Assembly (NCBI RefSeq): GCF_024609325.1
Contig: NZ_JANHMQ010000001.1
Location: forward strand, 682,001 to 746,000
Origin: Geothrix fuzhouensis
Lineage (GTDB): Bacteria; Acidobacteriota; Holophagae; Holophagales; Holophagaceae
DNA length: 64,000 nt
Reading direction: 5' to 3'
Shown: piece by piece, positions 1-64,000 of the stretch
How the letters are laid out: every line of letters starts with the position of its first letter
Position numbering within the stretch: position 1 is the first letter of the stretch
Notes under the pieces: model-generated
Seen by the model: only the letters and a program-made list of their open reading frames with translations
Database searches by the model: none
What the model was told of the DNA's origin: nothing
Translations under genes and position numbers: made by a program

Positions 1-7
1 AGTAGCG

Positions 8-301
8 ATGGCGCTGATGGCCCGCACCCACCGGGCGGACCTCATCATTGGCGGGCGGGGATCCCTGATGAACCGCTGTCTGGCCGCCGGCCTGCCAGTG
101 GCCTCCGCCTGCTCTGGCCAGGGTGTCTGCGCCCGGTGCATGATCACGACCCTCGAGGGGGGTACGCACCTGTCCCCACCCCGGCCCCATGAAACCAAAG
201 TGCTGGAACGGCACGGGGCGGGACCAGAGCAACGTCTCAGCTGCCAATGCCGGATTGCAGACCCCTCCGCGACAGTGCTGATCACCACGGGCTACTGGTG
301 A
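8..301 (+). CDS. [2Fe-2S] ferredoxin-type protein
   Basis: Small plant-type [2Fe-2S] ferredoxin domain of 97 residues or slightly fewer. The cluster ligands are visible as CSGQGVCARC (C-x4-C-x2-C; the preceding Ala-Cys context is typical) and a distal Cys in RLSCQC. The domain is expected to carry electrons in the cytoplasm; the partner cannot be told. The reading frame is open to the left edge of the window, so the ATG at 8, the ATG at 17 or an upstream codon outside the window could be the start. The TGA stop overlaps the GTG start of the following hydrolase, so the two are probably translationally coupled. Confidence 0.8.
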   Translation: MALMARTHRADLIIGGRGSLMNRCLAAGLPVASACSGQGVCARCMITTLEGGTHLSPPRPHETKVLERHGAGPEQRLSCQCRIADPSATVLITTGYW

Positions 302-1287
302 AACGTCGGACCTGGATTTCCCTCTGTGCCCTGCCCCTCCTCGCCGTAGGGGGATTCATGGGGTGGAAGGCCTGGCAGGTGGCCCGGGAACTGGTGGACC
401 CGCCCTTCTACCATCCACAGCCCCTGGCGCGGGTGGATGCCACCTACCGAGAGCTCGCGGCGGGCGGAGACGGGGACCCCGGGGGTGACTGGTCTCCCGA
501 GGAAGTGGAGGGCCTGCAGGTCTGGCGTCTGCGGAGGCGCAAGCCTTCGCCCGGTGTGGTCTTGCTGCTCCATGGCTTCGGAGATGATCGCTGGGGCACC
601 AGCCCGGCCCTGAAGTGGTTCCCTGGCCTCGATGCCATGATCTTCACCTACCGCCGGCGGGATGATGCTTTGCGGAAAGGCGGTCCGGCACCCGCTGTCA
701 CCTTCGGCGTGGTCGAGTCCCAGGATGTGGTCCGCATCGTCCACCATCTCGAAACCTCGGGCACGCCACGCCGGCGGATCCTCCTGATGGGCCGGAGTCT
801 GGGCGCCTCCATCGGTTTGATGGCCCTGGCCGACCTGGAACGGGAAGGCAGAGGCCCTCTCGCAGGGCTGATCTGGGAGGGTGCCCCCGCCAGCAGCCGG
901 AGCTTCGCCGAGCGTCTGGTCCGCGGTCCCAAGGACAGGTGGTGGCATGTCCTCGCGGCGCCGATCGGAGCCCTGGCCAGCCGGGCGGCCGGACACATGG
1001 GTGGCTATGATCCTGAGGCCACGGATCTGCTGCGCCGGACCGCTGGCTCTCATCTCGCCACGCCCAGTCTCTGCTTCCTCGCCACCCAGGACCGGCTGGC
1101 GCCTCCAGAGGTCCAGCGGGCCCTGGCGACCCGCTTCGCCTCGATCCGGGTGGTGGAAGTACCGACCTGGCACCTGCATTGCGCCGAGGTTCTAGGGCCA
1201 GCCTACGCGGCCACCATTCGGGAAGCTGTGGACAGCTGGTTCCCGGACGCGGCAAGGGGCCCCGAAAGGCCCCCTGCGAATCATTGA
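298..1287 (+). CDS. alpha/beta hydrolase, membrane-anchored or exported
   Basis: Serine hydrolase of the alpha/beta fold, 329 residues. An N-terminal hydrophobic stretch (about residues 5-24, after KRR) looks like a signal anchor. LLLHGFGDD is the oxyanion-hole strand, GRSLGAS is the nucleophile elbow (G-x-S-x-G), and the terminal HLHC region probably supplies the catalytic His. The GTG at 298 was chosen because it overlaps the ferredoxin stop (GTGA) and puts the hydrophobic segment at the N-terminus; a frame start at 247 would lie inside the ferredoxin gene. The substrate is unknown. It ends 13 bases from the convergent CsgG-like gene. Confidence 0.8.
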   Translation: MKRRTWISLCALPLLAVGGFMGWKAWQVARELVDPPFYHPQPLARVDATYRELAAGGDGDPGGDWSPEEVEGLQVWRLRRRKPSPGVVLLLHGFGDDRWGTSPALKWFPGLDAMIFTYRRRDDALRKGGPAPAVTFGVVESQDVVRIVHHLETSGTPRRRILLMGRSLGASIGLMALADLEREGRGPLAGLIWEGAPASSRSFAERLVRGPKDRWWHVLAAPIGALASRAAGHMGGYDPEATDLLRRTAGSHLATPSLCFLATQDRLAPPEVQRALATRFASIRVVEVPTWHLHCAEVLGPAYAATIREAVDSWFPDAARGPERPPANH

Positions 1288-1300
1288 AGAGAATAAGGCG

Positions 1301-2038
1301 CTAGTCGTCTTCGTTGGCTGCGACCGTGGCGCGGAGAAGTTTGGGCGTGATGCGCTGGACGATGGGTTCAAAGACCTTGTTCACCAGTTCCTCGTCGTAT
1401 TGGACCTCAGCACCGGTGCCCGCCACCTTCACGCTGGTGTCGGAAAGCTTGTCCTCGTCTTTCCAGGCCCCCAGGATTTCGCCCGTCTCCACCTCGATGA
1501 GGCGGATGTCCAGGCGACCTGTGAAGGAGGCTTTCTTCACGTTCACGCTGCCTGCCACGGCGCCGGCCATGCCATCGCCCGTCACCTTGCTCACCAGCGC
1601 GCCCACGCCCCAGCCGGTGCCAAAGCCGCCTTCCTTGTACGCGAATCGCGTGATCTTGCCGGTCATCACGTACTTCACGCCGAGCAGCTTGCCAATCTTC
1701 TGGACGGTGGCGGTATCCACCTCACCGCTCTGCTGGAAGTTCAGCTCCTCGCGGATTTCGGAGAGCCGTTCGCGCTCGATGACGCGGATCTTGTTCCGGC
1801 CCTTCTCCATGATCTCGGTGGTGAAGAGGTCCCGGAGTTGATTGGAGATGGTCCCCATCTGGTTGCCCCAGCCGCCGAAGCGCCAGCCATGCCAGGCATC
1901 TGGCGCGGCCTTGAATTCCAGGATGGCGATGCGCGGGAGCTTCGCCTTCTCCTCTTTGGACAATTTCTTCTGGGCAAGGGCCGGGGTCGCCACGGCGAGA
2001 ACGGCCAGCAAGGCCAGGAGCAGCTTGTGGAAACGCAT
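1301..2038 (-). CDS. CsgG/HfaB-family protein, exported
   Basis: 245 residues starting with a clear Sec signal peptide (hydrophobic core about 6-18, cleavage near ALAQ). The body resembles the CsgG/HfaB family: a beta strand with PRIAILEF, an RVIERERL segment, a GKLLGVKYVMTGKI segment, and a late LDIRLIEVETGEIL segment. Family members form or assist outer-membrane secretion channels or act as periplasmic assembly factors. There is no obvious lipobox Cys, so this copy is probably periplasmic. A GGAG lies five bases before the ATG. No curli genes are nearby, so its role is unknown. The gene follows the HU/IHF gene on the same strand. Confidence 0.75.
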   Translation of the reverse strand: MRFHKLLLALLAVLAVATPALAQKKLSKEEKAKLPRIAILEFKAAPDAWHGWRFGGWGNQMGTISNQLRDLFTTEIMEKGRNKIRVIERERLSEIREELNFQQSGEVDTATVQKIGKLLGVKYVMTGKITRFAYKEGGFGTGWGVGALVSKVTGDGMAGAVAGSVNVKKASFTGRLDIRLIEVETGEILGAWKDEDKLSDTSVKVAGTGAEVQYDEELVNKVFEPIVQRITPKLLRATVAANEDD

Positions 2039-2064
2039 GGGGACTCCGGAGTGGGTAGGAGGGG

Positions 2065-2361
2065 TTACTCGTCGATCAGCTTGCTGCGAAGCTCCTTGCC
2101 GAGCTTGAAATAGACCACACGCTTGGGCGGAACCTGGATGCTCTCGCCGCTGCGCGGATTCCGGCCCTGGCGGGCCCGCCGGTCGCGCAGGCGGAAGCTT
2201 CCGAAGCCGCGCAGTTCCACGCCTTCGCCGGTCTTGAGGGACTCGATGATGCTCTCCAGGAAGGTGTTAACCAGGAGATCCGCATCCTTCTTCCCGAGTT
2301 CGAGCCGCTCCATCAGGTGCCGGGAGAGGTCAGCCTTGGTGAGGGTCTCCATCGCTTCCAT
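2065..2361 (-). CDS. HU/IHF-family DNA-binding protein
   Basis: 98-residue histone-like protein. TLTKADLSRHL, the helical LVNTFLESIIESLKTGEGVELRGFGSF and the DNA-binding arm around RQGRNPRSGE are all diagnostic of the HU/IHF superfamily. The arm contains the N-P-R tip that intercalates in DNA. It resembles IHF-beta more than HU, but the subunit class cannot be fixed by eye. It should bend DNA in the nucleoid. A GGAG five bases before the ATG at 2361 supports this start over a second in-frame ATG at 2352. It lies 26 bases upstream of the CsgG-like gene and could be co-transcribed with it. Confidence 0.9.
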   Translation of the reverse strand: MEAMETLTKADLSRHLMERLELGKKDADLLVNTFLESIIESLKTGEGVELRGFGSFRLRDRRARQGRNPRSGESIQVPPKRVVYFKLGKELRSKLIDE

Positions 2362-2461
2362 GGGAACTCCGAAGGGGTTGGGCGCTCAGGTGGATTGAAG
2401 GCAGTCCTCAATAAATCCCCATCCGTGCCCTGCGGTCAAGAGGGATATCTTCACCTATTTG

Positions 2462-2487
2462 AAAAAAAGGGGGCAGTGCCCCCTTTT
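2462..2487 (-). terminator. Rho-independent terminator of pepA
   Basis: Read on the minus strand this is AAAA, then a six-pair GGGGGC/GCCCCC stem with a three-base ACT loop, then seven T. The stem extends through A-T pairs. It sits about 20 bases past the pepA stop and 100 bases before the HU/IHF start, so it separates the two transcription units. Confidence 0.9.
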
Positions 2488-2506
2488 CGGCCTCGTGATC
2501 CGAGGT

Positions 2507-3979
2507 TCAGTCCATCAGCCATTCAAGGAGGAACCGGGGGCCCTCTCCGCTGGCGCCATGGGTGCGGTAGTCCCGCTCCTTGCCCGACCAGCTGCCGGCG
2601 AGGTCGATGTGGGCCCAGGAGGCTCCCCCCACGAACTCCCGGAGGAAGAGGCCAGCGGTGATGGTCCCGCCCCAGCGGATGCCCGTGATGTTCTTCAGAT
2701 CAGCCAGTGGACTCTTAAGCAGTTCGGCATATTCCTCCACCAGGGGCAACTGCCAGAGGTGCTCGCCCGCGCTGGTCCCTGCATCCAGGAGCTGGTCCAC
2801 AAGCTTCTGGTCCGTGCCCATGATCGCCGATACGCCATCACCCATGGCGACCAGGGCCGCTCCCGTGAGGGTGGCCAGGTCGACCACATGATCCGCACCC
2901 AGTTCCCCGGCGAGGTGGAGCAGGTCGGCCAGCACCAGCCGCCCCTCGGCGTCGGTGTTGAGCACTTCGACGGTTTTGCCGCTCCGGCTGCGGAGGACGT
3001 CGCCAGGCTTGTAACTGGAGCCGGACGGCATGTTCTCAGCCAGACCCATGAGGCCGGTCACCTGAACCGGCACCTCCAGCTGGGCACAGGCTGCCAGGGT
3101 GGCCAGAACGATGGCCGCGCCAGTCATGTCGTCCTTCATGGTCTCCATGCTGGAGGCGTCCTTGAGGGACAGGCCGCCCGAGTCGAAGCAGACGCCTTTA
3201 CCCACCAGCACGATGTGCTTCTTGGGTTTCTCCTTGGGCTTGTATTCGAGTTTCACCACCCGCGGGGGGCGCACACTGCCCTGGCCCACGGCCAGCACCG
3301 AGCGGAAGCCGCCTTTTTCGAGGGCCGGCACGTCCAGCACCTCGCAATGGAGCTTGTGCTGCTTGGCCAGCTTCACGGCCATTTCTGCAAACGCCTCGGG
3401 ATAAAGATCGCCCGCGGGGGTGTTGGCAAGATCGCGAACGCGGTGGCAAGCCGCCACACCGGCCTCGATCACGGGCAGCTTCCGGCGGGCCTTCCGCGTA
3501 TCGTCACCATTGGTGAAGATCTCGATGGAGCTGAACTGCTTCGGTTCTTGCTTCCCACCCTTGAAGGCGACGAGATCATAGTTCGCCAGCAAGGCACCCT
3601 CGGTCACAGCTGCCTGCACGGCATCGTGATCAAGGGTGGACGTAGACGGAGACAGCACGCCGATCTTCTTCCACTTCTTCTTGAGACAGAAGCGGCCGGC
3701 AGTTCCCACTGCCTTGCGGATCTTGTTGAGCGTCACCTTCTCTTCGTCACCCAGACCGACGAGCACCATCCAGCGGCTCTCCTTGACACCATTGGGGTGA
3801 TGGAGCGGCACAACTTCGAGATAGTCCGCCTTGAAATCCTCTTCATCCATCACCTGGCGCGCGACCTTGCTGATGGCAAGTGGCAGACGATGGCGTTCGC
3901 GCCCCGAAAACACGGGAACGATCAAGGCATCACCGGCGAAATCCTTTCCGGTCTGAGAGCTGATATCCACTGAAGGCAT
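2507..3979 (-). CDS. pepA: leucyl aminopeptidase (M17)
   Basis: 490-residue cytosolic aminopeptidase of family M17, which removes N-terminal residues from peptides using two metal ions. The C-terminal catalytic half shows the signature NTDAEGRLVLADLL and the GKGVCFDSGGLSLK metal-binding segment. The N-terminal half (about 1-180) is the variable regulatory domain. Full family length. A strong AGGAGG lies seven bases upstream of the ATG. It is divergent from pabB across a 145-base AT-rich gap and is followed by its own terminator. Confidence 0.95.
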   Translation of the reverse strand: MPSVDISSQTGKDFAGDALIVPVFSGRERHRLPLAISKVARQVMDEEDFKADYLEVVPLHHPNGVKESRWMVLVGLGDEEKVTLNKIRKAVGTAGRFCLKKKWKKIGVLSPSTSTLDHDAVQAAVTEGALLANYDLVAFKGGKQEPKQFSSIEIFTNGDDTRKARRKLPVIEAGVAACHRVRDLANTPAGDLYPEAFAEMAVKLAKQHKLHCEVLDVPALEKGGFRSVLAVGQGSVRPPRVVKLEYKPKEKPKKHIVLVGKGVCFDSGGLSLKDASSMETMKDDMTGAAIVLATLAACAQLEVPVQVTGLMGLAENMPSGSSYKPGDVLRSRSGKTVEVLNTDAEGRLVLADLLHLAGELGADHVVDLATLTGAALVAMGDGVSAIMGTDQKLVDQLLDAGTSAGEHLWQLPLVEEYAELLKSPLADLKNITGIRWGGTITAGLFLREFVGGASWAHIDLAGSWSGKERDYRTHGASGEGPRFLLEWLMD

Positions 3980-4124
3980 GGAAGTTCCTCCTGGCCCAAG
4001 AGCCTAGGTCCTGGGTGAAAAAAAGAAAAGCCTGTTTTTCGTCGCTATTTGTCATGGATCGGCAATTTATTAGCGAACGCTTTTTCAACACTAGCTAATT
4101 GAGTGAGTTCCAGAATCCAATGGG

Positions 4125-5420
4125 ATGATACCCCTCATGGACCTCACGCCTCGGCACCGCCTGCCCTACCCCCTCCCCGGGCCGTGGCCAGCCTGTGCCC
4201 AGGCCCTCCTCAATCGGGGAGCGGCCTGGCTGCACACAGGGGGAACCGGTGATGGGCTACTGGCCCTGCCGGGTGGACCGGTCCTCACTTCCCGGTGGGG
4301 AGGCGCCGCTTGGGTCACCGACCTGAATGGCCAGACACGCCCCGGAACCCCCTGGGAGGCCCTGGAATCAGCCCTTCTGGAGCATCCCGGTCCCTGGATC
4401 GGTGCTGCCTCCTTCGAGTTGGCCTGTGATGAGGCTGTCCTGCCCCGCCAGGCCCTGCCCCTCGATACCCCGGGTCAGCACTGGCAGGGCCTCTGGCAGG
4501 CGCTGCACATCCGGGAGGGCAAGGCCGAACTGTGGTCCTGGGAGGACACACCCCCTGATCCAAGCGCCTGCGCACCCCTATTCAAGGCCGATGCCGTTCT
4601 GGCCCCGGTTCCACTGGTACTCCTCCCCCGTTGGAACGAGGCCCATCATCGGGCGGCTGTGGAGGCGATCCGCGAGCGGATCCTGGAGGGTGGTTTCTAC
4701 GTAGCCAACCTCTGTGTTCCCTTCGATTCTGTATTCCATGGTGATCCCGTGGGCCTGGCATTCCAGGCCTTCCTGAAGGCCCGCCCGCCCTTTGGCGCCC
4801 TGCTGGAACTGGGGGATCTGCGTCTCCTCAGCCTGAGCATGGAGCGGCTCCTGTCCCGTCGGGGGGACCGGCTCTGGTCCCAACCCATCAAAGGGAGCGC
4901 CCCCCTGACAGGTGACACAGTGCTGGACCGGGCTGCTGCCGAGGCCTTGGCCGCCGACCCCAAGGAGCGCGCCGAGCACACCATGATCGTGGACCTGGTG
5001 CGCAACGACCTGGGCCGTGTGGCCCAGACCGGAACCGTCGCCGTGAGCCAGGCCATGACCGTGGAGCCCTATCCCACGGTGCAGCATCTAGTGAGCACCG
5101 TCGAAGCCCAGGCCCGCCCCAGGCTGGGTCTGGCCGACCTGTTCCGGGCCGTCCTCCCCGGCGGCAGCGTCACCGGGGCCCCCAAGCACGCGGTCTGCGC
5201 CCATCTCGCCCAGACCGAGGCCGCGCCCCGTGGGTTCTACTGCGGCGCCCTGGGGTGGATCGCGCCGAATGGCGACTTGGACCTGACCCTGCCCATCCGG
5301 ACCGCCCAGATCGCCGGGGAAACCCTCACCTACTGGGCAGGCGGGGGCATCACCCGCCGCAGCGACGCCGCCCGGGAATGGGCCGAACTGCACCTGAAGA
5401 CCCGCGCCATCATGGGTTGA
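4125..5420 (+). CDS. pabB: aminodeoxychorismate synthase component I
   Basis: Chorismate-binding enzyme of 431 residues in the TrpE/PabB family. It should aminate chorismate for p-aminobenzoate and folate synthesis. The C-terminal chorismate-binding domain includes QPIKGSAP, EHTMIVDLVRNDLGRV, and PGGSVTGAPK. The Lys in PIKG is the mark that usually separates PabB from anthranilate synthase (PIAG), so PabB is preferred. folP lies 14 kb away in the same window. No amidotransferase partner (PabA) is adjacent. Neither ATG (4125 or 4137) has a strong ribosome binding site, so the start is uncertain by four codons. Confidence 0.85.
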   Translation: MIPLMDLTPRHRLPYPLPGPWPACAQALLNRGAAWLHTGGTGDGLLALPGGPVLTSRWGGAAWVTDLNGQTRPGTPWEALESALLEHPGPWIGAASFELACDEAVLPRQALPLDTPGQHWQGLWQALHIREGKAELWSWEDTPPDPSACAPLFKADAVLAPVPLVLLPRWNEAHHRAAVEAIRERILEGGFYVANLCVPFDSVFHGDPVGLAFQAFLKARPPFGALLELGDLRLLSLSMERLLSRRGDRLWSQPIKGSAPLTGDTVLDRAAAEALAADPKERAEHTMIVDLVRNDLGRVAQTGTVAVSQAMTVEPYPTVQHLVSTVEAQARPRLGLADLFRAVLPGGSVTGAPKHAVCAHLAQTEAAPRGFYCGALGWIAPNGDLDLTLPIRTAQIAGETLTYWAGGGITRRSDAAREWAELHLKTRAIMG

Positions 5421-5430
5421 TGGAAGTCGA

Positions 5431-5937
5431 TCAGGCCGCGCTGGCCCGCTTGAGCAGTTCCTCGAAGCGCTCGAAGAGATGCGCCCGGGGGCCCTTCGGC
5501 TGGCGCTTGAGGATCATCCCGGCCTGATCGGGCGTGCGGCCGCCCTTGGTCTGGTTGCAGGGCAGGCAACAACCCACCAGGTTCTGCCATGTGGTGGACC
5601 CGCCCTGGCACAAGGGGACCACGTGATCGACGGTGGTGGCCTTCCGCTGGCAGCCTTCGTACTGACACAGGTAGTGATCCCGACGCAGCACACGACGCTC
5701 CAGGCGCCCGATGAGCAGCTTGGAATCGCTGCAGGCCTGCGCATGCGGAAAGATGATGAGTTCGAGACTGCCCTCCAGGTTGCCGTGCCGCTCGAAGGTG
5801 GCTGGGTTGAGCACGTGGGCCCGGCCCGACACCACGGCGCAGAGGGCGCGCCTTCGGCTTACTTCCTGCATCGGGACGTAGTTCCGGTCGACGGCGATCA
5901 CCTCGCCCGCCCCGTGACGTTCCCGACCCTTCAGCAT
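5431..5937 (-). CDS. HNH endonuclease
   Basis: 168 residues with a C-terminal HNH nuclease domain. Two Cys pairs (CQYEGC and CCLPCN) frame the catalytic TVDHVVPLCQGG segment and the N in TTWQNLVGC, as in HNH enzymes of the McrA type. The N-terminal part (IAVDRNYVPMQEVSRRRAL) is typical of the short housekeeping HNH proteins found in many bacteria, whose targets are not known. It is not next to a toxin, phage or restriction gene here. It converges with pabB, 10 bases apart. Confidence 0.85.
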   Translation of the reverse strand: MLKGRERHGAGEVIAVDRNYVPMQEVSRRRALCAVVSGRAHVLNPATFERHGNLEGSLELIIFPHAQACSDSKLLIGRLERRVLRRDHYLCQYEGCQRKATTVDHVVPLCQGGSTTWQNLVGCCLPCNQTKGGRTPDQAGMILKRQPKGPRAHLFERFEELLKRASAA

Positions 5938-5991
5938 CGCACCCCCGGATTGGCCCGTATCCTAAGGCAATCCGCCAAATTGTGAAGTGAT

Positions 5992-7290
5992 TTATTCCGA
6001 CGAATTGGATAAAACAGGTATCGTCGAATTCGGTAATTCACCGGGTAGGCCCACGGAGTCGACTTCTGGAGCCGCCTCCACGCCCGCCAATTTCTTTTCC
6101 ATCTGATCCCGCCGGGCGGCGACATCGCCCAGCTTGCCGCTGGCCTCCTCAAGCTTCTTCTGCACCGCCGCCAGGGCCGTCCCGAAGCGGCCGAACTCCG
6201 CCTTCACCTGCCCAAGCACCTTCCAGATCTCGCTGGTCTGCCGGCTGATGGCCAGAGTCTTGAAGCCCACCTGGAGGCTGTTGAGGAAGGCCGTGAGGGT
6301 TGTGGGGCCCACCAGAATGACCTTGCACTCCCGTTGCAACCGCTCAAAGAGGCCCTGGCGACGCAACACCTCCGCATAGAGCCCCTCGAAGGGGAGGAAG
6401 AGCAGCCCGAAGTCCGTGCTGTGCGGCGGCGCGATGTATTTGTCGCGGATGTCGCGGGCCTGTGAGAGCAGCCTGACCTCCAGGGCTTTCCCTGCGGCTT
6501 CGACCGCCACCAGATCGCCCACTTCGTAGGCCTCCATGAGCCGCTGGTAGTCCTCCAGGGGGAACTTGGCGTCGATAGGCAGCCAGACCGGGCCGTTTTC
6601 GTCAGGCCCCGGCAGCTTCACCGCGAACTCGACCATTTCCGCCGATCGCGGCCGGATGTGGACATTGGCCTGGTACTGCCCTGGAGAGAGGAACTGTTCG
6701 AGCAGCGCTCCCAACTGGGCCTCGCCCAGCACGCCACGGGCTTTCACATTGGTCAGCGCCCGCTTCAGGCCGCCCACGTCCTGGGCCAGCCCCTGCATCT
6801 CGCCCAGGCCCCGCTGCACCTGCTCCAGGCGTTGGGCCACCAGGTTGAAGCTCTCCCCCAGACGCTTCTCCAGGGCCTCGTGCAGCTGCTCGTCCACCGT
6901 GTGTCGCATCTGCTCGAGCTTCGCCTCGTTCGACGCCTGGAGGGCCTCGAGCCGCTGCTGAACCTGTTGCTGGACCAGGCTCAGCTGGGCCCCCTGCTCC
7001 GATCGCGAGGCCCGGAGCGCCTCCTGGACTGCGGCCGTGAGCTGCCGGAAACCTTCGGCGAGCTTCTCGACCTGGGCCGTGCGAAGCTCACCCAGCTCCG
7101 CAGCCAGCGGTCGAAGCTGAGCGGTGAGCACCTGGTGGGATTCAGAGCGGTTTCTTGACGCCAGGTCCTCGGCATGACGCCGCAAGGCTTCGAAGAGCGT
7201 TGGATCCGTCGGGGTTCGTCGCAGGGCGGCCCAGGCGGCCACGATGGCTGAGATGCAGGCAAGCAGGGAGAGGACCAGGGCGAGGTTCAT
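5992..7290 (-). CDS. rmuC: DNA recombination protein RmuC
   Basis: 432 residues. An N-terminal transmembrane segment (about 3-20) is followed by a long coiled coil (about 35-190) rich in Gln, Glu and Ala, then the conserved RmuC nuclease-like domain (about 200-390) with GVLGEAQLGALLEQ, PIDAKFPLEDY and a late FLNSLQVGFKTLAI segment. In E. coli the family limits rearrangements at inverted repeats. Length and domain order are normal. Its gene begins just downstream of tsaE on the same strand (six bases), so it is probably the last or second-last gene of the leftward block. Confidence 0.93.
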   Translation of the reverse strand: MNLALVLSLLACISAIVAAWAALRRTPTDPTLFEALRRHAEDLASRNRSESHQVLTAQLRPLAAELGELRTAQVEKLAEGFRQLTAAVQEALRASRSEQGAQLSLVQQQVQQRLEALQASNEAKLEQMRHTVDEQLHEALEKRLGESFNLVAQRLEQVQRGLGEMQGLAQDVGGLKRALTNVKARGVLGEAQLGALLEQFLSPGQYQANVHIRPRSAEMVEFAVKLPGPDENGPVWLPIDAKFPLEDYQRLMEAYEVGDLVAVEAAGKALEVRLLSQARDIRDKYIAPPHSTDFGLLFLPFEGLYAEVLRRQGLFERLQRECKVILVGPTTLTAFLNSLQVGFKTLAISRQTSEIWKVLGQVKAEFGRFGTALAAVQKKLEEASGKLGDVAARRDQMEKKLAGVEAAPEVDSVGLPGELPNSTIPVLSNSSE

Positions 7291-7296
7291 GACCCA

Positions 7297-7731
7297 TCAT
7301 CGTCCGGCGGTTTCGCCAGGAAGTGTCCATTCCGCCAGCCGCCCTGCGCCCGCAGGCGTCAGGGACAGCTCGGCCACCCAAGCCGAGGGCCAAGGACCGT
7401 CTTGACCGGCCCACTCCACCACCAGCCGGTCCCCAGGGTCGATGACCTCCTCCAGACCCAGGGCCCAGGCGCCCTCCGGGCCGGGGCGGTAGAGGTCCAG
7501 GTGGAAGAGGCGGCCCGCCGGAAGCTCGTAGCGGTGCAGCACCGCGTAGGTGGGCGAGGCCACGTCGTCGGGATCGCCCCCCAGCCCCCGCAGGAAGCCC
7601 CGGGTCCAGGTGGTCTTGCCAGCCCCCAGCTCGCCGCGCAGAAGCCAGGTGCCACCGGGCGGTGTGAGCCGGGCCAGGGCTTCGCCCAGGGCCTCGGTAG
7701 CGACATCGTCGGCGAGGTAGCGTTCAGCCAC
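7297..7731 (-). CDS. tsaE: tRNA threonylcarbamoyladenosine synthase ATPase TsaE
   Basis: 144-residue P-loop ATPase that works with TsaB and TsaD to make t6A37 in ANN-decoding tRNAs. The Walker A motif GELGAGKT and the SPTYAVLHRYELP and FHLDLYR segments are diagnostic. A longer open frame runs upstream to 8043, but that part lies inside nnr. The GTG at 7731 matches the normal family N-terminus and overlaps the end of nnr by eight bases, which suggests coupling. Neither tsaB nor tsaD is in the window. Confidence 0.9.
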   Translation of the reverse strand: MAERYLADDVATEALGEALARLTPPGGTWLLRGELGAGKTTWTRGFLRGLGGDPDDVASPTYAVLHRYELPAGRLFHLDLYRPGPEGAWALGLEEVIDPGDRLVVEWAGQDGPWPSAWVAELSLTPAGAGRLAEWTLPGETAGR

Positions 7732-9118
7732 GCAGCAGCTCCGGAAGCTGGTCCGCCAGGTCCCGCGGCAGCAGGCCGGCCCCGGGGAGGCGGTCCGCCG
7801 CGGCCCCATGGAACCACGCCGCCGCGGCCACCGCCTCGCGCATGGGGAGGCCCTGGGCGCGGAAGCCAGCCACCATGCCCGCCAGCAGGTCGCCACTGCC
7901 GCCAGTCGCGAGCCCGGGATGACCCGTGGGATTGATCCACAGCTCGTCGCAGGCACCACCGGCGAGGACGCTCTGGGCGCCCTTGAGCAGCAGGACCCCG
8001 GGTTTTCCCGCGGAGACCTGCCGGGCCTGGGCCAGGCGCTCATCCATCAGCATCGGGCGGGGGAGCCGGAAGAGCCGCGCGAACTCGCCGGGGTGAGGCG
8101 TGATAGCCGTCCCGGGCCGCTCCATCCAACGTTTTCCCTCTCCCTCTTTCAGGGCGGAGGCGTCCAGCACCAGCGGCCCATCCCAGTCGGGGATCTGGGC
8201 GATGCCGCCAGGGCCCACCAGGAGCACATCGACCTCGGCGGGCAGGGTGCCCAGCCAAGGCCGCACCATGGCCTCGGGGATCTGGGCGGCCACCTCGGCG
8301 CGAACCTCGGGATCGGTCAGAACAGTCACCAGGCCCGCACCCACCCGCAGGGCGCCCAGGGCAGCGAGCACGGCCGCGCCGCTCATGCCCAGGCTGCCGG
8401 CCCGGATGGCCACATGACCAAAGCTGCCCTTATGGGCGTCCCAGGCCCTCGGCGGCAAGATCGGACGTTCCAGAAGCGACAGGGCTGCTTGTGGAGCCCG
8501 ATCCAGGGGAATGGGAACCACGGTGATCTCACCGCAGGCCTCCCGGGCGGGCATCAGGCCATGGCAGACCTTGTGCAGCCCGAAGCAGGCGGTCCGCGTG
8601 GCGCGGACCGCCTCACCAGGGATCTCTGCGGCACTGGGATCCAGGCCCGAAGGCAGATCCAGGGCCAATACCGGCAAACCCGAGGCGTTCAGGGCCCGCA
8701 CCCAGGCCAGGGCCGTGCCTTCCAGGGGCCGTGTGGTGCCTAGTCCCAAAAGGCCGTCCACTACCCAGCCGCGCCAGACTGTCATCACCTCCGCCGGGGC
8801 TGCGGACGTGCGGATCTCCCCGCCGAGGCCCTTCCAGAGCCGCGCCTGGTGGGCGGCATCACCCTGCCACCCAGGCTGGGCGGTGGGGGACCACACTGAG
8901 ACTTCGCGCCCTTCCAGGCGGGCGAGCCGGGCCAGGGCCAGGGCGTCGCCCCCGTTGTTGCCAGGGCCCGCCAGCACGTGGACCGGCTGTCCGGGGGGGA
9001 GCAGCGCCAAGGCGCCTAGGGCCGCATGTTCCTGGAGCACCAGGGACGGGATGCCCCAGCCCTCGATGGCCTGGCGCTCCGCGGCCCGCATCTCATCGGC
9101 AGTGAGGAGGGAAATCAT
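7724..9118 (-). CDS. nnr: bifunctional NAD(P)H-hydrate epimerase/dehydratase
   Basis: 464-residue metabolite-repair enzyme. The N-terminal half (about 1-205) is the YjeF-type epimerase with LAGPGNNGGDALALARL. The C-terminal half (about 220-460) is the ADP/ATP-dependent dehydratase with ITPHPGEFARLF, LLLKGAQS and ATGGSGDLLAGM. Together they reconvert damaged NADHX/NADPHX to NADH/NADPH. The fused form is common in bacteria, and fusion next to tsaE is a recurrent arrangement. It lies 9 bases downstream of purN on the same strand. Confidence 0.95.
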   Translation of the reverse strand: MISLLTADEMRAAERQAIEGWGIPSLVLQEHAALGALALLPPGQPVHVLAGPGNNGGDALALARLARLEGREVSVWSPTAQPGWQGDAAHQARLWKGLGGEIRTSAAPAEVMTVWRGWVVDGLLGLGTTRPLEGTALAWVRALNASGLPVLALDLPSGLDPSAAEIPGEAVRATRTACFGLHKVCHGLMPAREACGEITVVPIPLDRAPQAALSLLERPILPPRAWDAHKGSFGHVAIRAGSLGMSGAAVLAALGALRVGAGLVTVLTDPEVRAEVAAQIPEAMVRPWLGTLPAEVDVLLVGPGGIAQIPDWDGPLVLDASALKEGEGKRWMERPGTAITPHPGEFARLFRLPRPMLMDERLAQARQVSAGKPGVLLLKGAQSVLAGGACDELWINPTGHPGLATGGSGDLLAGMVAGFRAQGLPMREAVAAAAWFHGAAADRLPGAGLLPRDLADQLPELLRG

Positions 9119-9127
9119 GCGGACAGT

Positions 9128-9709
9128 CTAGGGCTGTTCGATCAGATATGCCCGCAGCGCCTTCGGATACAGTTCCATTTCCGCGGCGTAAACCCGCTTC
9201 TGCAGGTCTTCGGGGGTATCGCCTGGGAGGACGGGCACCCGCACCTGGTCCAGGATCCGGCCGTGGTCATACTCAGCGTCCACGAGGTGCACCGTGGCCC
9301 CGGATTCTGTCTCGCCAGCCTCCAGCACGGCCCGGTGGACATGCATGCCGTACATGCCGGGTCCGCCGAACCTGGGCAACAGACCGGGATGGATATTGAG
9401 GATCCGCCCCTCCCAACGGCGGGGCACAGCCAGCATCTTCAGCCAGCCGCAGAGGCAGATGACCTCCGCCCCGGCAGCCTCGGCGGCCTGGTAGCAGGCC
9501 TCCGAAAACGCCGCGTCCGACTCGAAGTCCTTCCGGACCACCGCCACTGTGGGCAATCCTGCCGCCTCGAGCCGGGCCAGGCCGCCGGCCTTGGTGCTGG
9601 AGGCGAGGCCCAGCACGGGAAGGGCCGGAACACGACCCTCGCGGCAGGCCTGAACCAGGTTCAGGGCGTTGCCCCCGGTGCCGGAGATGAAGAGGGCGAT
9701 CCGCTTCAC
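9128..9709 (-). CDS. purN: phosphoribosylglycinamide formyltransferase
   Basis: 193-residue GAR transformylase of purine synthesis, using 10-formyl-THF. [17 protein letters not shown] is the N-terminal phosphate-binding loop. [14 protein letters not shown] carries the catalytic His, and [17 protein letters not shown] the catalytic Asp. Ser is replaced by Gly in the usual HPSLLP. The GTG at 9709 gives the canonical N-terminus and overlaps the pta stop (GTGA); the open frame to 9757 lies inside pta and was not used. Confidence 0.93.
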
Positions 9710-10710
9710 TGGAGGGCCGTCAGGACGGCCACGTCTGCGATGTCCTGGGCGCTGCATCCGCGGCTCAGGTCGTTGGCCGGGCGGGCCAGCCCCTGGAGCA
9801 GCGGGCCCAGGGCCACGGCGCCGCCAAGGCGCTCAGCGAGCTTGTACGCGATGTTGCCCGCGTCCAAGTCTGGAAAGACCAGCACGTTGGCCCGGCCCGC
9901 CACGGGAGATCCCGGCGCCTTGCGCTGACCCACCGAGGCCAGCAGAGCCGCGTCAGCCTGAAGCTCCCCGTCCACGGCCAACGTTGGCGCCTTCGCCTTG
10001 ATGATGGCCAGGGCGGCCCGCACCTTATCCACCCGCGGATGCTCAGCGGACCCGCGGGTAGAGAAGCTGAGAAGGGCCACGCGCGGTTCCACATCCATGA
10101 CCCGGCGGGCGTTTTCCGCCGAGGCCAAAGCGATATCCGCCAGTTGCTCGGGCGTGGGATCCGGCACCACGGCGCAGTCCGCGAAGATCATGGCGCCCTG
10201 CTCACCGAAGGCGGTGTCGGGATGGATCATCAAAAAGAAACTGGACACGGTCTTGATGCCCGGGGCGGCGCCGATGGCCTGGAGGCAGGCCCGCACAGTC
10301 TCCGCGGTGGTGTTCAGGGCGCCTGCCACCATGCCATTGCACCCCCCCCCCTGCACCATCATCGCGCCGAACCAGAGGGGGTTGTTCACCGCTTCCAGCG
10401 CCTGAGCCTCAGTGATGCCCTTGGCCTTGCGGCGCTCGAAGTAGGCGCCGGCCAGTTCCGGCAGCAAGGAACTGGTGGCGGGATCCACCAGCGTGGCCCC
10501 CTTCAAGGACAGGCCCAGGGCCGATCCCCGCTTCATCATGTCGGCGGGATCGCCCAGGAGGGTGAGCCGGCAGAGCCCCTGGTCCAGCAGCAGCTGGGCG
10601 GCCTGAAGCGTCCGATCGTCCCGGCCCTCGGGCAGGACGATGTGCCGTTTCAAGGTTTTCGCGCGGTCCCGGAAACGCGCCATCCAGCGGGCGTGATTGG
10701 CGTGGCTCAT
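9706..10710 (-). CDS. pta: phosphate acetyltransferase
   Basis: 334-residue short-form phosphotransacetylase interconverting acetyl-CoA and acetyl phosphate. It starts with an [16 protein letters not shown] segment and has [23 protein letters not shown] and a C-terminal [20 protein letters not shown], all standard for the PTA_PTB family. It lacks the extra N-terminal domains of the long enterobacterial form. The ATG at 10710 overlaps the stop of the upstream 120-residue gene (ATGA). No acetate kinase gene is in the window. Confidence 0.92.
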
Positions 10711-11069
10711 GGATTCCTCCGGTGGCGGGATGCGGCTTTGGGCGAGGGGGGATCGGCCAGGAAGACATGGGGATCCTGACCCGTGCGGCTGCGAAAGGTG
10801 TCCGCGAGGCTGGGAGCGCCGGAACTGGCTTCGTCGAGATACAGGGTCTCGACTCGGTGCATGGGCAGGAAGCGGGTGCTGAGGGCCACCTGGTCGACCT
10901 CGCCCGTCCGCACGAGGGTCAGGACTTCCTCCCAGGGGACGAGGTCGACACCCCGCACGGCGATGCCAGCCGCCTCCAATCCCAGGATCCGTCCCCACAG
11001 GCGCTCCCGCGGGGAATGGAGCACCACCACCACGAGGTCACCGGCGTTGAAGGGCATGGCTAGGGACAT
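10707..11069 (-). CDS. conserved hypothetical protein, 120 aa
   Basis: No named domain. The core is a compact all-beta-looking segment, [32 protein letters not shown], followed by [27 protein letters not shown] recall similar uncharacterised small proteins with an HSPRE..WG....G...RGIDL pattern in acidobacterial genomes, but cannot confirm it here. A GGAG seven bases before the ATG supports this start. The stop overlaps pta (ATGA) and the gene follows the aldehyde dehydrogenase gene by 21 bases, so it is one unit with both. The C-terminal tail (after about 100) is basic and probably disordered. Confidence 0.8.
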
Positions 11070-11090
11070 GAGTCGGCTCCAGGTTGATTC

Positions 11091-12419
11091 TTACAGGGCC
11101 GGGCCCTCGACGATGAGGTGGCCTTCCGTGAAGCCCTCCATCGCCCAGCGTGGACCTTCGAAACCGTTGCCGCTGGCCCGCACGCCGCCGAAGGGAGCGG
11201 CGTCCAGCCGGAAGGTGGGCGGGAGGTTGAGGAGCACCCCGCCGGCGCGGAGTTTCACTTCCGCTTGCCGGAGGTGCCGCTGGTCCCGGCTGTAGGCGCT
11301 CGCCCGCAAACCGAAACGCGTGGCGGCGGCCCGGTCGAGACCGTCCTCGAAGCTGTCCACGGGCGTCAGCACGGTGATGGGGGCGAAGGCCTCCTCGCAC
11401 TGGAACGGGTCATCCTCCGGCAGCCCCGCGAGGATGGCCGGCGGCAGGAGCGCCCCCTGCCGGGGTCCGCGCAGCAGAACTTCAGCCCCAGCGGCTATGG
11501 CGCGGTCCAGACTTGCATCCAGGCGGTGGGCCGTGGCTTCATCAATGAGGGGCCCGACCACGGTGGCAGGATCCATGGGATCGCCCACGGGCAGGAGCTT
11601 CACGGCCGCCACGAAGGCCGGGACGAAGGCGTCCCAGAGGGCGCGATGCACATAGATCCGCTGGGCCTTGGAACAGCTTTGCCCGGCTCCGGCCACAGCC
11701 GCGGGGGCCACCTGGCAGGCCACGGCAGCCGCGTCCACGCCCTCGTCCACCACCACCGCGCCGTTGCCGCCCAACTCCAACAGCAGCCGCTTGCCGGCCA
11801 GGACTTGCTCCAAATGCCGCCCCACCCGCTCGGAGCCGGTGAAGCTTACGGCGGCGATGCGGGGATCCTTCGCCAGTTGCTCGGCAGCGACGGGATCCGA
11901 CGACGCCAGCTGCAGCAGGTTCTCTGGCGCTCCTACCCGTCGTCGGGCGACTTCAAAGCTCTCCCAGAGCAGCTTCGAGGTTCTTGGCGCCTGGGGGCAG
12001 GGCTTCCAGATGACGCTGCACCCCGCGGCCAGGGCGGGCCCGAGCTTGTGGACCGCCAAGTTCACAGGGAAATTGAAGGGTGTGATCGCCAGGATGGGCC
12101 CTACGGGGAAACGCCGGAGGACCGCCCGGCAGCCCTCGGCACCCGCCATCAGGTCATAGGGCACGGCCTCCTCACCAAAACCACCCACGGCCTCGGCGGT
12201 GGCCCGCAGGGTAGCTTCCGCCCGACCCACCTCACCTCGGGCGAGCGTGATGGGCTTGCCGGTCTCCTCGGTGAGAAACCGCGCGAGGTCCTCCCGTACC
12301 ACGGCCAGCTGCCCCAACCAGGCATCGATGAGCCTCCGCCGACCCAACCGAGAGACTTCGCACCAGGCATCGAAGGCTCCAAGGGCTGCCTCCACCATCC
12401 TATCTTCCATCGTCGCCAT
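11091..12419 (-). CDS. aldehyde dehydrogenase family protein
   Basis: 442-residue NAD(P)-dependent aldehyde dehydrogenase. Visible are the TPFNFPVNLAVHKLGPALAAG cofactor-fold segment, LLELGGNGAVVV (general-base Glu), GQSCSKAQRIYVH (catalytic Cys) and EEAFAPITVL. Its aldehyde is not evident; the neighbouring pta might place it in acetate or C2/C3 metabolism, which is only a guess. The open frame continues to 13616 inside another gene. The ATG at 12419 was chosen because GGGGGAGG sits six bases upstream and the family N-terminus begins there. Confidence 0.88.
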   Translation of the reverse strand: MATMEDRMVEAALGAFDAWCEVSRLGRRRLIDAWLGQLAVVREDLARFLTEETGKPITLARGEVGRAEATLRATAEAVGGFGEEAVPYDLMAGAEGCRAVLRRFPVGPILAITPFNFPVNLAVHKLGPALAAGCSVIWKPCPQAPRTSKLLWESFEVARRRVGAPENLLQLASSDPVAAEQLAKDPRIAAVSFTGSERVGRHLEQVLAGKRLLLELGGNGAVVVDEGVDAAAVACQVAPAAVAGAGQSCSKAQRIYVHRALWDAFVPAFVAAVKLLPVGDPMDPATVVGPLIDEATAHRLDASLDRAIAAGAEVLLRGPRQGALLPPAILAGLPEDDPFQCEEAFAPITVLTPVDSFEDGLDRAAATRFGLRASAYSRDQRHLRQAEVKLRAGGVLLNLPPTFRLDAAPFGGVRASGNGFEGPRWAMEGFTEGHLIVEGPAL

Positions 12420-12565
12420 CCTGGTCCTCCCCCTGAAAGCCCGCTCCGTGCCCTCTCCGGCCCAGATTAACCCCGGCGCGACCAATACCGTGTTGAGGCC
12501 CGTCACATCCGTACCTGCAGGTGCTCTGGCGGGCTGCGCTAGAATCAGATGCTCAGGAGCATCAA

Positions 12566-12751
12566 ATGACCAAGCCACTCGTCCCCGCCGATCTACTGAA
12601 GCAGGTCCAGGCCGCGGACAAGCCGGTTGCCGTGGCCAACACGGGAAAACCGAAGGCCGACTCCCACCCCAAGCCCGTGGCCAAGGCCTCGGCCCGTCCT
12701 CAAGGCAAGACCGGCGTCGCGCACACCCGCATGAGCAACCGCGGGAAATAA
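12566..12751 (+). CDS. small basic hypothetical protein, 61 aa
   Basis: A 61-residue protein rich in Lys, Pro and Ala, ending in RMSNRGK. It has no hydrophobic segment and no recognised domain, and is probably disordered. The start is well supported: AGGAG lies six bases before the ATG. The gene sits divergently from the aldehyde dehydrogenase gene (146-base gap) and ends three bases before the convergent DUF4010 gene. A longer frame from 12521 would skip the ribosome binding site. Possible roles include nucleic-acid binding, but nothing shows this. Confidence 0.65.
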   Translation: MTKPLVPADLLKQVQAADKPVAVANTGKPKADSHPKPVAKASARPQGKTGVAHTRMSNRGK

Positions 12752-12754
12752 CGC

Positions 12755-14062
12755 CTACAACTTGAAGGCCACCATCGCCAGGGCCGCGACCAGGGAAGCG
12801 GCCAGCATGGCCGTCAGGCGCAGACCGAAGGCGCGTCCACCCGAGATCCAGGCGAACCCTGCCTTCGCAAGCGTGTTGGACGCGATCGCCATCACGATGG
12901 CCAAGACCGCGGTGCCTGCTGGCAGGCTGGTCGTGTGCATCTGACTGCTCACCGCAAGGGTGATGGGGTCCACGTCGGCCACCCCGGAAAGCCCAGCCGC
13001 CACCAGGAGGCCCCGGTCGCCGAACCAAGCGCGGGCCGCGGCCGACACCAGAATGACCGTGGCCAGCGCCAAGCCCCAGCCCAGGGCCCGTTTGAGCTGG
13101 AAGGGATTCCGTAGCGGCATTTCCTCGAGGCCGGTGGCACCGCTGGTGCTCGGGCGAAAGGTCCACCAGGCCGCGGCCAGGAGGGTTGCCACCATGGCTG
13201 TGATCGGCAGCAGCAGGGGCCGGACCAGCTCCGGGCCTCCCACCACGCCCGCCAGGATGGCCACCCGCACGCCCATTACCGCGCACGCCAGGATCACGGC
13301 CACCTGGCCGGGCCCCCGGAACGATGGGTCGTCCTTGGCCTGTCGGGACATGGCCACGGTCACCACGGTCGAGCTGACCATTCCGCCCACCAACCCGGTC
13401 ATCACGGCCCCCCGCCTGGACCCCAACACGCGGTTGAGCGCGTAGCCAAGGAAATCCACCGCGGCGATGAGGGCCACCATCCACCCGACCTTCTGGGGTG
13501 AGAGCACTCCCCAGGGATCCAGGGTCCTGGAGGGCAGCAGCGGGAGCATGATGGCGAAGACGATGAGGAGTTGCATGGCGGAGGTCAGGTCCTCGCGATG
13601 CAGCCGGGGAATCCAAGCCCGGATCCAGGGCTTGGACAACAGGAGCAGCGTCACGATCACCGCCAGAGCCACCGCCAGCAGTGCGTCCCTGGTGAGGAGC
13701 ATGCCCAGCAGAGGGGCCGCCAAGGCGGCGACTTCGGTGGTGAGCCCGCGATCCGGCGAGCTGGTCTGGTGATAGAAGAGGCCCACCAGGAGCGCCACAA
13801 ACGCCTGCACAGCGATGGGCATGGCCAGACCGTCTCCCCCCACCTTCACCGAGATCCAGCCAAGCAGCGTCAGCAGGGCGAACGTGCGCGCCCCGAGGCT
13901 GCCGTGGAGAGATTCAACGTGATCCGATTCCCGGCGCTGGGGTTCATCGCGGTTCTCATGGGTCCGCTCAAAACCGCTGCGTTCCCGTTCCAGACCCATC
14001 ATCAAACCAAGGGCCACAGCCATGCCCGCTTCCTTCAAGGTGGAGAAATCAAGGCTGAGCAT
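12755..14062 (-). CDS. MgtC/SapB-type membrane protein with DUF4010
   Basis: 435-residue polytopic inner-membrane protein. The N-terminal part (about 1-140) resembles the MgtC/SapB domain, with ALGLMMGLERERSG and GARTFALLTLLGWI. The C-terminal part (about 180-430) is DUF4010, with repeated hydrophobic helices and SGVADVDPITLAVS. A charged hydrophilic loop (about 30-55) lies between the first two helices. Function of the two-domain family is not established; MgtC domains are linked to magnesium stress and virulence in other bacteria. Its start overlaps the upstream unknown gene by 14 bases. Confidence 0.88.
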   Translation of the reverse strand: MLSLDFSTLKEAGMAVALGLMMGLERERSGFERTHENRDEPQRRESDHVESLHGSLGARTFALLTLLGWISVKVGGDGLAMPIAVQAFVALLVGLFYHQTSSPDRGLTTEVAALAAPLLGMLLTRDALLAVALAVIVTLLLLSKPWIRAWIPRLHREDLTSAMQLLIVFAIMLPLLPSRTLDPWGVLSPQKVGWMVALIAAVDFLGYALNRVLGSRRGAVMTGLVGGMVSSTVVTVAMSRQAKDDPSFRGPGQVAVILACAVMGVRVAILAGVVGGPELVRPLLLPITAMVATLLAAAWWTFRPSTSGATGLEEMPLRNPFQLKRALGWGLALATVILVSAAARAWFGDRGLLVAAGLSGVADVDPITLAVSSQMHTTSLPAGTAVLAIVMAIASNTLAKAGFAWISGGRAFGLRLTAMLAASLVAALAMVAFKL

Positions 14063-14555
14063 GGCGTGCTCCCGATGGCTCCTGATCGGCAGGATGCCAG
14101 GTCTGGATGTGACTGGTGCACTTCAGAACCTCAGCCACGAGCTCCGTGGCCGGCCGACCGTAGGTGCGGACCCGAAAAGAATCCCCACCCGGCAGATGGA
14201 TGACGTGGATGGACGCTCCACCTGGAAAATCCGGATGGCGGGCCAGGGGCCGGGCCAGGGCCTCCAGATCGAGCGCCTCGAACCAGGTCGCGGGCAGGGG
14301 CGTCATGCGTGCCCCCGGGACCAGGGCCCCGACCTCCCGCGTCTGGAGCAGGATGAGATGCCATTGGCCACCACTTTGACCACGCCAACATAGGAACGGG
14401 GGCAGATCCCCGAAGGCGATCCCACCCTTGCGGACCGCTGGCCAGGATCGCAACGTGGCGACTCCGGCCTCGTCCGCGGCCTCCATGGCGAGGCGGGCCA
14501 GATCCGGTGCGACGGGGGGAAGCCAGGGTTCCACGCTCCACATGCTGACGAGCAT
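14049..14555 (-). CDS. hypothetical protein, about 168 aa
   Basis: No family recognised. The protein is soluble-looking, with HLILLQTREVGALVPGARM and ASIHVIHLPGGDSFRVRTYG as the best-ordered strands. The 3' end overlaps the start of the DUF4010 gene by 14 bases, which suggests a shared transcript. The start is uncertain: ATG at 14555 and 14543 are both possible and neither has a good ribosome binding site; the frame stays open to 14759. It is divergent from bshC across about 98 bases. Confidence 0.55.
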   Translation of the reverse strand: MLVSMWSVEPWLPPVAPDLARLAMEAADEAGVATLRSWPAVRKGGIAFGDLPPFLCWRGQSGGQWHLILLQTREVGALVPGARMTPLPATWFEALDLEALARPLARHPDFPGGASIHVIHLPGGDSFRVRTYGRPATELVAEVLKCTSHIQTWHPADQEPSGARHAQP

Positions 14556-14652
14556 GGCATGGCCGGGGAGGCGCGCATATCGGGTAGGCTGGGCCCATGA
14601 GGATGATGCTCCGCAAGTGGGGGAGGCTCGAACCGGGCGGGAGGACACGCCC

Positions 14653-15825
14653 GTGAGCCAGACCCCCGTCATCGCCACCGGACAACAGATCGGGGCCGGG
14701 TGGAGCCCTGCCCTCTCCGTAGCCAAAGCCCTGGCGGCCCTGGCCGAGGCCCGCCGCACCGGGGCCGAGGCGGTCTACTGGCTGGCCGACGAGGACCACG
14801 ACCGCGCCGAGGTGGCCTCGGTGGTGGGCTGGAAGGCGGGCCGTCTGACGCGCCACCGCTTCCGCTTCGACGCACGGGCCGGTACCGCCACCGGGTGGCT
14901 GCCCTGGACGCCGGAACACCAGGCCGAGGCAACCGCCTTATGGGGGGCCCTGCCCGCCCCCGGCGAACCCACGCTGCGCGACCATGTGCTGGCCCTGGGA
15001 CAACCGCTCTGGGAACGCGGCCTCCGACCCTTTTCACCGACGAATCCCGCCGTCCGCGACTCCATCCAAGCCGAGTTGGAACGCTGGCGAGCCCTTGACC
15101 TTGAAACACTGATGGTTCAGCAGGCCGAGCGCCTGGCAGCCGAAGGCGCGCCGCTGCCTTTGGATCCGAGGGTGCAGGCCGCGTGGTTCTCGCTGGATCC
15201 CCACACCGGGCTGCGCCAACGCCTGGACCGGGGCAGGCCCCTGCCCGCAGGGCGTTGGCTGAGTCCCGGCGCGGCCGTGCGCCCCCTCATGCAGTCGCTG
15301 TTGTTGCCTGTCGCCGCCGTAGTGCTGGGGCCTTCCGAACGAGCCTACTGGCGCCTGTGCGAGCCGCTCTGGGAGCAGGTGGGGCTGGTGGCACCAAAAA
15401 TCCTCCCGAGACCCAGCGTCTTCGTCGTACCCCATGGCTTCCAGGTTTCTGCTGGACAGTTGGATGCACTGCGCCTGGGGGCCTGGGACCGTCTGGCCCC
15501 GTGGCCCGGCTCCCTGCCCACGGCCCGCTTCCAGCCGGTGGCAGGGGATCCCGCCTGGCCTGAGGCCTTGCAAACGCGCTTCCAGCGGGAGCAGGCACGC
15601 ACCCGGGAGCGGCTGGCCAAGCTGGACCACCGGCTGCACCGTCAGGCGACGGTCGCTCTCATGGGCGGCGATCCCGAACAGCTGCGGCAGGCCCTCTTCC
15701 CCTTCAACAAACCCCAGGAGCGCGTCCTGCCCGGCCTCCCCTGGCTTCGCGACGGAGCCCTGCTCGATCGCATCCTGGAACGCATGGACGGAGCCACACC
15801 CGTGATCCTGGTGGAGGAACCATGA
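14653..15825 (+). CDS. bshC: bacillithiol synthase BshC, short form
   Basis: Putative cysteine-adding enzyme of bacillithiol synthesis. The N-terminus VIATGQQIGAGWSPALSVAK and the VYWLADEDHDRAEV segment match the BshC family core (VVTGQQ... and WLA.EDHD). At 390 residues it is much shorter than the usual 500-540; about 70 residues before the TGQQ motif are absent and the rest is compact. GTG at 14653 is the only in-frame start near this motif and has GGAGG eight bases upstream. The stop overlaps bshB (ATGA). The identity is strengthened by that neighbour. bshA is not in the window. Confidence 0.85.
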   Translation: MSQTPVIATGQQIGAGWSPALSVAKALAALAEARRTGAEAVYWLADEDHDRAEVASVVGWKAGRLTRHRFRFDARAGTATGWLPWTPEHQAEATALWGALPAPGEPTLRDHVLALGQPLWERGLRPFSPTNPAVRDSIQAELERWRALDLETLMVQQAERLAAEGAPLPLDPRVQAAWFSLDPHTGLRQRLDRGRPLPAGRWLSPGAAVRPLMQSLLLPVAAVVLGPSERAYWRLCEPLWEQVGLVAPKILPRPSVFVVPHGFQVSAGQLDALRLGAWDRLAPWPGSLPTARFQPVAGDPAWPEALQTRFQREQARTRERLAKLDHRLHRQATVALMGGDPEQLRQALFPFNKPQERVLPGLPWLRDGALLDRILERMDGATPVILVEEP

Positions 15826-16541
15826 GCCACGACTTCGAGATCCTCGCCCTCGGCGCCCACCCAGACGACGTGGAAGTCCATGTAGGAGGCATCCTGGCCT
15901 TGGCCACGGACCACGGGCTGAAGGCCGGGATCCTGGATCTCACCAGCGGCGACCTCGGCACCCGCGGCACCGCGGAAACCCGTCGCAGCGAAGCCCAACA
16001 GGCCGCTCGCATCCTGGGCGTTCCGCGCCTCGTGCTTGATTTCCCCGACGGCCGGTTCACCGAGGAAGAAATCTACCGGCTGCGACTGATGGCCGAAATC
16101 CGCCGGCTCCGGCCCCGGGTGGTGATCCTGCCAGCTCCCGACGACCGCCATCCCGACCATCGCCGCACCCACCGCTTGGCCCGAGAGGCGACCTACTACG
16201 CCGGATTGAAAAACTATCCCTGCGACGGAGCGCCCTGGCGCCCGGAGGCCCTCGCCTGGGTGGGTGGCGAAAACCCGGGACCACCGGATCTGCTGGTGGA
16301 TGTGAGCGCCGTGTGGGAGCGCCGCATGGCCGCCTTCGACGCCTTCGGCAGCCAGTTCGCGCAGGACGCCGCCCAGCCCGCCACGCGCATCGCCCATCCC
16401 GCCTTCCGGCGCGGGGTCCTGGGCCGGGCCATGCACTGGGGCTCGCTCCGCATGTGCGACTGGGCTGAGGCCCTGTGGTGCGAGCGACCCATGCCTCTGG
16501 CCTTGCTGCAACTCGTGGCCCGGCTGAACACCCCGACATGA
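15822..16541 (+). CDS. bshB: bacillithiol deacetylase (BshB1-type)
   Basis: 239-residue zinc deacetylase of the PIG-L/LmbE family, expected to deacetylate GlcNAc-malate. LGAHPDDVEVHVGG carries the first metal ligands (HPDD) and PDDRHPDHRRTH the third His (HPDH). DLTSGDLGTRGTAETRRSEA is characteristic of the BshB1 branch. It sits between bshC and tilS with four-base overlaps on both sides, so the three are co-translated. The adjacent bshC makes bacillithiol synthesis a better call than a generic LmbE deacetylase. Confidence 0.9.
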   Translation: MSHDFEILALGAHPDDVEVHVGGILALATDHGLKAGILDLTSGDLGTRGTAETRRSEAQQAARILGVPRLVLDFPDGRFTEEEIYRLRLMAEIRRLRPRVVILPAPDDRHPDHRRTHRLAREATYYAGLKNYPCDGAPWRPEALAWVGGENPGPPDLLVDVSAVWERRMAAFDAFGSQFAQDAAQPATRIAHPAFRRGVLGRAMHWGSLRMCDWAEALWCERPMPLALLQLVARLNTPT

Positions 16542-17557
16542 ATCGCTTCGAAGCTGACCTCCTCGCGCAGATCAAGCGTCGTGGCGATGGCGTGAGGGGA
16601 CGCGTGGTGGTGGCCTGCTCGGGCGGCGGGGACTCGGTGGCCCTCCTGGTGCTTCTGTGGACCCTCCGGAAGAGCCTTGGGCTGGACCTGAGCGTGGCGC
16701 ATGCGGACCACGGTCTCCGCCCGGAAGCCCATGAGGACGCCGCGTTCGTGCGCCAGTGTTGCCGGGCCCTGGGCCTGGACCTCGCCGAGGCCACCTTGGG
16801 TGTGCGGGCACATGCGGAGGCCCATGGTCTGGGGCTGGAGATGGCCGCCCGGGAGCTCCGGTGGGGCTGGCTCCGCCAGGAGGCCGAGCAGGCCGGCGCC
16901 TGCGCCGTAGCCACGGGGCACACCCTGGACGACCACACGGAGACCGTGTTCCTAAGGCTGGCCCGGGGCGGGGGATTGGGCTGCCTTCATCCCCTGGCTC
17001 CGCGCCAGGGCCTGCGGTGGTCACCCCTGGCGGAACTCCGCCGCGCGGACCTCCGCGCCTACCTGGCTGCCCGCAACCTCCCCTGGCGGGAGGACGCGAC
17101 GAATGCCGAGCCCTTTACGGCCCGGAACCGCTGGCGCCCGATCCTCGAGACCATCCGGCAGGAAGCGCCGGGGTTGGATCGCCACCTGTTCGAGACCCAT
17201 CTCCAGGCCGAGGAAGCCGAACATCTGGCCCGGACGCTCGTCGCCGGCTGGGAGGGCACCCGCTGGTCCATCTCGGAGGAGGAAATCCTCCTCCGACGCG
17301 AACCCTGGCTGGAGCCGGAGCTGCGCTGGACCCTGGAGTCCGCCTTCCGCCGTCTCGGCTGGCCCCGGGAAGCGGCTCTGCTGCGGGACTTCGCACCCTG
17401 GCTCGTCAGGCGCCTCCGGAGTGGTCGCAAACCATCTTCCTGGGGGAATTTCCACCTAAACCCTGAACCAGACGGCGGGTATCTGCATCTAAGGTTCAGC
17501 CGCCTTCCCGGGCCTAGTACACTGGAGGGCCACCTGGGCAAGTGCCCCAAGGAGTGA
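16538..17557 (+). CDS. tilS: tRNA(Ile)-lysidine synthetase
   Basis: 339-residue N-type ATP pyrophosphatase that puts lysine on C34 of tRNA-Ile(CAU). The PP-loop [14 protein letters not shown], the [12 protein letters not shown] segment and [18 protein letters not shown] are diagnostic. It is shorter than E. coli TilS (432) but within the range of the family; the C-terminal domain is reduced. The ATG at 16538 overlaps the bshB stop. It ends four bases before the ftsH start; tilS-ftsH adjacency is widely conserved in bacteria. Confidence 0.93.
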
Positions 17558-17561
17558 CCCT

Positions 17562-19489
<1,928 letters not shown>

Positions 19490-19493
<4 letters not shown>

Positions 19494-20308
19494 CCGAACT
19501 GCCCTTCGATTGGGGACCGCTCCTTGAGGGCGGTCCCCTTTTGCTGGGCATCCTGAATCTGACGCCAGATTCCTTCAGCGATGGCGGCCGGTACGTGGAT
19601 CCCACAGCCGCCCTAGACCAGGCCCAGCGCCTCGTGGCAGCCGGGGCGCGCATGCTGGACCTTGGCGCGGAAAGCACCCGGCCGGGCTCAGTGGTGGTCG
19701 ATGCCGCCACGGAATGGGGTCGCCTCGAACCCGTCTTGGCAGCTCTGAAAAAGACCCTGCCGCACATCCCGCTAAGCCTGGACACCCGCCACCCCAGCGT
19801 GGCCGTGAAAGGCCTCGCGGCCGGCGCCTCGGTGATCAACGATGTCGATGGTTGCGCCGATCCCGCCATGCTCGAATTGGCCGTGGGTTCCACCTGCGGG
19901 GTCATCGCCATGCGTAGCCGCCGTCACGGCGAGGGTTTCCTCATGCCCCCCTACGATGATCCCACCCCGAAAGATGCGACTTCAGCCATCACCGAACTCC
20001 GTGCTGTCCGGGACCGGCTACAGGGGGCCGGAATCGCCGCTAATCGCGTGCTGTTGGACCCCGGCTTTGGCTTCGGCACCACCTTCAGGGAGGATCTCGC
20101 GCTCTGGAATGCCCTGCCCCAGCTGCCAGCGGCCCTTCCCTGGCCTGTGGACCGCTTCTGCATCGGCATCTCCCGCAAGCGGCTCCTTGCCCTCCGGGCC
20201 GGCACGCCAGGCCTCGCCCCGGACCAGAGGGACACCCTCACGGCCACGGCCCACGCCGAAGCCATGATCTGGGGCTACCGGGTCTTCCGGACGCACGCCG
20301 TCCTCTAA
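19490..20308 (+). CDS. folP: dihydropteroate synthase
   Basis: 272-residue folate enzyme joining p-aminobenzoate to the pterin pyrophosphate. [14 protein letters not shown] is loop 1 and [12 protein letters not shown] loop 2; [17 protein letters not shown] and LDPGFGFG follow along the TIM barrel. GTG at 19490 overlaps the ftsH TGA, so translation is coupled. ftsH-folP-glmM is a frequent bacterial gene order. The window also holds pabB, which makes its substrate. Confidence 0.95.
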
Positions 20309-20340
20309 GCATCCGCGGCCGCATCGGTTAATCTGGCGGC

Positions 20341-21660
20341 ATGAGTCTTCGCTACTTCGGAACCGATGGCATCCGTGGGGTCGCCTTGCGCTCCCCCCTC
20401 ACCCTGGAGGAGGTCTCCCGCTGGGGCGCCGCCTGGGCCCAGGTGGCCCGGGCGGCCGGCGTGAAGCGGTTGGTGGTGGGCTGGGATCCGCGGTCCAGTT
20501 CTGGCCCCCTGTCCGAAGCCTTCATCCTGGGCCTTGGCATGGGCTTGAAGGTGCTGGTCCTCGGCATGGTCCCAACCCCTGCGGTGGCCTGGACTGTGGC
20601 TCGCCTGAGCGTGGAGGGACCCAAGACCTGGGGTCTCATGATCTCCGCCAGCCACAACCCGCCTGAGGACAACGGCCTCAAGGGCTTCAATGAGCTGGGC
20701 GAGAAGCTGGAGGAAGACCAGGAACAGGCCATCGAGGCCGCCTTTGAGACCCTTCCCGAGCCGACCACCATCTCGCTTCCGCCGGAACAATTGGACCTCG
20801 GCCCTTACCTGAGCCACTTGGGCGGCATCACCCTGCCCCGGAACTTCGGCGTGGTCATCGATTGCGCCCATGGGGCCACTGCGGAGGCGGCCCAGGAACT
20901 GTTCCGCGGCGACGCCATCCATTGGATCGGCGTACCCGCCGACGGCCCATCCATCAATGTGGGCGTGGGCTCCACACATCTCAACGCCCTGTCTGCGGCC
21001 GTCGTGGCCCGGGGCGCCCAGCTGGGCATCGCCTTCGACGGAGACGGCGACCGCTGCCTGCTGGTGGACGCCCAGGGCGATCTGGTGGATGGCGACCAGA
21101 TGGTGTGGCTGCTCGCCCAGGACCGCCAAGCCAGTGGCGACGTCCCCCCGGGTGTGGTGGGCACTGTGATGACCAATGGCGGCCTGGCCCAGGCCCTGGC
21201 CGAGGCCGGCATCCCCTTCGTCCGCACCCCTGTGGGTGACAAGTTCCTGCTGCGGGAAATGGCCAAGCGCGGGTGGGATCTGGCTGCCGAGGCTTCGGGC
21301 CATCTCATCCAGAAGCGGATCGGGCCCAGTGGCGATGGCATGGCCGCCGCGCTGGGGGTCCTGCAGGCCCTCCTGCACCGGCCGGCCGAGCGACGCTGGG
21401 CCTGGACCTTCCGCCCCTGGCCACAGCGCCTGGTGAACGTGGTCGCAAGGGATCGGCGGGCCGTGGAAGCCTGTCCGGATCTGGTGTCCGCCATGGCCAC
21501 CATCGACGCTCGCTGGGGAAAGGGGGTCCGCCAGGTGGTCCGCTGGTCTGGCACAGAACCCAAGCTCCGCCTCATGGTGGAAGCGCGGGAGACCGCCTGG
21601 GTCGACCAGGCCCTGCACGAGCTAGAATCCGCGGCCCGTGGTGATTTGGATTTGGCCTGA
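20341..21660 (+). CDS. glmM: phosphoglucosamine mutase
   Basis: 439-residue alpha-D-phosphohexomutase turning glucosamine-6-P into glucosamine-1-P for peptidoglycan and LPS. RYFGTDGIRG at the N-terminus, the phosphoserine loop ISASHNPPEDNGLKGF (about residues 100-115), the metal loop AFDGDGDRC and the sugar loop EASGHL are all present. The C-terminal phosphate loop reads VRWSGTEPKLR. It follows folP by 32 bases. The product feeds LpxC-type lipid A synthesis and the FtsW step encoded next door. Confidence 0.95.
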   Translation: MSLRYFGTDGIRGVALRSPLTLEEVSRWGAAWAQVARAAGVKRLVVGWDPRSSSGPLSEAFILGLGMGLKVLVLGMVPTPAVAWTVARLSVEGPKTWGLMISASHNPPEDNGLKGFNELGEKLEEDQEQAIEAAFETLPEPTTISLPPEQLDLGPYLSHLGGITLPRNFGVVIDCAHGATAEAAQELFRGDAIHWIGVPADGPSINVGVGSTHLNALSAAVVARGAQLGIAFDGDGDRCLLVDAQGDLVDGDQMVWLLAQDRQASGDVPPGVVGTVMTNGGLAQALAEAGIPFVRTPVGDKFLLREMAKRGWDLAAEASGHLIQKRIGPSGDGMAAALGVLQALLHRPAERRWAWTFRPWPQRLVNVVARDRRAVEACPDLVSAMATIDARWGKGVRQVVRWSGTEPKLRLMVEARETAWVDQALHELESAARGDLDLA

Positions 21661-21661
21661 C

Positions 21662-22780
21662 ATGGCCCCCGATGTCCGCCGCCCTGTCGACCGCTGGCTG
21701 GTGCTCTTCGCGCTGGCCCTGGTCGCTGTTGGCATGGTGTGGATCTACTCTGCCTCCGCCATCAAAGCCTCCCAGAACCACGCGGCTGCCACAGCCTTCC
21801 TGACCCGGCAGCTCCTGGGGGGCGCGATTGGCATTGCATGCATGCTGGCCCTCTCCCAAGTGGATCTGGCCCCCCTCCAGGACCACGCACGCCCACTCCA
21901 GATCACCTACGGGATCCTGGTCCTGCTTCTGGTGGTGGTGCTCTTGTTCGGGCCCAAGGTCAACGGTGCCCACCGCTGGCTTCGCATGGGAGCCATGAGC
22001 CTCCAGCCTTCGGAGCTCTTCAAGCCCCTGTCCGTCCTCATTGCCGCGAGATGGATGGTGCGCCACCGCGAAGCCTGGTCCAGCCATCGCGATGCCCTGC
22101 CCAAGCTGCTGGGGCTGGCCGGTCTCCTATCGATCCCTCTGGCCCTCATCCTGCGCGAGCCTGATTTCGGGACCTCTTTCCTCATCGTCTTCGTCACCCT
22201 GATGGTGGTGTTCCTCGGCGGTGCGCCCAAGTGGATCTTCGCCATCGCGATCCCCGTGCTCGGCGCCCTCGGCACCGCCTTTGTGGTGCTCTCGCCTTAT
22301 CGGCTGGCTCGCGTGACGAGCTTCTTGAACCCTGCGGCCGATCCCCTCGGCAAGGGCCACCAGGCTCTTCAGAGCCTGGTGGCCGTGGGCAACGGCGGAT
22401 TCATGGGCGTCGGCCTGGGCGGCGGGAAGCAGAAGCTCTTCTTCCTTCCCGAGGCACACACGGATTTCATCTACGCCGTGATCGCGGAGGAGGCTGGTCT
22501 CATCGGGACTGTCGCGATCCTGGCCCTCTTCATCGCGATCCTCTGGCGGGGCTATCGCATCGCCCGGCGAGTGAACGATACCTTCCTCAAGCTCTGCGCC
22601 ATGGGCTTCGTTCTGCTGTTGGTGGTGCAGGCCATGATGAACATGAGCGTGGTGCTGTCGCTGGCACCCAACAAGGGCATTCCTCTGCCCTTCATCTCCT
22701 TTGGTCCCAACAGCCTCATCGCCAGCCTGGTCTGCCTTGGCATGCTGCTGGCCATCAGCAAGGAAGCCGGTTCAACCTAG
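21662..22780 (+). CDS. ftsW: SEDS peptidoglycan glycosyltransferase, FtsW-type
   Basis: About 372 residues, ten predicted transmembrane helices. LPEAHTDFIYAVIAEEAG and NKGIPLPFISFGPNS are SEDS-family signatures; the first is closer to FtsW than to RodA, and the YSASA start also fits. GRVTSFLNP-like (ARVTSFLNPAADP) is also typical of FtsW. The enzyme polymerises lipid II at the division site with a class B PBP. Starts at GTG 21638 or 21641, inside glmM, or ATG at 21662 are possible; the ATG is preferred but no strong ribosome binding site helps. RodA remains an alternative. Confidence 0.82.
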   Translation: MAPDVRRPVDRWLVLFALALVAVGMVWIYSASAIKASQNHAAATAFLTRQLLGGAIGIACMLALSQVDLAPLQDHARPLQITYGILVLLLVVVLLFGPKVNGAHRWLRMGAMSLQPSELFKPLSVLIAARWMVRHREAWSSHRDALPKLLGLAGLLSIPLALILREPDFGTSFLIVFVTLMVVFLGGAPKWIFAIAIPVLGALGTAFVVLSPYRLARVTSFLNPAADPLGKGHQALQSLVAVGNGGFMGVGLGGGKQKLFFLPEAHTDFIYAVIAEEAGLIGTVAILALFIAILWRGYRIARRVNDTFLKLCAMGFVLLLVVQAMMNMSVVLSLAPNKGIPLPFISFGPNSLIASLVCLGMLLAISKEAGST

Positions 22781-23893
22781 GCGCAGGGGTTCATCATCCT
22801 CATCGTCCACCAAGGTGATGTTTGAGCCGCCGCCGAGGAGCACCGCGTCTTCGTACATGTTCTTGAGCTTGGGCTCGAAGCGTTCCGCCTGGGCCAGGCG
22901 TGGATCGGGCTTCAGATCCAGGGAGAGGCGCAGGAGGCCGTGCAGGGCGACTGGTTCGAGCCCCAGGATGGCCGCGTGGAGCTTCAGGGGGTTGCCGGCC
23001 TCGGAGCTGCCCGTGCGGGTGGTGCTGAAGAGGGTATCGCCCACCCACCGCAGGTCCGTGACCAGGGGCCGCAGATTCAATTGCTTGACCTGTTTGCGGC
23101 CCTCGACTCGACCTCCCTTCTCCCACAGCCATTCCGCCGCAGATAGAAAAGCTGCGGAACGAAGCCTGGCCCCATCCGCTTGGTTGACCGGGCAGTGCCA
23201 CCGCCAGTGGGAGGCCTCCACCAAGTCGCTGAGAGGCGAGGCGTAGGATGCATGGGACTCCCAGCGATGGACTCGCAGGCCTTCCGGAAGCCGGGCATTC
23301 AGCCGGTTCACCGACATGTCTGGCGCCTCGAGCGGTTCCACCCGGAACACGGCCTCGGCCCATTCGGAAAGACCTCCGGCACCAGCGGGTAACGGCAGTT
23401 CCAGACGAAGTGAGGGCCGAGGTCGCTTGCCGAAATCCAATGCCAACCGGAATCCTTCGAGGTGGAAAGCGTGCAGAAAAATCGCATGCACCTCACCTTC
23501 GTCGAAGTCCAAGGCCACACCGTCCTTCGCATAGCCCACGCGCACGGTGGCGCGTCGGCTGTCCAACCGCCAACCCGCCTCACGCCGTTCTCTTGCCCTT
23601 GCAGCAAGCGGCGCCAGCAGCGTAGCTATCTGCTTCACGCTATCAGATCCATCGCTCCGGCGTTCGGCACGGATCAGGCAAGCGCCTTCCTCGAGCACAT
23701 CCTCATCGGACAGCGATTGGATGAGCGTGCCTGGATCGGTTGGGTTCCCCTGAAGAGAACGGCGAAGTGCCTGAAGAGAAGCGGGTTCGCGGCTCGGGGA
23801 GCTTTGAACCATGGCGGCCAGGAGCGCGGCCAATCGAGCCTGGCGGGCCAGAGCCTCAGCTGGAATCGAGGAGTGATGGGTAGATGCGGTCAC
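22772..23893 (-). CDS. DUF2344-like protein (radical SAM-linked family), standalone
   Basis: 373 residues. The middle and C-terminus follow the layout of the TIGR03936/DUF2344 family: a FRLALDFGKRPRPSLRLELPLPAG-like strand region, LNARLPEGLRVHRWE, and LRPLVTDLRW with FSTTRTGSS. That family is usually attached or adjacent to a B12-binding radical SAM protein, but none is seen here. The first 110 residues match nothing I recognise. GTG at 23893 is the best start, although no clear ribosome binding site is present; the frame stays open to 24334 with non-coding-looking sequence. Its end overlaps ftsW by nine bases, tail to tail. Confidence 0.6.
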   Translation of the reverse strand: MTASTHHSSIPAEALARQARLAALLAAMVQSSPSREPASLQALRRSLQGNPTDPGTLIQSLSDEDVLEEGACLIRAERRSDGSDSVKQIATLLAPLAARARERREAGWRLDSRRATVRVGYAKDGVALDFDEGEVHAIFLHAFHLEGFRLALDFGKRPRPSLRLELPLPAGAGGLSEWAEAVFRVEPLEAPDMSVNRLNARLPEGLRVHRWESHASYASPLSDLVEASHWRWHCPVNQADGARLRSAAFLSAAEWLWEKGGRVEGRKQVKQLNLRPLVTDLRWVGDTLFSTTRTGSSEAGNPLKLHAAILGLEPVALHGLLRLSLDLKPDPRLAQAERFEPKLKNMYEDAVLLGGGSNITLVDDEDDEPLRLG

Positions 23894-24198
23894 GGTTTCA
23901 GGATAGTGAGGCTCGCCCCTTTGCGCGGAAGAATCACCTCCACGGCGGCGTGCAGAAATCGAGAAAAAAATTGTCGCTTTACTGAGAGATCGAGGTGGGA
24001 TTTCCACATCCTTTGTGGGAAGCGGGTGTGCAATCCGGGAGAATTCCTTCCAGCTCAAGCCACTTGGGTCCGTGCTGATTTTTGGTGGCAGGTTCCCACC
24101 ATGAATGGGTGGTTGACAGGTGTCGTTGGGCTTGTTCCAGTCGCGTCGGCGAGAGAGCCTTTGCCTTCCGCCACTGAACCCGCCAAGCTGGAATTCAC
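23894..24198. other. 305-base intergenic region between divergent genes
   Basis: Lies between the starts of the leftward DUF2344-like gene and the rightward Kdo-kinase-like gene, so both promoters should be here. It is less GC-rich than its flanks, with an A-run near 23960. Short inverted repeats occur (for example TTTCCACATCC/GTGGGAA near 24001-24022 and CCACC/GGTGG near 24096-24112). A TTGACA lies at 24113-24118 without a convincing -10 at the right distance. No gene or RNA is recognised. Confidence 0.5.
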
Positions 24199-24909
24199 AT
24201 GATCCACGACCCTTACATCGTACCTCCCCTACCCGCCTCATGGCCGTACCAGCCCGGCAGGCCGCTGCGACCTTTGGGCTGCCGCGTGAACCTTGAATTG
24301 CCTGGCCTTGGCGGCGGCTGGCGCGTCTGCACACCCGGCGGCCAGGTCATCGACGGGGAGGCGATTCCCCTGGAAGGTGCCTATGGTCGCGGCGGCATTC
24401 TCCGTACTGGCGACGTGGTGATGCGCCCTTATCGTCGCGGCGGCTTGCTGCGTCACCTGAACGAACGGACCTACCGCACCCACTTGCGCTTCGCGGCGGA
24501 ACACGCCGTCCATCGCGGCCTCTGGGAGGCGGGCTTCCCCACCGTCGAGCCCCTCGGCTACGCGTGGCGTCCTATTGGCCTTGGCGTGGAGGGCGTGCTG
24601 TTTACGCGCCTGGCTGAGGGCGAAGCCTGGCCGCGTCGTTGGGATCTGAGCGCCGAGCGTGCGGAAGTCATCCGACGCGTGGTCACCTCGCTTTGCGAGT
24701 GGGGACTGTGGTCCCCCGACCTAAACGCCACCAATATTTTGCTGCCGCCCGATGACGGCGCCCTGGTCCTTGATTGGGATCGGGCCGGTTTCGTGCCCGC
24801 GGGCACAGACCTGTGGCCCCGCTACCGACGCCGGCTCGAACGCAGCCTGCGGAAGCTGGGGGCGCCGGCAGAGGCCGTGGCTGTCATTGGATCTGCACCG
24901 CTTCCTTGA
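24199..24909 (+). CDS. Kdo kinase/WaaP-type lipopolysaccharide kinase
   Basis: 236-residue small protein-kinase-like enzyme resembling KdkA/WaaP, which phosphorylate Kdo or core heptose of [17 protein letters not shown] is the characteristic N-lobe segment. [12 protein letters not shown] is the catalytic loop (D-x-N-x-x-N) and [10 protein letters not shown] the metal-binding DxD region. The enzyme would act on the cytoplasmic side of the inner membrane. lpxC in the same window confirms lipid A. No other LPS core genes adjoin. Its 3' end overlaps the cyclophilin gene by 26 bases, tail to tail. Confidence 0.8.
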
Positions 24910-25462
24910 TGAGCACGGGCTTCACCGGCAGGTTCAGGAAGTCGCTGCGTTTGTTGCTGGTCTTCACCGCCTTGATGCGGTCGACCACGTCCATGCCCTT
25001 GATGACCCGGCCGAACACGCAGTAGCCCCAGGTCTTGTCGTTGGCCTTGCTCTTGAAGTCCAACGAGGGATTGTCCACCACGTTGATGAAGAACTCCGCT
25101 GCGGCGCTGTGGGGATCCGGGGTCCGCGCCATGGCCACGGTACCGCGCTTGTTCCTCAGGCCCGCCGCCAGGGCGCGATCGGCCTCGTTGGGGATGGAAG
25201 CATCCGTGCGCTTCTTCCCAAGGTAGTCCACGTAGCCGCCACCCTGGATCATGAAGCCGGGGATAACCCGGTGGAAGATGGTGCCGTTGTACTGGCCCTT
25301 CTTCACGTACTTCAGGAAGTTCTCCACTGTCCGGGGCGCCGCTTGCGGCTCCAGCTCCATCACGATCACGCCCATGGACGTGGTGAGCTTCACCTGGGGC
25401 TTGGGGCCGGCGCTCAGGGCCATGGCGGCAAAGGACAGGATGGCGGCGATCAGGGGTCGCAT
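24884..25462 (-). CDS. cyclophilin-type peptidyl-prolyl isomerase, exported
   Basis: 192-residue PPIase with an N-terminal signal peptide (hydrophobic core [15 protein letters not shown]). The cyclophilin fold shows in [30 protein letters not shown], where the F-H-R and Q-G-G residues are the active site, and in [13 protein letters not shown]. It should assist folding of periplasmic proteins. The ATG at 25462 has GGAG six bases upstream; the longer frame to 25498 is not supported. A family member with a W-for-F change in the cyclosporin site cannot be judged by eye. Confidence 0.92.
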
Positions 25463-25596
25463 CGAAATCTCCGGGGGGATCCCCCAGCATAGCGTCACGC
25501 CACCCCCCGTGCGCCAGTGGGCGGGCCCACCGTTGCGGCCAGGCCTCCAGCGGCGTAGGGTGGAAGCCTCGCCACACGATATTTGAGGGAGCTGCC

Positions 25597-26058
25597 ATGC
25601 CCGCCTACCAGCTCACGGTGAACGGCCGCGGCCGCACCATCGACGCCGATGCCGACACGCCCCTTCTCTGGGTCCTCCGGGACACCCTCGGCCTCACCGG
25701 CACCAAGTTCGGCTGCGGCCAGGGCATCTGCGGCGCCTGCACCGTCCACCTCGACGGCCGAGCTGTGCGGTCCTGCCAGACGAGCCTGAAGGAGGCCGCC
25801 GAACACGCGGTCCTTACCGTGGAGGGCCTGTCGAAAGACGGTTCCCATCCCGTGCAGAAGGCCTGGATCGCTGAGGACGTGGCGCAATGCGGCTACTGCC
25901 AACCGGGCATGATCATGAGCGCCGCGGCCCTGCTGAAGCGCAAGGCCCACCCCACGGACCATGACATTGACGAGGCCTTCGCCGACCACATCTGCCGCTG
26001 CGGCAGCTATCCCCGCATCCGCAAAGCCGTGAAGCGCGCCGCCGGAGGTGTGAAGTGA
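25597..26058 (+). CDS. molybdenum hydroxylase small [2Fe-2S] subunit, IorA-type (copy 1)
   Basis: 153 residues with two [2Fe-2S] centres. The N-terminal ferredoxin-like domain has C-x4-C-x2-C in [14 protein letters not shown] and a Cys in VRSCQ. The C-terminal helical domain has CGYCQPGM and [10 protein letters not shown], the typical C-x2-C...C-x-C pattern. It passes electrons from the molybdenum cofactor of the large subunit. Size and lack of a FAD subunit point to isoquinoline 1-oxidoreductase-like enzymes. The stop overlaps the large-subunit GTG. Confidence 0.92.
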
Positions 26059-28202
26059 CCAGCCGCCGTGACTTCCTGAAGGTGACCGGCGCCGCCGGCG
26101 CGGGGCTCGTGCTGGGCCTGCGCCTGGAGGCCAAGCCCCGGCTTGGCGAGACAGTCAAGGCCGCCTTCCAGCCCAACGCCTTCCTTGCCATCCGCCCCGA
26201 TGGCACCGCCCAGATCACCGTGCCCAAGGTCGAGATGGGGCAGGGCGTGCGCACCGCCCTGCCCCTGGTGGTGGCCGAGGAACTGGACCTCGACTGGTCG
26301 AAGGTCGAAGTCGTCACCGCCCACCCGGGGCCGGAGTTCAAGGCCATGAACACGGGCGGCAGCACCAGCGTGAGCACCACCTGGGACACCCTGCGCAAGG
26401 CCGGCGCCGCGGCCCGGGAGATGCTCAAGGCCGCGGCGGCGGCCCAGTGGAAGGTGCCCGTAGGTCAGTGCCGCACGGAGAATGGCTTCGTGCTGGGCCC
26501 AGACAGGAAGAAGCTGGGCTACGGCGCCTTGGCGGAAGCTGCGGCGAGGCTGCCCGTGCCGAAGGACGCGCCACTGAAGAAGGCCGCGGACTACCGCCTG
26601 GTCGGCAAGCGGACGCCCCGCATCGACGGCCCCGCCATCGTCACCGGCAAGGCCGTGTTCGGTCTGGACGTGCGCCGCCCCGGCCAGCGCTTTGCCGCCG
26701 TGCTGCGCTGCCCCGTGCCCGGCGGACAGCCAAAGACCTGGGACGACGCCAAGGCCAAGACCGTGCGCGGTGTGACGGCCGTGGTGAAGGTGCCCACGGG
26801 CCTCGCCGTCGCCGCGGACAGCACCTGGGCCGCCTTCAAGGGCCGAGACGCCCTGGCCGCCACAGCCACCTGGGACGAAGGGGCCGCGAAGGAATTCAGT
26901 TCCGCCGCGCTCGAAGCGAAGGCACGCGCCGCCCTCACCGGCCCCGCTGACGACGCCCGCCGCGAAGGCGATCCTGCCAAGGCCCTGGCCGCGGCCACAA
27001 AAATGCTGGAAGCGGAGTACAGCTTCCCCTACCAGGCCCACGTAACCGTGGAGCCCATGAACGCCACGACCCACGTGGGCGCGGACACCGCCGAGATGTG
27101 GGTGGGCAGCCAGTCTGGGAACCGGGCCCAGGAGCGGGCCGCCACGGCCATGGGCTTGAAGGCCGAGCAGCTGAAGGTGAATGTGCCCCTTATCGGCGGC
27201 GGCTTCGGGCGCCGCCTCGGGACGGATTTCAGCACCGAGGCCGCCCAGGTAGCGAAGGCCGTCGGCGGCGGTCCGGTGCAGGTGGTCTGGGACCGGGAGG
27301 ACGACATCCGCCACGACCTCCACCATCCCGCGACGCTCCACCACCTGCGCGCGGGGATCGATGGTGCGGGAGCCCTGGCGGCCTGGACCCACCGCATCGC
27401 TGGCCCTGCGGTGCTGAGGTCTTGGCTGGGGGGCCAGAAGGCGCCCTCCCAAGCCACCACGGAAGCCAACGGTGCCTACGACATCCCCTACGCCATCCCC
27501 GCCATCGCCGTGGACTTCGCCGAGGTGGAGGCGCCCACGCCCCTGGGCTGGTGGCGCGGCATCCAGATCGTGCCCAACGTCTTTGCCCGGGAATGCTTCC
27601 TCGACGAGGTGGCCCATGCCCTGGGCAAGGATCCCCTCACGTTCCGCCTGGACCTGCTGGGCGATCGCGGCATCGTCAAGTTCGGCCGGGACGCGGCCGA
27701 CATCCGGCGACTGAAGAGGGTGTTGGAAGTGGCGGCGGAGAAGGCCGGCTGGGGCCGCAAGCTGCCCGTGGGACACGGTCTCGGCCTCGCCTGCCACGCC
27801 TATGACGGGCGCACCTACGCCGCCGAGGTAGCGGAGGTCTCCGTGGTGAAGGGCCGGCTCAAGGTCCACAAGGTCACCTGCGCCGTGGACTGCGGCCTGG
27901 CGGTGAACCCCGCGGGCCTGGAGGCCCAGGTGGAGGGCGGCATCGCCTTCGGCCTCTCTGCGTTGTTCTCCCAGATCACGTGGGAGAAGGGCCGCACCGT
28001 GCAGACGGGCTACCACGACTTCCCCGTGCTGCGCCTTGGGGACATGCCCCTCGTCGAGACCCACGTGATCCCCAGCGCCGAAGCCCCCTCGGGCATGGGC
28101 GAACCTCCGGTGCCGGTGGCCATTCCGGCCGTCCTGAACGCGGTCTTCGCCGCCACTGGGAAGCGGATCCGGAAAGTTCCTATTGAGGATGGATTGATCT
28201 AG
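26055..28202 (+). CDS. molybdopterin-binding oxidoreductase large subunit, IorB-type (copy 1)
   Basis: 715 residues. The N-terminus [20 protein letters not shown] looks like a twin-arginine signal, so the enzyme probably acts in the periplasm after folding with its cofactor. GGGFGRRL is a pterin-binding glycine loop, and the C-terminal [18 protein letters not shown] carries the conserved active-site Glu (G-x-G-E). The IorB layout (N-terminal half, then a repeated half) fits isoquinoline 1-oxidoreductase. The substrate is unknown. GTG at 26055 overlaps the copy-1 small subunit stop. Confidence 0.9.
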
Positions 28203-28271
28203 TTTTTCACATCGCACCTTCGCCAACAAACAGGCGTAGCATGGGGGCCGCCATCCCAGATGGAGGTGCCC

Positions 28272-28745
28272 ATGGCGGAGTACACCCTCTCGATCAACGG
28301 CCAATCCCATACCGTCGAAGCATCCCCGGACATGCCCCTGCTGTGGGTGCTCCGGGACCGTCTCAAGCTCACGGGCACCAAGTTCGGCTGCGGACAGGGC
28401 CTTTGCGGCGCCTGCACCGTCCACCTGGGCGGCGAGCCCGTGCGGTCCTGCGTGACGCCGGTGAGCGACGTCGGCGCGAAGCGCATCACCACCATCGAGG
28501 GCCTGGACCTCCACGGCGCCCATCCCCTGCAGAGGGCCTGGATCGAGGTGGACGTCGCCCAATGCGGCTACTGCCAGACCGGCCAGATCATGACCGCCGC
28601 GGCCCTGCTGGCCAAGCATCCCAAGCCCACGGACCGGGACATCGACCAGGCCATGGGCGAGAACGTCTGCCGCTGCGGCACGTACCTGCGGATCCGCGAA
28701 GCCATCCACCGGGCCGCGGGCCAGCGGAAGGAGGTGGCCCCATGA
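28272..28745 (+). CDS. molybdenum hydroxylase small [2Fe-2S] subunit, IorA-type (copy 2)
   Basis: 157 residues, paralogous to the gene at 25597, with the same cluster pattern: [26 protein letters not shown] and [15 protein letters not shown] lies five bases before the ATG at 28272; an upstream in-frame ATG at 28260 would overlap this ribosome binding site and is rejected. It starts 69 bases after the copy-1 large subunit. The stop overlaps the next gene (ATGA). Confidence 0.92.
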
Positions 28746-30892
28746 GCACCACCCGCCGTGACTTCCTCAAAACCACCGGCGCCCTGACGCTGACCTTCGC
28801 CCTGCCCGTGCGGCTGAAGGGCGCGGCGGCCCAGGCGCCGGAACCCGCCTTCCAGCCCAGCGGCATGCTGCGCATCGACCCGGACGGCGCCGTCACCATC
28901 TGGGCCACGCGCACCGAGATGGGCCAGGGCGTCCGCACCAGCATGGCCATGGCCATCGCGGAAGAGCTGGAGGCGGACTGGTCCCGCGTGAAGATCCTCC
29001 AGGCCTCCACCGCGCCGAGATTCGGCGATCTCGGCGTCACCGGCGGAAGCCAGACCACGCTCTCCACCACCCTGGCTCTGCGGAAGGTGGGCGCCCAGGC
29101 GCGGGAGATGCTCCTCCAGGCCGCCGCGGACACCTGGGGCGTCCCCAAATCCGAATGCCTCGCCCGGGACGGCCGCATCCAGCACCTGCCCACGAAGCGG
29201 AGCCTGCCCTATGGCGACCTGGTCGCCCGGGCCGGCAAGCTCACGCCGCCGGCGGAGCCGCCGCTGAAGGCGCCCAAGGACTTCCGGGTCCTCGGCAAGG
29301 ATGCCCGGCGCCTGGACGGCCCCGACATCGTGGCCGGCAGGGCCCAGTTCACCACGGACCTCCACCTGCCCGGCATGCTCGTGGCCAGCATCGAGCGCTG
29401 CCCGGTGTTCGGCGGGAAGGTGAAGTCCTTCGACGCCTCCGCCACGTTGAAGGTGCCCGGGGTGAAGCAGGTGCTGGAGGTGCCCAGCGGCGTGGCCGTC
29501 TTCGCGGAGGATACCTGGGCCGCCTTCACAGGCCGCGAGGCCCTGAAGGTCCAGTGGGACGAGGGGCCGACCGCCAAGCTGGACAACGCCTCCATCCGAA
29601 AGCAGTACGAGGAACGGCTCAAGACCCCCGGCAAGGTGGTGCGCCAGGTAGGCGACGCGGCCCTGGCCCTGCCGAAGGCCGCCAAGCGCATCAAGGCCAC
29701 CTACGACGCGCCGTTCCTGGCCCACGCGACCATGGAGCCCATGGTGGCCGTGGCCGACGTGAAGCCCGGCCGCTGCATGATCTGGGCGCCCACCCAGGCC
29801 CCCGGCATGGCCCTGCCCGCCGTCGAGCAGATCACCGGCCTGAAGGCCGACCAGATCGAGATCCAGGTCATGCTGGCGGGCGGCGGCTTCGGCCGCCGGG
29901 CCATGGCCGACTTCATCGCGGACGCGGTGGCCTGCTCCAAGGCCGTCGGCGCCCCCGTGAAGGTGCAGTGGACGCGCCCCGACGATTTCCAGCACGACGG
30001 CTACCGCCCCGCCACCCTGCACGAGCTGGAGGCGGGCCTGGACGCCCAGAGCCGCCCTGTGGCTTGGAGGCACCGGTTCGTGGGGCCTTCCATTGCCGCC
30101 TCGAACCACTTCCCCTGGCCGCCGGAGGCCACCGAGCTGGCAGGCGCCGCCGACCTGGCCTACGACATCCCGAACCTGCACGTGGAGTGGGGCCAGAGCG
30201 ACACACCGGTGCCCATCTGGTTCTGGCGCGCCGTGCCCGCCAGCTTCAATCCCTTCGTCACGGAATGTTTCCTGGATGAGCTGGCCCACGCGGCTGGGAA
30301 GGATCCCCTGGCCTTCCGCCTGGCGCACCTCCCGAAGGCGCCCCTGAAGCTGGGCCAGCACGAGTTTGATCCGGCCCGCTACCGCGCCGTACTGGAGCTG
30401 GCCGCGGCCAAGGCTGGGTGGCGCACCCGCAAGCTACCCAAGGGCTGGGGTCACGGCATCGCGGCCCACGCCTACCTGGACTGCGGCACCTATGTGGCCC
30501 AGGTGGCGGAGGTGGAAGCCAAGGCGGACGGCGGAATCCGTGTCCATCGCGTGGTCTGCGCCGTGGACTGCGGCCTGGTGCTGAACCCGGGCAATGTGAA
30601 GGCCCAGATGGAAGGCGGCATCGCCTTCGGCCTCAGCGCGGCCCTCTACGACGAGATCACCCTCAAGGACGGCCGCGTAACCGCCGACAGCTTCTCAGAT
30701 CATCCGATCCTGCTGCTCCCGTCCATGCCCAAGGTGGAGGTCCATATCGTGCCCAGCGAGCTGCCGCCGGGCGGCGTGGGCGAGCCGGGCCTGCCGCCCC
30801 TGGCGCCGGCCGTGGCCAACGCGGTGTTCGCAGCCACCGGCAAGCGTCTGCGCAGCCTGCCGCTGCTCCCCCCGAAGCTGCGCAAGGCCTGA
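28742..30892 (+). CDS. molybdopterin-binding oxidoreductase large subunit, IorB-type (copy 2)
   Basis: 716 residues. The N-terminus [20 protein letters not shown] is another twin-arginine-type signal. [12 protein letters not shown] and [22 protein letters not shown] carry the pterin loop and the active-site Glu. It is paralogous to copy 1 over its whole length. Because the two pairs differ considerably in the central domain, they probably have different substrates. The start overlaps copy-2 small subunit (ATGA). A longer open frame from 28241 is off-frame noise. Confidence 0.92.
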
Positions 30893-30921
30893 TCACTGTC
30901 CCGGCAGGGCATAATCCCCTC

Positions 30922-31902
30922 ATGAACAAAGAACTCCAGGACATCCTGGCACTCGTCCGGGGCCGTGGAACGCCCGCGGCCCTGGCCACGCTGGTCCGCG
31001 TTGAAGGCTCCAGCTACCGCCGACCCGGCTCCCGGCTGCTCACGGACGGGCAGGAGGTGCTGCGCGGCTCCCTCAGCGGCGGCTGTCTCGAAGGCGAAGT
31101 CATGGCCCGGGCCCGGGACGTACTGGGCGACGGCCAGCCTCGCCTGCTCCGCTACGACCTTCGGGGCGATGCGGACCTGGTCTGGGGCAGCGGCAGTGGC
31201 TGCGAGGGGCTGTTGGACATCCTGGTGGAGCGCCTGGATCCCGCCGCGCCGCCCGAATGGCTGGCCTGGATCGACCAGGCCAGGACTTCCCGGACGCCCC
31301 TCACCATCCACACGGATCTCGACCCCGATCACTTGGGGGTGCGCCGTATCCACCTTCAGCCGGACCTGGCGGCCTCGGGCTTTGTCGAAACGCTCAATCC
31401 ACCCATTGCCCTCTGGATCCTGGGCGCCAGCGATGACAGCCGGCCCATGGTGCGCATGGCCAAGGAGCTGGGCTGGACCGTGGGTCTGCTGGACCACCGG
31501 CCCGCCTTCGCGCGCCCGGAGCGCTTCCCCGAGGCGGACGAGGTCCTGTCGGGCCATCCGGCTCAGCGCGTCCCCGAACTGGGACTAGACGCACGCAGTG
31601 CCGTGGTCCTCATGACCCACAACTACCTGAAGGACCTGGAGGCCCTGCGCGCGCTGGCGGTCTCCGGAGTCGGCTACCTCGGCCTCATGGGCAGCCGCGC
31701 CCGCAGCGCGAAGATCCGCGAGGAGCTCGCCGCGGAAGGGCTCTCCTGCGGGGAGCGTCTGCACAGCCCCGTGGGTCTGGACCTGGGTGCGGAGGACCCC
31801 GAGACCATCGCCCTGGCGGTGCTGGCGGAAATCCAGGCCACCTTCCAAGGCCGGGAGGGCGGCTCCCTCCGCAGCACGCGCACCCCCGTGTCAGCCCCGT
31901 GA
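30922..31902 (+). CDS. xdhC: XdhC-family molybdenum cofactor chaperone
   Basis: 326-residue XdhC/CoxI-type protein needed to insert the (sulfurated) molybdenum cofactor. The N-terminal domain has a [13 protein letters not shown] segment and [12 protein letters not shown]. The C-terminal Rossmann domain begins at [21 protein letters not shown] and has [12 protein letters not shown] and [17 protein letters not shown] at 30922 is 29 bases past the IorB copy 2 stop. Together with the next gene it provides cofactor maturation for the two hydroxylases. Confidence 0.9.
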
Positions 31903-32453
31903 TCGCGGCGGTGATCCTGGCTGCGGGAGAAGGCCGGCGCATGGGCGGGACCAAGGCGCTTTTGCGCATCGACGGGGAGACCCTGCTGCGCCGCACAGTC
32001 AGGGCGGCCCTTGAGGCGGGCTGCGACCCCGTGGTGGCTGTGATCGGAGCCTGGGATCCGGGCCTCGAGGGTATGAAGGTCCAAACGGTAGTCAACTCCG
32101 AGGCCAGCGAAGGCATGGCCAGTTCCATCCGCCGGGGCATCACCGTCCTTCTCCCGGAAGTGCGCGCGGCACTGATCCTGACAGTGGACCAGCCCGCTGC
32201 GGATACCGTGCTGCTCAGAAACTTGCTGGCACTGGCCGCCCGTGATCCGGAGCGCCCCGCCGCCTGCGCTTATGCGGACACCCTGGGCATCCCGGCCATC
32301 CTGCCGCGACGCCTCTTCCCGGACCTGCTTGCCTTGAGCGGCGATCGCGGCGCCAAGGCGATCCTCGTGCGTGAAGCCACCGCCACGCTGCCCTTTCCAG
32401 GTGGCGAAGCAGACCTGGACGTGCCCACCGATCTCGAACGGTTCAAGCGCTGA
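31899..32453 (+). CDS. mocA: molybdenum cofactor nucleotidyltransferase (MocA-like)
   Basis: 184 residues in the MobA-like NTP-transferase fold. LAAGEGRRMGGTKALL is the nucleotide-binding signature and ILTVDQPAAD the metal-site DxP segment. MocA uses CTP to make the cytosine dinucleotide cofactor used by isoquinoline-type hydroxylases, which fits the upstream genes; MobA (GTP) is a less likely alternative. GTG at 31899 overlaps the xdhC stop. The 3' end overlaps the convergent HxlR gene by 11 bases. Confidence 0.85.
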   Translation: MIAAVILAAGEGRRMGGTKALLRIDGETLLRRTVRAALEAGCDPVVAVIGAWDPGLEGMKVQTVVNSEASEGMASSIRRGITVLLPEVRAALILTVDQPAADTVLLRNLLALAARDPERPAACAYADTLGIPAILPRRLFPDLLALSGDRGAKAILVREATATLPFPGGEADLDVPTDLERFKR

Positions 32454-32841
32454 GGCTGGGCTTTTTCTGCAGATGGTCATAGCGCTTGCGGGCCTGTTCC
32501 AGTTCCGAAAGGTGCGTGCCTGCCCACTCACACAGGGCTCCCAGCGGCCCGATGAGTGTGTGGCCGAGCTTGGTCAGCTCGTACTCCGTGCGGGGTGGCA
32601 CCTCGGGGTAGACGTGGCGCGTGACCAAACCGTCCCGCTCCAGCTTGCGCAGCGTCTGGGTGAGCATCTTCTGGCTGATGCCGCCCACCTGCCGGTGGAG
32701 ATCGCCGTACCGCTGCTTACCCTTCGACAGCAAGTAGATCAGCAGGGTGGTCCATTTGTCGGCGATGAGATCCAGGGCCTGGCGAGTCGGACACTGGGCG
32801 CTGAGGACGTTGGGAGCAAGGGTGCATGCTTTGCGAACCAT
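32443..32841 (-). CDS. HxlR-family transcriptional regulator
   Basis: 132-residue winged-helix regulator. CPTRQALDLIADKWTTLLIYLL, RYGDLHRQVGGISQKMLTQTLRKLERDGLV and PPRTEYELTKLGHTL are the classic HxlR pattern, and Cys residues near the N-terminus (for example CTLAPN and QCPT) could sense electrophiles. The frame is open to an ATG at 32892, but that start has no ribosome binding site and would put the direct repeats at 32844-32875 inside the gene; ATG at 32841 leaves them in the promoter. It is divergent from a flavodoxin gene, its probable target. Confidence 0.85.
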   Translation of the reverse strand: MVRKACTLAPNVLSAQCPTRQALDLIADKWTTLLIYLLSKGKQRYGDLHRQVGGISQKMLTQTLRKLERDGLVTRHVYPEVPPRTEYELTKLGHTLIGPLGALCEWAGTHLSELEQARKRYDHLQKKPSLSA

Positions 32842-32843
32842 TG

Positions 32844-32875
32844 GGTGCCTACCTTCCAAAATGGTGCCTACTTTC
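32844..32875. promoter_or_regulatory. direct-repeat operator candidate of the HxlR gene
   Basis: Two copies of a 13-base element, GGTGCCTACCTTC at 32844-32856 and GGTGCCTACTTTC at 32863-32875, agree at 12 of 13 positions and are 19 bases apart. They lie in the gap between the divergent HxlR and flavodoxin genes. They are a candidate binding site for the regulator, in a spot where autoregulation plus control of the redox genes would be expected. Confidence 0.5.
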
Positions 32876-32946
32876 TTTTCGATCGTAAGCATCTAAAGTT
32901 TGGATCACGGGCCAAGTGAATGCAAGTGCCCGAAAAGGAGACAAGG

Positions 32947-33498
32947 ATGACCCGAATCGCCATCGTGTTCCACAGCGGCTATGGCCACACCAAGGTGGTG
33001 GCGGAGAGTGTGAAGGCTGGCGCCGAAACCATCCCTGGCGCGAAGGTTCTGCTCATTCCGGTCGAGACCATCGACGCCCACTGGGCGGATCTCGAAGCCG
33101 CGGATGCCATCGTCTTTGGCAGCCCCACCTACATGGGCAACGTCAGCGGCCCCTTCAAGACCTTCATGGACGCCAGCTCCAAGCCCTGGGTTGAACGGAA
33201 GTGGAAGGACAAGCTGGCCGCCGGCTTCACCATCAGTGGCAGCCCCAGCGGCGACAAGCTGAACACCCTCCAGTCCCTGATGATCTTCGCCATGCAGCAC
33301 GGCATGGTCTGGATCGGGAATGCCGAAATGCCTGGCAACGAGGAGGGTATCAACCGCCTTGGCAGCTTCACGGGCCTCATGGCCCAGGCCGGCCAGGTGG
33401 CTCCCGACGTCGAACCCAATCTGGCCGATCGCAAGAGCGCCGAGTTCCTGGGCCAGCGCATCGCCTCCGCCGCCACCCGCTGGGCCAAGGGCGCCTGA
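32947..33498 (+). CDS. flavodoxin-family NAD(P)H:quinone oxidoreductase
   Basis: 183-residue FMN protein. IAIVFHSGYGHTKVVAESV is the phosphate-binding loop and IVFGSPTYMGNVSG the second FMN loop. It resembles the WrbA/flavodoxin group but is shorter than WrbA. AAGGAG lies six bases upstream of the ATG. Position next to a divergent HxlR gene suggests induction by quinones or other electrophiles. It may detoxify quinones by two-electron reduction; a second, WrbA-type enzyme lies at 44606. Confidence 0.85.
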   Translation: MTRIAIVFHSGYGHTKVVAESVKAGAETIPGAKVLLIPVETIDAHWADLEAADAIVFGSPTYMGNVSGPFKTFMDASSKPWVERKWKDKLAAGFTISGSPSGDKLNTLQSLMIFAMQHGMVWIGNAEMPGNEEGINRLGSFTGLMAQAGQVAPDVEPNLADRKSAEFLGQRIASAATRWAKGA

Positions 33499-33527
33499 AC
33501 CCCGGGAAAATGTCATGACCGCGAAGC

Positions 33528-33551
33528 CTTCCAGATCCGTTAATCTGGAAG
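33528..33551. repeat. perfect 9-bp inverted repeat upstream of thioredoxin
   Basis: CTTCCAGAT (33528-33536) and ATCTGGAAG (33543-33551) are perfect inverted copies with a six-base loop. No T-run follows, so it is not a standard terminator. It lies 20 bases before the thioredoxin start, over its ribosome binding region or promoter. An RNA hairpin or operator is possible. Confidence 0.6.
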
Positions 33552-33571
33552 ACTTACGTAGGAGTCCCCGA

Positions 33572-33892
33572 ATGTCCGACCTCATCCAGCACCTGACCGA
33601 CCAGACCTTCACCGAGGCCGTCGCCCATGGCTACACCGTGGTGGATTTCTGGGCGCCCTGGTGCGCGCCCTGCCGTGAACTGGCCCCCATCACTGAAACC
33701 TTGGCCGCGGAATTCAAGGGGAAGATCGGCTTCGCCAAGTTGAACGTGGACGATTTCACCCCACTCTCCGAACAGTACGACGTCCTCAGCATGCCCACCC
33801 TGGTGATCTTCAAAGATGGCCAGCCATTGGATCGCATCGTGGGATCCCTGCCCATCGACCAGCTGCGGACCCGTCTCCAGCAAGCCATTTGA
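33572..33892 (+). CDS. trxA: thioredoxin with WCAPC active site
   Basis: 106 residues of normal thioredoxin length. VVDFWAPWCAPCRELAP is the active site; the dipeptide is Ala-Pro in place of the common Gly-Pro. The cis-Pro (SMPTLVIF) is present. AGGAG sits seven bases upstream of the ATG. Flanked by a flavodoxin and a nitroreductase, it looks like a stress thioredoxin rather than the only housekeeping copy. Confidence 0.93.
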   Translation: MSDLIQHLTDQTFTEAVAHGYTVVDFWAPWCAPCRELAPITETLAAEFKGKIGFAKLNVDDFTPLSEQYDVLSMPTLVIFKDGQPLDRIVGSLPIDQLRTRLQQAI

Positions 33893-33922
33893 CCACATCT
33901 CCATTCCAAATCTGAGGCACCC

Positions 33923-34573
33923 ATGAGCACCATCTCCGGCGAAAGCCTGCTCCAGCAACTCAACTGGCGCTATGCCACCAAGAAGTTCGATCCCTCGAAG
34001 AAGATCTCCGCCGCCGACTGGGCCGTGATCGAGGAGGCCCTGATCCTCACGCCTTCCAGCTACGGTCTGCAGCCCTGGAGGTTCATCGTCGTCACTGATC
34101 CCGCCCTCAAGGCCAAGCTGCGCCCCGCCTCCTGGAACCAGTCCCAGGTGGAGGATTGCAGCCATCTGGTGGTCCTCACGGCCAAGCAGGACATCACCGA
34201 GGTCGATGTAGACCGCTTCATCGAGCGCATCGCCGAGGTGCGCGGTGCCACGGTGGAGAGTCTGGCGGGTTACAAGGGCTACATGGTAGGCGACCTGGTG
34301 AACGGCCCACGCCACGCCATCATCCATGAATGGGCCGCTCGGCAGACCTACATCGCCCTGGGCAACCTCATGACCTCCGCCGCCCTGCTCGGCGTGGATG
34401 CCTGCCCCTTCGAAGGCATCGAACCCGCCAAGTACGACGAGATCCTGGGCCTCAAAGGCACCGGTTACACCACCATCAGTGCCTGTCCCCTGGGCTACCG
34501 CGCGGCAGACGACAAGTACGCCAGCGCCCCCAAGGTGCGCTTCGAAGCCAAGGACGTTGTCGACCACCGCTGA
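33923..34573 (+). CDS. nitroreductase-family NAD(P)H oxidoreductase
   Basis: 216-residue FMN enzyme of the NfsB/nitroreductase family. WRYATKKFDPSKKIS at the N-terminus, ALILTPSSYGLQPWRFIVV, and ARQTYIALGNLMTSAALLGVDACPFEGI match NfsB-type dihydropteridine/nitro reductases. It probably reduces quinones or nitro compounds with NAD(P)H. It lies 30 bases after trxA and is followed by the palindromic element at 34612. Confidence 0.9.
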   Translation: MSTISGESLLQQLNWRYATKKFDPSKKISAADWAVIEEALILTPSSYGLQPWRFIVVTDPALKAKLRPASWNQSQVEDCSHLVVLTAKQDITEVDVDRFIERIAEVRGATVESLAGYKGYMVGDLVNGPRHAIIHEWAARQTYIALGNLMTSAALLGVDACPFEGIEPAKYDEILGLKGTGYTTISACPLGYRAADDKYASAPKVRFEAKDVVDHR

Positions 34574-34611
34574 ATGCCGACACTTGCTTGAGACAAAGGA
34601 AAAATGCTTTC

Positions 34612-34680
34612 ACCACCAAGACACCAAGAACTGCAAAGGCCCTGTTTTTGCTTTTCTTGGTGCCTTGGTGTCTTGGTGGT
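34612..34680. repeat. long inverted repeat with 17-bp perfect arms
   Basis: ACCACCAAGACACCAAG (34612-34628) is repeated as its exact reverse complement at 34664-34680, with a 35-base spacer that holds a further CTTGGTG at 34656. The arms are built of repeated CACCAAG units. The spacer is T-rich on the plus strand. The element sits alone between the nitroreductase and aldo/keto reductase genes. Palindromic units with this kind of CACCAAG/CTTGGTG core are, from memory, dispersed in several environmental genomes; no second copy is in this window. Confidence 0.75.
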
Positions 34681-34721
34681 AAATCTTTTCCGCTGCTCAT
34701 CCTGAGCCCCAGGAGGTCTCC

Positions 34722-35711
<990 letters not shown>

Positions 35712-35734
35712 AGCATCCAAGAAACGGAGGCCCC

Positions 35735-36595
35735 ATGGCTCACCGGAAGGATGCCTATCCCGACAATGCTCCCGGTCCCTTCTTCGTGGACCGCACCTGC
35801 ATCGACTGTGGCACCTGCTACCAGTTCGCGCCGGAGACCTTCGTCGATGGCGGCAACCACGCCCAGGTCCATGCCCAGCCTGGCGACCCCGTATCGAGGT
35901 TGCGGGCCTCCATGGCCCTGGTGGCCTGCCCCGTGAGTTCCATCGGCACCGATGACAGGACCGACGTTCCCGCCGCCACCAAGGCCTTCCCCCATCCCGT
36001 GGCGGAAGACGTCTACTTCTGCGGCTACACCAGCGAGAAGAGCTTCGGCGCCTGGAGCTACCTGATCCGTCGGACTGGGGGCAACGTGCTCATGGATTCC
36101 CCCCGAGCCGCCGAACCGCTCATGAAGAATCTGGAGGCCCTGGGCGGAGTCGCGATGATGATTCTCAGCCACCGGGACGACGTGGCGGATCACGCCGTCT
36201 ACCATTCACGCTTCGACTGCGAGCGCATCATGCATCGGGCGGACGGCTTCGCCGGCCTGGAACACCTGGTAGATGGCGACGACCCCATCCATCTGGCCGA
36301 CGATCTGCTGCTGATCCCCACGCCGGGCCACACGGCGGGGAGTGTCTGCCTGCTGTACCGCGATTTCCTTTTCACGGGGGACCACCTCTGGTGGAACCCG
36401 GACCAGGGGCGCCTGTCCGCGTCCCGAACCTACAACTGGCATTCCTGGAAGCAGCAGCTTGACAGTTTGGAAAGGCTGCTCGGCTTCGACTTTTCCTGGG
36501 TGCTGCCCGGCCATGGCAGCATCCACCAGGCTGAAAATCCGACTGTCATGAGGGCCGAGCTGGAACGGGCCATCGTGGCCCTCAAAGGCTCTTGA
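35735..36595 (+). CDS. ferredoxin-metallo-beta-lactamase fusion protein
   Basis: 286 residues. The N-terminal part (about 15-75) is a [4Fe-4S] ferredoxin with CIDCGTC at Cys22, 25 and 28 plus Cys65 in ACPV. The C-terminal part (about 95-285) is a metallo-beta-lactamase fold, with LSHRDDVADH (about 145-153), TPGHTAGSV, FTGDHLWW and LPGHGSIH. The HRDD start of the metal motif departs from HxHxDH. The fold is shared by hydrolases and flavodiiron oxidases; here the cluster suggests redox chemistry. Related fusions exist, but the function is unknown. Confidence 0.85.
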   Translation: MAHRKDAYPDNAPGPFFVDRTCIDCGTCYQFAPETFVDGGNHAQVHAQPGDPVSRLRASMALVACPVSSIGTDDRTDVPAATKAFPHPVAEDVYFCGYTSEKSFGAWSYLIRRTGGNVLMDSPRAAEPLMKNLEALGGVAMMILSHRDDVADHAVYHSRFDCERIMHRADGFAGLEHLVDGDDPIHLADDLLLIPTPGHTAGSVCLLYRDFLFTGDHLWWNPDQGRLSASRTYNWHSWKQQLDSLERLLGFDFSWVLPGHGSIHQAENPTVMRAELERAIVALKGS

Positions 36596-36646
36596 TCGCC
36601 GTCTCGTGCAGGCCGTGGGAGACTAGGGGCCCCGTCGGAGTCCCCC

Positions 36647-38311
36647 ATGACCACCGCCTCTGAAGCTCCCATCGTCACCGCCCCCCGCGGCACCCATCTA
36701 CACTGCAAAGGCTGGGTGCAGGAAGCAGCCCTGCGCATGCTCATGAACAACCTGGATCCCGAGGTGGCCGAGCGGCCCGAGGATCTGGTCGTGTACGGCG
36801 GGCTGGGCAAAGCAGCCCGGAACTGGGACTGCTTCCACGCCATCGTGAAGGAGTTGAAGCATCTGGCCGATGACGAGACGCTGCTGGTGCAGAGCGGTAA
36901 GCCTGTGGGCGTGGTGAAGACTCACCCCGACGCGCCCCGCGTGCTCATCGCCAACTCCAACTTGGTGCCGAAATGGGCCACCTGGGAGCACTTCCGCGAG
37001 CTCGATCAGAAGGGCCTGATGATGTACGGCCAGATGACCGCCGGCAGCTGGATCTACATCGGCAGCCAGGGCATCGTGCAGGGCACCTACGAGACCTTCG
37101 CCGAGGCCGCCCGTCAGCACTTCGACGGCACCCTCGCCGGCACCTGGACCCTCACGGCGGGCCTGGGCGGCATGGGCGGTGCCCAGCCTTTGTCCATCAC
37201 CATGAACGGCGGCGTGGCCCTCTGTGTCGAGGTGGACCGCACCCGCATCCAGAAGCGCCTGGATACCCGCTACCTGGATGAGTGGACCGACAACCTGGAC
37301 ACGGCCATGGCCCTGGTCCAGCAGTATGTGGACGCCCATGAGGCCCGCAGCATTGGCTTGCTGGGCAATGCGGCGGAGATCCTGCCCGAGATCCTCAAGC
37401 GAGGGTTCCAGCCCAACCTGGTCACCGACCAGACCAGCGCCCACGACGAATACAACGGCTACATTCCCGCCGGGCTCTCACTGGAACAAGCCGCTATCCT
37501 GCGCAAGGAGCAGCCCGAAGCCTACGTGGAGCGGGCCCTCGCCTCCATGCGGATCCACGTCGAAGCCATGGTCGAGTTCCAGCGCCGGGGTTCTGTCACC
37601 TTCGACTACGGCAACAACATCCGCGCCCAGGCCAAGCGAGCAGGCTTCGAGAATGCGTTCGCGTTTCCTGGGTTCGTGCCCGCCTTCATCCGGCCCCTTT
37701 TCTGCAAGGGCATTGGCCCCTTCCGCTGGGTCGCGCTCTCCGGCGACCCCGAGGACATCGCCGTCACGGACGCCGCCATGATGGAGCTGTTTCCTGAAAA
37801 CGAAGGCATGATCCGCTGGCTCAAGGCCGCCAAGGAGAAGATCGCCTTCCAGGGCCTGCCCGCCCGCATCTGCTGGATCGGCGCCGGAGAGCGCCACCTG
37901 GCCGGCTTGAAGTTCAACGAGCTGGTCCGGACCGGCAAGGTGAAAGCCCCCATCGTCATCGGCCGCGACCACCTTGACAGTGGCAGCGTAGCCAGCCCCA
38001 ACCGTGAGACCGAGGCCATGAAGGACGGCTCTGACGCCGTCAGCGACTGGCCCCTGCTCAACGCCATGACCGCCGTGGGCGGCGGCGCCTCGTGGGTGAG
38101 CTTCCACCACGGCGGCGGGGTGGGCATGGGCTACAGCCAGCACAGTGGCGTGGTCATCGTGGCCGACGGCACCGAACGCGCCGACCGCTGCATCGCCCGC
38201 GTGCTCTGGAACGATCCCGCCATAGGCGTCTTCCGCCATGCCGATGCCGGCTACGAAAGTGCTCGCGAACATGCCGAGGCCATCGGGCTGCACATTCCCA
38301 TGAAGGGATGA
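36647..38311 (+). CDS. hutU: urocanate hydratase
   Basis: 554 residues, the normal length for urocanase, which adds water to urocanate using tightly bound NAD in histidine degradation. [42 protein letters not shown] and the [13 protein letters not shown] loop are diagnostic, as is the [24 protein letters not shown] region near the C-terminus. No hutH, hutI or hutG adjoins, so it is separate from the rest of any pathway in this window. The window also contains the opposing histidine biosynthesis operon at 57.8-64 kb. Confidence 0.96.
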
Positions 38312-38379
38312 CAGCCGGCGCGGATGGGTGGATACCTCATTACCTGCGGTAAGCTGTCGGATCCCCCCTTGAGGTAGCC

Positions 38380-41109
38380 ATGGTCATCCACCTTCCGCGC
38401 CTGCTGTCCGCCCTCCTGCTCTGCACCTCGCTGAGCGCCGGCGCGAAGACCAAGGCCCCTGCCCCCGCGCCGAAAGCCCAGGGCCCGACCGTCGATGCGG
38501 CCCGGCTCGCTGCGCTGAAGGCCCGCAGCATCGGTCCCGCCATCATGGGCGGTCGGGTCTCTGATATCGCCGTGGATCCGAGGAATCCCGACACTTTCTA
38601 CGTGGGTCTCGCCACGGGCGGGGTGTGGAAGACGGCGAACGCGGGAGCCACCTTCTCCCCCCTCTTCGACAAGCAACCGGTTCAGTCCATCGGCGCCCTG
38701 GCCGTGGCCCCTTCTGATCCGAAGGTGATCTGGGTGGGTACTGGCGAGGCCAACGACCGCAACAGCTCCGGCTGGGGCAACGGCGTCTACCGCTCCACGG
38801 ACGGCGGCGCCACCTGGGCGCGTGCGGGTCTGGAAGGCAGCAAGGCCATCCCGCGCATCGTCGTGCACCCCGAGGCCCCCGCCACGGCCTGGGTGGCGGT
38901 CATGGGGGACCTATGGAACCCCGGCGGTGAACGGGGCCTCTTCAAAACGACGGATGGCGGAAAGACCTGGAAGGCCGTTCTGAAGGCTCCCGGCGGCCTG
39001 GACACGCGGGTGGGCTGCGGGGACGTGGTCCTGGATCCCTCGGCCCCGAACACGCTCTACGCCACCCTCTACGCCCGACGACGCACGCCCTGGTCCTTCA
39101 GCTACGGCACGGCCGCCTCAGAGGGCCAGGATGTCGGCGGCATCTATCGGAGCGCCGACGGCGGGGCCACCTGGCACAAACTGGAGAAGGGCCTGCCGAC
39201 GCTCACCGGCCGCATCGGGCTGGATGTCTCCCGCAGCAATCCCAAGATCGTGATGGCGGTGATCCAGAGCGACCAGGGCGGCACCGTCGGCATTGACGAC
39301 CTCCTGAGCCGCGCCGGCGGCGTGTTCCGCTCCGAGGACGGTGGGGACAGCTGGAGCCGCATGAACGCGCTGGATCCCCGCCCCTTCTACTTCAGTCAGC
39401 TCCGCATCGATCCGGTGAATCCGCAGCGGGTCTACGTGGCCGGCTACATGCTGCATGTCTCCGACAATGGTGGCCGCAGCTTCCGGGAGGACCTCTTCGG
39501 CAAGGTCCACTCGGACTGCCATGCCCTGACCTTCCCCAAGGCCGACCCCCCGCAAGCGGAACCACCCGCGCCCGGCGAACCGGCGCTGCCTCCAGTGACG
39601 TCACGGCTGCTGCTGGGCACGGATGGTGGTGTGTACCAGAGCTACGAGGCTGGCCAGGCCTGGCTTCACTTGGACAGCATCCCCGCGGGTCAGTTCTATC
39701 GCATCACCCTCGATGACAGCGTGCCGTACCGCATCGCTGGAGGCCTCCAGGACAACCTCAACTGGGTGGGCCCCAGCCGCACGCGGTCCAAGGAGGGGAT
39801 CCTCAACTCCGATTGGATCAACATCGGCGGCGGCGACGGCTTCTCCTGCGCCTTCGACCCCAAGGACCGCGACCTGATCTACGCGGAAAGCCAGGAGGGC
39901 ATGCTGCACCGCTTCAACCTCCGCACCGGTGAGCTCAAGGCGCTGCGACCGAACCCCGCCGAGGGCCAACCCGCCTTCCGCTTCAACTGGAATGCACCGC
40001 TTTTCGGCAGCCGCCACGATAAGGGCGCCCTGTACCTGGCCGGTAATCGGGTGTTTCGACTGACAGATCGCGGGGAGAACTGGAAAGTCATCAGCCCCGA
40101 TCTTTCCACCCAGGATGCCCAGAAAACCACCGCCACGGGCAGCGGCGCGGAGACCTACGGCGTGGTGTACACCCTGGCTGAATCGCCCGTGAAGGCGGGT
40201 CTCCTTTGGGCTGGCACGGATGACGGCAAGCTGTGGGTCACCGAAGACGACGGGAGCCATTGGACTGATCTCAGCGCGTTCGTACCCGCCCCCGCCCGGG
40301 GCCAGTGGGTGAGCCGCATTGAGCCCGGAGGCCGGGACCCCAAGGTGGCCTACCTCGCCGTGGATGCCCATCGGGCCGGCCTCTACGCGCCCCTGGTCTA
40401 CCGCACGGCCGATGGCGGCCACACCTGGCAGAGCCTCGCGGCCGATCTGCCTCCGGACATTCCCGTGAAAGTGGTTCGGGAGGATCCGGTGAATCCCGAC
40501 CTGCTCTATGCGGGTACCGAGGCGGGCCTGTTCGCAAGCCTCAACCGGGGCGCCACCTGGGTGAAGCTGGGCGGCTTGCCAGCCGTGGCCGTGGACGATC
40601 TCCAGGTCCACCCCCGGGAGCATGATCTCGTCATCGCCACCCATGGCCGCAGCTTGTATGTGCTGGATGATGTCGCCCCGCTGGAAGCCCTCACCGCCGA
40701 GGTTGCCGCCAAGCCGCTGGAACTCTTCCCCGTGCGTCCCGCGCAAGGTGCCTATTTGCTGCCGGGCTGGGAAGAGTCCGGCGGCAAGGGGATCTACCGT
40801 GGCGAGAACCCGCCAGAAGGCGCACTGCTTACCTACTGGATCCGTGATCTGGGCGAGGAAGCTCCCACGCTGTCCATCACCAACGCCGAAGGTCAGCCTG
40901 TGGCCACCTTCCCTCTGCCGCGCACACCGGGCATGGGCCGGGTGGCCTGGAACCTGCGCCCGACCAAAACCCTGCTCACCGAGTATGGCGGCCTGGGCCC
41001 TGACAAGTTCGTGCGCCCCGGCACCTACACTGCCACGCTGAGTCTGGGTGCCATCAAAGTGCAGCAGAAGGTCCAGGTCACCATCGCCACCGGCATCGAA
41101 ACCCGCTGA
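38380..41109 (+). CDS. secreted BNR/VPS10-type beta-propeller protein
   Basis: 909 residues with a signal peptide (hydrophobic core about 6-20, cleavage near SAGA). Multiple BNR/Asp-box repeats are seen: YRSTDGGATW, FKTTDGGKTW, YRSADGGATW, FRSEDGGDSW, YRTADGGHTW and SLNRGATW, which build one or two large propellers as in sortilin/VPS10 and exosialidases. A C-terminal domain (about 780-909) looks like an immunoglobulin-like module. Such proteins are abundant in Acidobacteria and Bacteroidetes and are annotated as glycosyl hydrolases without evidence. No catalytic sialidase Arg triad can be picked by eye. Confidence 0.85.
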   Translation: MVIHLPRLLSALLLCTSLSAGAKTKAPAPAPKAQGPTVDAARLAALKARSIGPAIMGGRVSDIAVDPRNPDTFYVGLATGGVWKTANAGATFSPLFDKQPVQSIGALAVAPSDPKVIWVGTGEANDRNSSGWGNGVYRSTDGGATWARAGLEGSKAIPRIVVHPEAPATAWVAVMGDLWNPGGERGLFKTTDGGKTWKAVLKAPGGLDTRVGCGDVVLDPSAPNTLYATLYARRRTPWSFSYGTAASEGQDVGGIYRSADGGATWHKLEKGLPTLTGRIGLDVSRSNPKIVMAVIQSDQGGTVGIDDLLSRAGGVFRSEDGGDSWSRMNALDPRPFYFSQLRIDPVNPQRVYVAGYMLHVSDNGGRSFREDLFGKVHSDCHALTFPKADPPQAEPPAPGEPALPPVTSRLLLGTDGGVYQSYEAGQAWLHLDSIPAGQFYRITLDDSVPYRIAGGLQDNLNWVGPSRTRSKEGILNSDWINIGGGDGFSCAFDPKDRDLIYAESQEGMLHRFNLRTGELKALRPNPAEGQPAFRFNWNAPLFGSRHDKGALYLAGNRVFRLTDRGENWKVISPDLSTQDAQKTTATGSGAETYGVVYTLAESPVKAGLLWAGTDDGKLWVTEDDGSHWTDLSAFVPAPARGQWVSRIEPGGRDPKVAYLAVDAHRAGLYAPLVYRTADGGHTWQSLAADLPPDIPVKVVREDPVNPDLLYAGTEAGLFASLNRGATWVKLGGLPAVAVDDLQVHPREHDLVIATHGRSLYVLDDVAPLEALTAEVAAKPLELFPVRPAQGAYLLPGWEESGGKGIYRGENPPEGALLTYWIRDLGEEAPTLSITNAEGQPVATFPLPRTPGMGRVAWNLRPTKTLLTEYGGLGPDKFVRPGTYTATLSLGAIKVQQKVQVTIATGIETR

Positions 41110-41128
41110 CAGCCTCCGGAGAGGATCC

Positions 41129-41527
41129 ATGTCCCGCCCCTGCCCCTGCACTTCCAAGAAGCCCTACGACCGCTGCTGTGGCCCCTACCATGCGGGTACG
41201 GCCCAGCCCGAAACCGCCGAACAGCTCATGCGCTCCCGGTTCTCCGCCTACGCCCTCGGTAAGGTCGATTACCTGATTTCCACCCGCTCCGAAGCCAAGC
41301 GCGCCGAGGAGAACCGGGACGAGCTCGCCACCTACTGCAAGTCTGTCAGCTGTGTGGGCCTCAAAATCATCAGCAAGGAAAAGGGTGGCAAGGGCGATGA
41401 CACTGGGGTGGTCACCTTCCACGCTAGCCTCCAGACGAATGGCCGCCGCACCCTCCACATCGAGACCAGCACGTTCGAACGGGAGCATGGCCGCTGGGTG
41501 TACCTGGATGGGGTGGTGAAGGGATAG
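41129..41527 (+). CDS. YchJ-family SEC-C motif protein
   Basis: 132 residues. The N-terminal SEC-C-like zinc motif (CPCTSKKPYDRCCGPYH) is followed by the YchJ NTF2-like domain with ETAEQLMRSRFSAYAL and TFHASLQTNGRRTLHIETSTFERE. GGAGAGG precedes the ATG at 41129. Function is not known. It follows the BNR gene by 19 bases; the pair need not be functionally linked. Confidence 0.88.
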   Translation: MSRPCPCTSKKPYDRCCGPYHAGTAQPETAEQLMRSRFSAYALGKVDYLISTRSEAKRAEENRDELATYCKSVSCVGLKIISKEKGGKGDDTGVVTFHASLQTNGRRTLHIETSTFEREHGRWVYLDGVVKG

Positions 41528-41674
41528 CCTCCCTTCCTGTAAGCAATCCCGACCAGATCAGTGCCATGAAACCCCTGCTCGAAGCGGAAGGATTTACGCA
41601 GCCCGCCAAGCAGTTACCTGGACAGTTCCAGGACCTTCCGCTGGGAAGCGCGGCCGAACCAAAGCCTGGCTGAT

Positions 41675-41848
41675 TTAGAAGGTGAGGCTGCGCGTGCGCA
41701 ACTTGTGCACCAGCAGGCCGAACGGGATGAAGAACAGACGGAAAGCACGACGGTGCCGGCGTCGATCGCCACCCGACCGCAACGCACGCCGCTCGGTTCC
41801 GGCTTCGCGGTTGTAGTTCCAGGCGCTTTGGCTGGTTCGCCGGTTCAT
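41675..41848 (-). CDS. possible small membrane-associated protein, 57 aa
   Basis: A frame of 57 residues beginning MNRRTSQSAW, very rich in Arg in the middle and ending with a hydrophobic FFIPFGLLV segment. A GGTGG eight bases before the ATG is the only start signal. Codon use is not distinctive. It may be chance; a longer frame to 41935 starts in AT-richer sequence. Confidence 0.3.
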   Translation of the reverse strand: MNRRTSQSAWNYNREAGTERRALRSGGDRRRHRRAFRLFFIPFGLLVHKLRTRSLTF

Positions 41849-42101
41849 GTCCCGATCCACCCCTCTGAAGAAATATAGGGCATGGAACGCGGTTGCGCCG
41901 TCAAGTTGTGAGGAGCAAACGGCATACCTCCGCATTTCCAGCCCCTTCGGATCGCTTCTTGAAGGAAGAACCCGCCTTCAATTTGAAGGAGTCGTTGATT
42001 CATGTTGATTTAGACTGTGCGTGTGATTATTCACACATGTAACACTAATCACTGTAATTAAATAAATTAGTGTTTGGTTCATAAAATGCTTAAACCCGCG
42101 G
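41849..42101. promoter_or_regulatory. AT-rich control region before the type III PKS operon
   Basis: A 253-base stretch, AT-rich in its last 100 bases, unlike the surrounding DNA. GTGTGA (42021-42026) and TCACAC (42031-42036) form a palindrome with a four-base centre. AACACTAAT (42041-42049) and ATTAGTGTT (42066-42074) form a second with a 16-base centre, ending 27 bases before the start codon. No gene is seen here. These are best read as promoter and operator sequence for the following operon. Confidence 0.6.
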
Positions 42102-43262
42102 ATGAGTTACGCTCCGCTTCTCTTGCACACCTTCCAGAGCCAGCCGCCCAAGTACCACTCCGGGCAGGACTCGATCCTGGAATGGATCGCCGCGGCCCAC
42201 GCCCAGGCGGAAATAACCCTCCAGAAACCGGTCACGGACGAAGCGCGGGAGATCATCACCCGGAAGTACCGAAAGCTGGTGCTGCGGTTCGGGTGCAGTA
42301 CGGATCGGATCCATTTCCGGAACTCCGCCCTGGAGGACTTCACCCATACGGACTGGGACCGAATGCGGATCTTCCAGCTCAAGGAATATCCGTCGGGCAA
42401 GCCCTGCGGCGAGCGGAGCCGGTTCTTCCGGGAAGTCAGCGGCCTCGCCTTCGACCGGTTCTACGCCGAGGAGGCAGACCCACCGCCAGTGCTCATCCAT
42501 GTCACCTGCACCGGGTATGTCTCACCCAGCGGAGCCCAGCGGCTGGTGGCCAAGCGGGACTGGAGGCGTGCCACCGAGGTGATCCACGCCTACCACATGG
42601 GCTGCTACGCCTCGCTGCCGGCCGTCCGCATGGCCGCGGGATTCGTGGAAAGGGGCAAGGCCAGGGTGGATCTCGTCCACACCGAGCTGTGCACCCTGCA
42701 CATGGATCCGACCCAGCACCTCCCCGAACACCTGGTGGTGCAGACCCTCTTCGCGGACGGCGTGATCAAGTACTCCGCCTCGCGGATGGGAGATGGGGCT
42801 TCCGTTTCAAACGGACTGGAACTGCTCGCCACCCGCGAGGAGATCGTGCCGAACACGGAAGATGCCATGAGCTGGATGGTCTCCGACTTCGGAATGCTGA
42901 TGACCCTTTCCCGCAAGGTCCCGGACCACATCCGCGCCGGCCTGGGAGCGTTCCTGGACCGCCTGGGCGCCAACGCCGGCTTGACCACGGCCCAGCTGTG
43001 CGAAACAGCCCTCTTCGCCATCCATCCCGGCGGCCCCCGGATCATTGATGAAATCGCGGAGCACCTCGGTCTGCGCCCGGAGCAGGTCCAGGCCAGCAAT
43101 GCCATCCTGGGTGCGTTCGGGAACATGTCCTCCGCGACGCTGCCCCATGTCTGGAAGGCCATCCTGGAGGATGTATCGGTCCCACCCGGCACGATGATCG
43201 TCTCCCTTGCCTTCGGGCCCGGCCTGACCATCTCGGGCGCCCTTCTTCGGAAACACGGGTGA
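42102..43262 (+). CDS. type III polyketide synthase
   Basis: 386 residues in the chalcone/stilbene synthase fold. The catalytic triad is intact: Cys168 in YHMGCYASLPAVR, His308 in FAIHPGGPRI and Asn341 in GNMSSAT. The enzyme would condense malonyl-CoA onto an acyl-CoA starter (fatty acyl in most bacterial relatives) to give alkylresorcinols or pyrones. The GxGE-like KAS motif of FabH is absent and the HPGG pattern excludes FabH. It overlaps the next gene by four bases. No ribosome binding site is evident before ATG 42102. Confidence 0.93.
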   Translation: MSYAPLLLHTFQSQPPKYHSGQDSILEWIAAAHAQAEITLQKPVTDEAREIITRKYRKLVLRFGCSTDRIHFRNSALEDFTHTDWDRMRIFQLKEYPSGKPCGERSRFFREVSGLAFDRFYAEEADPPPVLIHVTCTGYVSPSGAQRLVAKRDWRRATEVIHAYHMGCYASLPAVRMAAGFVERGKARVDLVHTELCTLHMDPTQHLPEHLVVQTLFADGVIKYSASRMGDGASVSNGLELLATREEIVPNTEDAMSWMVSDFGMLMTLSRKVPDHIRAGLGAFLDRLGANAGLTTAQLCETALFAIHPGGPRIIDEIAEHLGLRPEQVQASNAILGAFGNMSSATLPHVWKAILEDVSVPPGTMIVSLAFGPGLTISGALLRKHG

Positions 43263-44491
43263 ACGATTCCCTGCTCTGGTTCCTGCCTTTTGGCCTCCAA
43301 GGCCTCGCCATGGGGGTGGACGAGTTCTGGTTCCATCACCGGAGAACCCTGCCCCGCGGCGAATGGATGGGGCACGCCCTGGACACCTCGGTGTTTCTGG
43401 CCTGCCTTGCCTGCCCGCTCTTGCTCCCCCCTACTGGACCGAACATCAGTCTCTTCGGGGTGCTGGCAGTAATCTCCTGCCTCCTGATCACCAAGGATGA
43501 GTTCATCCACCAACGCCTATGCACGGGGGGAGAGCACTGGGTACATGCCGTCCTGTTCATTCTGCATCCCCTGGTCCTGATGGCCACGGCCCTGCTTTGG
43601 ATCAGCTCGAAGGCCACGCCATTGGCAGGAATTCCAACCCCGCCTCTGACTGCGGCAAGAGGGATGCTCCTGTTCCAGTGCTTCGCCGTGTCCGGATTCC
43701 TGGCATTCCAGGTCGTCTACTGGTCGACCCGCAAGCAGCCAGAAGGGGCGGAGCCCACCATCAACAACGCCCTTTACGATGAGCTGGGTGAAAGGTGGTA
43801 CACGGCCACCGATGACCCGGTCGCGTTGCTGAGATCGGAATCCCGGCTCAGAACATCCTGGGTACTGTCGGAAATCCGGGCGCATTTTGGCGATCCGCCC
43901 CAGGCCATCCTGGATGTAGGCTGCGGGGCCGGGTTTCTCGCCAATGCCCTGGCAGAAGCCGGTCACGCGGTCACTGGAATTGATCTCTCCCGCGAAAGCC
44001 TGGCGGTGGCCCATCGGCACGACGCGACTCGCTCGGTGATCTATCGCGCGATGGATGCGCGTGTGCTGTCCCTTCCTGATGGGCGTTTCGACGTGGTCTG
44101 CATGATGGATTTCCTCGAGCATCTGGTGGAACGGGATGCCGTCATACGGGAAGCCTCCAGAGTCCTCAGACCTGGCGGTTTTTTCTACTTCCATACGTTC
44201 AATCGAACCCCCATCAGCTGGCTCATCGCCATCAAGGGCGTCGAATGGTTCGTCAGGAACACCCCCAAGCACATGCATGTCTACGACCTGTTCCTGAAAC
44301 CAGCAGAGCTCAGGGACATGTGTGCCCGACACCACCTCACCATCGAGGTGGTGCGGGGCGTACGGCCCAGGATTTTCACTTGGGCCTTCCTCAGGCTGCT
44401 GCTCACGGGACGGGTGAGCGATCAGTTCCAGTTCATATTCACCGGGTCCCAGCGGGTCGGGTACTGCGGCCGGGCCCTGAAAATCGCCTGA
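43259..44491 (+). CDS. membrane domain fused to UbiG-like O-methyltransferase
   Basis: 410 residues. Residues 1-155 hold four hydrophobic helices with invariant-looking His and acidic residues (D21, E22, H26, H27, H39, D80, E81, H84, E92, H93, H96, H103). Residues about 200-400 are a SAM-dependent methyltransferase with LDVGCGAGFLANALAEAGH (motif I), MMDFLEHL and HTFNRTPISWLIAIKGVEWF, closest to UbiG/COQ3. It therefore probably O-methylates a phenolic lipid. GTG at 43259 overlaps the PKS stop. Fusion with the membrane domain is unusual; its chemistry is unknown. Confidence 0.85.
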   Translation: MNDSLLWFLPFGLQGLAMGVDEFWFHHRRTLPRGEWMGHALDTSVFLACLACPLLLPPTGPNISLFGVLAVISCLLITKDEFIHQRLCTGGEHWVHAVLFILHPLVLMATALLWISSKATPLAGIPTPPLTAARGMLLFQCFAVSGFLAFQVVYWSTRKQPEGAEPTINNALYDELGERWYTATDDPVALLRSESRLRTSWVLSEIRAHFGDPPQAILDVGCGAGFLANALAEAGHAVTGIDLSRESLAVAHRHDATRSVIYRAMDARVLSLPDGRFDVVCMMDFLEHLVERDAVIREASRVLRPGGFFYFHTFNRTPISWLIAIKGVEWFVRNTPKHMHVYDLFLKPAELRDMCARHHLTIEVVRGVRPRIFTWAFLRLLLTGRVSDQFQFIFTGSQRVGYCGRALKIA

Positions 44492-44552
44492 CCACCTTCC
44501 AGGGCTGCTCCCGGAGGGTGGTCCCGGCAAACCAGAGAAAGGAGCCGCCGCT

Positions 44553-44621
44553 ATGAATGCCGGGCACGCAGTTCACCGCACCACCAGACAGCGAGGAGAA
44601 ATGACATGGCAAAAGTCCTGA
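44553..44621 (+). CDS. possible 22-aa leader peptide overlapping wrbA
   Basis: ATG at 44553 has AAGGAG eight bases upstream, a better ribosome binding site than many genes here. The 22-codon frame ends at a TGA (44619-44621), 16 bases inside wrbA in another frame. A leader coupled to wrbA translation is possible; a chance frame cannot be excluded. Confidence 0.35.
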
Positions 44622-45208
44622 TTCTCTACTACAGCATGTACGGCCACATTGAAACCATGGCGAACGCCGTGGCTGAAGGCGCCCGCAGCGTCGCAGGCAC
44701 CGAGGTCACGATCAAGCGCGTCCCAGAGTTGATGCCTGAGGAGGCAGCCCGGAAGGCGGGCGCCAAACTTGATCAGGCGGCTCCGATCGCGACCGTGGAT
44801 GAGTTGCCGGGCTACGACGCCATCGTCTTCGGAACCCCGACACGGTTCGGCAACATGTGCGCACAGATGCGCAACTTCCTGGATCAGACCGGCGGGTTGT
44901 GGCTGAAGGGCAGCCTGATCGGCAAGGTGGGCAGTGTGTTCACGTCCACAGCCACGCAACATGGCGGGCAGGAGACCACAATCACCTCCTTCCATACCAC
45001 GTTGCTGCACCACGGCATGATCCTCGTGGGGGTGCCCTATTCCTGCCAGGAGATCATGAACATGAGCGAGATCACTGGCGGGTCGCCCTATGGCGCGAGC
45101 ACGCTGGCTGGCGGCGATGGCAGTCGGCAACCGTCAGAAAACGAATTGAAGGTCGCCCGTTTCCAGGGAGCCCATGTCGCGCAGGTGGCCAAGAAGCAAT
45201 CGGCCTGA
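44606..45208 (+). CDS. wrbA: NAD(P)H:quinone oxidoreductase WrbA
   Basis: 200-residue flavoprotein. [21 protein letters not shown] is the FMN phosphate loop, [12 protein letters not shown] the second, and [14 protein letters not shown] and [17 protein letters not shown] are WrbA signatures. It reduces quinones by two electrons to the hydroquinone and is tetrameric. GAGGAG is seven bases upstream of the ATG. It is 115 bases after the methyltransferase gene and in the same direction, so a quinone link with that pathway is plausible but not proved. Confidence 0.95.
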
Positions 45209-45243
45209 TGAAGTGGGCATCGCGAAGAAAGCTGGGGGGGAGG

Positions 45244-45571
45244 GACTCAAACTGCGCCTGGCTCCCCAGTCGCCGGTCCCGCTTCGGCGATCAGAGAAGG
45301 AGTGCCTTCCCACTCGGGCGAGATTCGAACTGCGCCTGGCTTTGCCGGCCGCCGGTCCCGCTTCGGCGTGCCATCTGGGCACGCCTCGGGCGGTCCCACT
45401 CGACCCTAGATCCTCGCGACGCATGCCTCGCGAGGGCAGGTTCGAACGGGGCACCGACCCACCCCACCAGGATTCGAACTGCGTCTGGCTTCGCCAGCCG
45501 CCGGTCCCGCTTCGGCGCGACATCTAGTCGCGCCTCGGGCGGTCCCACTCGCAGGTTCGAATCCTCTTTAT
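45244..45571. repeat. tandem structured repeats with T-loop-like motifs near tRNA-Thr
   Basis: Two 81-base copies (45322-45402 and 45471-45551) agree at about 73 of 81 positions. A third degenerate copy covers about 45244-45316. Each starts with a GATTCGAAC-like T-loop motif and carries hairpins; the third stem reads GCGTGCC/GGCACGC in one copy and GCGCGAC/GTCGCGC in the other, so pairing is kept by compensatory changes. A further hairpin (CCTCGCGA/TCGCGAGG) lies between copies near 45411-45434. The region is downstream of the tRNA-Thr gene on the minus strand. No protein gene is credible here. Confidence 0.8.
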
Positions 45572-45572
45572 T

Positions 45573-45618
45573 CCAGTGAAAAAGGGCCCCCCGCACGCGG
45601 GGAGCCCTTTTTCACTGG
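45573..45618 (-). terminator. terminator immediately after tRNA-Thr
   Basis: CCAGTGAAAAAGGGC (45573-45587) pairs exactly with 45604-45618, enclosing a further GC stem. On the minus strand the GC-rich core is followed by five T, as in an intrinsic terminator. It abuts the 3' end of the tRNA gene; the A-run on the other arm makes it work in either direction. Confidence 0.9.
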
Positions 45619-45691
45619 AGCCAACTACAGGATTCGAACCTGCGACCTGCTGATTACGAATCAGCTGCTCTACCAGCTGAGCTAAGTTGGC
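45619..45691 (-). tRNA. tRNA-Thr (anticodon CGT)
   Basis: On the minus strand a 73-base cloverleaf folds: acceptor GCCAACT/AGTTGGC with discriminator T, D-arm GCTC...GAGC, anticodon stem GCTGA/TCAGC with loop TTCGTAA (anticodon CGT), and T-arm GCAGG/CCTGT with TTCGAAT. It reads ACG codons. CCA is not encoded. It lies between a leftward peptidase gene and the repeat array. Confidence 0.96.
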
Positions 45692-45694
45692 GCT

Positions 45695-45721
45695 GGCCTC
45701 CCAGTTTGCCCTGGGAAGGCC
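45695..45721 (-). other. hairpin downstream of the prolyl oligopeptidase gene
   Basis: GGCCTCCCAG (45695-45704) pairs with CTGGGAAGGCC (45711-45721) with one bulged base. It follows the peptidase stop by 10 bases and precedes the tRNA. It lacks a T-run, so it may end or protect the mRNA, or be processed with the tRNA. Confidence 0.45.
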
Positions 45722-45731
45722 CTGGAATCAA

Positions 45732-47873
45732 CTAGTGGGCGAAGCCGGTGGGCAGCTTCATGTGGAGGTTCTTGACGAGGAAGGCCCACTGGTCGGCACG
45801 TTCGGCGATCTGCTTGGCGGTGGGCTTGCCGGCGCCATGGCCGGCGTTGGTCTCGATGCGGGTGAGCACCGGGGCCGGACCGGCCTGGTCGGCCTGCAGG
45901 GTGGCGATGAATTTGTGGCTGTGGGCGGGCACCACGCGGTCGTCATGATCGCCGGTGGTCACGAGGGTGGGCGGATATTTCACGCCCGGTTTCAGGTTGT
46001 GCAACGGCGAATACTTGATGAGGTTCGCAAATCCCTCCGCGGTGTCGCTGGACATGTAGTCGCTCTTCCACATCCAGCCGATAGTGAAGGTGTGGTACCG
46101 CAGCATGTCCATGACGCCCACGGCGGGCAACGTCGCGCCGAAAAGGTCCGGACGCTGGGTCATGCAGGCGCCCACCAGCAGGCCTCCGTTGGATCCGCCG
46201 TGGATGGCGAGCCTGGGGGTGCTGGTGTACTTTTCCTTGATGAGCCACTCGGCGGCGGCGATGAAATCGTCAAAGACGTTCTGCTTCTTCTCGCGCTTGC
46301 CGGCTTCCCACCAGTCCTTGCCGTATTCGCTGCCGCCCCGCAGGCAGGCCACGGCATAGACGCCCCCCATCTCCATCCAGACCTGGGACACAGGCGAGTA
46401 GCCGGGAGACAGGGCGATGTTGAAGCCGCCGTAGGCGTAGAGCAGTGTGGGATTGGTGCCGTCCAGCTTCAGCCCCTTCTTGTAGGCCAGGAACATGGGC
46501 ACCTTGGTGCCGTCCTTGCTGGGGTAGAAGACCTCCTTGACCTCGAACTCAGTGGGCTTGATGTCGACCTTGGGCTGGCGGAACACGCTGCTGGTTCCCG
46601 TTTTCAGGTCGTAACGGTAGAGGGTGGGCGGCTGGTTGTAGGACGTGAAGGCGTAGAAGGTCTCGGCGTCCTGCCGGCGGCCATTGAACCCGCTGAGGTT
46701 GCCCAGGCCTTCGGGCTTGATCTCCTTGAGGAGCCGGCCTTTCAGGTCATAGAGCTTTACGACGTTGAGGGCGTCCACCTTCCAGGTGACCGCGAAAGTA
46801 TCACCGAAGAGGTCCACCTCGGCCAGGACGTCGCGGCCCTTCCCTTCGGGGATGATGTCCCGCCAAGCCTTCGGGCTCGGGTCCTTCAGTTCCACGGCCA
46901 CGATCCGGTGGCGAGGGGCGCCCGCATCGGTGTGCACGTAGAAGGTGTCGCCATCATTGCCGATGATGGAATAGGAGCCGTCGTACTTGTCGAACAGGGG
47001 CACCACGGGGCTGCCGGTTTGACGGAGGTTCTTCAGGAAGACACGGTTCTTCCGCTCGGTGCCCTGGTGTTGGGAGATCACCAGCCAGTGGCCGTCGTCG
47101 GTGACCTGGGCGCCGAAGCCCCAGTCGGGCTGGTCCGGCCGCTTGTAGACCACCGCGTCCTTTTCCACCGGATCGCCCAGCTTGTGGAAGAAGAGCTTCT
47201 GGTTCTTGTAGACGGCGGTGAGGGCCTTGCCGGCCTCCACCTTGGGGTAGTCGGTGTAGTAGAAGCCGCTGCCGTCCTTGGCCCAGCTATTGACGCCCAT
47301 GCGGCCCGCGGGGAAGGCATCCGGCAGATCCACGCCGGTGGCCACGTTGCGGACCTTCCAGGTGCTCACGTCGGAGCCCCCCTTGGACAGGCTGTAGGCC
47401 ACGAAGGTGCCATCCTCACTGAAGCGCATGCCCCCCAGCGCCACGGTGCCGTCCTTGCTTAGGGCGTTGGGATCGAAGAGCACGCGGCCCTTGTGCTCCA
47501 GACGCTCGGTCAGGTAGATCACTGCCTGATTCTGGAGGCCGGTGTTGTAGGAATAGACGTAGTGCTTGCCGTGCTTGCTGGGAGCTCCGAATTTCTCGTA
47601 GTTCCACAGGCGGGTCATCCGGGCTTCGATGGCCTTCCGCTCGGGAATCCCCGCGAGGTAGGCCTGGGTCACCTGGTTTTCGGACGCCACCCACGCAGCG
47701 GTCTCGGCGGAGCGGTCATCCTCCAGCCAGCGGTAGGGATCGGCCACCTTGGTGCCGAAGTAGTTGTCCACCACGTCCGCCTTGCGGGTCGGGGGGTAGG
47801 TCAGCGGCGCCTGGGCCACCAGCGCCGATGCGGCGAGGGCCAGAACGCAGGATCGGGACATGGCGAGGGGCAT
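45732..47873 (-). CDS. prolyl oligopeptidase (S9), exported; copy 1
   Basis: 713-residue serine peptidase with an N-terminal signal peptide (hydrophobic SCVLALAASALVAQA). After TYPPTRKADVVDNYFG comes the seven-bladed propeller (about 75-430), then the hydrolase domain. The catalytic Ser lies in HGGSNGGLL, Asp in TTGDHDDRVVP and His in NAGHGAGK. It should cleave after Pro in short peptides, in the periplasm. AGGAGG seven bases before the ATG at 47873 sets the start. It is a close paralog of the upstream gene. Confidence 0.93.
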   Translation of the reverse strand: MPLAMSRSCVLALAASALVAQAPLTYPPTRKADVVDNYFGTKVADPYRWLEDDRSAETAAWVASENQVTQAYLAGIPERKAIEARMTRLWNYEKFGAPSKHGKHYVYSYNTGLQNQAVIYLTERLEHKGRVLFDPNALSKDGTVALGGMRFSEDGTFVAYSLSKGGSDVSTWKVRNVATGVDLPDAFPAGRMGVNSWAKDGSGFYYTDYPKVEAGKALTAVYKNQKLFFHKLGDPVEKDAVVYKRPDQPDWGFGAQVTDDGHWLVISQHQGTERKNRVFLKNLRQTGSPVVPLFDKYDGSYSIIGNDGDTFYVHTDAGAPRHRIVAVELKDPSPKAWRDIIPEGKGRDVLAEVDLFGDTFAVTWKVDALNVVKLYDLKGRLLKEIKPEGLGNLSGFNGRRQDAETFYAFTSYNQPPTLYRYDLKTGTSSVFRQPKVDIKPTEFEVKEVFYPSKDGTKVPMFLAYKKGLKLDGTNPTLLYAYGGFNIALSPGYSPVSQVWMEMGGVYAVACLRGGSEYGKDWWEAGKREKKQNVFDDFIAAAEWLIKEKYTSTPRLAIHGGSNGGLLVGACMTQRPDLFGATLPAVGVMDMLRYHTFTIGWMWKSDYMSSDTAEGFANLIKYSPLHNLKPGVKYPPTLVTTGDHDDRVVPAHSHKFIATLQADQAGPAPVLTRIETNAGHGAGKPTAKQIAERADQWAFLVKNLHMKLPTGFAH

Positions 47874-47943
47874 AAATGGGCCTCCTGAAGGGCATTTGGG
47901 GGTGCCCTCCAGGATACCTCGTAACAAAAGGCTGGAACAATCC

Positions 47944-50058
47944 CTAGTGCAGCTTCATCCCGAGGTTCTTCACCAGGAAGGCGAGGACATCAGCCCGCTC
48001 CTCGATCTGCTTGGCGGTGGGCTTGCCCGCGCCGTGGCCCGCGCTGGTTTCGATGCGGGTGAGGATGGGCGCCGGGCCCGCCTGAGCAGCCTGGAGGGTG
48101 GCCGTGAACTTGTGGCTGTGGGCAGGTACCACTCGGTCGTCATGGTCGCCGGTGGTGATGAGTGTCGGCGGGTACTTCGTGCCGGGCTTGATGGTGTGCA
48201 GGGGCGAGTACTTCATGAGGGTTTGGAAGCCTTCTTTGGTCTCGCTGCTGCCGTAGTCGCTCTTCCAGCCCCAGCCCAGGGTGAACTTGTGGAAGCGCAG
48301 CATGTCCATGACGCCCACCTCGGGTACGGCAGCGCCAAAGAGGTCCGGCCGCTGGGTGAGGCAGGCGCCCACCAGCAGGCCCCCGTTGCTGCCGCCGTTG
48401 ATGGCCAGTTTCGGCGTGGAGGTGATCTTGTGGGCGATAAGCCACTCGGCCGCCCCGATGAAGTCATCGAAGACGTTCTGCTTCTTCTCTTTGCGGCCCG
48501 CGTCGTACCACTCCAGGCCGTACTCGCCGCCGCCACGAAGGTTCGGCATGGCGTAAACGCCGCCCATCTCGAGCCAAACCATTCGGGAAACCGAGAAGGC
48601 CGGGGTCAGCGAGATGTTGAAGCCTCCGTAGCCGTAGAGCAGGGTCGGGTTCAGGCCATCAAGCTTGATCCCCTTCTTGTGCACCAGGAACATGGGTACC
48701 TTCGTGCCGTCCTTGCTGGGGTAGAAGACCTGCTCCACCTCATAGTCCGCGGGCTTGAAGGCCACTTTCGGTGTGCGGAAGATGGCGCTCTTCCGCGTCT
48801 TAAGGTCCAGGCGGTAGATGGTTCCGGGATAGGCGAAGCTGCCGAAGGTGTAGAAGGTTTCCAGGTCCTCGCGTCGCCCACTGAACCCACCGGCCGTGCC
48901 CAGCGCAGGCAGGGCCAGATCACCTGTCTTCTTGCCCTTGAGATCATAGAACTCAACGGCGGAATGGGCATCGCGCATCCAGGTGGCAATAAAGCGGCCG
49001 CCCACCACGGACACGGCTTCCAGCACGTCCCTGCCCTTGGCCTGGGGGATGATCCCGGTCCACACCGCAGGGTCGGTCTGCCCTTTGCGGATGGCGACCA
49101 GGCGATTCCGGGGTGCCCCCTGGTTGGTGAGGACGAAAAAGGTGTCGCCCTCGTTATCCACCACGCTGTAACTGGCGTCCATGCGATCCAGGAAGGGCTC
49201 CACGGGGCTGCCAGGCTTGCTCAGATCCTTCAGGAACAAGCTGGACTCGGGGTTGGTGCCCTTGCCGCAAGTGATGACCAGCCAGCGGCCATTGTCGGTC
49301 ACGCTGCCGCCGATGTACCACTCCGGCTGGTCAGGGCGCTGGTAGATGAGCGTGTCCTCGGACTGGGCTGTGCCCAGCTTGTGGAAATAGAGCAAGTGGT
49401 GGTTGTTGACGCCCGTGAGCGCCCCACCCTCTTTGGGGGCCTCGTAGCGGCTGTAGAAGAAGCCGCTGCCATCCTTGAGCCAGGAGGCGCCGCTGGCCTT
49501 GGACCAGCGGATCTCGTCGGACAGGTCCTTCCCCGTGGCCACGTCCCGGACCTTCCAGGTCTGCCAATCCGAGCCGGCCACCGAGACGGCATAGGCCATG
49601 AGCCGCCCGTCCTCCGTGAAGCTCGCGCCGCTGAGGGCCACGGTGCCGTCCTTGCTCAAAGTGTTCGGATCGAGGAGCACCCGGCCTGCGGCCTTGGGAT
49701 CCTCCGTCACGAACAGCACGGACTGGTTCTGGAGACCGGTATTGTAGGAGTAGAAGTAGCGCTGGCCCCGTTTGAACGGCGCGCTGTACTTCTCGAAGTC
49801 CCAGAGACGGGTGATGCGTTCCCGGATCTTGGACCGCTCGGGGATCTGCTCCAGGTAGGCGAAAGTCACCTTGTTCTGGGCCTCTACCCAGGCCTTGGTC
49901 TCGGCCGAATTGTCGTCCTCCAGCCAGCGGTAGGGGTCGGCCACCTTGGTGCCAAAAAAGTCGTCCACCACGTCGGCCTTCCTGGTCGGGGGATAGGTCA
50001 AGGGGGTCTGCGCGGATAGGGCGGTCGTGATGGCAAGGGCCATGGAAAGAATCCTCAT
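47944..50058 (-). CDS. prolyl oligopeptidase (S9), exported; copy 2
   Basis: 704 residues with a signal peptide (about 1-18, ending LSA). It shares with copy 1 the N-terminal TYPPTRKADVVD, the propeller and the catalytic motifs GGSNGGLLVGA, GDHDDRVVP and SAGHGAGK. The two proteins look about 55-60% identical by eye and arose by tandem duplication. Copy 2 starts first on the minus strand and copy 1 follows after 70 bases. It is divergent from the PIN-PhoH gene. Confidence 0.93.
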   Translation of the reverse strand: MRILSMALAITTALSAQTPLTYPPTRKADVVDDFFGTKVADPYRWLEDDNSAETKAWVEAQNKVTFAYLEQIPERSKIRERITRLWDFEKYSAPFKRGQRYFYSYNTGLQNQSVLFVTEDPKAAGRVLLDPNTLSKDGTVALSGASFTEDGRLMAYAVSVAGSDWQTWKVRDVATGKDLSDEIRWSKASGASWLKDGSGFFYSRYEAPKEGGALTGVNNHHLLYFHKLGTAQSEDTLIYQRPDQPEWYIGGSVTDNGRWLVITCGKGTNPESSLFLKDLSKPGSPVEPFLDRMDASYSVVDNEGDTFFVLTNQGAPRNRLVAIRKGQTDPAVWTGIIPQAKGRDVLEAVSVVGGRFIATWMRDAHSAVEFYDLKGKKTGDLALPALGTAGGFSGRREDLETFYTFGSFAYPGTIYRLDLKTRKSAIFRTPKVAFKPADYEVEQVFYPSKDGTKVPMFLVHKKGIKLDGLNPTLLYGYGGFNISLTPAFSVSRMVWLEMGGVYAMPNLRGGGEYGLEWYDAGRKEKKQNVFDDFIGAAEWLIAHKITSTPKLAINGGSNGGLLVGACLTQRPDLFGAAVPEVGVMDMLRFHKFTLGWGWKSDYGSSETKEGFQTLMKYSPLHTIKPGTKYPPTLITTGDHDDRVVPAHSHKFTATLQAAQAGPAPILTRIETSAGHGAGKPTAKQIEERADVLAFLVKNLGMKLH

Positions 50059-50166
50059 GCAGTGGTCTCCAAGCGGGCAGCCATTCTCGCATCAATCGAA
50101 GACCGATTCCCAGCCGTGCAAGCCTGGCCGCTTGGTGGTAGGCTCCCGCCAACCCTGGAGGTTTCT

Positions 50167-51498
50167 TTGGTCCCGCCATCCAGCAAGAAAGTCTTCGTCC
50201 TGGATACGAACGTCCTCCTGCATGACCCGAATTCCATCCTCCACTTCCAGGAACACGATGTGGTGCTTCCCATCGTGGTCATCGAGGAGGTGGACCACTT
50301 CAAGAAGGATCAGACCGAGGTCGGCCGCAACGCCCGCACCGTCTCACGCATGCTGGACAAGCTCCGGGCCAACGGCAGCCTCAGCCGCGGGGTGCCCTTG
50401 GAGAGTGGCGGTTCCCTCAAAGTGGACGTGGCTCCGCACAGCCTGGATCTGGGCATCCTGTCCGCCGACAAGAACAAGGCCGACAACCAGATTCTGGCCT
50501 GCGCCCTGGAGCTCCTCAAGTCCTGCAAGGAACGCGTGGTGCTCGTCAGCAAGGACACGAACCTGCGCATCAAGGCCGATGCCATCGGGGTGCAGGCCGA
50601 GGACTACACCACGGATCGGGTGGAGATGGACGAGCTCTACACCGGCCACAAATCCTGGGAAGTGGATCCCGCCAAAGTCGACCTGCTCTACGACGGCGGC
50701 CTTCAGCCGGATCCCGCGCTGCATCTTGAACCCAACCAGTTCCTCACTCTGGTGGACCAGACCAATCCCAGCCACACGGCCCTGGCCCGCTTCATGGCCG
50801 GGGAGGGGCTGCTGCGGCCTGTGAAACGCATGGATTCCTATCCTTGGGGCATCAAGCCCCGCAACCGCGAGCAGCAGTTCGCCATGGAATTGCTGCTGGA
50901 TCCCACGGTCCAGGTGGTCACCCTGCTGGGCAAGGCGGGCACGGGCAAGACCCTGCTGGCCATCGCCGCGGGCCTCCAACAGGTGGTGGACGACGAGGCC
51001 TACGACAAGATCCTGGTGAGCCGGCCCGTCATGCCCATGGGGCGCGACCTGGGCTACCTGCCCGGCGACATCAGCGAGAAGCTGCGGCCCTACATGCAAC
51101 CCATCTACGACAACCTCGAGTTCATCGTGGGCGCGAATTCCGAGGCCCGGAAGCGCACCACCATGACCGCGGGCCAGTTGGAAGAGGCGGGCTACCTCAG
51201 CGTGGAACCCCTCACCTACATTCGGGGCCGCAGCATCCCCAAGCAGTACCTGGTCGTGGATGAAGCCCAGAACCTCACGCCCCACGAAGTGAAGACCATC
51301 CTCACTCGGGCCGGCGAGGGCACCAAGGTCATCTTCACGGGCGATCCGCACCAGATCGACAACCCCTATGTGGACGCCAGCACCAATGGCCTCAGCTTCC
51401 TGGCGGAACACTTCAAGCACCTGGATATCTCCGGCCACGTCACACTCATGAAGGGTGAGCGCAGCAAGTTGGCGGAGTTGGCGAGCAACCTTCTGTAA
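50167..51498 (+). CDS. PIN-PhoH ATPase (PhoH2-type)
   Basis: 443 residues. An N-terminal PIN nuclease-fold domain (about 5-150) has KVFVLDTNVLLHDP with its first Asp and later acidic residues. The C-terminal PhoH/RNA-helicase-like ATPase has [13 protein letters not shown] (Walker A), RPVMPMGRDLGYLPGD and YLVVDEAQNLTPHEVK (Walker B). Such fusions are RNA-active enzymes in mycobacteria. TTG at 50167 is preferred because GGAGG lies five bases upstream; the frame to 50062 has no such signal. Confidence 0.9.
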   Translation: MVPPSSKKVFVLDTNVLLHDPNSILHFQEHDVVLPIVVIEEVDHFKKDQTEVGRNARTVSRMLDKLRANGSLSRGVPLESGGSLKVDVAPHSLDLGILSADKNKADNQILACALELLKSCKERVVLVSKDTNLRIKADAIGVQAEDYTTDRVEMDELYTGHKSWEVDPAKVDLLYDGGLQPDPALHLEPNQFLTLVDQTNPSHTALARFMAGEGLLRPVKRMDSYPWGIKPRNREQQFAMELLLDPTVQVVTLLGKAGTGKTLLAIAAGLQQVVDDEAYDKILVSRPVMPMGRDLGYLPGDISEKLRPYMQPIYDNLEFIVGANSEARKRTTMTAGQLEEAGYLSVEPLTYIRGRSIPKQYLVVDEAQNLTPHEVKTILTRAGEGTKVIFTGDPHQIDNPYVDASTNGLSFLAEHFKHLDISGHVTLMKGERSKLAELASNLL

Positions 51499-51507
51499 GA
51501 GGTCCAC

Positions 51508-52059
51508 ATGGCGGATACATCCTGGGACAACGGTGGCCACGGCGTCCCGCTCAAGCCAGGTCTGCCACTCTGGGGCAAGGTGGCCCTCGGCTGCGGCATC
51601 GCCTTCCTGGTGGCGCTCGTCACCTGTGTGGGCGGCATCGCGTACGTGGCGAACAAAGCCAAGAAGGACCCCGATGGCCTCAAGCACCAGATCATGGGCT
51701 TCGCCCTCGAGAAGGTGCGCCCGGACTGGGAGGATTTCCGCGTCGTGGTAGACCAGCTCCGCACGCCGGAAGGCTGCCGAGCTCTCTACGCCGCCAATCC
51801 TGGCCTGGCGAAAACCTGGCCCACGGAATCCGACTTTCTCCTGGCCGCGGCCAAGTGGCAGAAGGACTTGGCCCCTGCACCCGATCTCACACCGGATCTG
51901 ATGGAGCATCAAGGGCTCCGTATCAACCATGATCTGGGCGGCAAGGTCGAGGTGGGCTGGAGTCCAAAATCAGGCCGGGCCGTCTATGTCACGTTCGAAG
52001 GCGCCAGGAAGTCCGGGGACAGGGGGCCTCGTCGCGTGACCGAAGTGGATGTCCGCTAA
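51508..52059 (+). CDS. hypothetical single-pass membrane protein, 183 aa
   Basis: One transmembrane helix (about 25-47) near the N-terminus, short cytoplasmic part, then a soluble domain of about 130 residues containing WEDFRVVVDQLRTPEGCRALY. No family recognised. GAGG lies five bases before the ATG. It follows the PIN-PhoH gene by nine bases and may be co-transcribed. The C-terminus is basic. Confidence 0.75.
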   Translation: MADTSWDNGGHGVPLKPGLPLWGKVALGCGIAFLVALVTCVGGIAYVANKAKKDPDGLKHQIMGFALEKVRPDWEDFRVVVDQLRTPEGCRALYAANPGLAKTWPTESDFLLAAAKWQKDLAPAPDLTPDLMEHQGLRINHDLGGKVEVGWSPKSGRAVYVTFEGARKSGDRGPRRVTEVDVR

Positions 52060-52157
52060 GACGGTGACGGCATATTCCAGCGAGCCATGACGGGTTTGCA
52101 GCCATCGTCCTGCCGTTCCGCATTGAGCCGGCGCGCGTTTTCCGCCAAGATTCAAAC

Positions 52158-53357
52158 ATGACCGCCGCTTTCGGATCCGTATCTGACGCTATAGCCCTAC
52201 TCACGAAGGGCACCGTAACCTGCCACAAGGTGGAACAGCTGGAAGCCAAGCTGAAGGAAGGGCGGCCACTGCGGATCAAAGCGGGCTTCGATCCCACCGC
52301 TCCGGACCTGCACCTGGGCCACGGCGTACTCATCCGCAAGATGGCCCAGTTCCAGAAGCTGGGCCACGAGGTGACGTTCCTCATCGGCGATTTCACCGGC
52401 CTCATCGGCGATCCCACGGGCAAGAAGACCACTCGGCCACCCCTCACCCGCGAGGAAGTGCTGGTCAATGCGGAGACCTACAAGGCCCAGGTCTTCAAGA
52501 TTCTCGATCCAGAAAAAACGAAGGTCCGCTTCAACAGCGAGTGGCTGGAGCCGCTACACGGCGAGCAGTGGATCCGCCTGGCCTCGCGCTTCACCGTGGC
52601 CCAGATGCTCGAGCGCAACGATTTCGCCAAGCGCATGGAGGCCCGCGAGCCCATCGCCCTCCACGAGCTGCTCTACCCGCTGACCCAGGCCTATGACTCC
52701 GTGGCCCTCCAGGCGGATGTGGAACTGGGCGGCAACGACCAGCTCTTCAACCTCATGCAGGGCCGCATCCTCCAGGAGGCTTCGGGCCAGAAGCCGCAGG
52801 TGGTGCTCACGGTCCCCCTGCTGCTGGGCCTGGATGGCGTGGAGAAGATGTCGAAGTCGCTCGGCAACTACATCGGCTTCATGGAGGATCCGGACACCCA
52901 GTTCGGCAAGGCCATGAGCGCCAGCGATGCCCTGATGTGGGACTGGTACCTGCTGCTGACGGACAAGCTGCCCGCCGAGATCGAGCTCCTCAGGCAGGGC
53001 CACCCCATGGACGCCAAGAAGGCCCTGGCCCGGCAGATTGTGGCGGATTTCCACGGCCTCGCCGCCGGTCGGGAGGCTGAAGAGCGCTGGGTGCGCCGGT
53101 TCTCCGAACGCAGCCAGGTGGAGGCCCCCGAGGTTACCGTGGCGCCCACGGACGGTGAGGTGGCCCTCAGCCGCCTGCTGGTGGACCGGGGTCTGGCCGC
53201 CAGCCGGAAGGAAGCCGAGCGGCTCATCGGCCAAGGCGCCGTGAGCCTGGACGGCCAGAAGGCCGCAGATCCAGCCCTGCGGGTCTCCCTGCACTCCGGC
53301 CAGAGCATCCTGGTGAAGGTCGGCAAGCTCAAACTTGAGCGCTGGGTGATCACATGA
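52158..53357 (+). CDS. tyrS: tyrosyl-tRNA synthetase
   Basis: 399-residue class I synthetase. [14 protein letters not shown] is the HIGH motif, [11 protein letters not shown] the KMSKS motif, and the C-terminal S4 RNA-binding domain (about 335-395) shows [25 protein letters not shown]. The length and TyrZ-like features match one of the two bacterial TyrRS subtypes. A weak ribosome binding site precedes the ATG. The stop overlaps the next gene (ATGA). Confidence 0.95.
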
Positions 53358-54997
53358 GCCTTTTGGCCCTCAAGGATCTCTTCGCGAGACACCGGGCAGG
53401 GGCCACGGGTCTGTGGCGTCTGGGCCAGGAGCCCAGTCGAACCATCTTCTTCGACCATGGGGAGGTGGTGTTCGCCTCCAGCGGCCACCTCCAGGACCGC
53501 CTCACCCACCTTTTGGTGGAACGCGGCAAGCTCACCCAGGTCCAGCTCGACTACGCCATGGCCAACCTCAACCCGACCATGTCCATCGGCCGGAATCTCA
53601 TTGAAATGGGGTTCATCACTCAACGCGACCTCCTGGATGTGGCCCGGGCTCAGGTGGAACGGGTGGTTTGGTCTGCCATGGCCGGGGCGGCCGAACCCCC
53701 GACCTTCGAATCCAAGGTTCTCGACGCCAGCACGGTCCGCCTTCCCTTTGACACCCCCGCCATCCTGCTGTCCGGCGTACTGAATCTACAGGACCGGGAG
53801 CGCTTGCTGGCGGAACTGGGCCCTCTGGACCAAGTGGTGGTGCTGGAGGGCCGACGCCCCGCGGAATTCACCCTTCCTCCGGACCTGGTCCGAATCCCTG
53901 CTCTCCTCGATGACCACCGGACCTTGCTGGAACTGAGCCGCGAATCCGGAGTCGAGCCCTTCCGCCTGGGCGCTTTCATCCTGTTCCTGCGCGAAATGGG
54001 CTGGGCCCGGCTGCAGGAATCGCCCTCCCTGGTGCGCCTATCCCTGGAACCTGCCCGGGAACTGGCCCCGGCTCCTGCCGTTGTGGCTCCGTCGGTCCCA
54101 CAACCCTCGCCGTCCTACCCCTCCCTGATCGAAGAAATCCAGGCCAGCCAGCTCCCCACCACGAATCTGGAGCACCTTTCCGAAGCCTTGGACGAATTGG
54201 GACCCGAGAACGAGGTAGCGGACCCCACCCCACAGTCGGGCTTCCAGCCTCCACCTCACCCGGAGCCTGCGCTGCCTATCCATCAGACGGCCTCCGGAAG
54301 CACGGAATTGCCTGAATCGCCTTACCTTGAACCCAGGAAAGCCTCCCGCCGCCCCCTGGTCCTGTTTCTGATCCTCCTCACGGCCCTGGGTCTGTGGGGT
54401 GGTCTGCGCTGGTACAAACGGAATCCCATCATTCTCCCGCGCTTGGCCAAGCCAGCCCCCCTGGCGGCCCAATCTCCCGCGCCGAACCCGGAGCCCCCCG
54501 CCTCCGCGACCCCTGCCCCGCCCCCAGCGAGGACCGCAACCCCAACGACACCGACCCCTGAACCTGCCCCCGTGCCTGCCGCGACCGATACCCAAGGCCC
54601 TTTGCCGGCCAAGCCGAAGCCGACCCCCAAGCCTTCCGCGGTTCCTTCCAAGGCAGAACGCCTGAAGGCCATCCGGGACGGGAACTGGAAGCTGAGCCTC
54701 ACCCAGGGTGCAGCTCACCGCCTGACCCTCCAGGGGAAGTGGTCCTTGCGCCTGGAGATCGCTTGCCAGGGAGAAACGATCCAGCATGCGGCTGGCCTGT
54801 TGAAGGGACAGGATCCGGATCTGTTCCTCCTGCCCATGACCATGCGGGGCGGACGCAGGTGCTACCAGGTCTTCCTCGGTGGTTATGAGTCCGAGACTGC
54901 GGCTCTGGCCGCCGCCAAGCGCCTCCCGCCTGCCTTCCACACCCAAGGGAATCGCCCGATGCCTTTCCGGGTGGATCAAATCCCCAGCCGGCAATAG
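53354..54997 (+). CDS. DUF4388-type protein with transmembrane helix and SPOR-like end
   Basis: 547 residues. The N-terminus (about 1-105) resembles DUF4388 (PATAN), with [21 protein letters not shown], and a [18 protein letters not shown] segment. A transmembrane helix (about 335-352) splits the protein. A Pro/Ala/Thr-rich linker (about 360-440) follows and the C-terminus (about 445-547) with [22 protein letters not shown] looks like a SPOR peptidoglycan-binding domain. The topology suggests cytoplasmic sensing coupled to the wall. It overlaps tyrS by four bases. Confidence 0.75.
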
Positions 54998-55015
54998 GCG
55001 ATAACCGCTATCGCC
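54997..55015. other. hairpin after the DUF4388 gene stop
   Basis: GGCGATA (54997-55003) and TATCGCC (55009-55015) form a perfect seven-base stem with a five-base loop, beginning in the stop codon itself. No T-run follows, so termination would need Rho or other factors. Confidence 0.5.
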
Positions 55016-55047
55016 GACCCACATATTCCTATTGCAATTTGCAGCTC

Positions 55048-55076
55048 TTTACAAACGGGGTAGCCCCCGCCATACT
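55048..55076 (+). promoter_or_regulatory. candidate sigma70-type promoter for rlpA-ispD
   Basis: TTTACA (55048-55053) and CATACT (55071-55076) are separated by exactly 17 bases, in an AT-rich stretch between the DUF4388 and rlpA genes. They match the consensus at five and four of six positions. Transcription would start near 55083. Confidence 0.4.
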
Positions 55077-55255
55077 CTGTATGTATACGAACTGGTCCAT
55101 TAAATTCGACTAGTCGATCTTTGTGGAGTCCGATGCTGTCACCTTTCCATCCCACCAATTGGAGCAAGGCTTACGCACTCTGGATCCACGAGATCCATGT
55201 CGCGTTCGACCCCCCAACTCCGGTGGACCCAGGCAAGGGCGGGCTCCTCAGACTC

Positions 55256-55978
55256 ATGCGCTGGAGTACTCCCCGAGTGGCCACCCTCGTGGTCCTCAGC
55301 TTCACCCTCCACTGCACCCGCCCGCCCGCGACCTATGCCTCGCCGGCCACCGGGTCCCGTGACCACGCCGGGCCGTCCGACGGGCAGGCCTACGTGGAAG
55401 AGGGCTTGGCCAGCTGGTACGGCGGAAACGATGACGGATTCACCGGCCGGCCTACGGCCAGCGGAGAAATTTTCGATCCCGAACAATTCACCTGTGCCCA
55501 CCGAACCTTGCCCCTCGGCAGCTTCGTGGAGGTGGAGAACCTGGAGAACCGCAAGCGTACCGTCCTCCGGGTGAACGATCGAGGACCCTTCATCAAGGGG
55601 CGCGTGCTGGATCTTTCCAAGCGCGGTGCCGAAGAATTGGGTTTCCTGGGGCGAGGTACCACCCGCATCCGCCTCCGCTCGGTCGACGCCATGGGATTGC
55701 CAACCGCTTTGGATCCGGCCATGGATCACGCCGACCCCTTCGTAGTCCAGGTGGCTGCGCTTTCCGATCCCAAGAATATCGAGACACTTACGCGTGAACT
55801 TGAAAACACTTTCGGCGTCGTGACCCTTCAGAGCGCCACCACCCGAGGTGGCCTAGCCGTGAAGCGAGTCCGGGTCGGTAGCTTCACCAGTCGCCAGGAT
55901 GCCGAGCAGGCTGCCGAACGGCTCGCCAAACTCTTGAAGGATCGCGGTGTCGACCCTTTCATTACCCGAGAGCGCTGA
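55256..55978 (+). CDS. rlpA: RlpA-family septal ring lytic transglycosylase
   Basis: 240 residues from the ATG at 55256. A hydrophobic N-terminal segment ends near LHC and might be a lipoprotein signal, but the lipobox is poor. The double-psi beta-barrel has GLASWYGGNDDGFTGRPTASG and RVNDRGPF, with the catalytic Asp, and a C-terminal SPOR domain (DPFVVQVAALSDPKN). It cleaves denuded glycan at division. An alternative ATG at 55133 with a GGAG four bases upstream would add 41 residues before the signal sequence; the choice is open. Confidence 0.85.
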   Translation: MRWSTPRVATLVVLSFTLHCTRPPATYASPATGSRDHAGPSDGQAYVEEGLASWYGGNDDGFTGRPTASGEIFDPEQFTCAHRTLPLGSFVEVENLENRKRTVLRVNDRGPFIKGRVLDLSKRGAEELGFLGRGTTRIRLRSVDAMGLPTALDPAMDHADPFVVQVAALSDPKNIETLTRELENTFGVVTLQSATTRGGLAVKRVRVGSFTSRQDAEQAAERLAKLLKDRGVDPFITRER

Positions 55979-56651
55979 GCCTCCGCGCCCCTTCCTGGTC
56001 ATCCCGGCCGGGGGGCGGGGCTTGCGCATGGGCGGCGGGCTGCCCAAGCAGTTCCGAGACTGGGGAGGACGCCCCCTCCTCCAGGCCACGGTGGAGGCTT
56101 TTCTCGAGCCCGGCATGCCGCCCCTCGCCGGCATCGCCCTGGCCGTGCCGGAGTCCCATCTGGACCAGGTCCGCAGTTGGACCTTCGGGGTTCCCTGCAC
56201 CGTGGTCCCAGGAGGAGAAACCCGCCAAGCCTCCGTGTGGGCCGCCCTGTGCGCCCTACCTGACCAGCCGCTCGCCCCGGTCATGATCCACGATGCGGTT
56301 CGTCCCTTCCCCCCGGTCGCCCAGCTCTGGGAGGCACTGGAAGCCCTCAACCGGTATGACGGCGTGCTGCTGGGGGAGCCCTCCACGGACACCCTGAAGC
56401 GGGTGGATAGCCAAAGACGGGTGCTCCGAACCGAACCCAGGGAGGAATTCTTCAGGGCCCAGACCCCCCAGATCGCTCGCTTGGGCACTTGGCTCCATGC
56501 ATTCCGCGCGGCCGACGAGGCCGGCTTCACCGCCACCGACGATGTGGCCATGCTGGAACGTTTGGGACTGACTGTGAAACTGATCTCCAGTCCCAGTTCC
56601 AACCTGAAGCTCACCACCCCCGAGGACTGGGAGCGCACCCAGCCCCGCTGA
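55947..56651 (+). CDS. ispD: 2-C-methyl-D-erythritol 4-phosphate cytidylyltransferase
   Basis: 234-residue enzyme of the MEP isoprenoid pathway. FLVIPAGGRGLRMGGGLPKQF is the nucleotide-binding loop and VMIHDAVRPFPP the substrate site, followed by FRAQTPQI. GTG at 55947 overlaps the end of rlpA by 32 bases and is the only in-frame start that gives a normal N-terminus; no clear ribosome binding site is visible. ispF is not in the window. Confidence 0.9.
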   Translation: MSTLSLPESAEPPRPFLVIPAGGRGLRMGGGLPKQFRDWGGRPLLQATVEAFLEPGMPPLAGIALAVPESHLDQVRSWTFGVPCTVVPGGETRQASVWAALCALPDQPLAPVMIHDAVRPFPPVAQLWEALEALNRYDGVLLGEPSTDTLKRVDSQRRVLRTEPREEFFRAQTPQIARLGTWLHAFRAADEAGFTATDDVAMLERLGLTVKLISSPSSNLKLTTPEDWERTQPR

Positions 56652-56695
56652 CCACGCTGTGTGGTGACGAGACCTACACTCCCCCGTCATTTATC

Positions 56696-56726
56696 GCTAG
56701 CTAAATCATGGAATGATTTAGCTAGC
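56696..56726. promoter_or_regulatory. perfect 13-bp palindrome before lpxC
   Basis: GCTAGCTAAATCA (56696-56708) and its exact reverse complement (56714-56726) flank a five-base centre. CATAAT at 56726-56731 is a good -10 just beyond the right arm. The palindrome overlaps the expected -35/-10 of lpxC, 42 bases before its start codon, and could be an operator or a stem in the leader. The 8-mer CTAGCTAA also occurs at 4091-4098 between pepA and pabB. Confidence 0.7.
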
Positions 56727-56768
56727 ATAATGGCATAAAAGTGGCTTGTTCAACTGCGAGGACGAACC

Positions 56769-57689
56769 ATGCCCCGCAGCACCACGCCCCAAACCTTGAG
56801 CCGCGAGATCACCATCTCGGGCCATGGTCTGCATGGGAACCGTCCCTGCTCGGTGCGACTGGTGCCGGTGGTCGAGCCCACAGGAATCGTCTTCGTTCAT
56901 ACACCCACGGGTACCGAGATCCCCGCCAAGGCCAGCCTGGCTGGCGACCTGGTTCTGGCCACCACCCTGGTCAAGGATGGGGTCCGTCTTCAAACCATCG
57001 AACATCTGTTGTCCGCCCTCACCGGGCTGGAGATTGAGCACCTCCGCATCGAAGTGGATGCCGAGGAACTGCCCATCCTGGACGGCAGCGCTGCCCCCTG
57101 GGTGGATGCCATTCTCCAGGCGGGGACCCGGGCCCTCGCCGGCCGTCGCCGTTTCCTGAAGATCACCCGACCCATCGAAGTCCGGAACGGCGACCGCTGG
57201 ATTCGCGCCCTCCCTTACGATGGCCTGCGCCTGCGCTATGTCATTGATTTCCCCATCCCCGCCCTCGGCCGCCAGAGCCGCGAACTGACCCTCACCCCCG
57301 AAAAGTACCGTCGGGAGCTTGGGGCCGCCCGCACCTTCTGCCTGGCCCAGGAGATCGACATGATGCGCGCCCGCGGCTTGGCCCTGGGCGGCAGCCTGGA
57401 CAACGCCGTGGTCTTCGGCGCCGACGGCCCCCTGAACGAATCCTTGCGGTACGAAGACGAAGCGGTGCGCCACAAGATGCTGGACCTGGTGGGTGACCTG
57501 GCCCTGCTCGGCGCGCCCTTGCTTGGCCTCGTGGAGGCTCATGCCGCCGGTCACGCTCTGCATGTCGCCTTGGCCCAGGCCATTCTGGCGGATCCCAGCT
57601 GCTGGGAGTGGACCGAAGAAGCCGAGCCTGCCAACGTGCGCTTCTTCTTCCAGCCTGCCGAGCTCAGCATCGCCGCGCAACCAGCCTGA
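56769..57689 (+). CDS. lpxC: UDP-3-O-acyl-N-acetylglucosamine deacetylase
   Basis: 306-residue zinc amidase for the first committed step of lipid A. TIEHLLSALTGL carries the first zinc His, LPILDGSAAPW the substrate channel, and VRHKMLDLVGDLALLG the other zinc ligands and the general acid region. Length is normal. GAGGA lies six bases before the ATG. The perfect palindrome upstream suggests specific regulation. It shows that the organism makes lipid A. Confidence 0.95.
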   Translation: MPRSTTPQTLSREITISGHGLHGNRPCSVRLVPVVEPTGIVFVHTPTGTEIPAKASLAGDLVLATTLVKDGVRLQTIEHLLSALTGLEIEHLRIEVDAEELPILDGSAAPWVDAILQAGTRALAGRRRFLKITRPIEVRNGDRWIRALPYDGLRLRYVIDFPIPALGRQSRELTLTPEKYRRELGAARTFCLAQEIDMMRARGLALGGSLDNAVVFGADGPLNESLRYEDEAVRHKMLDLVGDLALLGAPLLGLVEAHAAGHALHVALAQAILADPSCWEWTEEAEPANVRFFFQPAELSIAAQPA

Positions 57690-57760
57690 CGCATCATCCA
57701 CAGGATTTTCGGTTGCGGCCAGTTGGCGAAAGCTGGCAGGCTGGTCCCTTCACCCTTGAG

Positions 57761-59098
57761 GTGCACAGGTGTTACTTCATCTCCAGCAATGACCTGACGA
57801 ACCGGGCGGACGTGCCCGGGTGGGTGGCCGCGCTGGCGCGGAATGGGGAGACGGAAGAGGACACGCGGAAGGCCGTCACGGCCATTCTGGCGGACGTGCG
57901 CCGGGACGGGCTGAAGGCCGTGCTGGACTGGACTTTGCGCTTGGACGGCGTGGCCCTCGATCCCGCCGCCCTGCGCATCCCCGAGGCGGCCCTCCAGACG
58001 GCTCGGGCGGACCTGGACCGCCGCCAGCCGAACCTCATGGCCGCCCTGCGGGAGATGATCGCCAACGTGCGCCGGTTCGCGGAAGGCCAGCGCGGCTGCC
58101 TACGCGACCTGGAGCTGCCCCTGCCCGGCGGCGGCACGGTGGGCGAACGCTGGTGCCCCCTGAAGACCGCGGGCGTCTACATTCCCGGCGGGCGCGCCTT
58201 CTATCCTTCCACCCTCGCCATGACCGTGATCCCCGCCCAGGTGGCCGGCGTGGGCCGCATCGTGGGCGTCACGCCTCCCAAGCCCCAGCCCACGTTGCCT
58301 GGGGCCTGGGGCGTGGATCCGCTGGTGCTGGCATGCGCGGCGGAACTGGGCCTCACCGAGCTGTACCCCTTCGGGGGTGCCCAGGCGCTGGCCTGGCTGG
58401 CCTACGGGGAACCTGCCGTGGATCTGGTGGCCGGCCCCGGCAACCGCTTCGTGGCCGAGGCCAAGCGCCAGCTCATCGGCACCTGTGGCATCGACGCCCT
58501 GGCGGGCCCCACGGAGCTGCTGGTCCTGGCCGACGGCACCGCGGATCCCGCCTGGCTCGCTGAGGACCTGCTGGCCCAGGCCGAGCACGATCCCGACGCC
58601 GCCGCCGTGCTGGTGAGCGCCGACCGTGCCCTCTTCAAGGCGGTGGAGGCCGAGCTCCAGACCCGTGTGGCCGCCTCGCCCCGCCGGGCGATCCTCGAGC
58701 AGAGCCTGGGCGCCCACGGGCGGCTGGTCTGCGCCGAGCGCGACCTGGCCATCGCCCTGGCCCAGGCCTGGGCGCCCGAGCACCTCGAGCTCTGCGTGGG
58801 CGATCCCGAGGCCTGGCTGCCCGCGCTGACCACCGCCGGAGCCGTCTTCATCGGCAGCGCCAGCGCCGAGGCCTTCGGCGACTACGGGGCCGGGCCCAAC
58901 CACGTGCTGCCCACGGGCCGCAGCGCCCGCTACACCAGCCCCCTGGGCGTGGCTACCTTCCTCAAGCGCCAGAGCCTGCTGCGACTCTCCGCCGCCGACG
59001 CCGCCGCCATGGCCCCCTGGGTCGAGAAGCTCGCCGAGGCCGAGGGTCTCACGCATCACGGGCGCAGCGCCGGCCTGCGCGGCCATCACCACCCCTAG
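57761..59098 (+). CDS. hisD: histidinol dehydrogenase
   Basis: 445 residues. It oxidises histidinol to histidine in two NAD-dependent steps with a zinc site. GVYIPGGRAFYPSTLAM, VDLVAGPGNRFVAEAKRQL, IDALAGPTELLVLAD and GPNHVLPTGRSARYTSPLGVATFLKR are diagnostic; the last holds the GPNHVLPTG zinc region. GTG at 57761 is the best start; no strong ribosome binding site exists and a non-standard start is possible. It is 71 bases after lpxC. Confidence 0.93.
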   Translation: MHRCYFISSNDLTNRADVPGWVAALARNGETEEDTRKAVTAILADVRRDGLKAVLDWTLRLDGVALDPAALRIPEAALQTARADLDRRQPNLMAALREMIANVRRFAEGQRGCLRDLELPLPGGGTVGERWCPLKTAGVYIPGGRAFYPSTLAMTVIPAQVAGVGRIVGVTPPKPQPTLPGAWGVDPLVLACAAELGLTELYPFGGAQALAWLAYGEPAVDLVAGPGNRFVAEAKRQLIGTCGIDALAGPTELLVLADGTADPAWLAEDLLAQAEHDPDAAAVLVSADRALFKAVEAELQTRVAASPRRAILEQSLGAHGRLVCAERDLAIALAQAWAPEHLELCVGDPEAWLPALTTAGAVFIGSASAEAFGDYGAGPNHVLPTGRSARYTSPLGVATFLKRQSLLRLSAADAAAMAPWVEKLAEAEGLTHHGRSAGLRGHHHP

Positions 59099-59180
59099 GG
59101 AGTGCCTCCTCGCCGAGCGCTCCATTCCGCTTCTTTCTCCCAGAAGCCTGGTTTCCTCTTACCCTCATCCCGAGTTGCCC

Positions 59181-60944
59181 ATGTCCTTCCTCCGACCCGA
59201 CCTCGCTGATCTGCCCGCCTACCGGCGGCCTCCCGAGCCGCCCACAGGCCTTCGCCTGCACATGAACGAGGCCGGGTCCGACTGGCCCGCGGCAGCCCGC
59301 GAGGCCCTGCTCGCGCGGCTCCACACTCTGCCCTTCAACCTCTACCCCGAGCGCCAGGAGGAGCTCACCGAGCGCCTGCGGAAGCGCGTGGGCGCGCCCG
59401 AGGGCGGCCTGCTGCTGGGACCCTCCAGCGGCGCCCTCCTGGACCTGGTGGCCATGGCGGGCCTCAGCTTCGGCGACACCGTGGCCATCCCGGATCCAGG
59501 CTTCAGCCTCTACCCCATGCTCGTGCGCCGCAATGGCGGCCAGGTGCGGAAGGTGCCCCAGGGCACGGGCTTTCCGCTGGAGCCCTGGTTCGAGGCCCTG
59601 GACTGCCGCCAGGTCTGGCTGACTCTGCCGAACAATCCCACCGGCGCCTGGGTGTCGCCGGAGGAGCTGGAGCCCCTGCTGGCCGCCGCCGCCGCGCGCC
59701 CCGTGCCCCCCCTGGTGGTGATGGACGAGGCCTACGCGGAATTCGCCCCAGCCACCCACCGCCTGGCCGTGGACCGCTACCCGAACGTGGTGCTGCTGCG
59801 GACCTTCAGCAAGGCGCTGGCCTCTGCCTCCTGGCGCCTGGGCTACCTCCTGGGCGATCCCGCTCTGGTGTCGAAGCTGGCCACCCTGCAGCTGCCCTAC
59901 TCCATCCCCGCCGCCAGCCTGGAGGCCCTGGACGTGGCCCTGGACTTCGCCCCGACCTTCGAGCCCGCCGTGCGGGCGTTGCCGGAACGGCGTGACCGCC
60001 TGGCGGCATCTCTGCCTTCCCACCGCGCCGCCCCCAGCGCCGGCAACTTCATCCATGTGACGCCGGATCCCTCGGACGCGCTGGAAACCGAAGGCATCAA
60101 GGTGCGCCGCCTGCCTGGCACCGGCGCCGCGCGGCTCACCATCGGCACGGAGGCGGACACCGGCCGCGTGGCTGCGACCCTGGGCGGCAAGCTGCCCGCC
60201 CCGGTGCCGCGCGCGACCCGGCGCCTGCTGGTCCTGGATATCGACGGCGTGCTCATCGATGCCGACCGCAGCTTCATGGAGGCCGTGGCCCGGGCGCTGG
60301 CGGAGTGCCGGCCTGCCCTGCCCTGGTCCGACGGCGCCTACCGCGCCTTCAAGCGCCTAGGCGGCTACAACAACGATTTCCGCCTCGCGGCTGGGGCCCT
60401 GGCCCTGGCGGAGGCTTATGGCGACGTGGACTTGCAGCCGGTGGTCGAAGGCGCCGAGGGTCGCAGCTTCGTCGAACTTGAAGCGCGCATTCAGGCCCTC
60501 GAGCCCTCGGCGCAGATCCTCGTGCAGAAGCACTACGCCGACACCATCCAACTCGAACGCCCCCTCACCACGCTGGCGGAACTCCAGGCCACGGGCTGGG
60601 AGCTGGCAGTGCTCACCGGACGGCCACCCGAAGAACTGGATCTGGCCTGGCGGGTGCTGGGCTTCCAGCTGCCCGCGGTCTGCGATGCCGCGGCCCACCT
60701 CCGCAAACCCGAGCCGGCCGGTCTGCTCCAGCTGGCGGACGCCTTCCGGGCGGAAGAGGTCGTCTTCGCGGGAGACACCATCGACGATGCCCGCTGCCTA
60801 CACGCCGCCACCGAACTGAAACCTGAAGTGGCCTGGCGCTTCGCGGCCTTGGGCCCAGACCGCGCCCGGTTTGCCGCACAAAAGGACATCCAGTTCGACA
60901 GCCTGCGTGACCTTCTGCCGATGCTCAATCAGGAGCTGCCATGA
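59181..60944 (+). CDS. hisC: histidinol-phosphate aminotransferase fused to HAD phosphatase
   Basis: 587 residues. Residues 1-340 are a fold-type I aminotransferase with LTLPNNPTG, VVMDEAYAEF, and the PLP lysine K211 in LRTFSKALASASWRLG. Residues 345-587 are a HAD hydrolase: LVLDIDGVLID (motif I, D353/D355), LAVLTGRP (T479), LRKPEP (K509), and FAGDTIDDARC (D532, D535, D536). The HAD part probably cleaves histidinol phosphate, the step otherwise lacking in this operon. ATG at 59181 is preferred to a TTG six bases earlier. It overlaps hisB. Confidence 0.9.
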   Translation: MSFLRPDLADLPAYRRPPEPPTGLRLHMNEAGSDWPAAAREALLARLHTLPFNLYPERQEELTERLRKRVGAPEGGLLLGPSSGALLDLVAMAGLSFGDTVAIPDPGFSLYPMLVRRNGGQVRKVPQGTGFPLEPWFEALDCRQVWLTLPNNPTGAWVSPEELEPLLAAAAARPVPPLVVMDEAYAEFAPATHRLAVDRYPNVVLLRTFSKALASASWRLGYLLGDPALVSKLATLQLPYSIPAASLEALDVALDFAPTFEPAVRALPERRDRLAASLPSHRAAPSAGNFIHVTPDPSDALETEGIKVRRLPGTGAARLTIGTEADTGRVAATLGGKLPAPVPRATRRLLVLDIDGVLIDADRSFMEAVARALAECRPALPWSDGAYRAFKRLGGYNNDFRLAAGALALAEAYGDVDLQPVVEGAEGRSFVELEARIQALEPSAQILVQKHYADTIQLERPLTTLAELQATGWELAVLTGRPPEELDLAWRVLGFQLPAVCDAAAHLRKPEPAGLLQLADAFRAEEVVFAGDTIDDARCLHAATELKPEVAWRFAALGPDRARFAAQKDIQFDSLRDLLPMLNQELP

Positions 60945-61525
60945 GAAAAGCCACCCTGCACCGCACCACCGCTGAAACGGACGTGAAGCTGAGCCTTCGG
61001 CTGGACGGCGGCGAGGCCCACATCCGGACCGGCCTGGGCTACTTCGACCACATGCTGATGCAGCTCGCGAAGCACGGCGGCTTCGGCCTAGAAATCGATG
61101 CCAAGGGCGACCTGCCCGTGGACAGCCACCACCTGGTGGAGGACGTGGGCCTCTGCCTGGGCGATGCGCTCAAGGAGGCCCTGGGTGACCGCGCCGGCAT
61201 CATCCGCTTCGCCCATGCCTACGTGCCCCTGGACGAGGCCCTGGCCCGGGTGGTGGTGGATCTGTCCGGCCGCCCCTGGTGCGAGTTCCACGCGGACCTG
61301 CCGCCGGTCATCCTCGGCGACGGCTTCCAGGTGGAGATGGTCCGGGAATTCTTCGTCGCCCTGGCCATGCGCGGCGGGCTGGCCATCCACGCGGATCTGG
61401 TGCGGGGCGTGAACACCCACCACAAGGTCGAAGCCCTCTTCAAGGCCCTGGCCCGCGCCCTGCGTCAAGCCGTACGGACCGAAGGCAGCGACGTGCCCTC
61501 CACCAAGGGGACCCTGTCCTCATGA
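60941..61525 (+). CDS. hisB: imidazoleglycerol-phosphate dehydratase
   Basis: 194-residue monofunctional dehydratase. GLGYFDHMLMQLAKHGGF and DSHHLVEDVGLCLGDAL are the manganese-binding motifs, and THHKVEALFKALARALR closes the fold. Unlike the E. coli enzyme it has no N-terminal phosphatase domain, which fits the HAD phosphatase being fused to HisC next door. It starts with a four-base overlap on both sides, so translation is coupled. Confidence 0.96.
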   Translation: MRKATLHRTTAETDVKLSLRLDGGEAHIRTGLGYFDHMLMQLAKHGGFGLEIDAKGDLPVDSHHLVEDVGLCLGDALKEALGDRAGIIRFAHAYVPLDEALARVVVDLSGRPWCEFHADLPPVILGDGFQVEMVREFFVALAMRGGLAIHADLVRGVNTHHKVEALFKALARALRQAVRTEGSDVPSTKGTLSS

Positions 61526-62157
61526 GCGCCATCACCCTCATCGACTATGACGCAGGCAATCTGGCCTCGCTGGAGGGTGCCCTGGAGCGCCTGAACCTGC
61601 CCTTCGTCCGCGCGGTGTCACCGGATCAGACGGCCAGTTCTGGCCCCATCGTGCTGCCGGGGGTAGGTCACTTCGAGGCCGCCCGGAGATCCTTGCTGGA
61701 GCGCGGCTGGTGGCAGCTCCTCCCCGAACTGGTGGCTGAGGGTCGACCCCTGCTGGGCATCTGCCTGGGCCTCCAGCTGCTGGCTGAAGGCAGCGAGGAA
61801 GCTCCTCGCACCTCGGGTCTCGGCTTGATCCCGGGCATCGTGCGGCGTCTGGGCCCTGGCGTGAAAGTCCCCCACATGGGCTGGAGCCAGGTGCGTCAGG
61901 CTTCTGCCCATCCTGCCCTGCCGGATCCCGACGGCGCCTGGCTCTACTTCGTCCACAGCTACGCCCTGGAACCCGCGGCCGAGACCGTCTACCTGGCTGA
62001 CCACGGCCGCCCCTTCGCGGCTGTCGAAGCCCGGGGAAAGGTCATGGGCTTCCAGCCCCATCCCGAGAAGTCGGGACCCACGGGCCTGCTGCTGCTGCAG
62101 TCCGCCTTGGCCTGGATGGGTGCCACAGCTTCCGTACCGGAGGCACCATGCAACTGA
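61522..62157 (+). CDS. hisH: imidazole glycerol phosphate synthase, glutaminase subunit
   Basis: 211 residues of class I glutamine amidotransferase. IVLPGVGHF precedes the nucleophile in LLGICLGLQLLAEGSE, and GFQPHPEKSG carries the His-x-Glu pair. It supplies ammonia to HisF. ATG at 61522 overlaps the hisB stop (ATGA); the frame reaching back to 61279 is spurious. It overlaps hisA by ten bases. Confidence 0.94.
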   Translation: MSAITLIDYDAGNLASLEGALERLNLPFVRAVSPDQTASSGPIVLPGVGHFEAARRSLLERGWWQLLPELVAEGRPLLGICLGLQLLAEGSEEAPRTSGLGLIPGIVRRLGPGVKVPHMGWSQVRQASAHPALPDPDGAWLYFVHSYALEPAAETVYLADHGRPFAAVEARGKVMGFQPHPEKSGPTGLLLLQSALAWMGATASVPEAPCN

Positions 62158-62861
62158 TTCCCAGCATGGACCTGCTCCAAGGCCGCCTGGTCCGCCTTCG
62201 CCACGGCGACCGGCACCAGGCCACCTTCTACGACTTCACTCCGGAGGGTTGGGTCGAGCGCTTGATCGCGGCCGGGGCCCGGCGCATCCACCTGGTGGAT
62301 CTGGACGGTGCCTTCGGCGGGCCCCGCCAGGGGACCTTCACCACCTTTCCTGTCCGCTTCCCCCAGGTGCGCTTCCAGCTGGGCGGCGGCCTGCGGGATC
62401 GCGCGGCCATCGAGGACGTGCTGGCCCTGGGCTTCGACGCGGTGGTGGGCACGCTGGCAGTGGAACAACCCACGGCCCTGCGGGGTCTCCCCGGCGACCG
62501 TATCGTGGCCGCCCTGGACCTCAAGGGCCAGAGCATCGTCACTCGCGGCTGGCAGTCCGCCAGCGCTTGCGCCTCCACGGACGTGTTCGAGGCTCTGCTC
62601 GCCCTGGGCTTCGACCGGGCGCTCGTCACCGACGTGAGCCGCGATGGCACGCTGGAAGGCCCTGGCCTGGAAGCCGCGGCCTGGGTGGCCCGGGAGGGGT
62701 TCCAGGTGCAGGCCTCCGGCGGGATGAAAGATCTTGCTGATCTTGTCCCGCTGGCGACGCTGCCTGGCGTGGTGGGCGCCATCAGCGGCAAGGCCCTCAT
62801 GGAGGGCTTCATCCCCCTGGACGATCCGCGCACCCGGATCGCCCTGACAGGGGGCGCCTGA
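62148..62861 (+). CDS. hisA: ProFAR isomerase HisA
   Basis: 237-residue TIM barrel that opens the ribose of ProFAR. IPSMDLLQGRLVRLRHGD holds the first catalytic Asp (MDLL for the usual IDL). GGGLRDRAAIED and VTDVSRDGTLEGP hold the second Asp and phosphate-binding strands. It ends in the same base that begins hisF. Confidence 0.95.
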   Translation: MQLIPSMDLLQGRLVRLRHGDRHQATFYDFTPEGWVERLIAAGARRIHLVDLDGAFGGPRQGTFTTFPVRFPQVRFQLGGGLRDRAAIEDVLALGFDAVVGTLAVEQPTALRGLPGDRIVAALDLKGQSIVTRGWQSASACASTDVFEALLALGFDRALVTDVSRDGTLEGPGLEAAAWVAREGFQVQASGGMKDLADLVPLATLPGVVGAISGKALMEGFIPLDDPRTRIALTGGA

Positions 62862-63613
62862 TGCCCGCCAAGCGCATCATCCCCTGTCTCGACGTGAAGA
62901 ACGGTCGCGTCGTGAAAGGCGTTCAGTTCAAGGAGCTCCGCGACCTGGGCCATCCCGTGGAACTGGCCCGGCGCTATGACTTGGAAGGCGCGGACGAATT
63001 GGTCTTCCTCGACATCGCCGCCTCCCTGGAGAACCGCGGCACGCGGGAAGCCTGGGTCCGCGACGTCGCCCGGGAGCTGAGCATCCCCTTCACCGTCGGC
63101 GGCGGCGTCTCCAGCGTGGAGGACGCCCGCAGCCTGCTGCGGGCCGGCGCCGACAAGGTGGCCGTGAACACCGCCGCCGCCTTGCGGCCGGATCTGGTCT
63201 GTGAGCTGGCGGACGCCTTCGGGCGCCAGTGCGTGGTGGCCGCCGTGGATGTGAAGCGGGATCCCGACCTGGGCTGGCGCGTCTACCTGAAGGGCGGCAC
63301 CGAACCCACGGACCGGGCGGCCGTGGACTGGCTCTGGGAGCTCAACGATCTCGGCGCGGGCGAGATCCTGCTCACTTCCATGGACCGTGACGGCACTGGC
63401 GACGGCTTCGACTTGCCGCTGCTGGACCTGGCCTCGGAGCTGCCCATCCCGCTCATCGCGTCCGGCGGCGCAGGTCTCGAGGTCCACTTCCTGGAGGCTC
63501 TGGAGCATGGCGCCGACGCCGTGCTGGCCGCCACGCTCTTCCACGAGGGCATCCTGCCCATTCCCCGCCTCAAGGCCTACCTGGCCCAGAACGACCTTTC
63601 CATACGGATCTGA
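62861..63613 (+). CDS. hisF: imidazole glycerol phosphate synthase, cyclase subunit
   Basis: 250-residue TIM barrel, paralog of HisA. RIIPCLDVKNGRVVKGVQF contains the catalytic Asp, GGGVSSVEDARSLL and LLTSMDRDGTGDGFDL the second Asp and phosphate strands. It pairs with HisH to make IGP and AICAR. Stop of hisA and start overlap by one base. Confidence 0.97.
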   Translation: MPAKRIIPCLDVKNGRVVKGVQFKELRDLGHPVELARRYDLEGADELVFLDIAASLENRGTREAWVRDVARELSIPFTVGGGVSSVEDARSLLRAGADKVAVNTAAALRPDLVCELADAFGRQCVVAAVDVKRDPDLGWRVYLKGGTEPTDRAAVDWLWELNDLGAGEILLTSMDRDGTGDGFDLPLLDLASELPIPLIASGGAGLEVHFLEALEHGADAVLAATLFHEGILPIPRLKAYLAQNDLSIRI

Positions 63614-63614
63614 C

Positions 63615-64000
63615 ATGGACCTCGCTACGTTGACATTTGATTCCGCCGGTCTCATCCCCGGCATCGTGCAGGATCGGGCCGGCGAGGTGCGCATGGTGGC
63701 CTGGCTCAACCGCGAGGCCCTTCAACGCACCCTCGACAGCGGCTTCGTCACCTTCTGGAGCCGCTCACGCGCCGCGATCTGGGTGAAGGGCGAGACCAGC
63801 GGGAACCGGCTCCGCCTCGTGCAGATCCGCCCCGATTGCGATGGGGACGCCCTGCTTATCGTGGCCGATCCCGAGGGCCCCAGCTGCCACCGCGGCACGG
63901 AGAGCTGCTTCGATTCCAGCCCGGAGGGCGGTCCCAACGCTGCCCCATGGCCCGCCACCCTGCCCTGGCTGAGTCGTCTGGAGGCCCTCCTGAGATCCCG
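63615..64000 (+). CDS. hisI: phosphoribosyl-AMP cyclohydrolase/phosphoribosyl-ATP pyrophosphatase, partial
   Basis: The visible 128 residues form the HisI cyclohydrolase domain, with MVAWLNREALQRTLDSGFVTFWSRSR, the Asp zinc and magnesium segment DCDGDALLIV and CHRGTESCF. The frame continues past the right edge of the window with LPWLSRLEALLRSR, which looks like the start of a HisE domain, so a bifunctional HisIE is likely. It begins after hisF by one base. The 3' end is not seen. Confidence 0.93.
   Translation, partial: MDLATLTFDSAGLIPGIVQDRAGEVRMVAWLNREALQRTLDSGFVTFWSRSRAAIWVKGETSGNRLRLVQIRPDCDGDALLIVADPEGPSCHRGTESCFDSSPEGGPNAAPWPATLPWLSRLEALLRS

Follow-up and report, generated by a model that had tools for sequence, protein, structure and literature searches.

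Structured modules carrying antisense copies of the host tRNA tail follow tRNA genes in Holophagaceae: a candidate cis-acting switch on tRNA precursors

Bacterial tRNA genes are commonly viewed as simple units composed of a promoter, the tRNA and a terminator. One system in which such a gene is followed by repeats is rtT at the E. coli tyrT locus, a repeat of ~178 bp that lies in tandem after the tRNA gene and reproduces the 3' end of that tRNA in sense orientation; to our knowledge, rtT has neither an antisense copy matched to its host tRNA nor a conserved three-way junction. Other systems relevant here are attenuators and T-box leaders, in which a strand, an antistrand and an anti-antistrand compete for pairing, REP/BIME and MITE-like repeats, which are short, structured, intergenic and multi-copy, and the att sites of tRNA-integrating elements, in which the tRNA 3' end is duplicated downstream. 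The repeats found next to tRNA-Thr(CGT) of Geothrix fuzhouensis share features with all of these systems. They belong to a family of ~100-nt structured modules that lie on the tRNA strand and begin directly after the tRNA, and this family is assigned to no known one.

Like rtT, the modules come as tandem repeats immediately downstream of a tRNA gene, and every unit contains the 3' region of the tRNA again in sense orientation. Unlike rtT, they consist of ~80-150 nt units that are built around a conserved three-way junction and include an antisense copy matched to the host, their cores measure ~94-105 nt (Thr, Pro, His, Arg, fMet) rather than ~178 bp, and they follow at least 14 different tRNAs, apparently along with tmRNA, within one bacterial family. 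The likeness to rtT drawn in the initial annotation thus holds in part, for tandem repeats with a copy of the tRNA 3' end, but a search of eight module loci against Rfam gave no rtT match up to E=1 and no match to T-box or riboswitch models, with only tRNA passing; over the window, i.e., the whole 64-kb stretch analysed, tRNA was likewise the only family above its gathering score. In contrast to attenuators, whose competing layout they share, the modules have the mature tRNA itself as the first strand and lie downstream of the RNA to be controlled. In contrast to REP/BIME and MITE-like repeats, they are not dispersed, always occupy the tRNA strand and have ends that match the host tRNA, although the start of P1, GTGGGA, presumably resembles some REP heads. 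Finally, the modules share with att sites a downstream duplication of the tRNA 3' end in sense orientation, but they are 80-250 nt structured units with an antisense copy and a conserved core, without an integrase gene, and where real integrated elements are present the modules are found beyond attR, the element separating the tRNA from the module. A search of the open-access literature returned no paper on these modules.

The array extends from ~45238 to 45571 on the minus strand, which is also the strand of tRNA-Thr, so that the order on this strand is tRNA-Thr, a T-run hairpin (45572-45619) and then the array (Table 1). A within-genome search recovered the two repeat units described initially (81 nt, 90% identity, E 1.5e-25) and the degenerate third (88% over 47 nt, E 2.3e-9), all past the tRNA-Thr(CGT) terminator. 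Tandem Repeats Finder did not detect the units at tRNA-Thr, probably because their spacing is uneven (149 and 78-79 nt). The T-loop-like motif reported at the start of each unit is present as a sense copy (GTTCGAATCC, termed T'), but on the tRNA strand it stands at the end of the unit. Likewise, the further T-loop-like sequence reported at the end of the array exists (45549-45565) but is the opening of the array on the minus strand, AGGATTCGAACCTGCGA, a 17-nt perfect antisense (17/17) of the tRNA-Thr(CGT) T-arm. On the other side of the tRNA, also on the minus strand, lie two similar tandem ORFs (45732-47927 and 47944-50058) that look prolyl-oligopeptidase-like.

Table 1. Parts of the array and of its host tRNA-Thr(CGT), in window positions
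Feature	Position	Strand	Basis
Host tRNA-Thr(CGT)	45616..45691	-	ARAGORN and Rfam RF00005, 72.6 bits
tRNA-Thr T-arm segment pairing with the anti-tail	45629..45645	-	100% complementary to 45549-45565
Hairpin including the tRNA CCA (CCAGTG...CACTGG), with terminator-like T-run	45572..45619	-	23-nt arms, 96% complementary
Unit 1 anti-tail, antisense copy of the host T-arm	45549..45565	-	17/17 complementarity and host-match comparison
Unit 1 stem P1a (GG..CCGC/GCGG..CC), enclosing variable hairpin P1b (45514-45534)	45503..45546	-	Covariation
Unit 1 hairpin P2 (GCG.CTGGC-GAA-GCCAG.CGC)	45481..45501	-	Covariation
Unit 1 T', sense T-loop copy GTTCGAATCC, P0 partner of the anti-tail	45470..45479	-	Covariation
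Unit 2 anti-tail (GTTCGAACCTGC)	45436..45447	-	Sequence
Unit 2 extra hairpin between anti-tail and core (CTCGCGA...TCGCGAG)	45413..45434	-	Sequence; relatives with similar insertions
Unit 2 core (P1, P2, T' at 45322-45330)	45317..45408	-	Covariance-model match, 72 bits
Degenerate unit 3, P1/P2 remnant and T' (GTTTGAGTCC, 45243-45252)	45238..45289	-	Within-genome sequence matches

Each module folds as a three-way junction, in which the anti-tail and T' form the closing stem P0, and two hairpins, P1 and P2, are enclosed; P1 is composed of a short stem, P1a, topped by a variable 8-bp hairpin, P1b. The compensated stems of the first two units (GCGTGCC/GGCACGC versus GCGCGAC/GTCGCGC) are present as initially claimed, and the proposal that pairing is under selection is strongly supported by covariation across about 150 copies. 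Among 52 units, standard pairs fill 93.6% of pair cells, compared with 84.5% after shuffling and 27-38% when partners are slid, and 16 of the 32 pairs show changes on both sides. In 150 model-aligned units, whose alignment leans toward structure, the corresponding values are 93.8%, 80.8% and 30-36%, with both-side changes in 27/32 pairs; counted in total, changes on both sides number 623, compared with 191 after shuffling. G-U wobbles outnumber A-C mismatches by 164 to 59 when the tRNA-sense strand is read (P0 104:30, P1a 34:12), a bias that favours, without proving, an RNA of the tRNA strand as the folded molecule, given that the excess is strong in P0 and P1a only, falls to 17 versus 8 when counted by pair column and comes from related, non-independent sequences. 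P1b, by comparison, is nearly wobble-free, a pattern equally compatible with a palindrome in DNA whose perfection is maintained via template switching. In several loci (L317, L321, L329, L331, L269, L083) the tip of P1b is broken by other palindromic repeats (e.g., CTGACGGACAGCGC), in the manner of an insertion hot spot.

Several other readings of the modules were rejected. A protein-coding repeat comparable to the tpr frame in rtT was one of these, as core lengths differ by single bases (94, 96, 97, 98, 99, 100 nt) and no reading frame is therefore kept. A tRNA-like RNA, which had been suggested at the outset, is unsupported on either strand: T' lacks a T-stem and forms no T-arm, its predicted pairing being in P0, and opposite-strand ARAGORN calls (e.g., in L083) are an effect of the palindrome. 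The linker of L061 contains a possible hammerhead ribozyme motif (CTGATGAG...GAAA), which was discarded because other copies do not keep it. One unusual arrangement occurs in genome G009 (contig C40; L099, 560-960), where two head-to-head modules with mutually mirrored arms flank one terminator, with no tRNA within the 1.5-kb locus; this large palindrome may be genuine or may stem from faulty assembly.

The modules are tied to tRNA genes throughout. The within-genome search identified three further clusters, each on the strand of its tRNA and located just past tRNA-Pro(CGG), tRNA-Pro(GGG) and tRNA-Pro(TGG), and a covariance model built from the 52 units gave 18 matches with E<0.01 in the Geothrix fuzhouensis genome, 18/18 of them in clusters just downstream of tRNAs. 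In related genomes, the tRNAs followed by clusters are Thr-CGT, all three of Pro, His, Arg-CCG, Arg-TCT and a tRNA with a CAT anticodon (initiator-like). Copies are numerous in relatives and their stems covary, so that neither outcome named as refuting in the initial annotation was observed. Modules always lie on the tRNA strand, and their sites are tRNA or tmRNA 3' ends only. The family is present in 44/47 Geothrix genomes and in 7 genomes from four other genera of Holophagaceae, and the core (GTGG...CCGG, P1a, P2) is conserved in all five genera. The model gave no match in two other families of the same class, and among 396 genomes of the phylum the modules are confined to Holophagaceae. Named records in which an exact pattern of the core occurs come from Geothrix species or from bins of Holophagaceae. 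Two records from apparently more distant lineages were dismissed as carriers, one labelled Gemmatimonadaceae (L219), in which the context is not array-like, and one labelled Deltaproteobacteria (L236), which matches a Holophagaceae genome (G076).

The most telling property of the modules is that each opens with an antisense copy of its own host's T-arm, sometimes of the entire 3' tail, and ends with a sense copy of the T-loop. This correspondence was seen for Thr, Pro, His, Arg, fMet, Val, Asn and other hosts. When the stretch preceding the core was placed from the core alone, blind to the host, and compared with the host tRNA afterwards, the first anti-tail matched the expected antisense at 15.2 of 18 positions; when hosts were reassigned at random, the match averaged 13.4 and in 5000 such shuffles never exceeded 14.0. 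The anti-tail also tracks species-level differences in the T-arm at Pro-TGG, His and Arg-TCT; for instance, at Arg-TCT a T-arm with CGCTGG is accompanied by an anti-tail with CCAGCG and one with CGTTGG by CCAACG, and Pro-TGG behaves likewise. T' copies follow the host T-loop in the same way, reading TTCGAA for Thr and Pro, TTCGAG for His and Arg-TCT, and TTCAAA for fMet and Asn, and in other genera, where Asn-GTT and Thr-TGT are hosts, both anti-tail and T' match those tRNAs. An anti-tail lies within 120 nt downstream of 14/46 tRNAs of the Geothrix fuzhouensis genome, compared with 0/41 in a module-free genome of the same family and 0/21 in another family. Additionally, in 69/96 tRNAs with an anti-tail or module, a set partly selected through its modules, CCA and the next 8 bases pair at 10 or 11 of 11 positions with the distal side of the terminator, versus 4/57 tRNAs without.

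A second module type follows Cys, Glu-CTC, Ser-TGA, Val-GAC and Phe tRNAs, with the same layout, a different P1 and longer tail copies; some of these units duplicate the entire tRNA 3' end and terminator. An internal loop in P1, AGGTA/GT, is found in the Cys, Glu, Val, Ser and tmRNA modules, and its strict form occurs 5 times in the 1.12 Mb examined, all 54-77 nt past a tRNA or tmRNA (controls 0-2). The tmRNA gene apparently carries such a module too, a weaker case in which the anti-tail is placed unlike the others. In genome G000 (C3:39605-39995; L387, 1891-2091), the sequence past tmRNA runs from a CCA-including terminator hairpin through an AGGTA/GT P1 to what resembles a decayed anti-tail.

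Since the tail, anti-tail and T' are laid out as in an attenuator, it is proposed that the module is a cis-acting, attenuator-like RNA switch acting on a read-through tRNA precursor, a reading held tentatively and at somewhat less than an even chance. Three strands would compete: the tRNA 3' tail (the T-arm, sometimes with the acceptor strand), the anti-tail, and T', which is made after P1 and P2. Pairing of the anti-tail with the tail would leave the tRNA unable to fold, held in a long hairpin that absorbs CCA and the terminator stem and would be a likely substrate for RNase III or decay. Pairing of the anti-tail with T' in P0 would instead leave the tRNA free. Which state wins could be decided by the speed of tRNA processing or binding, together with the folding of P1/P2 or a ligand or protein acting on them, and the tandem copies may have arisen by duplication at the tail copies. 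The two helices, T-arm:anti-tail and anti-tail:T', are mutually exclusive, and both are predicted and conserved. When the tRNA was folded together with the first unit at 35 loci, T-arm:anti-tail pairing appeared in 35/35 minimum-energy folds, with joint folds averaging -19.7 kcal/mol relative to the tRNA and trailer folded apart; such folds leave aside co-transcriptional folding and tRNA-binding proteins.

The proposed switch would require transcription past the terminator. Most hosts have a strong terminator ahead of the anti-tail, and therefore little RNA may include the latter. Also speaking against the switch, some genomes do without the module at one tRNA or another, or have had it moved a long way off by an integrated element, and are nonetheless viable. 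At Arg-TCT, however, the antisense tail starts 0-3 nt past CCA in five genomes and extends over ~26-28 nt; the result is a single long hairpin tipped by CCA, with neither a terminator-like site nor an early T-run ahead of the array (terminator scan on one of the five genomes), so that the array should be co-transcribed there. About a third of the tRNA genes of this genome, and apparently tmRNA too, carry the conserved, folded antisense-tail module; if the switch operates, tRNA supply would be controlled gene by gene by the tRNA's own precursor. Such modules might then form a new class of RNA regulator, in which a downstream host-matched antisense unfolds its own tRNA or tmRNA, or marks it for decay, and which can be transferred to a new tRNA by adopting its tail; this broader suggestion is more speculative still than the switch. 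As several cultured species carry the module (Geothrix fermentans DSM 14018, G. terrae, G. oryzisoli, G. rubra, G. paludis), these ideas are directly testable.

The main rival is a non-autonomous mobile element specific to tRNA tails, which would insert at the T-loop and carry or copy the tail of its target, leaving the tRNA intact; it could be a selfish or a domesticated passenger, its structure being needed for mobilisation as single-stranded DNA or RNA. We consider this unlikely but worth serious attention, given that unit junctions fall within the T-loop, that some units (Cys, Glu, Val, Arg-CCG, Phe) contain a full copy of the tRNA 3' end with terminator, that the tRNA-Phe module is flanked by two different terminators, and that another genus has new hosts, one copy lying within a dense cluster of unusual tRNAs. 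This cluster (L290, 92-1213, in G069) is phage- or plasmid-like, and the module follows its tRNA-Pro. However, the Geothrix fuzhouensis genome has no confident match away from tRNA genes, and it and most carriers lack the reverse transcriptase domain RVT_1, which led to the rejection of spread driven by reverse transcriptase. Plasmids and phages gave no module match, and five pattern matches in viral contigs, none with a model match or a tRNA, are attributable to chance. Moreover, cores follow the tRNA locus and not recent jumps: grouped by locus they need 23 changes (shuffled mean 41, minimum 37), whereas grouped by genome they need 55 (shuffled 54), so that cores are inherited with the locus and not homogenised, and concerted evolution within genomes is ruled out. 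An antisense match to each new host would also be unexpected unless the target is copied. If such an element exists, it would adopt ends matching each new host tRNA, and we know of no described element that does so. Mobility and switching are compatible, since mobility can account for the origin of the modules and function for their retention.

An alternative to the switch that we rate as distinctly improbable is a mutational by-product, in which fold-back template switching at the terminator palindrome made the antisense tail, tandem duplication multiplied it, and palindrome-perfecting replication errors maintain the complementarity of the arms with no function. In line with this, tRNA tail, terminator and anti-tail form a single palindrome, P1b stems are exchanged wholesale and almost free of wobbles, and terminator stems vary yet remain perfectly paired up to CCA. 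Such errors would not predict a specific core kept in five genera, covariation of P1a and P2 through point changes, or confinement to one bacterial family when such tRNA terminators occur in all bacteria. Nor would they predict syntenic retention at tRNA-Pro(CGG), where, in a sample drawn regardless of module presence, the anti-tail is retained in 25/27 genomes with sufficient downstream sequence; across 29 orthologues of this locus, the module is alignable in 15-22, the next gene in ~23 and the intervening spacer in 6-11. The Pro-CGG locus of G056 was rejected as an empty site: its tRNA-Thr still has a matching anti-tail with a decayed core, and G056 therefore reads as a loss.

Least probable of all is that the palindromic T-arm copies act as DNA, with integrases that target tRNAs using them for binding, as decoys or for landing. 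Relatives do have integrated elements at several of the host tRNAs, but these join at the anticodon loop and not at the T-loop copies, and neither the covariation of the P1/P2 hairpins nor the wobble bias of the sense strand would be explained. Correspondingly, the early suggestion that the repeats mark recombination at the tRNA is upheld only insofar as integrative elements use several host tRNAs and displace the array. In several genomes such elements lie between the tRNA and the array, and the 3' half of the tRNA, from the anticodon loop onwards, abuts the array. Integrative-looking elements recurrently target tRNA-Thr(CGT) and other tRNAs at the anticodon loop (L070, L112, L122, L128 and the tRNA-Thr loci L270, L271, L275, L284, L285), and in G020 an integrated element has carried the array ~16.5 kb downstream.
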